Shown one piece after another: positions 1-39,990 of a stretch of DNA of 39,990 bases. Within the stretch, counting starts at the first letter, position 1. Every line of letters begins with the position of its first letter. The notes beneath the pieces were generated by a model that worked only from the letters and a program-made list of their open reading frames with translations, searched no databases and was not told the DNA's origin. This DNA comes from Acidobacteriota bacterium (GTDB lineage Bacteria > Acidobacteriota > Terriglobia > Acidiferrales > UBA7541): NCBI GenBank assembly GCA_003225295.1, contig QHYZ01000047.1:158213-198202 (forward strand), in the 5' to 3' direction. Both the position numbers and the translations under genes were made by a program.

Positions 1-382
1 ATTGCAGGGCCAGCTCGGCCGGTTTGGCTTTGCCGGTGGGAAAGGCGCGCACAAATCGGCCAATCTCTTCTTCGGTGAGGGAGGCGAAAAACTGTACGCT
101 GGCCACCCCGGCGGCCGAAAGCAACTGCGCAAATTGCTTTTCAGCCGGTGAGCCTTCCAGGGGCACACCATCCAGCAAGAGCTGCGAATTCGTCGCTCCG
201 AGCACTAACGCCGAGTCCGTCCCCATGGGGATGGCGGCGCGCAACTCCTGCCAGGCGGTCTGGAGCTGTTCGATGGTCCGGGCATGCTCGTGACCGTACA
301 GTCGAGCAAACTTCAAGAGTATGTTGAGGCTTCTTACGAAAGCGCGTCCGGCCGCTGCTTTGGGGTCTGCTTTCATCCGCAT
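1..382 (-). CDS. Partial paralogue of the neighbouring HEAT/PilZ protein (N-terminal module only)
   Basis: Reading the minus strand from the ATG at 382 gives an uninterrupted frame that runs off the left edge of the window. Its first ~125 residues closely resemble residues ~8-128 of the 1033-residue protein encoded at 587-3688: both contain a run RSLNILLKFARLY, then QTAWQELR versus ETAWKELR, then LLLDGVPL versus ILLDGVPL, and RFVRAFPTGKAKP versus RFVRAFPSGNAKP. The two genes are therefore tandem paralogues at least over this module. An alternative start is the ATG at 376; the upstream one is preferred because a GAGG lies 11 bases before it. I do not recognise a function for the module; it is predicted mostly helical with a central beta-like stretch. 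What follows it lies outside the window. Confidence 0.8.
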   Translation of the reverse strand, partial: MRMKADPKAAAGRAFVRSLNILLKFARLYGHEHARTIEQLQTAWQELRAAIPMGTDSALVLGATNSQLLLDGVPLEGSPAEKQFAQLLSAAGVASVQFFASLTEEEIGRFVRAFPTGKAKPAELALQ

Positions 383-586
383 GCCGCGTGGGACCTCAAT
401 AGAACTTCCTCACTAGTACCGTAGGGTCAGGCAATGTCTGCCGCAATGGTACAGCAGTCCCATGTGTCCGGGAGGTCAAGCCACCATGAGGACGGGCAGG
501 CCCCTGACCAAGCGGACGGGTGGCCGAAGTGCAAGGACAGGTAAGAAGAGGAGCTCCCCGTCGTGAAAAATCGAATCGCGCCGGAT

Positions 587-3500
587 CTAGTTCTTCGAGA
601 TTGCCACGCGCCCGCGGCGCCGCGTGCGATTGGTGACTTGCGCAACCATGGGCAGTCCACCCAACTCCAGCAATAATTTCCGCAAACGGTAGCGTTCATC
701 CAGATCCATGTCCACGAATTCGAAAGCCATCGCTTGTGGACGCGCTCCGCGGACGATGGCCTGCGCCTTGAGGTTGCGCACCCCGTGCGAAAATTTCAGC
801 GACAAAAGCGAGCCCGGAGCCAGATGGCGTTCTCCGGAACCGATTCCGCCTCCCAGGTTTAGCTCCGGAATGGAGAGTCTGAAGTTTTCCCGCAAATTCG
901 TTGTCACCGCAATGAGGTTGCGCGAAAGCTTCAAGCGCGCGTAGCGCCGCTGGCGGATCACGGAAGCATTGGGGTCGGGATCCGATGGTTCGAGCGACAG
1001 CTCCTTGCGGTCGATTCCGCTGGCGGCAACCTTTTCCATACCCACCGCCGGATCGACGCGCAGCAATGACTGCGCCGCAGCGATTCTCAATTCATTTGGA
1101 TATACCCAGCGCCATACCTGCCGGGTGTCCAAAATATGCTGGAACAGGGCGCTGGCCCCCGAAGCGCGCAATCGGCCGAGGGCCTCAACCGCTTTCACCC
1201 TGGTGAAGGCAGGCGTCTCGTCGTTCTGCAACAGTTCAATCAGTTTCGGAATACAGCTGGCTTGCCCACTCATTCCCATTTCGTCGATGGCCAGTGGACG
1301 AATCAGCACATCGAGCGAATCGTAGATGGCAATTAGCAGCCGCGCCCGCTCCTCCGCTGGCGTTGCGGACAGTTGCCGGACAGCGCGGTCATGCGCGGAG
1401 CGCGGCCATTGCGACAGCCGCGCCGGTAGAATCTTCTCCACGTTCTCCGGAGAAAGCTGACTTACCAGGCCGATGGCTTCTGCGGACTCGTTAGCAGGCG
1501 CGGTCTGCAAGGTCTCAAGAAGCCGTTGCGTGGCATCCTCTCCCAGGTTGCGGATAATCGTCGCCAGCAGATCGCAATCGTCCCGGAATCCGCAGTGTCC
1601 GAATCGATTGGTTACATAGTGGATCGTGGCTTTGGGCATCAGGTTGAGGATATCCATCATGCCGTCTGCGATCTGGCCGCTGCGCATCGCTTCTTCGATG
1701 AATTCCGGGAGTCGTTCTTCCGCGCCGATGCGAGGCCGCAGGCTCTGTGTCGACCCCGGTCTCTGCGCCTCCACGCTCTCGAGCGAGGCAAGTGCTTGCT
1801 GCATCGCCGGATAGCAGCGCTTGGAGGCCGCCTCCTGGCTCAATCTCACAAACGCGGCACTGACCAGCGTCTGCAATTCCGGCTCTCGCTCGATGGCCAA
1901 CTGATTGCCCAAGCGGCGAATCGCCTCCATCAAAGCGCTGCCGTCTCCGCTGCCGTACAGTTCGCCCAAGTCCGAGAGTCCGATGGCCGTAGTCCGCCGC
2001 GCTTCTGGCGCCTCCAGCCCCACGCAGGAAGCATACTTCATCAGGACTTCGTTGACGGTCTTGAGTTCACCGCGCCGCAACATGTCTTCGAGGAAAGCGC
2101 GAACGTTGCGCGGCGGCACGCACCATGCTTCGTCCGAAGTAAGCACTTCTTTCTTATTCTCTTCGGGAACCTGCTCCCAGAATTCCTGGTCCAGCAGCTC
2201 GGTATACGACTGCACGGACAGCCCCGCCTGCGCCATCATCTCTTCCTGCGTGGAAAGGATCTTCCGCAGCCCTTCAATTTCCGTATTCATGCGGTCCAGC
2301 AGTTGTTTCACAGCGTTGACGCGCAGTTCGCCTTTTTCGTAGCTGTCCAACGCGAAGCGGATGGCCACGTGTTCCGCCAGTTTGAGCAGCATCGGCTTGT
2401 CTGGCTTGGCATCTGGCGCCTGCGCCGCGAGTCCCGCCAACGCCTGCTGCAGCGTATACTGCGCCCGCACCGGCATGGCGCTCAAGCGCGATTGGAACGT
2501 CGGCACGTCCATGCGGTGCTCAGAATCTTTCCGCGATTTGCCCAATTGTGCGAACAATCCGAGCATGGAGCGAACGTCCTCTTCCTCGACAGTGAATCCG
2601 CCGCTTGTTCCAGTTGCTGTTCCCGGCAGACTGGCGACTCCTCCAGTCGCGCCGCTTCGCAACAGAGCCGAGGCGGTCAACCATTTTCCAGGTGTGGCCA
2701 CGTCCGTTCCGCCCGCCGCTCCCGCGCCGGTTGCGGTCCCTCCGCCACTGCCTACCCCGCCGCCACGACCGCCGCCTGTTCCGCCGCCGGCACCTGCACC
2801 ACCTCCGGCTCCTGCGCCACCTCCAGCTCCTGCACCGCCTCCGGCTCCTGCACCACCTCCGGCTCCTGCACTACCTCCGGCTCCTGCACTACCTCCGGCT
2901 CCTGCACCACCGATGCCCCCGGCAACTCCGCCGCCCCCCGTGGTACTCGAGTCCCACAAGCTGAAACCACCAGGCTTACCACTGCCGCTGCCTCCGGTTC
3001 CGCTTCCCCCAGTACCTCCGCCGCCCGATCCTCCGCCGCTGCCTAGGCCGAATCCAGGCCCTGGGCCGCCGGAGCCGTGCCCTGGTCCGCCCATCCCGCC
3101 ACCACCGCCGCTAGCACGCATACTCTCCGCGGCCAGGATCATTTGCAGCATCTTGTTGGGGTCTTCGAAGAAGTCTCTAAATTTGTCTCCCGCCGCGCCG
3201 AGTACCTTCTGCGTAAGTTGCGCCGCAACCTTGATGCCCGCCACCGAAGCGTCTTCCGCGACGTAGCGGATTTCATTCACCTTGATGCTGGTATCTCCTG
3301 CCAGCGCGGTTTTCAATTGTTCGGCCAGAGAGGAAGGCTTGGCGTTTCCGCTAGGGAAGGCACGCACAAACCTCGCGAATTGCGGTTGCGTAAGAGTCGG
3401 GGAAAAATGAATGCTCGCGATTCCTGAGGCAATCAGTAGCTGCGCGAAGCTTCGTTCGCCGGCAGCCGATCCGAGCGGCACGCCGTCCAGCAAAATCTGG

Positions 3501-3688
3501 TTTCCCGACGCACCTAGAAGCACACCGCCACCGTTGCTGTCATCCAGCGCACCACGCAGTTCTTTCCACGCTGTTTCGAACTGGGCCGCCGTGCGCACAT
3601 GCCCGAATTCGTACAGCCGTGCGAACTTCAGCAGAATGTTCAGGCTGCGGACAAACGCACGCGCCCCGCCTCGTTGTTCCTGGATCAT
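587..3688 (-). CDS. HEAT-repeat protein with Gly/Ala-rich linker and C-terminal PilZ-like domain
   Basis: 1033 residues in four parts. Residues 1-190 hold the module shared with the partial gene at the left edge. Residues ~192-328 are almost purely Gly/Ala/Ser with a repeated G-A-G-A-G-G hexapeptide. Residues ~365-890 are helical, and ~790-890 look like HEAT repeats (LIELLQNDETPAF, VKAVEALGRLRASG, LRIAAAQSLL). Residues ~910-1015 resemble a PilZ domain: an RRYAR sequence fits the RxxxR cyclic-di-GMP motif, and ELNLGGG occupies the place of the usual D/N-x-S-x-x-G, so the second motif is degenerate. No signal peptide or membrane segment is visible, so a cytoplasmic scaffold or c-di-GMP-responsive protein is an inference. 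The ATG has no close ribosome binding site; an AAGGAGG lies about 23 bases upstream and no other in-frame start falls between. Confidence 0.85.
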   Translation of the reverse strand: MIQEQRGGARAFVRSLNILLKFARLYEFGHVRTAAQFETAWKELRGALDDSNGGGVLLGASGNQILLDGVPLGSAAGERSFAQLLIASGIASIHFSPTLTQPQFARFVRAFPSGNAKPSSLAEQLKTALAGDTSIKVNEIRYVAEDASVAGIKVAAQLTQKVLGAAGDKFRDFFEDPNKMLQMILAAESMRASGGGGGMGGPGHGSGGPGPGFGLGSGGGSGGGGTGGSGTGGSGSGKPGGFSLWDSSTTGGGGVAGGIGGAGAGGSAGAGGSAGAGGGAGAGGGAGAGGGAGAGGGAGAGGGTGGGRGGGVGSGGGTATGAGAAGGTDVATPGKWLTASALLRSGATGGVASLPGTATGTSGGFTVEEEDVRSMLGLFAQLGKSRKDSEHRMDVPTFQSRLSAMPVRAQYTLQQALAGLAAQAPDAKPDKPMLLKLAEHVAIRFALDSYEKGELRVNAVKQLLDRMNTEIEGLRKILSTQEEMMAQAGLSVQSYTELLDQEFWEQVPEENKKEVLTSDEAWCVPPRNVRAFLEDMLRRGELKTVNEVLMKYASCVGLEAPEARRTTAIGLSDLGELYGSGDGSALMEAIRRLGNQLAIEREPELQTLVSAAFVRLSQEAASKRCYPAMQQALASLESVEAQRPGSTQSLRPRIGAEERLPEFIEEAMRSGQIADGMMDILNLMPKATIHYVTNRFGHCGFRDDCDLLATIIRNLGEDATQRLLETLQTAPANESAEAIGLVSQLSPENVEKILPARLSQWPRSAHDRAVRQLSATPAEERARLLIAIYDSLDVLIRPLAIDEMGMSGQASCIPKLIELLQNDETPAFTRVKAVEALGRLRASGASALFQHILDTRQVWRWVYPNELRIAAAQSLLRVDPAVGMEKVAASGIDRKELSLEPSDPDPNASVIRQRRYARLKLSRNLIAVTTNLRENFRLSIPELNLGGGIGSGERHLAPGSLLSLKFSHGVRNLKAQAIVRGARPQAMAFEFVDMDLDERYRLRKLLLELGGLPMVAQVTNRTRRRGRVAISKN
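2783..2908 (-). repeat. 18-bp tandem repeat (seven units) in the Gly-rich linker
   Basis: Seven consecutive 18-bp units with few differences, of the form ACCTCCGGCTCCTGCACC on the plus strand, begin at 2783, 2801, 2819, 2837, 2855, 2873 and 2891. On the coding (minus) strand each unit encodes the hexapeptide G-A-G-A-G-G or a close variant. Units 4 and 5 are identical, which suggests recent slippage or unequal crossing-over. Because the unit is a multiple of three, changes in copy number would alter linker length without breaking the frame. Confidence 0.9.
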
Positions 3689-3902
3689 AGCTCTCGGCGC
3701 TAGACTTGGCCCCTCCTTACCCTTCCCTCTACAGTAGATTCACCTACGCCCAGAGACAAGCCTCCCGCCGCCTCCTGTACCCATCTCAATAACAGATTCT
3801 CATCCCATTGGGGAGCCTTATTGTCCCCTGGGCCGGCTCTTGAACGTGGCTTGCTGAGACGACGCTCCCCCTCGATGAGCCCGCATCTGGGCCCCCAGAG
3901 TG

Positions 3903-3927
3903 ACGGGTCTTACGACCCGTTTTCTTA
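3903..3927 (+). terminator. Terminator-like hairpin between divergent genes
   Basis: ACGGGTC (3903-3909), loop TTAC, GACCCGT (3914-3920), followed by TTTCTTA. The shape is that of an intrinsic terminator on the plus strand, yet no plus-strand gene lies upstream. It could stop antisense transcription into the oxygenase gene, or belong to an intergenic hairpin family. Confidence 0.4.
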
Positions 3928-4043
3928 TTCTTCGGGCCCGCGCTTTAGACCCGCAGCTAAAACCTTCGCCACCCAGGAACGCGTGTCCACCCCTGGTCGC
4001 CTCGCCGAGGTTTGCCCGCCTGTTGGAAGGGAAAAAATCGCTG

Positions 4044-4072
4044 TTGTCTGACGAGTCGCGCAAGTTCATAAT
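4044..4072 (+). promoter_or_regulatory. Sigma-70-like promoter for the inositol oxygenase gene
   Basis: TTGTCT at 4044-4049, a 17-base spacer, and CATAAT at 4067-4072 (4/6 and 5/6 matches to the consensus). The ATG at 4085 is only 12 bases beyond the -10 box, so the transcript would start about 6 bases before the ATG. That fits the absence of a Shine-Dalgarno sequence and suggests a near-leaderless mRNA. Confidence 0.4.
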
Positions 4073-4084
4073 CAGACTGTTCTT

Positions 4085-4939
4085 ATGAAACAGCCGGCCG
4101 AGAACGCACCTCTGAAGGAACTGGACGATTGGGACGATTTTGTCGCCGCCCGCTATCGTCAGGGCAAATCGGAAGAGGAGTTCCGTAACTACAAAGCCGA
4201 CGCCAATCCCACGGTGACCGAGTTCTACCGTCAAAACCACGCTGGCCAGACCCTTGATTTTGTCTTGAGAAAAAAGGCGGAATACTGTGGCTTGAACCGG
4301 AGCAAGAAGGGTATTTGGGAAATGGCCGAGTACCTGAATACCCTGGTGGACGACAGCGATCCTGACACCGATCTGACTCAGACCGAGCACCTCCTGCAGA
4401 CCGCAGAGGCGATTCGCAAGGATGGTCATCCGCGCTGGTTCATTCTCGCCGGCTTTTTGCACGATCTTGGAAAAGTGCTCTGCCTCTATGGCGAGCCCCA
4501 ATGGGCCGTAGTCGGCGATACCTTCCCCGTCGGCTGCAGATACTCGGATCAGATCGTTTTTCCGGAATTCTTCCCCGCCAACTCTGATAGCGCGATTCCG
4601 GATTACCAAACCGAGTATGGCATCTACGAACCGAACTGCGGTCTCGATAGCGTGCACCTCTCGTTTGGACATGACGAATATGTCTATCAGGTGACGCGGA
4701 GGTATGTGCCGGAGGAGGCGCAGTACATGCTCCGGTACCATTCGTTTTATCCCGCGCATCGCCACGGCGCTTACCGGCACCTTATGAACGAACACGACGA
4801 GCGCCTGTTTGCATGGGTCCGGAAGTTCAATCCCTACGATCTATACTCGAAAGGCCGCGAGCGGCCGAAGACACAAGAAATCCTTCCTTACTACCAGGAC
4901 CTCGTGGCAGAGTTTTTTCCTGAAAAAATTGACTGGTGA
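4085..4939 (+). CDS. miox: Inositol oxygenase (myo-inositol oxygenase, MIOX)
   Basis: 284 residues, the length of the animal enzyme, and colinear with it throughout. MIOX is a non-haem diiron oxygenase of the HD-domain superfamily that converts myo-inositol and O2 to D-glucuronate. All six expected iron ligands can be placed: H102 (EHLLQTAEA), H126-D127 (FLHDLGKVL), H196 (FGHDEY), H219 (RYHSFYP) and D252 (NPYDLYSKG). Family blocks [25 protein letters not shown] and [10 protein letters not shown] are also present. No signal peptide, so the enzyme is cytoplasmic. No inositol dehydrogenase, uronate isomerase or transporter is adjacent; only an NTF2-like gene follows, 60 bases downstream. There is no Shine-Dalgarno before the ATG and a promoter ends 12 bases upstream. 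Identification is secure; the physiological pathway is not shown. Confidence 0.97.
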
Positions 4940-4999
4940 TCGGCCCGAGACGCGTGGCCCAACCTTAACGCGCCAGTGTCGGTTGAGAAGGAGAACCCC

Positions 5000-5374
5000 A
5001 TGCAGAGCAGGCCTGCTTTGAAGCCCGCTGTGGACTGTCTCCTCGACCTCAACGGCGATTACATTCGAGCGGTCGAAACCTCCGATGTTTCGCGCTTTGC
5101 AGAAATCCTGGCCGACGACTTTCTCTGCTCCCAGCCCGACGGATCGCTCCTGGACCGGGAAGCATTCTTGAGGCACACCGCGGCGCCTGCGAAGATCTCG
5201 AATCTCGAAGCCCACGACGTCAAGGTCCGGATCATGGGCGACGTCGCGATCATTCACGCGCGAACCACCTACACCATGCCGGACGGACGGCCCGGAGCGG
5301 GCCGCTACACGGACGTGTGGGGACGGAGGAACGGCCGATGGCTGGCCGTCTCAGCCCACGTTACCCGTTGTTAA
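5000..5374 (+). CDS. NTF2-like / SnoaL-like (DUF4440-type) protein
   Basis: 124 residues from the ATG at 5000. That start is chosen over an in-frame GTG at 4976 because AAGGAG at 4988-4993 sits 6 bases before it. The pattern of an N-terminal helix (LDLNGDYIRAVETSD), a short loop with FAEILADDFLCSQPDG, then beta strands ending in GRYTDVWGRRNGRWLAVSAHVT is typical of small NTF2-like proteins of the DUF4440/SnoaL group. Their members range from isomerases to binding proteins without known substrate, so no reaction is assigned. It follows the inositol oxygenase by 60 bases on the same strand and may be co-transcribed. No signal peptide. Confidence 0.8.
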   Translation: MQSRPALKPAVDCLLDLNGDYIRAVETSDVSRFAEILADDFLCSQPDGSLLDREAFLRHTAAPAKISNLEAHDVKVRIMGDVAIIHARTTYTMPDGRPGAGRYTDVWGRRNGRWLAVSAHVTRC

Positions 5375-5428
5375 GATGTGCCAACCCGCTCGAACCGTCG
5401 TTTCGGGTGACTCCCTTTTCCACCCAGT

Positions 5429-6310
5429 CTATCGCGGCCTCAGTACGACGAACTTTGTCATCGTATAGCCTAGCGCTGCCCCCAAGAACAGATCCGATGG
5501 GAAGTGCGCTTGAGTCGTAACCCGGGAAAAGCCGATCGCGGCGGCCGCGCCGTAGGACACCCAGGGCACCCAGCGATGCTGCCGATAGCGATGGGAGAAA
5601 ACGGTTGCAACGGCGAACGCCGCCGTCGCATGGCCGGAAGGAAAGCTTGTGTTTATACCGCTGAGAGATTTCGGACTGCTGAAGAACGTGTCGGAGAAAT
5701 TGCCGAACGGCGCGATGTCGGAAGGACGCAGTCGGCGCGTCGCTACTTTCATCACTACGTCAACGATGGCGCTGTCGGCGTAGGCTTCCCCGGCGAGCAG
5801 CGCGGTCCTCTGCGAGTAGCACGCGGAGCGGAATCGCCCCACCACCAGAAAGAGCGCGGGAACGACGGCCGTTTCTGCCGCGGTGATGCGTCCGGAGAAA
5901 AGGTCGTTAAAGCCTTGGAATCGCCCCGTGCGCCTGAAGTAAGGCGTGTCGTGGGGGTCGGCGGTGATGAGTGCCGCCGTCACTCCCGTTACCAAGAGCG
6001 TGGGCAGCCAGTGCCGTCCCTTCCCGAGTTGCACCGGAAACAACCAGATGTCTTTCTGATCCTGAAGAACGTTGTGCGGGAGCGTGCGCCAGGAGACGTC
6101 GCGCTCCGCTCCAGCTAGCGCCGGGTCTTGCGGCCCCCCGTCCGCGGCCGTGGTTCGCGGCTCTTCCCGTGCACCAGCCAAGGGACACCAAAATTCAATC
6201 CCCATACACACTACGGAGCACAGCAGCCAGGAACGGCGGAATCTGCCGTGAGGCCCGGATTTCGCGCGTTGGTTTCTTCCTTCCCACATGGCCCTTTCAA
6301 GCGTACTCAT
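5429..6310 (-). CDS. PAP2-family membrane/exported phosphatase
   Basis: About 293 residues if started at the ATG at 6310; a TTG 18 bases upstream and an ATG at 6289 are alternatives, and none has a clear Shine-Dalgarno. After a basic N-terminus a hydrophobic stretch (SWLLCSVVCMGIEFWCPLAGA) looks like a signal peptide or membrane anchor. The three PAP2 acid-phosphatase motifs are intact: KVATRRLRP (K188, R195), SFPSGHATAAF (H227) and SRVTTQAHFPSD (R263, H269, D273). Such enzymes dephosphorylate lipid phosphates, undecaprenyl diphosphate or phosphatidic acid at the membrane; the substrate cannot be told here. It lies 102 bases downstream of the CadC-like regulator on the same strand and could share its transcript. 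Confidence 0.88.
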   Translation of the reverse strand: MSTLERAMWEGRNQRAKSGPHGRFRRSWLLCSVVCMGIEFWCPLAGAREEPRTTAADGGPQDPALAGAERDVSWRTLPHNVLQDQKDIWLFPVQLGKGRHWLPTLLVTGVTAALITADPHDTPYFRRTGRFQGFNDLFSGRITAAETAVVPALFLVVGRFRSACYSQRTALLAGEAYADSAIVDVVMKVATRRLRPSDIAPFGNFSDTFFSSPKSLSGINTSFPSGHATAAFAVATVFSHRYRQHRWVPWVSYGAAAAIGFSRVTTQAHFPSDLFLGAALGYTMTKFVVLRPR

Positions 6311-6412
6311 GGACTGGTTCGTGATCAACTTTTAGCTCGCGCTAAGGCCAGTCTGGGTTCCACCCGCCAAATCTTTTTGAAAGCGATCTTGTCGAGGTCG
6401 CGGCTCAGCAGC

Positions 6413-8329
6413 CTACTGAGTTTGTGCGGGGAACCCGATGCGGTGCACAAGATTTGTGTATCTCGGATCGGAACGCAAGCCATCAAACGCCGGTTCAGTC
6501 CTGAGCCCGAAGATTATTTCTTGCGAGCGGACTTGATAGGCCTTTTCCAGCCAGTTGAAGGCATCCAGATTCTTGCCGAGGCGAGCATAAAGCACGGCAT
6601 GGTCATAAGGATCGCCTGGATTCGTCTTCCAGAGGGACTGCTGCTGCTCAAGCTTCATACTCCAATACCCCTGGGGACCAAGAGTCTGGCACGCCCGACG
6701 AAGACGTGAGAATCGCGGAGCGACCACTTCTTTGTTTTCGCCGTAGAGCACAGCAGTTTCCTCCTCCAAATCAATGGCTTTGGAGAAATCGCCTTTCCAT
6801 TCAAATGCTGACGTTAACAGCCATCGCCCCAGGCCATTCGCGTGATCCATTTCCAATACTTTCCGTCCGCCTTCGATGACAGCGTCATAGTTCCTCCCGT
6901 TGAGCAGGGGAACAAGAGCAAGTGCGTTGGCCGCCGGAGACAGCGGGTCGACCTGCCGGACCTTTTTCATTTCTGCGATCGATTCCTCAATGCGGTTCCC
7001 CTGCGCCAAATACATCCCATGCCAAAGGAGCGCCCAGGAAGCACCGGGATTCAGTTCGAGGGAGCGGTGAAATTCTCTTTCTGCTTCGGGAAAGTTCCAC
7101 TCATAAGCATATTTGACCCATGCCAATGAGCTGTGCGCCTGGCTCAGGCTCTCGTCCATTTCGAGAGCCTTCATGGCTGCCTGGCGGGCTTTGAGCAGTC
7201 CTTCCTGCGCGGGAATCGACTGCATCGCGGCGGCCCAGCAATACGTCTCAGCCAAATCCGCATAAGCCTGTGCGTATCGCGGCTGCAATTCGATGGCTCT
7301 GCCGAAATTCACGATCGCTTTTTCGAAGCCGTCTGGCGTAATTTGCGCCGCATAGTGGCGGCCTCTCACATAGGCATCGTAAGCTTCCGGGTCAGCCGGC
7401 CGCAGATTAGTCAACCGCGCTTGTTCTTCTGGCGTGAGTGTCACGCGGATCTCACGCGCAATTGACCGTGCCACTCGATCTTGCAACGAAAATACGTCGG
7501 TCAAGTCTCCCTGATAACTGTCGGCCCAGAGATGTCTCTCCGGCGAAGCGCCCAGCAATTGCGCCGTGACGCGCACTCTGTTGCCCGCGCGCAGTACCGT
7601 TCCCTCCACCACTGCATCCACGTTAAGTTCGCCCGCAATGGTCCCCAGGGACTTACGCGTTCCTTTGTACGACATCACCGAGGTGCGGGAAATCACCCGC
7701 AATTTGCCCATCTTTGCCAGGTCCGTGATGAGCTCGTCTGTCATGCCGTCCACGAAGTATTCCTGCTGCTGATCATTAGAGAGGTTTTGCAGCGGCAGAA
7801 TGGCAATCGAGCGGATCGGGGAGAGCGAATCGCCCGCACGGACCCGGCGGTGCCCGATACTCCAGGCCAACACGGCAAGTGCCGTCGCCACGCCAACACC
7901 CAAAACGATACGTCGCCGTGGTGATTTTGACATGACCGGACGCGCATCCAGCGCCGGTGTGGCGTGGGATTCTCGCGCGGATCGAGCCGTGGGTCCTGGC
8001 GACGGGAAAACGCTCACCTGCCCGACGAACCGGTAGCCGCCTTTCGCCACCGTTTCTATGTAGTGTGCCCCACCGTTCTTGTCGTCAAGCGCCCGCCGGA
8101 TCGCTGAGATATTCTGGGCAAGGTTGACCTCTTCGACGAACGTCTCCGGCCAAAGGTGCTTCATCAATTCGTCTTTGGTCAGCAGGTGCCCGCTGTTCTC
8201 GACGAGCAAGAGCAGAGTGTCAAACGCCTTCGGCGCCAGGGGTACGGTTTGACCGTTACGCAGCAGCAGGCGCTCGGCAGGGTCCAAGCGGAACGGACCG
8301 AACTCATACAAGTGCTTTCCTTCCGGCAT
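6413..8329 (-). CDS. CadC-like transmembrane winged-helix regulator with TolB-like and TPR domains
   Basis: 638 residues. Residues 1-105 are an OmpR/PhoB-type winged helix (FGPFRLDPAERLLLRNG, LAPKAFDTLLLLVE, LWPETFVEEVNLAQNISAIRRAL, YIETVAKGGYRF). A single membrane span lies near 138-158 (IVLGVGVATALAVLAW). Residues ~170-305 resemble the TolB-N/FlgO-like domain common in acidobacterial regulators (SIAILPLQNLSNDQQQEYF, DGMTDELITDLAKMGKLRVISRTSVM), followed by tetratricopeptide repeats to ~600. A membrane sensor with DNA-binding part in the cytoplasm and TPRs outside is inferred from this order. No receiver domain is present, so it is not a two-component regulator. It is divergent from a secreted protein gene at 8526 and upstream of the PAP2 gene; either might be a target. 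No clear ribosome binding site precedes the ATG. Confidence 0.92.
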   Translation of the reverse strand: MPEGKHLYEFGPFRLDPAERLLLRNGQTVPLAPKAFDTLLLLVENSGHLLTKDELMKHLWPETFVEEVNLAQNISAIRRALDDKNGGAHYIETVAKGGYRFVGQVSVFPSPGPTARSARESHATPALDARPVMSKSPRRRIVLGVGVATALAVLAWSIGHRRVRAGDSLSPIRSIAILPLQNLSNDQQQEYFVDGMTDELITDLAKMGKLRVISRTSVMSYKGTRKSLGTIAGELNVDAVVEGTVLRAGNRVRVTAQLLGASPERHLWADSYQGDLTDVFSLQDRVARSIAREIRVTLTPEEQARLTNLRPADPEAYDAYVRGRHYAAQITPDGFEKAIVNFGRAIELQPRYAQAYADLAETYCWAAAMQSIPAQEGLLKARQAAMKALEMDESLSQAHSSLAWVKYAYEWNFPEAEREFHRSLELNPGASWALLWHGMYLAQGNRIEESIAEMKKVRQVDPLSPAANALALVPLLNGRNYDAVIEGGRKVLEMDHANGLGRWLLTSAFEWKGDFSKAIDLEEETAVLYGENKEVVAPRFSRLRRACQTLGPQGYWSMKLEQQQSLWKTNPGDPYDHAVLYARLGKNLDAFNWLEKAYQVRSQEIIFGLRTEPAFDGLRSDPRYTNLVHRIGFPAQTQ

Positions 8330-8525
8330 GTTAGGAGTCTTCAGAATATCCCTAAGTTTTCTTCAACTTTTCCCAAAGACTTCTGAGACGGCCTGAAGCT
8401 AGCTTGCGGGAACGACGCCAGTCGGCCGGGTCGCTCTTCGGGGAAAGTCGTGAAGCTGGCCGGATGGTAGCAAAGTTCGCCCGAAGGAGCAATGCGTAGC
8501 CTCTTCGGCACATGGAGGAAACTGT

Positions 8526-9053
8526 ATGAAAAGCACGATTACTTTTGGCGGAGCATTGATTCGTGTAATGCTGGTGGCCCTCGCCGTTTTCGTACCTGCG
8601 ATGGCTCTATTTAGCGGACCTTCGCCCGCACCAAAGGCAGCCCCTCGTTCAACGGCCAGCGAACGTCATTGCCTTCCCGTGGGCGGAACGGTCATGACCA
8701 ACTTCGGCGCCATCGATGCAAACACCACGATGGGCATTGCCACAGGAGACTTGCGAGGCGCTGTAAGTGGAACTCTGCTCGGACCGCCCCAGTTGGTTTC
8801 GGGCACGGTAGTGTTTCATGTCCAGCATCACTGGGTGACGGAGTCGGGAGATATGCTCACCTTCGACCCCGCGGTTGCGACAACCGCTCCAATCTCGCAA
8901 ACTCTTTTCGCGGTCATCACTTATCCCGTCCACGTTACCGGTGGCACCGGCAAATTTGCTGGGGCGACGGGCGACATAACAAACATCGGTGAAGCCGATT
9001 TGATCGCCGGGACCGTATTTCGCTACAGCGGTCAAGTTTGTTTCGCGGAGTAA
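8526..9053 (+). CDS. Secreted hypothetical protein, likely beta-rich
   Basis: 175 residues with a Shine-Dalgarno GGAGGA 6 bases before the ATG. Residues 1-31 form a signal peptide (basic MKSTITFGG, hydrophobic VMLVALAVFVPAMALF), so the product is exported. The mature part is rich in Gly, Thr and Val with alternating hydrophobic residues. It ends in a block with VTGGTGKFAGATGDI, a G-T-G-x-F-x-G-A-x-G pattern like that seen in allene-oxide-cyclase-like or dirigent-like beta barrels; this resemblance is a suggestion only. Two cysteines (near 49 and 172) could form a disulphide. It is divergent from the CadC-like regulator gene across 196 bases. Function unknown. Confidence 0.75.
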   Translation: MKSTITFGGALIRVMLVALAVFVPAMALFSGPSPAPKAAPRSTASERHCLPVGGTVMTNFGAIDANTTMGIATGDLRGAVSGTLLGPPQLVSGTVVFHVQHHWVTESGDMLTFDPAVATTAPISQTLFAVITYPVHVTGGTGKFAGATGDITNIGEADLIAGTVFRYSGQVCFAE

Positions 9054-9081
9054 GGACTTGTGGCTCTCTCATAAATGCTCT

Positions 9082-9097
9082 CGGGGCTTTAGCTCCG
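9082..9097. other. Small hairpin with TTTA loop
   Basis: CGGGGC, TTTA loop, GCTCCG (one G-T pair), between the secreted protein gene and the next gene. There is no T tract, so it is not a classical terminator. It resembles other TAAA/TTTA-looped hairpins in this window (25986-25999, 35310-35326). Confidence 0.5.
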
Positions 9098-9305
9098 ACA
9101 TTACGGGGGGAGGGATGCACTTTCTCGCTCAATTGGCGGAACGTCTCGGCCTCTTGGCAGGGATGTCCAAGTAGCCCGCTACCGATTCTCTCGGTTCCAC
9201 AGGACACGGGACACCGGTCACTGCTTACTTTTCTGTACAAGTGCGCTCACGAATTCATTGCTTCGCCTTCGCCTCGAGGCCGTTTGAGTATAGAATCGAA
9301 GGCCG

Positions 9306-10001
9306 ATGACCGACCAGCCACCTTCGGATCGCTTCAAGCCGGATATGCCGCAGATTCCCGGCGTTTCCGGGTCCGGCACACGCTCATCCGCCACGTCGAA
9401 TCCCGCCATGAAATTAGTCATCGGACTTCTTGCCGTGCTCCTCGTGGTTTTCCTGGGAGTGCGCTGGGCCCTTCGCGCGAAACATGTGGAACCGCAGCCC
9501 GCCGAACAGCAACCGCAGATCGAAGTGCCTGCCCCCGCGCCCGATCCAAGCACGCTGCTTCCTCACGCGACCGATGCGGAGCCCGGGATCGCCGACGCTA
9601 CGGAGATGGCCAAACCGTGGTCCGCAAAAGAGTTTTTTATTCGCAACCGCCTCACTGGAGAAAATATCCCTGCGCTTCTCATTCGTTTGCCGGCAGGCTC
9701 CCCTTCCCAGGCAAGCGGCTACTGGGCCTTCGAACAAAAATCCCCTTATGGCAACTGCAAGCTCGAATACCTCACCGGCCTGGACAAACTGAAAAATGAT
9801 TACGGCTTCCATGCCGCGAAGCATCCCATGGTCGGTAACCCCTGCAGCCGCACAGTCTTTGATCCGCTGAAAACCAGCAATCTTCCCGGTAGTGGAGTGT
9901 GGGTGCGTGGAAGCATCGCGCAGGGCTCCGATCTGCGCCCGCCCCTGGGCATCGAAATAAGGGTTGTGGGAAAGAAAATCCTCGCCGTGCGGACGGAGTA
10001 G
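9306..10001 (+). CDS. Hypothetical one-pass membrane protein
   Basis: 231 residues. Residues 1-35 are polar and Pro/Ser-rich, residues ~36-53 form one hydrophobic span (KLVIGLLAVLLVVFLGVRW), and residues 59-85 are a Pro/Gln/Glu-rich linker. The remainder is a soluble domain with two cysteines (in NCKLEY and NPCSRTVF) that could pair outside the cytoplasm. No signal-peptidase site is evident, so it is probably anchored with its C-terminal domain in the periplasm. I do not recognise the domain. A weak GAAGG lies 3 bases before the ATG. It stands alone on the plus strand, 252 bases after the secreted protein gene. Confidence 0.7.
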   Translation: MTDQPPSDRFKPDMPQIPGVSGSGTRSSATSNPAMKLVIGLLAVLLVVFLGVRWALRAKHVEPQPAEQQPQIEVPAPAPDPSTLLPHATDAEPGIADATEMAKPWSAKEFFIRNRLTGENIPALLIRLPAGSPSQASGYWAFEQKSPYGNCKLEYLTGLDKLKNDYGFHAAKHPMVGNPCSRTVFDPLKTSNLPGSGVWVRGSIAQGSDLRPPLGIEIRVVGKKILAVRTE

Positions 10002-10199
10002 TTTGCGTATTCCGCCGGCCGTCTGGCTACTTGGCTTGGACGTGGCGCAACACGATGTTTGCGGAATTTGATTCGCCTCTCATGCGCGAGAGATCGATGC
10101 TATCGCCGCTTCAGAAAACCGGCATTCCTTATCCCGTATATTCTTTGGACCCACTAGGGATTGCCCGCCATTCCAGCAACTTCTCCGCTACGCATACCT

Positions 10200-10245
10200 G
10201 AATCTAAATCAGCTAAACCCTCCAGAAGTATCGAAGTTTAGATTC
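10200..10245. repeat. 9-bp perfect inverted repeat, possible operator or switch
   Basis: GAATCTAAA (10200-10208) and TTTAGATTC (10237-10245) are exact reverse complements 28 bases apart. Inside the spacer, CTAAAC (10213-10218) can pair instead with GTTTAG (10236-10241), so the two pairings exclude each other. The centre lies about 110 bases before the start predicted from the sigma-54-like element, a usual place for an enhancer-binding site. Confidence 0.6.
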
Positions 10246-10306
10246 CCTCCGGGCCAATATGGCTCGTAAGTTATAGAAAAGAATATGTGTTAATCCAGGT
10301 CCGCAT

Positions 10307-10322
10307 TGGCGAACAACCTGCA
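10307..10322 (+). promoter_or_regulatory. Sigma-54-like -24/-12 element upstream of receptor 1
   Basis: TGGCGAACAACCTGCA has the invariant GG and GC at the required spacing (G10309 to G10320) and agrees with TGGC...TGCA. It faces the receptor gene and lies 113 bases before its ATG. The fit is moderate; chance occurrence is possible. Confidence 0.35.
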
Positions 10323-10403
10323 CTTCGAAGGACAAGTCTGATGCTGGCTATTCCCATTCGGATGGACGGTTCCAGGAAATAGAAGCGTCAGAAGTATGGG
10401 ACA

Positions 10404-10423
10404 AATTCGAAGCAGTTCGAATT
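10404..10423. repeat. 8-bp inverted repeat immediately before the ribosome binding site
   Basis: AATTCGAA (10404-10411), loop GCAG, TTCGAATT (10416-10423), perfect over eight pairs. It ends one base before the GAGGGGGAG ribosome binding site of the receptor gene at 10436, so it may be an operator or an mRNA hairpin that affects translation. Confidence 0.6.
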
Positions 10424-10435
10424 GAGGGGGAGATA

Positions 10436-13400
10436 ATGAACTTTGAGGGACGGATGGGTGATGGGTCGGGTGCCTGCCGGTTCAGCAGCCTGAGAAGGTT
10501 GATTTATTGGGCAGCAGTCTTGGGACTGGCGTTGATCTTCTCGATCCCGGCGGCGGCGCAGAGACTCACGGGAACCCTGCGTGGACAGGTTTTCGATCCT
10601 ACGGGAGCAACGGTTCCGAATGCGCAGGTAACAGCGACGAATCAGGAGACGGGCGTGTCGGTGAGAATTACCGCCACTTCGGCGGGAACGTATTCGTTCC
10701 CGAGCCTGATTCCGGGCTTGTATCGGGTGGGCGTAGAGGCCAAGGGCTTTAAAAATTTCCTGGCGACGGACATCACCGTCATCGCCAATCAAGACAACGT
10801 TGCGGACACGCACCTGGACTTGGGCGTGGCCACGGAGGTCGTGGAAGTGACGGCCGGCGGGGTGTCCATTCAGACCACGTCTTCGGATCTAAATAATACC
10901 TATGACGTGAGCGAGGTGCAACTTCCCAATGGCGCTGGCACGCTCAACGGCAGCCCGCTCAACCTGGCAGTGCTGGCTCCTAACGTTGTGGCGCAGCCAG
11001 GCGGGGTCACGGGAATTGGCGGATCGGTTGGCGGAACGCGTCCACGCGACAACAATTTCACGGTTGATGGTGTGGATGACAACAACCTGGGCGTGACGGG
11101 AAACAACTCGACGGTCATTCCTGATGCGGTCGCGGAATTCAACCTCACCACCAACCAATTTAGCGCCGAATATGGGCACTCGGCGGGCGGTCAGTTCAGC
11201 CTGGTGACCAAGACCGGCACCAATAACTGGCATGGTTCGGGCGAGTGGTATAACCAGAATCGCAACTATAACTCACTGGATAATCTGACGAAAAATGCGA
11301 TCGATGTGCAGCATACGCTTCCCGGCCAGCCGGCCTTTGACAATAATCGCTTTGGCGGCACCATGGGTGGTCCCATCGTCAAGAATAAGTTGTTCATTTT
11401 CGGCGCCTATGAATACACCTACCTCCACGGTCAAGGTTCCGCTACTGCATTTACTGGACCCACTGCCGGTGGTTTGGCGACACTGCAAGCCAACGCCGCG
11501 GATAGCGCCGTAACGGCTCTGTTGATGAATTTCCCTGTGGCGTCGGCGAACGATGCCGGTACCGTGACGATTCATCCCGGCCTAACCGGTCCCGCCCTGG
11601 CCGTTCCCATCGGCAACATAACCATCTTCAGCCCGAATTTTCAAAGAGAACACGATGCCCAGGTTAATACCGACTATACGATGGGGCGGCACCAGTTTGG
11701 AGCGCGCTTCCTGATTAACCAGGAAAGTTTCATCTTGCCGACCAATTCAACGCAAGCGCAGTTCAACCAAGCCGAGCCGATACACAATCGCAAGATTGCC
11801 TTGAACGACGTGTGGACCATTAACAGCCACTTCGTGAACGATCTGCGCCTGCAGTATTCGTTTTTCTCCCTTTCGACCCTCAACCCCTGCACGACCTGCC
11901 CCACGGACATAACCATTGGCGACCTTCTCGGTGGTGTAACGGTGGGGCCTGGGGACAATACATTCCAAAAGCAGAATAGTTATCAAATCGCGGATACCTT
12001 CAGTTGGACGCGAGGCAAGCACAGCTTCAAGTTCGGCGGCCAGTACAACCACTTCATCTACCCGCAGTTTTTTCTTCCACGTAGCAATGGAGATAACCAG
12101 TATGGCACGGCAAACGCGTTCATAAATGACATCTTGCCTGACAATCCTGGCAGAACCCTGCGAGGCGCCGGAACGGGTAGCTTCCTCGGTACGCAAAGCT
12201 CCTTTTATGGGTTTGCCCAGGACGACTTTAAGTTTTCGCCGCGTTTAACGTTGAACCTGGGTGTCCGCTATGAATATTGGACGAATCCCGTGGGGGCAAG
12301 CGAACAAGCCCTGAACGCCGTTTCCAACGCGCCAGGCCTAATAACGTTTGGCAACCCCCAAACCGACAAGAACAATATCGCTCCGCGCATCGGCTTTGCC
12401 TACGATCCCCGGGGCAACGGGAAGACGGCAATTCGCGGCGGTTTCGGCATCGCCTATGATGTAAAGTTTCAGAACTTTGCGTCCATCACCTTGCCACCAC
12501 AGTTGCAAAGTGAACTTAATCCCGCGTCGGCGTGCACGTTGTCGCCCCAGCCGTCCTGGTGTACGACTCCGAATAACTCCGGCTTTCTCGCCGGTGGCGG
12601 GCTGCCCTCCGCTTACCTACCACCTGCGAACCAGAAGGCAGCACGTGGCCTGACTACCTCTTTTATCGACGATACGGTCATGCCGAAAATTTTGACCTGG
12701 TCCCTTGGAGTACAACACGAGTTGGCTCGGAATACCACGGTCGAAGTGCGCTACCTGGGCACGCGCGGGCTGGAACTACCGGTACAGTTTCGCCGGAATC
12801 ACATCAGCGCCTTTGATAGCGGAATAGCTCCCCTGCCGACTTTCTTTAAGACTTCGGACATTCCCACGACATGGACCGCGAGCACGCCGACCGATACGCC
12901 GTTCAACGGGTTCGATTCGAACATCTACGATAAGGCTCCGTGCACAACGGGTGCAGGTGTCTGCCCATTCAAGGGGAACATCACAGCTGATCCCCCCCTT
13001 GGCAGCAGCATTTACCACGCGGGGTCGATCAGCCTCACACAACGTGCGCGTCACGGGCTCACCTTTAACGCGAATTATACCTATGCTCACACGATCGACA
13101 ATTCGACCAATGAATTCTTCACCAGTCTCTTGAACCCGCGCCGGGCTCAGGACACCAATCGTCTAGGCGAAGACCGTGGCAACTCGGACTTGGATGTGCG
13201 CCACAAGTTTGCACTCTCTCTCACCTACCAGGTGCCTGATGTCAAAACGGAGAATCGTTTTGTCAAGACGCTGGTAAACGGATTCCAGATTGGCTCCATC
13301 TACCTTGCGCAAAGCGGGCAGCCTGTGTCCCTCCAGTCCGGAAATGCGGGTATTGATTCAAACGGCAATGGCGATACGGCTGGTGACCGCGCGTCGGTCA

Positions 13401-13936
13401 ATCCCTTCGCCTCGGGCCTCGCCGGATCGGATGTCTTCGCACTCTGCGAACTTCCGAACGGGACGGTCGGCCAGTCCAACGGTGGCCCCGGCGCGTTCAA
13501 CGTCGCTACTGGCGTCGCCTCCGGCGGCGGTTGCTTTGATCCCTCCGACCCCACGGGAAACACTTTCTTTCCCGCGATCGGCTACAGTCCGGTGAACCTC
13601 AACTCCAAATACGTAATCACAGGGCCGGGCGCGAGAGCCAACCTGGGTCGCAATAGTTTTACGGGCCCTGGATTTGGCATCCTTAACTTTTCGGTCGGCA
13701 AGAAATTTCACTTCAGCGAAAACAAATACTTGCTGGCCAAGGCCGACATTTTCAACATTCTAAACCACCCCAACTATTCCCTTAGCAACGGGAATGTATT
13801 CAGCACCGCGGGCGTTACGACGGCCACCACGACACCGGGTTATGTAATTCCGACCGACGCGAACTTCCTAAAGGCGAGTACCCTCTTCAGCGGGGGGTTC
13901 CGTTCCATGACTCTAGGATTGAAGTTGGTGTTCTAG
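10436..13936 (+). CDS. Oar-like TonB-dependent receptor with carboxypeptidase-regulatory domain (1)
   Basis: 1166 residues. A signal peptide with a long n-region ends near residue 41 (LIYWAAVLGLALIFSIPAAAQ). Residues ~45-130 form a carboxypeptidase-regulatory-like beta sandwich (GTLRGQVFDPTGATVPNAQVTATN, FPSLIPGLYRVGVEAKGF). A TonB plug follows, ~135-260 (NFTVDGVDDNN, DAVAEFNLTTNQFSAEYGHSAGGQFSLVTKTGTN), then a large outer-membrane beta barrel with many aromatic strand ends, closing with GLKLVF, the C-terminal Phe typical of outer-membrane proteins. The family imports or binds large substrates using TonB energy; the ligand is unknown. The start is supported by GAGGGGGAG just upstream. It is followed by a strong terminator and preceded by a complex regulatory region. 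Confidence 0.93.
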   Translation: MNFEGRMGDGSGACRFSSLRRLIYWAAVLGLALIFSIPAAAQRLTGTLRGQVFDPTGATVPNAQVTATNQETGVSVRITATSAGTYSFPSLIPGLYRVGVEAKGFKNFLATDITVIANQDNVADTHLDLGVATEVVEVTAGGVSIQTTSSDLNNTYDVSEVQLPNGAGTLNGSPLNLAVLAPNVVAQPGGVTGIGGSVGGTRPRDNNFTVDGVDDNNLGVTGNNSTVIPDAVAEFNLTTNQFSAEYGHSAGGQFSLVTKTGTNNWHGSGEWYNQNRNYNSLDNLTKNAIDVQHTLPGQPAFDNNRFGGTMGGPIVKNKLFIFGAYEYTYLHGQGSATAFTGPTAGGLATLQANAADSAVTALLMNFPVASANDAGTVTIHPGLTGPALAVPIGNITIFSPNFQREHDAQVNTDYTMGRHQFGARFLINQESFILPTNSTQAQFNQAEPIHNRKIALNDVWTINSHFVNDLRLQYSFFSLSTLNPCTTCPTDITIGDLLGGVTVGPGDNTFQKQNSYQIADTFSWTRGKHSFKFGGQYNHFIYPQFFLPRSNGDNQYGTANAFINDILPDNPGRTLRGAGTGSFLGTQSSFYGFAQDDFKFSPRLTLNLGVRYEYWTNPVGASEQALNAVSNAPGLITFGNPQTDKNNIAPRIGFAYDPRGNGKTAIRGGFGIAYDVKFQNFASITLPPQLQSELNPASACTLSPQPSWCTTPNNSGFLAGGGLPSAYLPPANQKAARGLTTSFIDDTVMPKILTWSLGVQHELARNTTVEVRYLGTRGLELPVQFRRNHISAFDSGIAPLPTFFKTSDIPTTWTASTPTDTPFNGFDSNIYDKAPCTTGAGVCPFKGNITADPPLGSSIYHAGSISLTQRARHGLTFNANYTYAHTIDNSTNEFFTSLLNPRRAQDTNRLGEDRGNSDLDVRHKFALSLTYQVPDVKTENRFVKTLVNGFQIGSIYLAQSGQPVSLQSGNAGIDSNGNGDTAGDRASVNPFASGLAGSDVFALCELPNGTVGQSNGGPGAFNVATGVASGGGCFDPSDPTGNTFFPAIGYSPVNLNSKYVITGPGARANLGRNSFTGPGFGILNFSVGKKFHFSENKYLLAKADIFNILNHPNYSLSNGNVFSTAGVTTATTTPGYVIPTDANFLKASTLFSGGFRSMTLGLKLVF

Positions 13937-13959
13937 ACTTTGGTTCAGGTTGTCCTTTG

Positions 13960-13998
13960 CGGGAGGTGCCCGTCGATGGGCGCCTCCCGTTTTCTTTT
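13960..13998 (+). terminator. Intrinsic terminator of receptor gene 1
   Basis: A 12-bp stem (CGGGAGGTGCCC, 13960-13971, with GGGCGCCTCCCG, 13978-13989; one T-G pair), 6-base loop GTCGAT, then TTTTCTTTT. It begins 24 bases after the stop codon. Confidence 0.93.
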
Positions 13999-14055
13999 GC
14001 CCAGAGTCGCTGGGGCTTGGCCTATTACTGTTGGTTGTATAAGCCTCGATGTGCC

Positions 14056-14085
14056 TTGACAAGTTGCGCCTTTCCCGGATAAACC
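14056..14085 (+). promoter_or_regulatory. Possible promoter of the M24 peptidase gene
   Basis: A perfect TTGACA at 14056-14061 is followed, after 18 bases, by a weak -10 candidate TAAACC (14080-14085). The ATG at 14096 is 10 bases further and has no Shine-Dalgarno, as in the inositol oxygenase gene. The weak -10 box makes this uncertain. Confidence 0.3.
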
Positions 14086-14095
14086 TCTCCCTGTC

Positions 14096-15427
14096 ATGGA
14101 CAAACCAACTCCGGATTCTCGTTCGCTTGCATCGCGCCGTCATTTCTTGAAAGGCGGCGCCACGGTTTCGGCCTTGGCGCTAGCGCGACCGGTCAGTGCC
14201 ATACCTGGAGGGCTACCCGGGGCCATCCCCGAGGATGGCTCCAGCGCTCTTCCTCCAGCATTTTCGGCGCTTAAACCACTGGGGGCACGAATCCATCCGA
14301 TCGCCGCCGATGAGTTTTATGGACGCCTGCAGCGCGCCCAAAAACTGATGGCCGAGCTAGCACCAAAATTCGATGCCCTGTTCTTTGCCCCCGGGACTTC
14401 TCTTTATTACTTCACCGGCGTGCGTTGGGGAATCAGCGAGCGGCTCCTCGCCCTGGTGCTGCCGCGCGCGGGCAATCCCATACTTGTCGTGCCGGGGTTT
14501 GAAGAAGGACGCCTGCGCGAGAAGTTGCAGTTCCCAGCCGAAGTCCGCGTCTGGCAGGAGGATGAGAGCCCCACGAAGATCGCCGCCGCGGCGCTTGGAG
14601 ATCGCGGTATTCGAACGGGGCGCGTCGGCGTAGAAGAAACCGCGCCATTCACATTTCTGGATCGTCTGCGCGGTGCCGCGCCGGGATTCGAATACGTCTC
14701 CGCTGATCCTGTAACCATTGCTTGCCGCGGACGCAAGTCGGCGCACGAACTCGAACTGATGCGGCTGGCCTGCACGGCAACCTACGACGTTTTTCGCGCA
14801 GTGTTCGCTTCACTGAAGGAAGGCATGTCCCAGGAGCACGTCGCCAAGCTGGTGGAAGGAGGCTTTTCAAAAATGGGTTTGCACGGCGGGGCGCTGGTCC
14901 TGCTGGGCGCCTCCGCGGCGTTGCCGCACGGCACGATCAAGCCGCAAAAGCTGCAAGATGGAGAAGTTGTGCTGATCGACGGCGGTTGCGCGGTCGATGG
15001 CTACCAATCGGACGTGACGCGCACGGGCATCTTCGGCAAAGCGCCGGAAAAGGTGGTGCGGGTTTACGAAATCGTGCGCAAGGCGCAGGATGCCGCTCTC
15101 GATGCGGCGCGCTCCGGACGACTATCGGGCACTGTCGATGATGCTGCGCGCAAGGTGATCAGCGACGCCGGTTATGGACCGGACTACAAGTATTTCACGC
15201 ACCGACTCGGTCATGGCATCGGACTCGACGGTCACGAGCATCCCTATCTCGTTCGCCGAAGCGAGACCGTGCTGGAGCCGGGCATGACTTTTTCGAATGA
15301 GCCGGGGATCTATATTCCCGGTGAGTTCGGGATGCGCTGCGAAGACGACATGACTATTGCCTCGGATGGGCCGGCACAACTTCTAACACCGGGTTTTCCC
15401 GTCTCGCTGGAGAAACCGCTGGGGTGA
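14096..15427 (+). CDS. Tat-exported M24-family metallopeptidase (Xaa-Pro aminopeptidase/prolidase-like)
   Basis: 443 residues. The N-terminus has a twin-arginine motif (SRRHFLKGG, residues 13-21) and a short hydrophobic run ending near AIP, indicating Tat export of the folded, metal-loaded enzyme. Residues ~70-210 are a creatinase/prolidase N-terminal domain and ~215-440 the pita-bread catalytic domain. All five metal ligands are visible: D295 (LIDGG), D306 (SDVTRT), H373 (LGHGIGLDGHEHP), E402 (NEPGIY) and E416 (CEDDMT). Such enzymes release N-terminal residues before proline or split X-Pro dipeptides; which of these occurs here is not decided by sequence. It lies between two Oar-like receptors and converges with the YheT-like gene, 21 bases apart. 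No ribosome binding site is seen. Confidence 0.93.
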   Translation: MDKPTPDSRSLASRRHFLKGGATVSALALARPVSAIPGGLPGAIPEDGSSALPPAFSALKPLGARIHPIAADEFYGRLQRAQKLMAELAPKFDALFFAPGTSLYYFTGVRWGISERLLALVLPRAGNPILVVPGFEEGRLREKLQFPAEVRVWQEDESPTKIAAAALGDRGIRTGRVGVEETAPFTFLDRLRGAAPGFEYVSADPVTIACRGRKSAHELELMRLACTATYDVFRAVFASLKEGMSQEHVAKLVEGGFSKMGLHGGALVLLGASAALPHGTIKPQKLQDGEVVLIDGGCAVDGYQSDVTRTGIFGKAPEKVVRVYEIVRKAQDAALDAARSGRLSGTVDDAARKVISDAGYGPDYKYFTHRLGHGIGLDGHEHPYLVRRSETVLEPGMTFSNEPGIYIPGEFGMRCEDDMTIASDGPAQLLTPGFPVSLEKPLG

Positions 15428-15448
15428 GACAGTTTTTAGAGGGCGACC

Positions 15449-16459
15449 CTAGGTGGAGAAGGCGCGGGCCGCGCAGAATTCGACGATGCGCTGCTCGGCC
15501 CAGAAGCGCTCATTTCCGGAGTGCTTCGAAATGAAGCCGCAATGGCCGCCGTGTTGGGGCGCGACAAACTGGATGGCGGGATTCTCGCTGATCCTGGCGG
15601 CCAAGAATGAGCCGCAGGGGACGAAGGGATCGTCCTCGGCGGTGATCAACAGCATGGGCACGCGGATCTGCGCCGCGACGCGTTTCGCGCTCACGTTCTC
15701 GTAATAGTCTTGAGCGTCGCGATAGCCGAACTGCGGCGCGGTGACCAGGTCATCGAATTGACGGACCGTTCGGACCGGTCCCAGGCCAGCAATCGGGTAC
15801 CGCTCCGGAAGCATTTTGTGTTTTCTTGCGTACCGCGCCATCAGCCCATTCACGAAGCGCCGCTGGTAAAGATAATTGTCCACGCGCTCTAGCGCGTCGG
15901 CCGAAGCTGCCAGGTCCAGGGCCGGGCACACCGCGCAGACACCCCGCAGCGTCTTCGGCACGGCGGCACCAAACTCTCCGGCCATCTTGGTCACCAGGTT
16001 TCCACCCATCGAGTAGCCGGCGTAAAAGATCTGTTCGAATCCGTCAGCACTTGAGAGCTCTTCGAAAACGGACCGGTAATCTCCGCTCATCCCGGAGTTG
16101 TACAAGGTGGGCGTCAATGCTTCCGTCCCGCCGCAATTCCGCTGGTTCATGCGCACGACGTGGAAACCACGGTGGAAGGCTTTCTCCGCAATGCCTCGAA
16201 CATAGTTCCCATCGCTCGAACCTTCAAGACCATGAACGATGACCATGACCGGCACATCCTTGCGCTTCCCGGGCTGCCAGTGGCAATGGGCGAGGAGGCA
16301 CGACTCGGAATCAACCTGAAACAGCCGGGCTTCCGCGGGCGGAATATCGAATCGGCGCGGAACAAACGCGGCTGCAATGGTCATCGCGTGGCCATTTCTT
16401 AGTAGCAGATGGGGTTCAAACGGCGGGATGACGAATTCCACGGTGAGACTGTATTTCAC
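15449..16459 (-). CDS. YheT-like alpha/beta hydrolase
   Basis: 336 residues, starting with GTG at 16459. It has the alpha/beta hydrolase layout of the YheT/ABHD group: N-terminal FEPHLLLRNGHAMTIAA, an oxyanion-region HGLEGSS (76-82), nucleophile elbow GYSMGGN with Ser150, acid in AEDDPFVP (Asp277) and catalytic His306 in HGGHCGF. Members act as esterases or acyl hydrolases on hydrophobic substrates; the natural substrate is unknown. There is no signal peptide. It converges with the M24 peptidase gene and the stops are 21 bases apart with no evident terminator between. The GTG has only a weak purine-rich sequence before it. Confidence 0.9.
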   Translation of the reverse strand: MKYSLTVEFVIPPFEPHLLLRNGHAMTIAAAFVPRRFDIPPAEARLFQVDSESCLLAHCHWQPGKRKDVPVMVIVHGLEGSSDGNYVRGIAEKAFHRGFHVVRMNQRNCGGTEALTPTLYNSGMSGDYRSVFEELSSADGFEQIFYAGYSMGGNLVTKMAGEFGAAVPKTLRGVCAVCPALDLAASADALERVDNYLYQRRFVNGLMARYARKHKMLPERYPIAGLGPVRTVRQFDDLVTAPQFGYRDAQDYYENVSAKRVAAQIRVPMLLITAEDDPFVPCGSFLAARISENPAIQFVAPQHGGHCGFISKHSGNERFWAEQRIVEFCAARAFST

Positions 16460-16515
16460 GATCTCGGCGCAGGCAAGACGCAGCTGCCACTTGGGAGGAG
16501 CGGCCAGGTTTGTAT

Positions 16516-16533
16516 AAGCTAGCTCAAGCTAGC
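16516..16533. repeat. Doubled AAGCTAGC motif
   Basis: AAGCTAGC occurs at 16516-16523 and again at 16526-16533, ten bases apart; the GCTAGC cores also form an inverted repeat around TCAA. It lies 57 bases upstream of the YheT-like start codon. A related palindrome AAGCTAGCTT is at 8396-8405, upstream of the CadC-like gene. Confidence 0.45.
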
Positions 16534-16768
16534 GAATCATTGCTTACCGCGAATACACAGATCCTCCCTCAATCGCTTTGCTGGTCGCCTGGCAAGGCGC
16601 GCCATTGACCGACAAAGTTGTAATCCGCCCAAGGTCAAGGCTGCTCCTCAAATATTCCCGGATATGAATTCCCGTAGATCACCTATACTTGATTCTATAT
16701 TCTGCGTCAGAGTAAGCAGGTTTCGAATCTATGTCATTTTTTATCAACAGTTTATCTGCTCATCTCAG

Positions 16769-16790
16769 TGGCATATAAATGGCATATAAA
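16769..16790 (+). repeat. Tandem 11-bp direct repeat overlapping the sigma-54-like element
   Basis: TGGCATATAAA at 16769-16779 is repeated exactly at 16780-16790. The period equals the GG-to-GC distance of a -24/-12 promoter, so the second TGGC can act as a -24 box or as the -12 box of an upstream register. Confidence 0.8.
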
Positions 16791-16795
16791 TTGCC
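16780..16795 (+). promoter_or_regulatory. Sigma-54-like -24/-12 promoter for receptor 2
   Basis: TGGCATATAAATTGCC agrees with TGGCAC-N5-TTGCA at 5 of 6 and 4 of 5 positions with exact GG/GC spacing (G16782 to G16793). It faces the receptor gene. A start near 16807 would give a leader of about 275 bases. Confidence 0.45.
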
Positions 16796-17080
16796 TTGGC
16801 TCTCGCAGTTCTGCCGTAGAATCGGGCTCAATTTCAGGGAGTTGAGTTCGATTTCTGGATAGTCAGGGTCAGCTTCAATGGCACCTATTGAAGGTTCGGT
16901 CAGAGGGTCTTTGCGAGAATCCTAAGGAGCGTGTTGCGGCGTTTTTGCACAGCGCGTCCCTCGGCAAGGAATCCTCCGGCGCAGTCGAATTCGAAACAGG
17001 GCGATGGGGCACTTCGGCGGTTTGAAGTGGATTGAGAGAGCGATAGCAGCTTAGCTGCATCGGGGGGAAAGAAAAAGAAT

Positions 17081-20000
17081 ATGAAGAGACTTGCTTACTT
17101 GTTGTTAGCTGGAGTTCTACTTCTGAGTCTGGGCAGCGTCAAGGCGTTCGCCCAGGCAACCGCGAGCGGGACGATTCAGGGAACCGTCACGGACAAGTCG
17201 GGAGCTGTTGTATCCGGAGCTCAGGTGGTGGCAAAGAATAGAGCGACGGATACGACGCGAACCGCCACGAGCAATGATACCGGTTATTACCGCTTCGAAT
17301 TGCTGCCGGTGGGAGTTTATACGGTGACCGTCACAAAGCCTGGATTTACCACTGTGGCGCAAACGATTGAGATCCTGATTGGGCAGACCACCACGGCAAA
17401 CGCAGAACTGAAACCCGGAGCAACCAGTGAAATCATCGAGGTGACTAGCGAGGCGCCGCTCGTGGATCAGTTGAAGACCAGTGTCAGCCAGGACATTACG
17501 CCAAAAGAAGTCGAAGAATTGCCCATGGTCGGACGTGACGTGGCCAATCTGGCCTACCTAGCGCCGGGTGTGAAAGCCACAGATTCGTATGACCCGACCA
17601 AGAACCGCTATGCGATTCTTTCCGTGAACGGTGAAAACGGCCGGAATGTCAATGTAACGGTGAACGGCATCGATAACAAAGACAACACCGTTGGCGGCCC
17701 GGTGATGCAGCTGCCCTTGGAGGCGGTCCAAGAATTCCAGATCAGTACGCAACGATTCTCGGCTGAAAACGGTCGCTCAGAAGGCGCGGCCATCAACATG
17801 ATCACCAAACAGGGCACCAACGTCTATCACGGTTCGCTCTTCGGTTACTTTCGTGACTCGGCGTTGAACACGGATGAAAAGGTTCCTGATGGCTTGGGCG
17901 GTCAGAGTAAGAAGCATCCTAGTTACAGCCGTCAGCAGTTTGGCGGCTCCGTTGGCGGACCCTTCAAGAAGGACAAACTCTTCGGCTTCTTTGCGCTTGA
18001 ACGTGAACGCGAACACCAGGGGTTAGAGGAGACGGGGTCTTCGCTCCCCGAACTGACGCTTGCCGCTGGGGCCGGACTTGCGGCTCAACCGGTGGCTGCT
18101 ATCCCGCGTCCATTCTTCGAGTATCGCTACAACGGACGCGCGGACTGGCTCATCAACGCGAAGAACAGCGCCTACATTGCCTACAACTCGCAGGCCAATA
18201 ACAGTTTGAATGATCAGTCGGACGGAACTGGAGATCTGACCAACGGCAACTTTACAAAAAACCATCTGCAGTTGGCGAACTTTACTGTGAACACGGTGAT
18301 TTCGAACACGACCATCAACCAGTTCACGTTTGGCTATCAATATTGGAACAATCTGATCGACAGCCATATCAGCGTCCCGCTTGTCACTTTTCCCGATGCG
18401 TCATTCGGCACGAACGGCAACGTTCCGCAGCAGTCGTTCCAACGCAAGTGGCAGTTCAGGGATGACGTCTCAAAAGCCATCGGCCGGCACACCTTGAAGG
18501 CCGGAGCGGATTACATTTGGAATCCCGTCGAGGGAGGCTTCTTCGAGTTCAACTCTACTCTGGAGATCGATTTCGTAGCCGACCCTAGCGTGATTCTGGC
18601 CGACAAGACCACGTATCCCAATGGTTTCGCAACTGCAGGGGCCGTCGGCTCAATGTCGATCGCCAACGGGGATCCCTACTTCCTGGTGGCTACCAAGCAG
18701 CTTGGCCTTTACTTTCAGGACGATTGGAAAGTCAGCAGGCGCCTAACGCTCAATCTCGGTCTCCGCTGGGACAAGGATTTCAACATGATCGGAGGGGCAG
18801 ACATCAAGACCAGCCGCACCTATCAGGAGCTGGTGGCGCTCAACAGCCCGATCTCCAACCCGTACGTTAGTAGGATAGCCAGTGACGACAACAAGGACTT
18901 CAGCCCGCGAGTCGGTTTCGCGTACGACGTGACTGGAGCAGGCAAGCACGTTTTGCGTGGGGGATTCGGTCTTTACTATGGGAACGTGTTCCAGAACATT
19001 CCGCTGTTCATGGAACAACTGAGCAACCCCACGGTCTTTCAAACAGTGCTCAGCCTTTCGAGCCCATCTGACCCCGTCCCAGGTACAGGGCAGACCCTTG
19101 GTCAGTGGCAATACGGCGTCAGCCCGCTGCCAGCGATTCCACCTCCGTCCGCGCAGGTCGCACCTTTCAGTGTAGGCCGTCTGATGGACCCCAACTATCG
19201 CAATCCGGAGACCGAGGAGTTCAACGGGGGATATAGCTGGTCGGTCAACCCCAACACCGTGATTGAGGCAGAATACACTCATGTTCTCGGTCTGCACGAG
19301 AACAAGACCATCAACATTGACCAGAGGGTGCCCGTGGGTGGGGTCTGCTGCACTCGCCCACTCCACTCTGCTTTTGCGGCTACCACGTTACCCGAACTCG
19401 CAAGCGTTCGTAACGACGAGTCGATCGGCCGTTCGCATTACGACGGTATGAATATCAGCTTGCGCCGGCGAATGTCCCATCACGTTTCCATCAACGCGAA
19501 CTACACGCTGGCTAGGGCGTATTCATATGACGGGGGTGGGGGTTCTTTCCGCAACTATCCGAGGCTGTCGACAAATCCGTTTGCGAGTTATGAATGGGGG
19601 CCGTCGCCAAACGATGAGCGCCATCACGTAACGCTGAGCGGAATCGTCGAGCTGCCCAAGGGCTTCCAGCTCGCGCCAATCATGCAGTTCGGTTCGGCAC
19701 GTCCCTACAATCTAACCAACTCGTCGAATACTCTGAATACCGGAGGCGGGACCGCGTTTGCCGTTGTGGTTCCAACAAGCGATCCCACGAACTACCTTGC
19801 GTTTTCCGGCAATAACGCCGGCGCTCAAAACTGCTTCTATGGGTTGAACGGCGTCGCGCAGGGATGCACCATCGCTAAGTACGATCCGCTTCGCGGGGAT
19901 CCGTTCTTCGAACTCGACCTCCGACTAGCGAAGAACATCAAATTCCGCGAACGCATGAATCTGCAGTTGGTGGCACAGGCGTTTAACCTGACGAATCGCG

Positions 20001-20137
20001 CTAACTATGGCAACGATTTCAACAACAACATTGCCAGCACTTCAACGTTCGGCCATCCCGGAGGCTTCATCAACCCCAGCAGTACGATTGTACCGCTCGC
20101 GGTCTGGGGTGAATTCGGCGCACGATTTACGTTCTAA
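17081..20137 (+). CDS. Oar-like TonB-dependent receptor with carboxypeptidase-regulatory domain (2)
   Basis: 1018 residues. A clear signal peptide ends near residue 24 (MKRLAYLLLAGVLLLSLG, AFAQ). Residues ~28-115 are the carboxypeptidase-regulatory-like domain (GTIQGTVTDKSGAVVSGAQVVAKN, RFELLPVGVYTVTVTKPGF). The plug follows (VEELPMVGRDVANLAYLAPG, VNVTVNGIDNKDN, QEFQISTQRFSAENGRSEGAAINMITKQGTN), then a beta barrel ending in WGEFGARFTF with a terminal Phe. It is only moderately like receptor 1, so the two are not a recent duplication. The ligand is unknown. A purine-rich GGGGGGAAAG lies 10 bases before the ATG. A strong terminator follows the stop. Confidence 0.93.
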   Translation: MKRLAYLLLAGVLLLSLGSVKAFAQATASGTIQGTVTDKSGAVVSGAQVVAKNRATDTTRTATSNDTGYYRFELLPVGVYTVTVTKPGFTTVAQTIEILIGQTTTANAELKPGATSEIIEVTSEAPLVDQLKTSVSQDITPKEVEELPMVGRDVANLAYLAPGVKATDSYDPTKNRYAILSVNGENGRNVNVTVNGIDNKDNTVGGPVMQLPLEAVQEFQISTQRFSAENGRSEGAAINMITKQGTNVYHGSLFGYFRDSALNTDEKVPDGLGGQSKKHPSYSRQQFGGSVGGPFKKDKLFGFFALEREREHQGLEETGSSLPELTLAAGAGLAAQPVAAIPRPFFEYRYNGRADWLINAKNSAYIAYNSQANNSLNDQSDGTGDLTNGNFTKNHLQLANFTVNTVISNTTINQFTFGYQYWNNLIDSHISVPLVTFPDASFGTNGNVPQQSFQRKWQFRDDVSKAIGRHTLKAGADYIWNPVEGGFFEFNSTLEIDFVADPSVILADKTTYPNGFATAGAVGSMSIANGDPYFLVATKQLGLYFQDDWKVSRRLTLNLGLRWDKDFNMIGGADIKTSRTYQELVALNSPISNPYVSRIASDDNKDFSPRVGFAYDVTGAGKHVLRGGFGLYYGNVFQNIPLFMEQLSNPTVFQTVLSLSSPSDPVPGTGQTLGQWQYGVSPLPAIPPPSAQVAPFSVGRLMDPNYRNPETEEFNGGYSWSVNPNTVIEAEYTHVLGLHENKTINIDQRVPVGGVCCTRPLHSAFAATTLPELASVRNDESIGRSHYDGMNISLRRRMSHHVSINANYTLARAYSYDGGGGSFRNYPRLSTNPFASYEWGPSPNDERHHVTLSGIVELPKGFQLAPIMQFGSARPYNLTNSSNTLNTGGGTAFAVVVPTSDPTNYLAFSGNNAGAQNCFYGLNGVAQGCTIAKYDPLRGDPFFELDLRLAKNIKFRERMNLQLVAQAFNLTNRANYGNDFNNNIASTSTFGHPGGFINPSSTIVPLAVWGEFGARFTF

Positions 20138-20172
20138 CGTAACGTAGGAACGGATCGAAACTAACAACTGGC

Positions 20173-20211
20173 ACCGGGGCTGGCTCAGAACAGTCAGTCC
20201 CGGTTTTCTTT
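20173..20211 (+). terminator. Intrinsic terminator of receptor gene 2
   Basis: A 13-bp stem (ACCGGGGCTGGCT, 20173-20185, with AGTCAGTCCCGGT, 20192-20204; two G-T pairs), 6-base loop CAGAAC, then TTTCTTT. Confidence 0.92.
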
Positions 20212-20300
20212 GTGAGAGGGCCACAGAGTAGCGGTCCTTGGTCATACCCAGGAGTGCTCCGAGGTGGTTTCTTCCGGCCTTTGAGGATTTCGACGTCAAC

Positions 20301-20329
20301 TTGACCGGAACCGTGATGCCCCTTAGAAT
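20301..20329 (+). promoter_or_regulatory. Sigma-70-like promoter of guaB
   Basis: TTGACC (20301-20306), 17-base spacer, TAGAAT (20324-20329): five of six matches in each box at optimal spacing. Transcription would start near 20336, giving a leader of about 120 bases that contains the hairpin at 20377-20402. Confidence 0.55.
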
Positions 20330-20376
20330 TGAAGATTCACGGTGATGCATTTTTTCAATTTGATGAATTTATCCAC

Positions 20377-20402
20377 CAGCCCAGCGGGCACCCGCTGGGC
20401 TG
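20377..20402 (+). promoter_or_regulatory. Strong hairpin in the guaB leader
   Basis: CAGCCCAGCGGG (20377-20388) and CCCGCTGGGCTG (20391-20402) are exact reverse complements, so about 11 pairs form with a GCAC loop. There is no T tract after it, so it is not a simple terminator. It lies 45 bases before the ribosome binding site. Confidence 0.65.
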
Positions 20403-20456
20403 CGCTGCTTTATGGCGCCGGTTTGCGTGCGCCCAATCTTTTTGCGTGAGGCTGGA

Positions 20457-21917
20457 ATGATGGACAGTCCGATTTCCGAGGGTCTTACCTTTGACGACGT
20501 TCTGCTTCTGCCGGGAAAGTCGTCTGTGCTGCCAACCGAGGTCGACACCACCACGAACTTTGCACGCCAGCTCCCGGTGAACATCCCGCTGGCCTCCGCG
20601 GCCATGGACACGGTCACGGAATCACGCCTGGCCATCGCCATCGCGCGGCAGGGCGGCATCGGAATGGTACACCGCAATATGTCCATCGACCGGCAGGGCG
20701 AGGAAGTCGACCGCGTGAAGCGCTCGGAAAGCGGCATGATCGTTGACCCGGTGACCATCTCGCCGGACATCACGCTGCGGCAAGCGCTGGAGATCATGAA
20801 CAAGTACAAGATCTCCGGCCTGCCGGTGACGCGCGGCTCGCGCCTTACCGGAATTCTGACCAACCGCGACCTGCGATTCGAAAAAAATCATGCGCAACTG
20901 GTCAGTTCGGTGATGACCAAAGAAAATCTCGTGACCGTGCCGGTGGGCACGACGCTAGAAGAAGCCGAACGCATCCTGCAAAGGCACCGCATCGAGAAAC
21001 TCCTGGTGGTCGATCAGGACTTCAACCTGAAGGGCTTGATCACCGTCAAAGACATCCAGAAGAAACTGGAATATCCCCGCGCGGCGAAAGATGAGCATGG
21101 CCGATTACGCGTGGGCGCGGCCGTCGGCGCGACTGGCGATTTTCTCGAGCGGGCCGTGGAAATGTCCAAAGCGAAAGCCGACGTGCTGGCCGTGGACACG
21201 GCGCATGGGCACTCCGAGCGAGTGATGGAAGCCATCAAAGCGATTCGTCGGCGCTTGCCGGAAATGCAGCTGATCGCCGGCAACGTGGCGACCTACGAAG
21301 GCGCAAAGGAACTGATCTCGCTGGGCATCGATGGGTTGAAAGTGGGCATCGGGCCGGGCTCCATCTGCACGACGCGAGTGGTCACCGGTGCCGGTGTGCC
21401 GCAACTTACCGCCATTATGGAAGCCGCGAGAGCCGCGAAGGGTACGGAGGTGGCCATCATTGCCGACGGGGGCATCAAGTATTCGGGCGACATTTCGAAA
21501 GCGCTGGCCGCCGGCGCATCGTGCGTGATGATCGGCAGCCTCTTTGCCGGCACGGAAGAGTCTCCTGGAGAAACCATTCTCTATCAGGGGCGTACGTTCA
21601 AGTCTTACCGTGGGATGGGTTCAACCGGGGCGATGGAGGCGGGCTCCGCCGACCGTTACTCGCAGGAGAGTGCCGAGCGCGGCAAATCCGTGCCGGAAGG
21701 CGTGGAGGGTCGCGTGCCTTACAAGGGCTCTCTGGGCGGGCTGACCGACCAGCTGGTCGGCGGACTTAAGAGCGGTATGGGTTACGTGGGAGCGGCCACG
21801 TTGAAGGAATTCAGCGAGAAGGGCCGATTTGTTCGAATCACCGCCGCTGGTTTGCGTGAGAGCCATGTTCATGACGTTATCATCACAAAAGAAGCGCCGA
21901 ACTATCGCATGGAATAG
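20457..21917 (+). CDS. guaB: IMP dehydrogenase
   Basis: 486 residues from the ATG at 20457, chosen over an in-frame ATG at 20412 because GAGG lies 5 bases before it and [19 protein letters not shown] matches the family start. It oxidises IMP to XMP with NAD+, the committed step of guanine nucleotide synthesis, in the cytoplasm as a tetramer or octamer. The TIM barrel is interrupted by two CBS domains (~96-205). The catalytic loop [20 protein letters not shown] has Cys304; [18 protein letters not shown] and the mobile-flap region [10 protein letters not shown] with GRVPYKGSL are present. It has its own promoter and a leader hairpin; a VanZ-like gene follows at 48 bases. Confidence 0.98.
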
Positions 21918-21965
21918 GGGCGCGAGCGGCAGCGTGAACAAAGAGATGGAAGGAGCCAATTCTTA

Positions 21966-22523
21966 GTGCCGCAACCCCTGTCCTGGCGCAACGCGCGCCC
22001 TGCTCCCCATTGGCCAGAGATTCAGCGTCGCTTGCGGCCGCCCCGCCTGCCAGCTTGGGTGCACGTCTGGTGGCCGGCACTCCTCTGGGCGGGCGTTATC
22101 TTCTCGGCTTCCACGGACACATTCTCCTCGGAGCACACTCGCTGGGTGTTCGAACCGATTCTGCGTTGGCTGGTTCCTTCGCTTACGGAAGATCAATTCT
22201 CGACGATCCACCGTTTCATTCGAAAGAGCGCGCACGTCACGGAATATTTTGTGTTTTGCCTGCTACTCTATCGCGGCGTGCGCGGTGACCGCAAAGGGTG
22301 GCGCTGGACGTGGGGCCTCGCGGCACTCTTCTGCGCCTCAGGATATTCCGTCCTGGATGAAATTCACCAGGCGTTCGTCGCCAGCCGCACGGCTTCGGGT
22401 TACGATTCCCTGCTCGATTCGATGGGCGCTCTCGCGGCCTTCGGCGCGCTGTGGATGTGGTTCCGCTGGCGGCGATCCATTCGGGAAGCGGAGATAGAGG
22501 CAAGCAAAGCTCCTTCTACCTGA
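21966..22523 (+). CDS. VanZ-family membrane protein
   Basis: 185 residues starting with GTG at 21966; GGAAGGAG lies about 10 bases upstream. Four hydrophobic stretches can be seen: VWWPALLWAGVIFSAS, a segment around SAHVTEYFVFCLLLYR, WGLAALFCASGYSVLDE and ALAAFGALWMWF. The RKSAHVTEYFVF and DEIHQAFVASRTASGYDSLLDS patterns match the VanZ/teicoplanin-resistance-like family (H-x-x-x-Y/F then D-E-x-x-Q-x-F...R...D). Most chromosomal members have no proven role and are not evidence of glycopeptide resistance. It follows guaB on the same strand and may be read from the same transcript. It converges with the ribosomal operon. Confidence 0.87.
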   Translation: MPQPLSWRNARPAPHWPEIQRRLRPPRLPAWVHVWWPALLWAGVIFSASTDTFSSEHTRWVFEPILRWLVPSLTEDQFSTIHRFIRKSAHVTEYFVFCLLLYRGVRGDRKGWRWTWGLAALFCASGYSVLDEIHQAFVASRTASGYDSLLDSMGALAAFGALWMWFRWRRSIREAEIEASKAPST

Positions 22524-22560
22524 CGCACCATAAGCGACGGGCCATTCAACGAAGAACGGC

Positions 22561-22599
22561 AATCAACAAAAAGCCCGTTCCAGTTTGCCGGAACGGGCT
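22561..22599 (-). terminator. Terminator of the ribosomal protein operon
   Basis: On the minus strand, AGCCCGTTCC and GGAACGGGCT pair perfectly over 10 bases around an 8-base loop (22572-22599), followed by TTTTGTTGATT. It begins 27 bases after the rplQ stop codon and lies between the convergent rplQ and VanZ-like genes. Confidence 0.9.
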
Positions 22600-22626
22600 G
22601 TTAAACGCTGTGTTGAGAACGGGTAC

Positions 22627-23046
22627 TCAGCTCTTGACTTCGGCCGCCTCTTCCTTCTTTGGCTTTTCTTTCCTTTCCTTGAGCTTGAATTCATAGCCGA
22701 TGAGCTCGAGGATAGCCACCTTAGCGTTGTCGCCGACACGATGGCCGGCATGAATGATGCGGGTGTAGCCGCCGGCGCGGTCTGAGAATTTCGGCGCGAT
22801 CTCGCTGAATAGCTTCTGGGTGACCGCGGGCAGCATGATGTAGGAAGCGGCCTGACGGCGCGATTGCAGCGTGTCGCGTTTGCCGAGGGTGATCATTTTC
22901 TCGGCCACCGGACGCGCAGCTTTGGCGCGCGTGAGCGTGGTAGTGATCCGCCCGTGTTCAAACAGATTGGTGACCAGGCTGCGCAGCACTGCGCGGCGAT
23001 GCGCCGGCTGCTTTCCGAGTTTTGAACCTGAGTTGAGATGTCGCAT
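22627..23046 (-). CDS. rplQ: 50S ribosomal protein L17
   Basis: 139 residues. The N-terminus [34 protein letters not shown] is diagnostic of L17, which binds 23S rRNA near the exit of the peptide tunnel. The family block [14 protein letters not shown] appears as [14 protein letters not shown]. The C-terminus carries a charged tail after KLKERKEK (Lys/Glu/Ala-rich) beyond the usual ~120 residues. It is the last gene of the run, 23 bases after rpoA, as in the alpha operon of most bacteria, and the terminator follows directly. Confidence 0.98.
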
Positions 23047-23069
23047 CGCTTATATTGTCCCTTATGATC

Positions 23070-24098
23070 TTACAGCTCGACGGTGTCTTCTGATGCCGGT
23101 GCCGCGGTTTGGCTGGGGAGCGGCGGCCAGATGATGCGCCCGTGCTCGTCGAACTTCATGCCCAGCGCGAGACCCATCTTCACCAGTATATCTTTGATCT
23201 CGTTGAGCGACTTGCGGCCGAAGTTTTTGGTCTTGAGCATTTCGTTTTCGCTCTTCTGGACCAGCTCGCGAATGGTCTGGATATTCGCGTTCTTCAGGCA
23301 GTTATACGAACGCACCGAAAGCTCGAGCTCTTCGACGGAGCGGTCCAAGTGTTCCAGGCGCGGATCGTGGATGATGTCCTGCGGCGTTTCGACGGTATCC
23401 ACAGGCTCTTCGAAATTGATGAAGATGCTCATGTGGTCCTTCACCAGCTTCGCGGCGAGACCAATGGAGTCTTGCGGCGTGATCGCGCCGTTGGTCCACA
23501 CCTCGATCATCAGTTTTTCGTAGTCCGTCATCTGGCCGAGACGGGCAGCTTCGACCGAGTAGTTGACCTTGCGTACCGGCGAGTGAACGCTGTCGACCGG
23601 GATGTATCCGATGGGCAGGTCCTCGTCGTAATTGCGATCGGCGGCCACATAGCCGCGGCCATTCTTGGCGCGCATTTCGATCTGCAGTTTGCCGCCTTCG
23701 CTGACCGTCGCGATGTACACGCTCTTATCGAGGACCGCGAAGTCCGCGTCTTCCTCGATTTGCGCCGAGGTGACCGGACCGGCCTGCTCGACGTTGACGT
23801 AAATGGTCTTCGGTAGGTCAGTGTTGAGCTTGATGGGCACCTGCTTCAGGTTGAGGATGATGTCCGTGGCATCCTCGACCACGCCGGGGATGGAAGAAAA
23901 TTCGTGCAGCACACCCTCGATCTTCACAGCGGTGATAGCCGCGCCTTCAATCGAACTGAGCAGCGCGCGACGCAGCGCGTTTCCTACCGTGGTGCCCCAG
24001 CCGCGCTCAAAGGGCTGAGCGGAAAACCGCCCGTACTTCTCAGTCAGCGATTCCAGCTCGGACGCAAGACGCTTTGGCTTCTGAAAACCCTTCCACAT
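23070..24098 (-). CDS. rpoA: RNA polymerase alpha subunit
   Basis: 342 residues, a normal length. The N-terminal dimerisation domain (1 to ~235) contains the assembly motif [20 protein letters not shown]; a linker follows, then the C-terminal domain (~255-320), with [22 protein letters not shown] and the [14 protein letters not shown] helix that contacts UP elements and activators. It assembles beta and beta-prime into core polymerase. GGAAGGAAC precedes the ATG. The 95-base gap upstream of it contains a small GGCCCG/CGGGCC hairpin that could affect its expression relative to the ribosomal genes. Sequence ends with an acidic short tail (EDTVEL). Confidence 0.98.
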
Positions 24099-24114
24099 CG
24101 TGTTCCTTCCTTCC

Positions 24115-24132
24115 GGCCCGAGTGTCCGGGCC
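24115..24132 (-). other. Intercistronic hairpin, rpsD-rpoA gap
   Basis: GGCCCG (24115-24120) and CGGGCC (24127-24132) pair perfectly around a 6-base loop, directly upstream of the rpoA ribosome binding site on the minus strand. No T tract follows. Confidence 0.6.
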
Positions 24133-24193
24133 TAAAACCAGTCTCCTCCCCGGTCCGCCGGGCTCGCTGGCGCTGGCCGCGCCTTTTCGAATC

Positions 24194-24826
24194 TTACTTC
24201 GAGTACAACTCGACGATAAGCTGCTCGTTGATCGGCGGTGTCTGCACATCATCACGCTTCGGCAGAGCCACGACCTTGGCCTTGAACTGTTCGCGCTCCT
24301 GCTCCAGCCAGGGCACAGCACTCTGGCTTTGGGCAACGTTGCGGGCTTCCAGCACCATGACGTTCTGGTGCATTTTTTCCTTGATGGCCACTTCTTCGCC
24401 GACGTTGACGAGGTAGGAGGGGATGTTGACCTTCTTCCCGTTCACGCGGACGTGGCCATGCAGCACGAGTTGCCGCGCCTGCGAACGCGATGACGCCAGC
24501 CCGGCCCGCCACACCACGTTATCCAAACGGCGCTCGAGCATGATGATGAGGTTCTCGCCCGTGGGCCCCTTGGCGCGCTCGGCCTTCTCAAAGTAATTGC
24601 GGAATTGCCGCTCCAGCAGCCCGTAGGTGCGCTTGACCTTTTGCTTCTCGCGCAATTGCAGACCGTATCCGGCGACCTTGGGGCGCCTTGACTGCCCGTG
24701 CTGTCCCGGCACGAAGTTGCGCTTCTCAATCGCGCACTTCTCCGTAAAGCAACGCAGGCCCTTCAAAAACAGCTTCTGCCCTTCCCGGCGGCACAGGCGG
24801 CAGACTGCATCTCGGTGTCTTGCCAA
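24194..24826 (-). CDS. rpsD: 30S ribosomal protein S4
   Basis: 210 residues from a TTG start codon at 24826, supported by GGGAG 8 bases upstream and by the family N-terminus [16 protein letters not shown]. Four cysteines (C9, C12, C26, C31) form the zinc site of the C+ type of S4. The S4 RNA-binding domain is in the middle ([42 protein letters not shown]). S4 is a primary 16S rRNA binder that nucleates the 30S body, and in enterobacteria it represses this operon by binding its mRNA; whether that occurs here is unknown. The TTG start may lower its translation. Confidence 0.98.
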
Positions 24827-24876
24827 CTTCTATTCTCCCTTCCCAAAACTCTCTGAATCTCTGTGGAGCATAAATA

Positions 24877-25335
24877 TCAAACGCGGCGGCGCTTGGGCGG
24901 ACGGCAGCCGTTGTGCGGAATCGGCGTAACGTCGCGGATCACCACGATGTGGAGTCCCGCGGCGGCCAGGGCCCGCACGGCGGATTCGCGTCCGGAGCCG
25001 GGGCCCTTCACGCGGACTTCCACGCTCTTCATCCCGTACTGGTCGCGCGCCACGCCCGCGGCAGCCAGCGAGGCCTGCTGCGCGGCGTACGGCGTGCCCT
25101 TGCGCGATCCCTTAAAGCCGATCGCACCCGCGGAGGACCAGCACACTACTCGGCCATCCGTGTCGGTGATGGAGATCTGCGTGTTGTTAAACGACGCGGC
25201 GACGTATACCACGCCGTGCGGAATGATGCGGCGTTCGCGCTTCTTCTTGAATTCTTTCTTGCGCTTCGCTGCCGCTGTCGGCTTTCCCGGTGCTACGGCA
25301 GCGTCCGGCGTTGCGTTTTTCTGCTCTTTTGCCAC
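24877..25335 (-). CDS. rpsK: 30S ribosomal protein S11
   Basis: 152 residues from a GTG start at 25335 with GGAG 6 bases upstream. The conserved core begins near residue 38 ([46 protein letters not shown]) and ends with the [19 protein letters not shown] signature. S11 sits on the 30S platform next to the Shine-Dalgarno helix. Compared with the usual ~129 residues it has about 20 extra residues at the N-terminus, rich in Ala, Lys and Pro ([20 protein letters not shown]). It is separated from rpsM by 93 bases that contain a perfect 8-bp hairpin. Confidence 0.98.
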
Positions 25336-25383
25336 GATTTACTCCATTCATCTGCATGCATGAAAACTTTTACGACCGTAAGA

Positions 25384-25402
25384 GCGGGAGCAAGGCTCCC
25401 GC
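25384..25402 (-). other. Intercistronic hairpin, rpsM-rpsK gap
   Basis: GCGGGAGC (25384-25391) and GCTCCCGC (25395-25402) pair perfectly over 8 bases around a 3-base loop. No T tract follows on the minus strand, so it is more likely an mRNA-stability or processing element, or an intergenic repeat, than a terminator. Confidence 0.65.
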
Positions 25403-25428
25403 ACTCCGAGCAAAGCGCCGCGAAAAAA

Positions 25429-25818
25429 CTAACCCTTCTTACCGAGAACCTTCTTCTTCGCCGCCACCGCGCCGCGCCGCGGACCCTTGCGGGTGCGCGC
25501 GTTGGTGTGCGTTCGCTGGCCTCGCACCGGCAGATTGCGGCGGTGCCGGATCCCGCGATAGGCCTGAATTTCGATCAGCCGGCGGATGTTCATCTGAATC
25601 TCCTTGCGGAGATCGCCTTCCACGCGGCCTTCCTTTTCGATTTCCTGCCGAAGATGGTTGATTTCATCTTCGGTCAGGTCGCGAATCTTTTTCTGGTGAT
25701 CGACGCCCGCCTTTTCCGCGAGCTTCTTCGCGCGCTCCTGCCCGATGCCATAGATCGAGGTTAGTCCGACCCAAAGGCGCTTCTGCGGCGGAAGATCTAC
25801 ACCTGCGATACGTGCCAT
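25429..25818 (-). CDS. rpsM: 30S ribosomal protein S13
   Basis: 129 residues. [25 protein letters not shown], the helix-hairpin-helix region and the C-terminal [29 protein letters not shown] signature identify S13, which lines the 30S head, contacts P-site tRNA and bridges to L5. AGGAG lies 6 bases before the ATG; an out-of-frame ATG 5 bases upstream is ignored. The basic tail after the signature ([12 protein letters not shown]) is slightly longer than usual. It begins the alpha-operon block, 22 bases after rpmJ. Confidence 0.98.
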
Positions 25819-25840
25819 GCCATTCTCCTAACGAGGGTCT

Positions 25841-25954
25841 TTATCCCTGGCGTTGCTTGTGCTTGGGGTTGATGCAAATTACCCGCACCACCCCGCGCCG
25901 GTGGATCACCTTGCACTTGTCACAAATCTTTTTGACCGATGCCCGAACTTTCAT
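25841..25954 (-). CDS. rpmJ: 50S ribosomal protein L36
   Basis: 37 residues read on the minus strand from ATG at 25954 to TAA at 25841. It begins [20 protein letters not shown] and ends with [11 protein letters not shown]. The zinc ligands C11, C14, C27 and H32 are present, so it is the C+ form. L36 binds the 23S rRNA near the base of the L7/L12 stalk. Its place between infA and rpsM is the normal bacterial order. It lies 57 bases after infA, across a gap with a TAAA-looped hairpin. Confidence 0.97.
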
Positions 25955-25985
25955 CTCTTGGCTCTCCGATACTGCCCGGTTGCGC

Positions 25986-25999
25986 CGGCCTAAAGGCCG
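25986..25999 (-). other. Intercistronic hairpin, infA-rpmJ gap
   Basis: CGGCC (25986-25990), loop TAAA, GGCCG (25995-25999), perfect over 5 bases. It resembles the hairpins at 35310-35326 and 9082-9097 in core and loop. Confidence 0.5.
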
Positions 26000-26011
26000 A
26001 GGCTGCCGTTT

Positions 26012-26275
26012 TTACTTGTAGCGATACACAATCCGGCCGCGTGTCAAATCGTAAGGCGAAAGCTCCACGGCGACCTTGTCTCCCGCCAGAATGCGGATGA
26101 AATTCTTGCGCATCTTGCCGGAAACGTGCGCCAGGACCTGGTGCTTGTTTTCCAGCTCAACGCGGAACATGGCGTTCGGCAGCGGCTCGATCACCGTGGC
26201 CATGACTTCAATGGCGTCCTCCTTGGAGTTTCCGGAGTCGCCTTTCTTCTTTTCCTCGCGAATGGGTCTGGCCAT
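26012..26275 (-). CDS. infA: Translation initiation factor IF-1
   Basis: 87 residues. The S1-like OB fold starts at [45 protein letters not shown] and ends GRIVYRYK, matching IF-1, which binds the 30S A site with IF-2 and IF-3. The family is usually 71-73 residues; here an N-terminal extension of about 15 charged residues ([15 protein letters not shown]) precedes it. The extended start is supported by GGGAG three bases before the ATG. A strong AAGGAGG falls inside the gene at the junction of extension and core, but no normal start codon follows it at a useful distance. Confidence 0.96.
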
Positions 26276-26292
26276 AATCTCCCGAGTTACCA

Positions 26293-26310
26293 GCCGGTCT
26301 AAAGACCCGC
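26293..26310 (-). other. Imperfect intercistronic hairpin, map-infA gap
   Basis: GGTC, loop TAAA, GACC (26296-26307), extended by two further pairs beyond one C-C mismatch. Short and weak, but the loop matches that at 25986-25999. Confidence 0.35.
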
Positions 26311-26321
26311 TAGTGCATTTA

Positions 26322-27095
26322 TTACCACGACGGCCCGGTCATCTCTTTCGGCCGCGTCAGGATCCACGGCCCGTTGGCGGTTACCGCCACGGTGTGCTCG
26401 AAATGGGCCGAGGGGCTGCCGTCGGCAGTTTCCGCCACCCACTCGTCTCGCATTCGCACTTCCGGGCGGCCCGCGTTGACCATCGGTTCGACGGCGATGA
26501 CCATGCCCTCTTGCAACCGCGCGCCGTGTCCCTCGTCACCGTAGTTCGGCAGATTGGGCTCGTCGTGCATTTTCGTGCCAATCCCGTGCCCCACGAACTC
26601 GCGCACCACCGAGAAACCGTTCTGCTCCACCCAGCTCTGCACCGCGTGGCCGACATCGCCGAGCCGGTTGCCCGCGCGCATCTTGTCGATCGCGCGATCC
26701 AACGATTCCCTGGTCACATCCAGCAGCTTCCGCACTTCCGGCTGAATTTGCCCCACCGGGACAGTGACCGCCGAATCCGCGTAGTAGCCTTCCAGCTCCA
26801 TCCCGAAATCGATCGAGACGATATCGCCTTCGCGCAGTTTCCGCTTCGGCGACGGAATCCCGTGAACGATCTCGCTGTTCACCGAGGTGCACAGCACGCA
26901 GGGATAACCGCGATATCCCTTGAATGCCGCCTTGCCCGGTCGTCCGGCGATTTTTTCCTCGGCAAGCTTCTCGAGGTCCATCGTCGATATTCCCGGCTTT
27001 ACCACACTGCGCAGCGTGGCCAAGACTTCGTGCACGAAAAGCCCGGCGCGGTGCATCTTTTCCAGCTCTTCCGCGCTCCGGAGGTGAATCGCCAT
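26322..27095 (-). CDS. map: Methionine aminopeptidase, type I
   Basis: 257 residues. It removes the initiator methionine from nascent proteins. The pita-bread fold has all five metal ligands: D96 (SIDFGM), D107 (YYADSAVTV), H170 ([17 protein letters not shown]), E203 (AVEPMV) and E233 (FEHTVAV), with substrate-site histidines H79 and H177. The absence of an N-terminal zinc extension or a large insert fits the short bacterial type I. GAGG lies 4 bases before the ATG. The gene sits between adk and infA, as in many bacteria outside the enterobacteria. Confidence 0.98.
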
Positions 27096-27109
27096 CGATC
27101 CTCTTCCGC

Positions 27110-27123
27110 GGCCCGACCGGGCC
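27110..27123 (-). other. Intercistronic hairpin, adk-map gap
   Basis: GGCCC (27110-27114), loop GACC, GGGCC (27119-27123), perfect, in a 42-base gap upstream of map. It has the same GGCC core as the hairpin before rpoA. Confidence 0.5.
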
Positions 27124-27137
27124 CAATTTGACGGACG

Positions 27138-27848
27138 CTATCGCGCCCCGCGCACGCTCTGCACGCTTTCGAGCACCTGGCGTCCGACTTCTTCCACGCT
27201 CTTTGAACCTTCGATCGAGTGCAGCAAACCTAGGCGTCCGTAATACGCCGCCAGCGGCGCCGTTTGCTTCTCATAGGCCTGCAAACGAGGGCCGATAACT
27301 TCTTCGCGATCGTCCGGCCTCTGCACCAACTCGCCGCCGTCGGCATCGCAAATCCCTTCGACCTTGGGCGGGCGCTCGTAAATATTGTAAATCTCACCGC
27401 CCACTTTGCAGGTCCTTCGCCCAGTCAATCTTCGCAACAGCACCGAAGGATCGATGGCCAGGTGAATCACGAACGGCCGCTTGTAACCATGATGCTTCAA
27501 CAACTGGCCCAGGTATTTCGCCTGAGCCACGGTTCGCGGAAACCCATCAAACACAAAACCGTGCGAACAGTCCGGCCGCTCGATGCGTTCCCTGATCATT
27601 TGCAGCACCAGGGAATCAGGAACCAGGTCGCCGCGTTCCATGATCGGCTTGGCCTTCACTCCGAGCGGTGTGCCATTGCTGACATGCTCGCGAAGCATGT
27701 CACCGGTCGAAAGATGCGGCACACCATACTTCTTGGCCAATTCCTTTGCCTGCGTGCCTTTGCCCGCGCCCGGCGGCCCGAGAAAAATCACTGCGCGGTC
27801 TAACTTGTCCGGGTGCCGGGTATCCGGAGCTACCCTGGTTTTCTCCAT
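27138..27848 (-). CDS. adk: Adenylate kinase
   Basis: 236 residues. It balances ATP, ADP and AMP. The P-loop GPPGAGKGT lies at 24-32 after a 17-residue polar N-terminal extension; AMP-binding STGDMLR (47-53) and GFPRT are present. The long-form lid (~140-175) has the zinc-site spacing C147-x2-G150-x16-C167-x2-D170. Three of the four usual ligands (Cys, Cys, Asp) remain and the second Cys is replaced by Gly, so zinc binding is doubtful. Its ATG overlaps the secY stop by one base (TAATG), indicating translational coupling. Confidence 0.98.
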   Translation of the reverse strand: MEKTRVAPDTRHPDKLDRAVIFLGPPGAGKGTQAKELAKKYGVPHLSTGDMLREHVSNGTPLGVKAKPIMERGDLVPDSLVLQMIRERIERPDCSHGFVFDGFPRTVAQAKYLGQLLKHHGYKRPFVIHLAIDPSVLLRRLTGRRTCKVGGEIYNIYERPPKVEGICDADGGELVQRPDDREEVIGPRLQAYEKQTAPLAAYYGRLGLLHSIEGSKSVEEVGRQVLESVQSVRGAR

Positions 27849-29254
27849 TACCGCCGGCCGCGCAACCGGCCCTTCCGCGCAAACCCTTCGTAGTTGCGCA
27901 TGACCAGTTGGGCCTCCAACTGCTGCACCGTATCCATGGCCACACCCACGACGATCAAGAGCGACGTTCCACCAAAATAAAAGTTAACCTGCAAACCTTT
28001 CAGGAACCACACCGGAAAGTGGCGGTCAAACCACGATCCGATGCCCCAGCCCAAATGGTCGAGGTGAATACCGGCGATCATCCATTCCGGAAGCAAGCAC
28101 ACCAGCGCCAGGTAAACCGCACCGATGAACGTCAACCTCTTCAGAATCTTGCTGACATGCTCGGAAGTGGTGCGGCCGGGCCGGATGCCCGGAATGAACC
28201 CGCCGTTTTTCCGCATGTTGTCGGCAAGTTCCGTGGGGTTGAACACGATGCCCACATAGAAGAACGCGAACACCAAAATCAGCGTCACATAAATCAAGGT
28301 GTACAGCGGCTCGCCCCATTTGAGAGCGGCAGCAATATTGGCCACGAAAGGCCAGCGCGTTCCAAAAATCAGCGCGGCGGTGGCCGGAAACGCCAGCAGC
28401 GAGCTGGCAAAAATCGGCGGAATCACGCCGCCGGAGTTGACGCGCAGCGGCAGGTAGGATGATTGCCCCCCCATGACGCGACGCCCCACAACGCGCTTGG
28501 CATACTGCACGGGAATGCGGCGCTGCCCGCCTTCCACGAAGACGATGAAAGCGACCACCGCGATCATTAGCGCGATCAGCAGAATCAGCGCCAGCGGTGT
28601 AAACGGCCCCCAGGCCTGCGTCTTGGCCTTTTCATACAAGTCCACCACGGCGCGAGGCAGACCGACAACGATACCGACAAAGATGATCAGCGACATCCCG
28701 TTGCCGATACCTCGCTCGCTGATCTGCTCGCCCAGCCACATGATGAAGGCCGAACCGGTGGTCAAGGTCAGAATGGTCATCAACGTAAAACCAAATCCGG
28801 GATGATAGACCATGGACTGCCCGCCAGGGCCAGACGCCGCCTGCAAGGTCTGTGCGATCGTGAACGACTGGATGATGCTCAAGACGATCGTCAGGTAGCG
28901 CGTATACTGCGTAATCTTGCGCCGGCCGAGTTCGCCTTCTTTCTGCAAGCGCTCAAGATACGGAAACACCACGGTCATTAGCTGCAGGATGATGGAGGAG
29001 GTGATGTAGGGCATGATGCCGAGCGCGAAAATCGTCAGGCGGCGGAAGTTGCCGCCGCTGAAGAGGTCGAAAATGCCCAGCACCGATCCCGCGGACTGGT
29101 CGAAGAGCTGTCCCAGCACTACCGTGTTGATTCCCGGCGTGGGAATGTGCGCGCCGATGCGATAGACCGCCAAAAGGGCCAGCGTGAACAGCACACGGTT
29201 CCGCAAGTCCTCGATGCGGAACATGTTCTTCACAGCTTCGATGAATCGGTTCAT
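27848..29254 (-). CDS. secY: Preprotein translocase subunit SecY
   Basis: 468 residues with about ten membrane spans. N-terminal MNRFIEAVKNMFRIEDLRNRVLFTLALLAVYRIGAHIPTPG is diagnostic, as are the plug region GIMPYITSSIILQLM, the loop GERGIGNGMSL (here SERGIGNGMSL) and the cytosolic loop RVVGRRVMGGQSSYLPLRVN. SecY is the channel through which SecA or the ribosome moves secreted and membrane proteins. It follows rplO by 22 bases and overlaps adk by one base. The upstream sequence has only a weak GGG-A-rich ribosome binding site. Confidence 0.98.
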   Translation of the reverse strand: MNRFIEAVKNMFRIEDLRNRVLFTLALLAVYRIGAHIPTPGINTVVLGQLFDQSAGSVLGIFDLFSGGNFRRLTIFALGIMPYITSSIILQLMTVVFPYLERLQKEGELGRRKITQYTRYLTIVLSIIQSFTIAQTLQAASGPGGQSMVYHPGFGFTLMTILTLTTGSAFIMWLGEQISERGIGNGMSLIIFVGIVVGLPRAVVDLYEKAKTQAWGPFTPLALILLIALMIAVVAFIVFVEGGQRRIPVQYAKRVVGRRVMGGQSSYLPLRVNSGGVIPPIFASSLLAFPATAALIFGTRWPFVANIAAALKWGEPLYTLIYVTLILVFAFFYVGIVFNPTELADNMRKNGGFIPGIRPGRTTSEHVSKILKRLTFIGAVYLALVCLLPEWMIAGIHLDHLGWGIGSWFDRHFPVWFLKGLQVNFYFGGTSLLIVVGVAMDTVQQLEAQLVMRNYEGFARKGRLRGRR

Positions 29255-29276
29255 GCCAGTTTCCCGCGAGTCCTCT

Positions 29277-29810
29277 TTATGCTACAACCTCGAACGTACC
29301 ACCCGCCTTGGTAATCTTTTCTTTGGCCGACGCGCTGAACGCCTGCGCGTGAATCGCCAGCTTGGTGGTCAGCTGGCCATCGCCCAGAACTTTGACAGGG
29401 TCCGTGGCACGGCGCACAAAACCGTGCGCGCGGAGCAACTCAGGAGTTACCGTTTCGCCGGCCGGAAAAACATTCAATTCCGCCAGATTCACGACGGAGT
29501 ACGTCACGCCAAAGGGGTTGTGAAAGCCGCGCTTCGGCATGCGCCGGTGCAGCGGCATCTGTCCGCCTTCAAAGCCGCGGCGGCGCGAATAGCCGCGGCG
29601 CGATTTCTGCCCCTTGTTGCCGGCGCCGGCGGTCCTGCCGAGCTTTGAACCCATGCCGCGGCCAACGCGAACCTTCTTCTTGCGCGAGCCCGCGGGAGGC
29701 TGCAAATTCGCAAGCGTAAAGGAGCGACGTGCCTTCGACGCCGGCTTCGCCGGCTTGTGCTGACCACGCTTGCGGGCCCCTCTGGGGCCGCTTGAATTTT
29801 TTTTCGCCAT
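29277..29810 (-). CDS. rplO: 50S ribosomal protein L15
   Basis: 177 residues. Core motifs [49 protein letters not shown] (residues ~47-95, in several blocks) identify L15, which assembles late into the 50S central protuberance. The family is usually about 145 residues; here ~30 basic residues rich in Ala, Lys and Pro precede the core ([16 protein letters not shown]). The gene starts 4 bases after the rpmD stop, and secY follows at 22 bases, as in the spc operon. Confidence 0.98.
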
Positions 29811-29814
29811 CGTT

Positions 29815-30069
29815 CTACTCCACCACGGCCACGAGATGCCGCACCTTGTGGATCATACCGCGCACCGCCGGCGTGTCCTGGCGCTCCACCACCTGATGCA
29901 TTCTCCGCAGGCCGAGCCCGCGGATGGTTTGACGCATGTCATCGGTACAGCTGATGAAGCTGACCACCCACTTGATCTTCACCGTGCCACCGGATTTCTT
30001 GCCGTCGTGCTCGGTCCGGTTGTAGGGCTTGACGGAAGTTTTTGTGCTGGCCACTTTTTTTCCGGTCAT
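29815..30069 (-). CDS. rpmD: 50S ribosomal protein L30
   Basis: 84 residues. The L30 core lies at the C-terminal end: [30 protein letters not shown], then [16 protein letters not shown]. Normal bacterial L30 is about 60 residues; here about 25 extra Lys/Thr/Ser-rich residues precede it. The ATG overlaps the rpsE stop by one base (TAATG), so the long start is fixed by coupling. Position between rpsE and rplO is canonical. Confidence 0.96.
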
Positions 30070-30644
30070 TAGTCGCCCTCACTCGCAACGGCCTTTTCCT
30101 TGGGTGGCTTGCCGCTGATTTCTTCCACGGTTTTGGAGCGCGTTTCGGCCACGTGCGCTATATCCTTCAAGCCCAGGAGCGCCGCGAAGGTAGCCTTGAC
30201 GACGTTGTGGGGGTTTGAGGTGCCGATTGATTTCGTCAGCACGTTGTGAATCCCCGCAACTTGCATCACCTTGCGCACCGGACCGCCGGCGATAACGCCC
30301 GTACCTTCCGACGCGGGCTTGAGCAGCACCTGCGCTGAGCCATAACGCCCCAAAACCTGGTGCGGAATCGTCGCCCCCTTCAGGTTCAGCTTGATCAGAT
30401 TCTTTTTCGCTTGCTCGATGCCCTTCTTGATGGCCATGGGCACTTCGCGCGCCTTGCCCATGCCGAATCCCGCATGACCATGGCTGTCGCCGACCACCAC
30501 CAGCGCAGAGAAACTCAGGTTCTTACCGCCCTTGACGACTTTCGTGACGCGGTTGATGGCGATCACGTCATCCTTCAGCTCCGAAGGATTTACTTCTAGG
30601 AGCCGGCGTACCGCTAGACTGTCTCGCAGAATTTGCTTCGACAT
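30069..30644 (-). CDS. rpsE: 30S ribosomal protein S5
   Basis: 191 residues from the ATG at 30644, chosen over an upstream in-frame start at 30680 that would overlap rplR. The double-stranded-RNA-binding-like S5 N domain ([47 protein letters not shown]) and the C domain (RAVLGVAGI-type block: [31 protein letters not shown]) are clear. S5 acts in decoding fidelity and mRNA unwinding at the entry site. The start lies 4 bases beyond the rplR stop with no good Shine-Dalgarno, suggesting re-initiation. The C-terminal tail is charged ([17 protein letters not shown]). Confidence 0.97.
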
Positions 30645-30648
30645 AGGC

Positions 30649-31029
30649 TTAGAACTGTAACCCCGCTTCCCGCGCCGCATCTGCGAGCGCCTTGACGCGG
30701 CCGTGATACTTGTATCCGCCGCGGTCGAACACCACTTTATTTACGCCCGCAGCCTTGGCGCGCTCGGCAACGATCTTGCCGATCACTTTCGCAGCCGCGA
30801 TGTTGCCCCCGCCCTTCAAACTCTTTTTCGTTTCGCCGTCAACCGAACTGGCGGAGACCAACGTCTTGCCCGAACGGTCGTCAATCACCTGCGCGTAAAT
30901 ATGTCCCAGCGAACGGTACACCGACAGGCGCGGGCGCTCTGGCGTGCCCTCAACTCTGGTGCGCACGCGCTCGTGAACACGCTGGCGGTGCAAATCCCGC
31001 GATAGCTTGCGAACTCTTGCTGACGCCAC
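30649..31029 (-). CDS. rplR: 50S ribosomal protein L18
   Basis: 126 residues from a GTG at 31029 with AGGAG 8 bases upstream. The C-terminal [28 protein letters not shown] is diagnostic for L18, as is [21 protein letters not shown]18 brings 5S rRNA into the central protuberance with L5. It follows rplF after a 94-base gap with a GCGGG/CCCGC hairpin, and rpsE starts 4 bases after its stop. Confidence 0.97.
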
Positions 31030-31076
31030 TGTCGTTTCTCCTAATCACCAAAAAACTTGCCAAGATCCATGGAACG

Positions 31077-31091
31077 GCGGGCCGGCCCCGC
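31077..31091 (-). other. Intercistronic hairpin, rplF-rplR gap
   Basis: GCGGG (31077-31081), loop CCGGC, CCCGC (31087-31091), perfect over 5 bases in a 94-base gap. It contains a GGCCGGCC-like core. Confidence 0.45.
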
Positions 31092-31123
31092 TGGTACCAA
31101 GGTAAATTTTGTGCCGCAACCAA

Positions 31124-31672
31124 TTACGCCGCGCCGCCAGCCTTTGCGCCAGCCTTGCCGGCCTTCTTCTTTAGCCGCTCACCGGTGATGCGCACACCCT
31201 TCTGCTTGTACGGATCGGGCGGTCGCAGCGAGCGCATGTCCGCCGCAACCTGGCCAACCTGGCCCTTGTCTGCGCCGCTCACCACGATGTGCGTCTGCTT
31301 TTCCACGGCCACTTGAATGCCTTCCGGAATCGGAAAATCGATCGGGTGCGACTTGCCGAGCGCGAAGGAAACCATTTTACCCTTCAACTCGGCGCGATAG
31401 CCGACGCCGACGATGTCCAGTTCTTTCTTGAAGCCCGACGTCACGCCGAGTACGGCGTTGGCGACCAGCGCGCGAGCGAGGCCGTGAAGAGCGCGGTGAT
31501 CTTCGGTCGCGCGAAGGGCCGTCAGCACGCCGTCTTTCTGCTCAAAGGTGATGCCCTGCGGCACCGGCACGGAGAGCTTGCCCTTCGGCCCCTGCACGTC
31601 GATCTTGCCGCTCTGCATGGCGATCTTTACGCCCGCTGGCACTGGAATTGGTTTGCGTCCGATACGTGACAT
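31124..31672 (-). CDS. rplF: 50S ribosomal protein L6
   Basis: 182 residues with the two repeated L6 folds. [17 protein letters not shown] starts the protein, and the C-terminal signature [24 protein letters not shown] identifies it. L6 binds helix 97 and the sarcin-ricin loop area near the factor-binding site. A short Ala/Gly/Lys tail ([12 protein letters not shown]) extends beyond the usual end. It is 31 bases downstream of rpsH. Confidence 0.98.
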
Positions 31673-31703
31673 CTTCTCTATTTTCCTTGACTAGAAATAC
31701 CGG

Positions 31704-32102
31704 CTACCAGACTTCACAAAGAATTTCGCCGCCCACTTTGGCCTTGCGCGCCGAGCGGCCGCTCATCAGCCCTCGCGGCGTAGTCATGATACTGATGCCC
31801 AGGCCGCCCACGACGGGACGAATATCGGTCGCGCCGAGATAGGCGCGCGCTCCCGGGCGCGAAATGCGCTTCAGACCGGTAATCACGCTGCGGCGGTCCG
31901 GAGTGTACTTCAGGAAAACGCGCAACATCTTGCGCGTCTTGTTCTCGTCCACCAGCTTGTAGGTCGAGATATAACCCTCTTCCTTGAGAATGCGCGCGAT
32001 CTCGGTCTTCAGCTTCGAGACCGGAACATCGACGCGCTGGTGCTTGGCGGCCGCCGCGTTGCGGAGGCGCGTCAAGAAATCGGCAATGGGATCCGTCTGC
32101 AT
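31704..32102 (-). CDS. rpsH: 30S ribosomal protein S8
   Basis: 132 residues. MQTDPIADFLTRLRNA and the C-terminal GISIMTTPRGLMSGRSARKAKVGGEILCEVW are the S8 signatures. S8 is a primary 16S rRNA binder in the central domain; in enterobacteria it is the translational repressor of the spc operon. GGAG lies 5 bases before the ATG. Length is normal, without tails. It follows rpsN by 7 bases. Confidence 0.98.
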   Translation of the reverse strand: MQTDPIADFLTRLRNAAAAKHQRVDVPVSKLKTEIARILKEEGYISTYKLVDENKTRKMLRVFLKYTPDRRSVITGLKRISRPGARAYLGATDIRPVVGGLGISIMTTPRGLMSGRSARKAKVGGEILCEVW

Positions 32103-32109
32103 AGTTCTC

Positions 32110-32295
32110 CTACCAGCTAGCTTTCACGACGCCGGGAATTTCTCCCTTCAGCGCCATACCGCGAAAACAGATTCGGCACATCTGGAACTTGCGAATATAC
32201 CCGCGCGCTCGGCCGCAACAGCGGCAGCGGTTGCGTATGCGCACCTTGAATTTCGGTTTTTTGAGCGACTTGGCGATCTTTGCTGTGCGTGCCAT
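32110..32295 (-). CDS. rpsN: 30S ribosomal protein S14, zinc-binding type
   Basis: 61 residues, the short C+ form. Two CxxC pairs (in [12 protein letters not shown] and [11 protein letters not shown]) make the zinc ribbon, with C24, C27, C40 and C43 as ligands. It replaces the long zinc-free S14 of enterobacteria. The ATG overlaps the rplE stop by one base (TAATG), which signals translational coupling. Position between rplE and rpsH is canonical. Confidence 0.98.
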
Positions 32296-32852
32296 TATTG
32301 CGCCACTCCTTTTTCGCGAAACGGAAACCCGAGCGCCTTGAGCAGCTCGCGACCTTGCTCATCATTCTTCGCGCTGGTGGTCATGGTGATGTTCATGCCC
32401 TTGATCTTGTCCACACGCGTGTAATCGATCTCCGGAAAGACCAGCTGGTCTCTCAATCCCAACGTGTAATTCCCGCGGCCGTCAAATGAATTCTGTGGCA
32501 AACCGCGAAAGTCGCGCACCCGCGGGAGCACCACGTTGCACAGGCGATCGAGAAATTCGTACATCATATCGCCGCGCAGAGTCACCGCACAGCCGATGGG
32601 CATGCCCTTGCGAATCTTGAAATTCGCGATGGACTTCTTCGCCCGCGTGATCACCGCTTTCTGCCCGGTGATCTGGCCGAGCTCAACCGCCGCGGTGTCC
32701 AGGAGCTTGGCGTTCTGACTTGCTTCGCCGAGACCGATGTTGACCGTGATTTTCTTCAGCTTGGGCACGGCCATCATGTTCTTCCAGCCAAAGCGCTTCA
32801 TCAGCGCGGGAACCGTCTCCATCCGGTATTTTTCCTGCAATCGACTCTTCAT
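32295..32852 (-). CDS. rplE: 50S ribosomal protein L5
   Basis: 185 residues. Signatures are [53 protein letters not shown] and [25 protein letters not shown]5 binds 5S rRNA and the P-site tRNA elbow and contacts S13 in the 30S head. The ribosome binding site GAAGG is very close (2 bases) to the ATG. It lies 21 bases after rplX and overlaps rpsN by one base. Confidence 0.98.
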
Positions 32853-32873
32853 TGCCTTCTTCTACCTTGTCCT

Positions 32874-33227
32874 TTATTTGTCCAACGTCGTGTGGCAATG
32901 GCGGCAGCTGCGCACTTTCGTGCCGTCCGGCAAAGCGGCGTGGCCAATCCGCGTGTGTTTGCCGCAGCTTCCGCAGACGACCATCACGTTCGAGACGTTG
33001 ATCCCCGCTTCTTTCTCCACAATCCCACCCTTGATGTTCTTCGAAGGGTTGGGGCGTGTGTGCCGCTTGATGATCCCGACGTGCTCGACCACTACGGTGT
33101 TCTTCTTCGCGTTGATCGAGAGCACGCGCCCGCTTTTGCCGGCGTCTTTCCCGGCAATCACCTTGACGTTATCACCCTTGCGAATCTGAATGCTGTGCCG
33201 CTCGGCTCTTTCGTGTCTGAGGGTCAT
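32874..33227 (-). CDS. rplX: 50S ribosomal protein L24
   Basis: 117 residues. A KOW motif near the start (IRKGDNVKVIAGKDAGKSGRVLSI) and HTRPNPSKNIKGGIVEKEAGINVSNVMVV identify L24, a tunnel-exit and assembly-initiator protein. The C-terminal part contains two CxxC pairs (VCGSCGKHTR and RSCRHCHTTL), a zinc-ribbon-like end that many bacterial L24 proteins keep. It starts 3 bases after the rplN stop. Confidence 0.98.
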   Translation of the reverse strand: MTLRHERAERHSIQIRKGDNVKVIAGKDAGKSGRVLSINAKKNTVVVEHVGIIKRHTRPNPSKNIKGGIVEKEAGINVSNVMVVCGSCGKHTRIGHAALPDGTKVRSCRHCHTTLDK

Positions 33228-33230
33228 GGC

Positions 33231-33599
33231 CTACCAAACCTCCGGGGCCAGCGAAACAATTTTCGTGAATTTCTTCTCGCGCAGCTCGCGCGCCACCGGG
33301 CCGAACACGCGCGTTCCGACGGGCTCGCCCGCATCATTGATCAGCACCGCGGCATTATCATCAAAGCGGATATACGTGCCATCCTTACGCCGCCGCTCTT
33401 TCCGCATGCGCACCACAACCGCTTTCACTACGGTTCCTTTCTTAACCTGGCTTTCCGGTGTTGCTTCCTTCACCGCGGCAGTGATGACATCCCCGAGGCC
33501 GGCCTGCAATCCCGCGTCGCCGCCCACCGGCATAATGCATGTCAGCTTGCGCGCGCCGGAATTGTCGGCCACCGTCAGCCAGGTTCGCATCTGAATCAT
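33231..33599 (-). CDS. rplN: 50S ribosomal protein L14
   Basis: 122 residues, exactly the usual length. [22 protein letters not shown], the [12 protein letters not shown] strand and the C-terminal [28 protein letters not shown] are diagnostic. L14 forms intersubunit bridges with helix 14 of 16S rRNA. AGGGGA lies 8-9 bases before the ATG. It opens the spc block, 22 bases after rpsQ. Confidence 0.98.
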
Positions 33600-33621
33600 T
33601 GGTTTCGTTCCCCTGTCTTTC

Positions 33622-33915
33622 TTACGAGCCCGACGCGTTCCGCGTCAGCACTTCCTTCAACCGCCAGCGCTTCAACTTCGAAAGCGGCCGCGAGGCCACG
33701 ATGCGCACCGTGTCGCCGGTCTTGGCCTGGCGATTTTCGTCGTGCGCGTAGAACTTTTTAGAGATGCGCACCACGCGGCGGTACTTGGGGTGCTGCACCA
33801 GCCGCTGCACCTCAACCACAATGGTCTTCTCCATTTTCGCGCTGGTCACTTTGCCGGTGAGGATGGTGCGCTCGCCGCGCTGGGCAACCGGGGCGCTTTG
33901 TGTTTCGGTTGTCAT
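33622..33915 (-). CDS. rpsQ: 30S ribosomal protein S17
   Basis: 97 residues. The OB-fold core [40 protein letters not shown] and [24 protein letters not shown] identify S17, a primary 16S binder. About 15 additional residues ([15 protein letters not shown]) precede the core. The ATG overlaps the rpmC stop by one base (TAATG), fixing the start by coupling. Confidence 0.98.
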
Positions 33916-34124
33916 TACGCCTTCCCTGCTTTCAGCTCTTGTGCGCGAACGAGTGTTTTCACCCGCGCCAGATCTTTTTTCGCTTCGCGGAGCCGCTTGA
34001 GTGCTTCCGCTTGTCCCGTCGAAAGCTGGAAGCGCAGCCGGAAAATTGTCTCCGTCAGATCCTTCTCCTGCGCCAGCAGTTCGTCCACGCCCGCTTCGCG
34101 GATTTTTTCAATACGCCGCGGCAT
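33915..34124 (-). CDS. rpmC: 50S ribosomal protein L29
   Basis: 69 residues, two long helices. ELLAQEKDLTETIFRLRFQLSTGQAEALKRLREAKKDLARVKTLVRAQEL fits the L29 pattern (in several blocks). L29 sits at the tunnel exit beside L23 and forms part of the docking site for trigger factor and SRP. It starts 2 bases after rplP and overlaps rpsQ by one base. Confidence 0.97.
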   Translation of the reverse strand: MPRRIEKIREAGVDELLAQEKDLTETIFRLRFQLSTGQAEALKRLREAKKDLARVKTLVRAQELKAGKA

Positions 34125-34126
34125 GG

Positions 34127-34543
34127 CTAAAACCCTCCTGCGCGAGAGACGAATTTCGTGGGAATCGGCAGCTTGTGCGCCGCCAGCCCCAGGGCTTCCT
34201 TAGCCGTCGCTTCATCCACTCCCGCCATCTCGAACATGATGCGTCCCGGTTTCACCACCGACACCCACTTTTCCGGCGCGCCTTTGCCCTTGCCCATGCG
34301 CGTTTCGGCGGGCTTCTTGGTGAACGGCTTGTCCGGGAAAATCCGGATCCACAATTTCCCGCCGCGCTTGATGAACCGCGTAATCGCCACGCGCGACGCT
34401 TCGATCTGCCGGTCGGTGATCCATGCGCATTCCATGGCTTTCAAACCGTACTCGCCGAACGCCAAATCTCCGCCGCGCCAGGCCTTGCCGTTTCGGCGGC
34501 CGCGCATCTGCTTTCGGTACTTCACCTTCTTGGGCATCAACAT
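34127..34543 (-). CDS. rplP: 50S ribosomal protein L16
   Basis: 138 residues. [41 protein letters not shown]-type block ([25 protein letters not shown]) and [19 protein letters not shown] identify L16, which shapes the A-site tRNA elbow contact in the 50S. Two in-frame ATGs, at 34543 and 34537, could start it; the first matches the usual MLMP start. A 71-base gap with a TAACCG/CGGTTA hairpin separates it from rpsC. Confidence 0.98.
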
Positions 34544-34571
34544 CGCTGTGTTCTCGCTTCCCTAGTCTCGT

Positions 34572-34588
34572 TAACCGCTTCCCGGTTA
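34572..34588 (-). other. Intercistronic hairpin, rpsC-rplP gap
   Basis: TAACCG (34572-34577), loop CTTCC, CGGTTA (34583-34588), perfect over 6 bases, 29 bases upstream of the rplP ATG. No T tract. Confidence 0.5.
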
Positions 34589-34614
34589 CAGCTCAACGCG
34601 CTGCTCTTTTTCGT

Positions 34615-35289
34615 TTACACCACCGCCGCGGTTTCGCGTTCCTTCTGAATCTTGGAAGCCTTCTTGGGGACATTTTCGCCCTGATAGACCCAGCACTTCA
34701 CGCCAATCACCCCATAAGTCGTGTTGGCTTCCGCGGTCCCGAAATCGATGTCCGCGCGCAGCGTCTGCAGCGGCAGCCGCCCCTGCAGGTACCATTCCTT
34801 GCGCGCGATTTCCGCGCCGTTCAGCCGACCTGCCACGCGCACCTTGATGCCCTTGCAGCCGAAGCGCAGCGCCGAATCCACGGCCTTGCGCATCGCGCGG
34901 CGAAAGGCCACGCGCTTTTCAAGCTGCAGCGCGATCGACTCCGCCACCAACGTGGCATCCAGCTCCGGACGGTGCACTTCCTGGATGTCGATGTGCACTT
35001 CGCGCTTGGTGCGCTTCTGCACATCTTGCTTGAGCTTGTCGATCTCCGCGCCTTTGCGCCCGATGATGATGCCCGGTCGCGCGGTGTAAATGCGCACCAC
35101 CAGCTTGTTGGCCGCACGTTCGATGTCGATCGAACTGATGCCCGCGCTCTTCAGCTTTTCCTTCAGCTCCTTGCGAAGCTTGACGTCTTCGTGAAGGAGA
35201 TCGGCATAGTCCTTGTCGGCGTACCACCGCGACTTCCACGGTTTGTTGTAGCCCAGCCGGAATCCGTACGGGTGCGTCTTCTGTCCCAT
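34615..35289 (-). CDS. rpsC: 30S ribosomal protein S3
   Basis: 224 residues from the ATG at 35289; AAGGAG lies 6 bases upstream and [13 protein letters not shown] is the family start, so a longer in-frame start at 35484 inside rplV is rejected. The KH domain has its GxxG loop in [13 protein letters not shown]; the C-terminal domain has [25 protein letters not shown]3 guards the mRNA entry tunnel with S4 and S5. It is separated from rplV by 38 bases holding a perfect 7-bp hairpin. Confidence 0.98.
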
Positions 35290-35309
35290 GACTCTCCTTA
35301 CTTCTTGGG

Positions 35310-35326
35310 CGGCCGTAAAACGGCCG
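35310..35326 (-). other. Intercistronic hairpin, rplV-rpsC gap
   Basis: CGGCCGT (35310-35316), loop AAA, ACGGCCG (35320-35326), perfect over 7 bases. It starts 1 base after the rplV stop codon and lies 21 bases before the rpsC ATG. Confidence 0.6.
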
Positions 35327-35327
35327 A

Positions 35328-35837
35328 CTACTTCTTGCCCTTTTTCGAGGGCGCTTGCTTCCCAGTCAAAGCCTTGCGAACACGGCGCGCCGTACCGCGC
35401 ACGCCCTTCTGCGCTTCGGCTTCCGCAACGTTGGCCGCCACGCGTTCCGCAGCCGCCACATGATGCTCGGCCACGCCCACCCACAAGTGCGCGGTACGCT
35501 TCTGATAGCGAAACGCCCGGCCCATCGGCGCGGGGCGTAGCCGCTTCCAGCGCGGCCCTTCATTCACAAAACACTGGGCCACGAACAACATGTCCACATC
35601 GAGCGGTGCGCCGGAGTCTTCTGCCTTGCGCTCCGCATTAGCGATCGCGCTGCGCAGCACCTTCTCGATGTGCTTGGCGGCGCGCTTCGGCGTGTACTTG
35701 AGCGTCTGCAAAGCGTCCTGCGCCTTCTGCCCCCGGATCAGATCCATCACCAGCCGGGCCTTCTGCGGCGACATTCTTACGTGCCGCGCCAGCGCGTGCG
35801 CTTCAATCAATGCATTCTGTGTCTCGACGTCAGCCAT
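35328..35837 (-). CDS. rplV: 50S ribosomal protein L22 with long C-terminal extension
   Basis: 169 residues against a usual ~110. The core ([80 protein letters not shown]) is normal; the beta hairpin reaching into the exit tunnel is present. From about residue 120 an extra ~50 residues follow, first helical and Ala-rich, then very basic, ending [10 protein letters not shown]. Since L22 ends near the tunnel exit, the tail could lie on the 50S surface. It starts 3 bases after rpsS. Confidence 0.98.
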
Positions 35838-35840
35838 GAC

Positions 35841-36182
35841 TTATGCCTTCGGCGCCGCGGGTGCTGCTGCTGGTGCTGCGCCGCCTCCTGCTGGTGCCGG
35901 GCCGGCAGCCTTCTCGAGCGCCGCCTTCACGCCGTGGCCCTTGAACGAACGCGTCGGTGCGAATTCGCCCAGCTTGTGTCCGATCATCTGTTCGGTCACA
36001 TACACGGGGATGAATTTCTTCCCGTTGTGCACGGCGATGGTGTGCCCGATCATTTCCGGCACAATTGTCGAACGCCGCGACCAAGTCTTGATCACTTTTT
36101 TTTCGTTGCGGGTGTTCAGTCCTTCGACCTTTACGCGCAGGTGGCCATCCACAAACGGCCCTTTTCTCAGTGAGCGTGCCAT
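35841..36182 (-). CDS. rpsS: 30S ribosomal protein S19 with Ala/Pro-rich tail
   Basis: 113 residues against a usual ~92. [60 protein letters not shown] and FKGHG identify S19 of the 30S head. The C-terminal ~25 residues are nearly all Ala, Pro and Gly ([22 protein letters not shown]). The ribosome binding site GGAGG lies within the last codons of orf126, 12 bases before the ATG, so translation of the two is probably linked. Confidence 0.98.
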
Positions 36183-36189
36183 CGATTAC

Positions 36190-36570
36190 CTATTCCTCCA
36201 CTCGCCGCAAGCGGCCCCATTGGGCCCGTCGCATCTTCTTGAATCCTCGTACCGGCCCGGGAACGCGGTGCGACTTCGGGCAGAACGGGCAGACAAACCG
36301 CGTGCCCTGGGCATTGGCAATCCGTTCCACAATGACCGCCCAGCCCGGCTTGCACAGCTTGTACAGCACCGGCTCCGGCGGAGCCACTGCGACCTTGACC
36401 AACGGACGCACCGGCTTGGTGCTTTTCGCGGTTACGCGCTTGGCGGCGCGCTTGGCCGTGCGTTTTACCGACCGGCTGCGCCGTCCTGCTGATCGTGTTG
36501 TGTGTGTCGCTCGCATCGCTTTTGCTCTCACCAGGCGCCTCTTCGTTCGCCGCCCGGTTTCTCGCCTCAT
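36190..36570 (-). CDS. orf126: basic CCCH putative zinc protein between rplB and rpsS
   Basis: 126 residues at a position where the classical S10 operon has no gene. Residues 1-55 are very rich in Arg and Lys (about half) with low complexity, suiting RNA binding. Residues 60-126 look like a small folded domain: VLYKLCKPGWAVIVERI, then TRFVCPFCPKSHRVPG and a basic end. C73, C94, C97 and H101 form a C-x20-C-x2-C-x3-H set that could bind zinc. The frame starts 13 bases after the rplB stop and its last codons carry the rpsS ribosome binding site. G/C-ending codons dominate the second half. An alternative start is the ATG at 36516 (residue 19). I do not recognise the family; a ribosome-associated role is inferred only from place and composition. 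Confidence 0.75.
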   Translation of the reverse strand: MRRETGRRTKRRLVRAKAMRATHTTRSAGRRSRSVKRTAKRAAKRVTAKSTKPVRPLVKVAVAPPEPVLYKLCKPGWAVIVERIANAQGTRFVCPFCPKSHRVPGPVRGFKKMRRAQWGRLRRVEE

Positions 36571-36583
36571 TCACTTCTGGTAC

Positions 36584-37402
36584 TTACTTCCTGCGCTCGA
36601 CAATGTGCTTGTCGGTGCGCTTGTTGTTTCGCGTCTTCTTCCCCAATGTCGGGAAAGCCCACGGCGTCTGCGGATGATTGCCCTTTACCTTGCCTTCGCC
36701 GCCGCCGTGCGGATGATCCACGGGGTTCATGGCCACGCCGCGTACGGTGGGTTTTTTCCCATGCCACCGTGTGCGCCCGGCTTTTCCGTAGGTTTCGTTC
36801 TCATGGTCGAGGTTGCCTACCTGGCCGACCGTGGCCATGCACTCCACGGAAAACTTGCGCACTTCGCCGGAAGGCAGTTTCACCAGCGCGAGATCGCCTT
36901 CTTTGCTCAGCAACTGCGCCGAGCCGCCCGCGGAACGCACCACTTGCCCGCCGCGCCCGGGATACAGCTCGAGGTTGTGAACCATCGTGCCGGGAGGGAT
37001 GTGCTTGAACTGTAGCGCATTGCCCGGAAGAATGTCCGAGCCCTCGCCGGTTGAAACCGTTGCGCCCACTTCCAATCCCACGGGATGGAGGATGTAGCGC
37101 TTCTCGCCGTCGGCGTAGTGCAGCAGCGCCAGGTTGGCGCTACGATTGGGGTCGTACTCGATCGCCGCCACCTTGGCGGGCACGCCGAGCTTGTCGCGCC
37201 GGAAGTCCACCTTGCGGTAGGCCTTCTTGTGGCCGCCGCCGCGGTGCCAGATCACGATTTCGCCCTGGTTGTTCCGCCCGCCCGAACGCTTCTTGGGCTC
37301 CAGCAGCGCCTTTTCGGGCTCCTGCTTGGTGATGTGGCTCTTGTCCACGACGGTGATGAACCGCCGCGAGGCCGTATATGGATTAAAGCTCTTCAGTCCC
37401 AT
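36584..37402 (-). CDS. rplB: 50S ribosomal protein L2
   Basis: 272 residues, normal length. [41 protein letters not shown], the SH3-like domain ([26 protein letters not shown]) and the peptidyl-transferase-proximal [19 protein letters not shown] with its essential His are intact. L2 is a primary 23S binder needed for subunit joining and peptidyl transfer. AGAGG lies 5 bases before the ATG. It is followed by orf126 rather than directly by rpsS. Confidence 0.98.
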
Positions 37403-37458
37403 CGCTGCCTCTTACCTTCTTGATGCTTAATGCCGTTTCTGTCTCAAACTGCCTCGCT

Positions 37459-37755
37459 TTACAGGTTCTCCGCGTACTCGATCATTTTTTCGCCTTCGGC
37501 GAGCTTCACGTAAGCCTTCTTCCAATCGCGCCGGTATCCTTCGTTTTGGCCGCGGCGGCGCATCTTGCCGACAAAATTCGCGGTGCGGACCCGAGCCACC
37601 TTCACCTTGAAAATCTGCTGCACGGCTTCCTTGATCTGCGTCTTGGTCGCGCTCGAGGAAACTTCAAAGACCACGGTGTGCTGCGTCTCTTTCACGCCGA
37701 GACCCTTTTCCGTGATGATTGGCCGCCGAATGATCTGATAGTGAGGGGTCGACAT
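37459..37755 (-). CDS. rplW: 50S ribosomal protein L23
   Basis: 98 residues. YQIIRRPIITEKG, FEVSSSATKTQIKEAVQQIFKVKVARVRTANFVGK and KKAYVKLAEGEKMIEYAENL identify L23, the tunnel-exit docking protein for trigger factor and SRP. Its ribosome binding site AAGGGA overlaps the last codons of rplD, whose stop is 3 bases before the ATG, so the two are translationally linked. Confidence 0.98.
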   Translation of the reverse strand: MSTPHYQIIRRPIITEKGLGVKETQHTVVFEVSSSATKTQIKEAVQQIFKVKVARVRTANFVGKMRRRGQNEGYRRDWKKAYVKLAEGEKMIEYAENL

Positions 37756-37758
37756 CGC

Positions 37759-38532
37759 TTATCCCTTCCCCTTTTTCTTTGCCGGCTTGGGGGCTTTCTT
37801 CGCTGCCGCCGGTTTCTTTGCTGACGCCTTCGGCGCCGCTTCCTTTTTCACGGGCTTCGCCGCGGGGGCAATGGTTTCCACGTCCGGCACAACCACCGGC
37901 TTCTTCTCCGGATCGAGCGAGCGGCTCAACCGCGCCACCGCCTCCTTCGAAAGCACCAGCAGGTCATGCTTCAGCACATCGTAAGGCTGCAGAACATTGG
38001 GCGCCGCCAGCGTTACCCCTTGGACGTTGCGGCTGGCGCGTTCCAAATTGCTGTTCTCGCCGTGCGCTACGAGCAAGGCCGACTTCTTGTGATGCAGCTT
38101 GTCCAGCACCGCCAGAAGCGACTTGGTCTTGTGCGTATCGAGGGTCCAGGCATCCACAACCGTCAGCCTCTGCTCGGCTAGTTTCGCCGAGAGCGCCGAG
38201 CGCAGCGCACCCAGCAGCATCTTCTTGGGCAGCGCGTAGCTGTAATCGCGCGGCTTCGGTCCGTGGACCGTGCCGCCATGCCGCCAGAGAGGTGAGCGGA
38301 TCGAGCCGACACGAGCGCGGCCCGTGCCCTTCTGCTTCCAGAGCTTGCGGCCCGCGCCGCTGACTTCGCTCTTGTCCTTGGTCTTGTGCGTACCGCTGCG
38401 CAGTCCGCGCAGGTACCACCGCGAAGCTTCATGCAGCAGGTGTTCGTTGACCTTCGCGCCAAAGATCGCGTCCGCCAGCTCCACCTGACCGACTTTCTTG
38501 CCATCCAAATTGACAACGTCGACGACCGGCAT
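37759..38532 (-). CDS. rplD: 50S ribosomal protein L4 with Lys/Ala/Pro-rich tail
   Basis: 257 residues against a usual ~205. Core motifs SGAGRKLWKQKGTGRARVGSIRSPLWRHGGTVHGPKPRDYSY (in two blocks), ALRSALSAKLAE and PNVLQPYDVLKHDLLVLSKEAV identify L4, whose loop reaches into the exit tunnel. About 50 residues are added after the core, almost only Lys, Ala and Pro (PVKKEAAPKASAKKPAAAKK and on). In enterobacteria L4 represses this operon by binding its leader; the leader is outside this window. A CGGAGCG/CGCTCCG hairpin lies in the 45-base gap before it. Confidence 0.98.
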   Translation of the reverse strand: MPVVDVVNLDGKKVGQVELADAIFGAKVNEHLLHEASRWYLRGLRSGTHKTKDKSEVSGAGRKLWKQKGTGRARVGSIRSPLWRHGGTVHGPKPRDYSYALPKKMLLGALRSALSAKLAEQRLTVVDAWTLDTHKTKSLLAVLDKLHHKKSALLVAHGENSNLERASRNVQGVTLAAPNVLQPYDVLKHDLLVLSKEAVARLSRSLDPEKKPVVVPDVETIAPAAKPVKKEAAPKASAKKPAAAKKAPKPAKKKGKG

Positions 38533-38550
38533 TATCTCTTTTCCTTTACA

Positions 38551-38575
38551 CGGAGCGAAGCGCAGTATCGCTCCG
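38551..38575 (-). other. Intercistronic hairpin, rplC-rplD gap
   Basis: CGGAGCG (38551-38557) and CGCTCCG (38569-38575) pair perfectly over 7 bases around an 11-base loop, 2 bases after the rplC stop codon and 18 bases before the rplD ATG. No T tract follows. Confidence 0.6.
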
Positions 38576-38577
38576 GC

Positions 38578-39219
38578 TTACTTCGCTTTTTTCGCCTTGC
38601 GGATCAAAATGTAAGATCCGCTCGGCCCTGGCACCGATCCCCGCACCAGCAGCAGGTTTTCGTCGGTATCCACCTTCACGACTTTCAAATTCTTGGCGGT
38701 CACCCGCACGTTTCCCATGTGACCCGGAAAGTGCTGATTCTTCCAAACCCTCGACGGAAAGGAACTGCCGCCGATGCCGCCCGGCGCGCGATGATGCATC
38801 GAGCCGTGCGTAGCGTCGCCGCCGGCGTAGTGCCAGCGCTTCACGCCGCCTTGAAATCCCTTGCCTTTGCTGACGCCGCTCACATCCACGAGCTCGCCGG
38901 TCTTGAAATTCTCCACCAGCACGCGGTCACCGACTTTGGTCTCGTCCTTCGATTCCTCGATGCGCACTTCCTGCAGCACCTTCATAGGCGCGACACTGGC
39001 CTTCTTGAAGTGCCCGGTCATGGCCTTGTTCACGCGCCGCGGCTTGACGAATTCCACGAGTCCTAATTGCGCGGCCTCGTAGCCGTCGTTCTGTTTGGTG
39101 CGGCGCTGCACCACCACGCAAGGTCCGGCCTGAAGAACCGTGCAACCCACCAGGGTGCCGTCTTCGACGAAGACCTGCGTCATCCCCAGCTTAATTCCGA
39201 TGATTCCGTTAACTGCCAT
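38578..39219 (-). CDS. rplC: 50S ribosomal protein L3
   Basis: 213 residues. GIIGIKLGMTQVFVEDG, SKGKGFQGGVKRWHYAGGDATHGS, HRAPGGIGGSSFPSRVWKNQHFPGHMGN and the C-terminal LLLVRGSVPGPSGSYILIRKAKK identify L3, a primary 23S binder with a finger reaching the peptidyl transferase centre. A weak GAGA-rich ribosome binding site precedes the ATG. A 160-base gap separates it from rpsJ, the longest inside the operon; only an imperfect bulged stem near 39303-39326 is seen there. Confidence 0.98.
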   Translation of the reverse strand: MAVNGIIGIKLGMTQVFVEDGTLVGCTVLQAGPCVVVQRRTKQNDGYEAAQLGLVEFVKPRRVNKAMTGHFKKASVAPMKVLQEVRIEESKDETKVGDRVLVENFKTGELVDVSGVSKGKGFQGGVKRWHYAGGDATHGSMHHRAPGGIGGSSFPSRVWKNQHFPGHMGNVRVTAKNLKVVKVDTDENLLLVRGSVPGPSGSYILIRKAKKAK

Positions 39220-39379
39220 TTCGCTCGTCTCTCTTTCGCAGCATGCCTTCGTGAGTATTGGCTGCGTCCCGCTTTAAGATGCCAGCAATCCCAGTGATTA
39301 GTTCTCGGTTGTTAAGACCAACGAGCCATACCGGGCTTCTTTCTCTCCGCCTAGCAACGAATCAGAAAAAACTAACTCC

Positions 39380-39709
39380 TTACTTCACCGCGTGCCCGAA
39401 GGCCTTGATTTCCACGTCTACGCCCGGCGGCAGATCCAGCTTCATCAGTGCGTCTACCGTATCCGGCGTCGGCTCCAGAATGTCGATCAGCCGCTTGTGC
39501 GTGCGCATTTCGAACTGCTCGCGCGACTTCTTGTCCACGTGCGGCGACCGCAAGACCGTCCAGCGGTTGATCGTGGTGGGTAGAGGAATCGGCCCGGCGA
39601 CATCCGCGCCGGTACGCTTTGCCGTCTCCACGATTTCACGCGTGGACTGGTCGAGAATTCTGTGGTCGTAGGCCTTCAAACGAATACGGATTTTGTCGCC
39701 CTGTCTCAT
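39380..39709 (-). CDS. rpsJ: 30S ribosomal protein S10 (NusE)
   Basis: 109 residues. [72 protein letters not shown] (in several blocks) is an unmistakable S10. It belongs to the 30S head and, as NusE, to transcription antitermination complexes. It starts 3 bases after the tuf stop codon, so S10 is expressed with EF-Tu and probably with the str genes upstream rather than from an independent S10 promoter. Confidence 0.98.
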
Positions 39710-39712
39710 AAA

Positions 39713-39990
39713 TTACTCAATGACCTCGGTCACGGCGCCGGCGCCGACGGTATGGCCGCCTTCGCGAATCGCGAAACGCAGTCCCTTTTCCAGCGCTACC
39801 GGCGTGATCAAGGTCACTTCGCAGCTCACGTTGTCTCCCGGCATCACCATTTCCACGCCCGTCGGCAGTTTCATGTCTCCGGTCACGTCCGTGGTGCGGA
39901 AATAAAACTGCGGACGGTAACCGGAGAAAAACGGCGTGTGGCGGCCGCCTTCTTCCTTGGTCAATACGTATGCTTCGGCCTTGAACTTGG
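39713..39990 (-). CDS. tuf: Elongation factor Tu, C-terminal part (cut by window edge)
   Basis: The last 91 residues of EF-Tu; the frame is open to the right edge ([15 protein letters not shown]). Domain III motifs [31 protein letters not shown] and the C-terminal [21 protein letters not shown] are clear. EF-Tu-GTP delivers aminoacyl-tRNA to the ribosome. Its place before rpsJ indicates that the str cluster (rpsL, rpsG, fusA) probably lies just outside the window. Confidence 0.97.

Follow-up and report, generated by a model that had tools for sequence, protein, structure and literature searches.

A candidate lineage-specific ribosomal protein, probably zinc-binding, encoded between rplB and rpsS in one family of Acidobacteriota

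The S10 cluster is the most conserved gene cluster of bacteria. In the 39,990-nt stretch of acidobacterial DNA considered here (the window), the neighbours tested are the usual S10-spc genes by Pfam, and the 401 nt that separate rplB from rpsS hold an open reading frame on the minus strand that starts 13 nt past the rplB stop and ends 7 nt short of the rpsS ATG. A sequence-only reading of the window, correct in these dimensions, counted the frame (36190-36570) as 126 residues from its first ATG and proposed that it encodes a lineage-specific ribosome or assembly factor. Is this frame a gene, where does it occur, and what could its product, given the working name X, be doing between uL2 and uS19? 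The genes and signals of the gap lie as follows.

36584..37402, minus strand: rplB (uL2), the upstream neighbour of X, with Pfam PF00181 and PF03947
36517..36570, minus strand: the first 18 codons of the 126-codon frame, most likely an untranslated leader, unconserved as codons and with stops in several relatives
36516..36190, minus strand: the coding sequence of X, 108 residues, ATG at 36516-36514 and TAG at 36192-36190, with start M19 and frame kept (69 distinct members)
36195..36199, minus strand: the Shine-Dalgarno sequence GGAGG of rpsS within the last X codons, located by sequence
35841..36182, minus strand: rpsS (uS19), the downstream neighbour of X, with Pfam PF00203

Translation of X probably begins 18 codons later than the sequence-only reading had placed it. 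An ATG at the earlier position is found in the window alone among the leaders of genus g1 that were compared, and M19 of the 126-residue frame is the conserved start in that genus. Outside g1 the start is less certain: an earlier in-frame ATG (MNPARR-like) is present in many members of other genera. In five members (L075-L078, L102) the frame instead opens close to the rplB stop, at a Met after which LARR follows, and L078 has a short extra start besides this one. Since the stretch before M19 had been counted as coding, the leader RNA element within it, described below, was missed. At the other end of the frame, the rpsS ribosome binding site does lie in the final codons, as had been noted: GGAGG is contained in GTG GAG GAA TAG, a like sequence is seen in many relatives, and the arrangement suggests translational coupling. 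The frame has no other match in the 8.1-Mb genome assembly to which the window belongs.

The frame is conserved far beyond chance, and X is a coding gene under strong purifying selection. Over its last 67 codons there is not one in-frame stop among 69 distinct members, whereas the other five frames over the same codons contain 12, 26, 31, 86, and 95 stops. Third codon positions of X are about 2.5-2.8 times as variable as positions 1 and 2. The ratio pN/pS for these codons in the 69 members is 0.30, compared with more than 1.4 in four of the other frames, two sense and two antisense; the remaining antisense frame, whose codon positions mirror those of X, gives 0.40 and carries 31 stops. When the comparison is restricted to pairs whose pS falls between 0.1 and 0.45, dN/dS has a median of 0.077 in the X core (214 pairs, maximum 0.42) and of 0.047 in uS19 (253 pairs, maximum 0.20). 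The dN/dS comparison that had been proposed as a check, about 0.08 against 0.05, thus indicates purifying selection. The X core has a mean identity of 0.81, uS19 one of 0.87, and the part of uL2 used one of 0.83, and the distances of X correlate with those of uS19 (r = 0.75, with none of 999 permutations as high) and with those of uL2 (r = 0.48). X evolves like a vertically inherited housekeeping protein. The sequence-only reading had named loss of the frame in relatives, or a rival conserved frame in the gap, as evidence against its proposal; the frame is kept in relatives, and the gap holds no such rival.

The distribution of X was followed in 151 genomes, 89 from the window's own family (f1, 13 genera) and 62 from outside it. 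X is found in 77 of the 89 family genomes at E 8.5e-27 or better and in none of the 62 others, where the best E is 0.007. The 12 family genomes in which X is missing also give no match to rpsS, and X is present in all 50 family genomes in which the control search finds rpsS; with the same control query, rpsS is recovered from 56 of 61 genomes of the order. When a 52-member profile of X was run against a 396-genome sample of the phylum, only the window's own genome matched, a result that speaks to absence outside f1 and not to frequency within it, since other X-bearing f1 genomes would match. A GTDB-based contig collection, scanned with the window protein at a reach of close relatives only, yielded 32 loci titled Acidobacteria, Acidobacteria gp2, Candidatus Acidiferrum, Candidatus Acidoferrales, Acidobacteriaceae, or Terriglobia (in the NCBI taxonomy Candidatus Acidiferrum belongs to Candidatus Acidiferrales, Terriglobia) and one further locus whose record title is Betaproteobacteria.

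Inspection of the rplB-rpsS gap in other Acidobacteriota, likewise proposed as a check, shows the site both filled and empty. In all 117 loci with X (from overlapping assemblies; 69 distinct frames) the gene lies between rplB and rpsS, which are 330-673 nt apart. The 35 loci from other families (34 genomes) all have a distance of -4 to 152 nt and no match to X; in the nearest families, which belong to the same order, the two genes are almost adjacent, at 23 nt in family f2 (one genome) and 0-4 nt in family f3 (five genomes). Because the site is filled in the family loci and empty in other families, the simplest account is that X was gained once, on the stem of f1. The longest distance, 673 nt, belongs to loci L022 and L053 (both G019), in which the X stop abuts a GTG start of rpsS. 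Two assemblies carry two X genes each, G007 (contigs C33 and C35) and G081 (contigs C34 and C63), and G007 also has rpsS twice; these are possibly mixed bins.

The protein in its revised 108-residue form has a mass of 12.2 kDa and a pI of 12.0 and is divided into two parts.

36394..36516, minus strand: the basic N-terminal tail of X, 41 residues, 37% Lys+Arg with no acidic residue, predicted disordered (residues 1-40 with pLDDT below 50)
36193..36393, minus strand: the conserved X core, the last 67 residues, with a predicted fold of five short strands and one short helix; 22 columns are invariant in 54 rows
36354-36352 (C55), 36291-36289 (C76), 36282-36280 (C79), and 36270-36268 (H83), minus strand: the ligand residues of X, invariant

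The Arg/Lys-rich N-terminus and compact domain described by the sequence-only reading are borne out. The tail that precedes the 67-residue core is 30-82 residues long in 68 members and has a mean of 36% Lys+Arg; the whole protein comprises about 97-149 residues. The AlphaFold2 model of the full chain leaves residues 1-40 unordered (mean pLDDT 61.6), while the 67-residue domain modelled by itself reaches a mean pLDDT of 82.8 and a pTM of 0.65. The four residues C55, C76, C79, and H83, which are C73, C94, C97, and H101 of the 126-residue form, are arranged as C-x20-C-x2-C-x3-H and do not vary: they are present in 68 of 68 rows with letters and in 54 of 54 rows of a second alignment, which includes a member that is incomplete in the first. 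This pattern argues that X probably binds one metal ion, most likely zinc, through these residues. Cys/His sets are also kept in the window's uS14, bL36, uL24, and uS4, as had been stated.

Is X then a known protein in disguise? Small size, basic charge, and a CxxC knuckle with further Cys/His residues are shared by X and the zinc-ribbon ribosomal proteins (bL31, bL36, bL33, and uS14, and eL43 in archaea and eukaryotes), and X might be a divergent copy of one of these, either bL31, whose spacing from the first Cys to the CxxC is by eye the same, or an eL43-like zinc ribbon, since a profile search of PDB sequences reached only two entries, both eL43 (E 0.29 over 20 positions). The ligand pattern of X is nevertheless unlike that of these proteins, and X has no profile similarity to bL31, bL36, bL33, uS14, uL24, or uS4, the proteins tested; canonical bL31 and bL36 genes exist besides X. 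For bL31, the hhalign score is 8.7 (probability 0.11%), below the best of 50 shuffled bL31 profiles (16.1), and X has C-K-P where the bL31 sequences compared have C-x-C, one half of the CxC and CxxC ligand set. For eL43, none of 52 members matches the Pfam family Ribosomal_L37ae at E up to 10 with filters on, there is no structural match either, and the second CxxC of the eL43 motif is absent from X. The best of the extended hhalign controls, uL24, has a probability of 4.2% and is not convincing. Descent from a known zinc ribosomal protein is thus largely refuted, and we regard it as highly improbable.

More general searches gave the same picture. Profile searches for relatives had been recommended; those run against PDB, Pfam, and NCBIfam returned nothing convincing, and comparison of X with Pfam, NCBIfam, and PHROGs produced weak, scattered matches only. 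The X core has no match in plasmid and phage collections. Foldseek against the PDB found no convincing relative (best E 4.1 with the full model, 1.6 with the domain), and of 439 chains aligned to the domain by VIA-align none has Z of 2 or more. In the open-licence literature, no paper was found that names X in its title or at the start of its abstract. The scattered Pfam matches involve zinc ribbons, Elf1 and FORGETTER1 among them, in at most 5 of 52 members and with a best E of 0.04, and the Ala/Arg/Lys-rich tail is of a histone-like kind. Both features would fit a nucleic-acid binding protein unrelated to translation, associated with the nucleoid or RNA polymerase and merely housed in a strong operon. 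Such a role is very unlikely, given a gene that always lies between rplB and rpsS in the loci examined and a divergence that tracks that of uS19.

The stretch between rplB and the conserved start contains a second conserved element, this one in RNA.

36530..36558, minus strand: the stem-loop of the leader, with arms at 36558-36549 and 36539-36530, which ends 13 nt upstream of the X ATG and was detected by covariation in 32 leaders
36525..36532, minus strand: a Shine-Dalgarno-like GGTGAGAG upstream of X that overlaps the base of the stem, located by sequence

In 32 distinct leaders of the g1 type, compensatory two-sided changes occur in 8 of 9 pairs (a level reached by 9 of 500 shuffles), 89.6% of the pair cells are standard pairs compared with 76.4 +/- 1.3 when shuffled, and the covariation score is 0.430 compared with 0.203 +/- 0.022 (0 of 500 shuffles), figures that lean toward the stem because the structure was derived from the same alignment and the shuffles keep relatedness. 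When the partners are slid by 1-3 columns, the covariation score is at most 0.139. Selection on pairing is supported by stems, such as that of L026, whose letters differ in large part and nevertheless pair. One inner pair of the window's own stem-loop is a G-G mismatch. A covariance model built on the 68-nt leader matches a single place in the window's genome and also recovers L052, which lies outside the alignment. Rfam has no match above chance in 36150-36650. Two other identities were considered for the stem-loop and set aside: a terminator, as the sequence has no T run after it, and a 23S mimic, as the model R1 gave nothing significant in the six family 23S loci supplied.

In leaders of the g1 type, X thus has the covarying structure in front of its gene that marks a ribosomal leader (r-leader), but no single structure is kept across the lineage. 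Among the 69 members, 34 have the stem-loop (32 aligned, L007 by eye, and L052 by the model), 27 have a near-invariant GC-rich GGCGCGGCGGG-like element at the same place, and 8 have neither by inspection (L075-L079, L102, L146, L147). The near-invariant (C)CCGGCGCGGCGGG element is seen in most members outside g1, about 17 nt before the conserved start; among L059-L151, examples are L065:1593-1660 (-), L067:1302-1362 (+), and L145:927-994 (+). Because 5 of the 24 exact matches to GGCGCGGCGG lie off the common reading frame, this element is conserved as nucleic acid and not through its codons alone. A hairpin at the GC-rich element showed two-sided changes in 0 of 4 pairs.

Many ribosomal proteins bind their own leaders. 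The stem-loop before X probably tunes X synthesis, and by analogy X plausibly binds its own leader, in autoregulation. It could even be that the chief role of X is to regulate the S10 operon as an RNA-binding protein, which would bind the stem-loop and adjust translation from rpsS to the operon end; the stem-loop is found just upstream of X and once in the genome, and the rpsS Shine-Dalgarno sequence inside X points to translational coupling. However, the leader element differs across the family while the protein core is nearly constant, so most of the constraint on X must come from elsewhere, and a chiefly regulatory protein is quite unlikely. The nearest parallel is the L2 r-leader candidate of Alphaproteobacteria, located before rplB-rpsS, which is likewise a stem-loop fronting genes of the same operon (PMC7247131); the X leader differs in lying between rplB and X, in Acidobacteriota, and in finding no counterpart in Rfam. 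According to that paper, whose main text does not contain the word Acidobacteria, ribosomal leaders are typically not widespread, and many are probably undiscovered in understudied phyla (PMC7247131).

If X acts on the ribosome, its site might have left a trace in the partners. Ten family and ten other 23S sequences (several partial, one family genome represented twice), aligned with that of E. coli, show no family-specific element of note and no base signature; the differences are one 4-column gap at E. coli position 277 and one column at 2799. Near position 277, letters are present in about 1 of 10 covering family sequences and in all of the covering others (the sequences include L155, L159, L162, and L163). 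In two family genomes the 23S gene is interrupted: L172 (G036:C51) carries 557 nt of additional sequence after E. coli position 1923, before 1924, and L170 (G063:C78) carries 630 nt between 1931 and 1932; these may be introns or intervening sequences. Assembly G044 has a 23S gene on each of two contigs, L155 and L184, with identities of 73% and 69% to that of E. coli; it is possibly a mixed bin. Signature columns in the ribosomal proteins are scattered; a first pass gave three columns in uS3, of which a wider genome set kept one. The tightest cluster, at the C-terminus of uL2, was rejected as a docking site, being common to family f2, which has no X. In this otherwise very conserved uL2 loop (about residues 238-253; window 36584-37402; L231), VKG(N/K)HP.TPW..(P/S)TLG is seen in 19 of 19 family sequences and one f2 sequence shown, and forms such as TSGGRHPVTPWGQPTRG in the other acidobacterial uL2 sequences shown.

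X could also have taken the place of an older component. Twenty E. coli ribosomal proteins were sought in five family and three other genomes, and none is absent from all five family genomes yet present in all three others; for this reason X looks like an addition, not a replacement. Misses at E 0.1 were bL32 in 7 of 8 genomes (found only in G134), bS6 in G000 and G009, bS16 and bS20 in G000, bL28 in G009 and G022, and bL33 in G037, with a broken match only in G049; they carry little weight because the queries come from E. coli.

The lack of a clear docking signature in 23S or in neighbouring ribosomal proteins would suit a transient binder, and the main rival to a ribosomal protein is an assembly or hibernation factor whose basic tail binds pre-ribosomal or idle particles and which then leaves. 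Position, charge, and selection fit such a factor equally. On the other hand, every family genome with a detected rpsS also has X, and X evolves nearly as slowly as uS19. Ribosomal proteins are usually short chains that combine a disordered basic tail with one small domain, and X is built in this way. We therefore consider an assembly or hibernation factor unlikely.

Taken together, these results favour, with moderate confidence, a lineage-specific ribosomal protein for which zinc binding is probable and self-regulation perhaps to be added. This is the best fit because of the size, basicity, and tail-plus-domain build of X, its fixation, its near-uS19 rate, its place with the rpsS site, and the stem-loop; a place in a ribosomal operon, retention through the lineage, and a small, basic, slowly evolving product are features of the ribosomal-protein class. 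Of the original proposal, lineage-specificity, coding capacity, and the CCCH set stand, and the step to the ribosome draws on position, charge, rate, and the leader stem-loop. We infer metal binding, ribosome association, and autoregulation from these features. X would have been gained once, on the stem of one acidobacterial family whose relatives are titled Acidobacteria gp2 and Candidatus Acidiferrum, and then kept. On the S10 mRNA its translation would fall between those of uL2 and uS19; the protein would extend its flexible Arg/Lys tail into rRNA, and its small beta domain, held by a metal through C55, C76, C79, and H83, would sit on the ribosome surface. The stem-loop before the start codon would tune its synthesis, plausibly through binding of X to its own leader. 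The fuller proposal, a novel family of ribosomal proteins that has a small fold and a metal site of its own and was added on the stem together with an autoregulatory leader RNA, is put forward tentatively, as a possibility somewhat short of even.

Known proteins of this kind provide a scale. In Borrelia, cryo-EM density revealed bS22, which is very basic (61% Lys/Arg), and bL38, for which mass spectrometry helped to identify the gene (PMC10618245); a mycobacterial pair of lineage-specific ribosomal proteins is the subject of PMC5876184. Like X, bS22, bL37, and bL38 are small, confined to a lineage, and overlooked by annotation (PMC10618245, PMC5876184). Unlike them, X is longer, has an invariant CCCH set and a predicted beta domain, and is encoded within the S10 operon, as a putative component of the ribosome.

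Few new ribosomal proteins can be dated to a single branch. For X, loci that have the gene (every family locus examined) and loci that lack it (families f2 and f3 of this order) are both available, so that the arrival of a possible ribosome component can be studied together with that of a leader RNA as a single event. The case suggests that in little-cultured phyla the ribosomes contain proteins missed by annotation, which would come to light only through comparative genomics or ribosome proteomics. For family f1, a group of soil Acidobacteriota, it adds a strongly positively charged protein that is most likely a new part of the ribosome or a helper to it.
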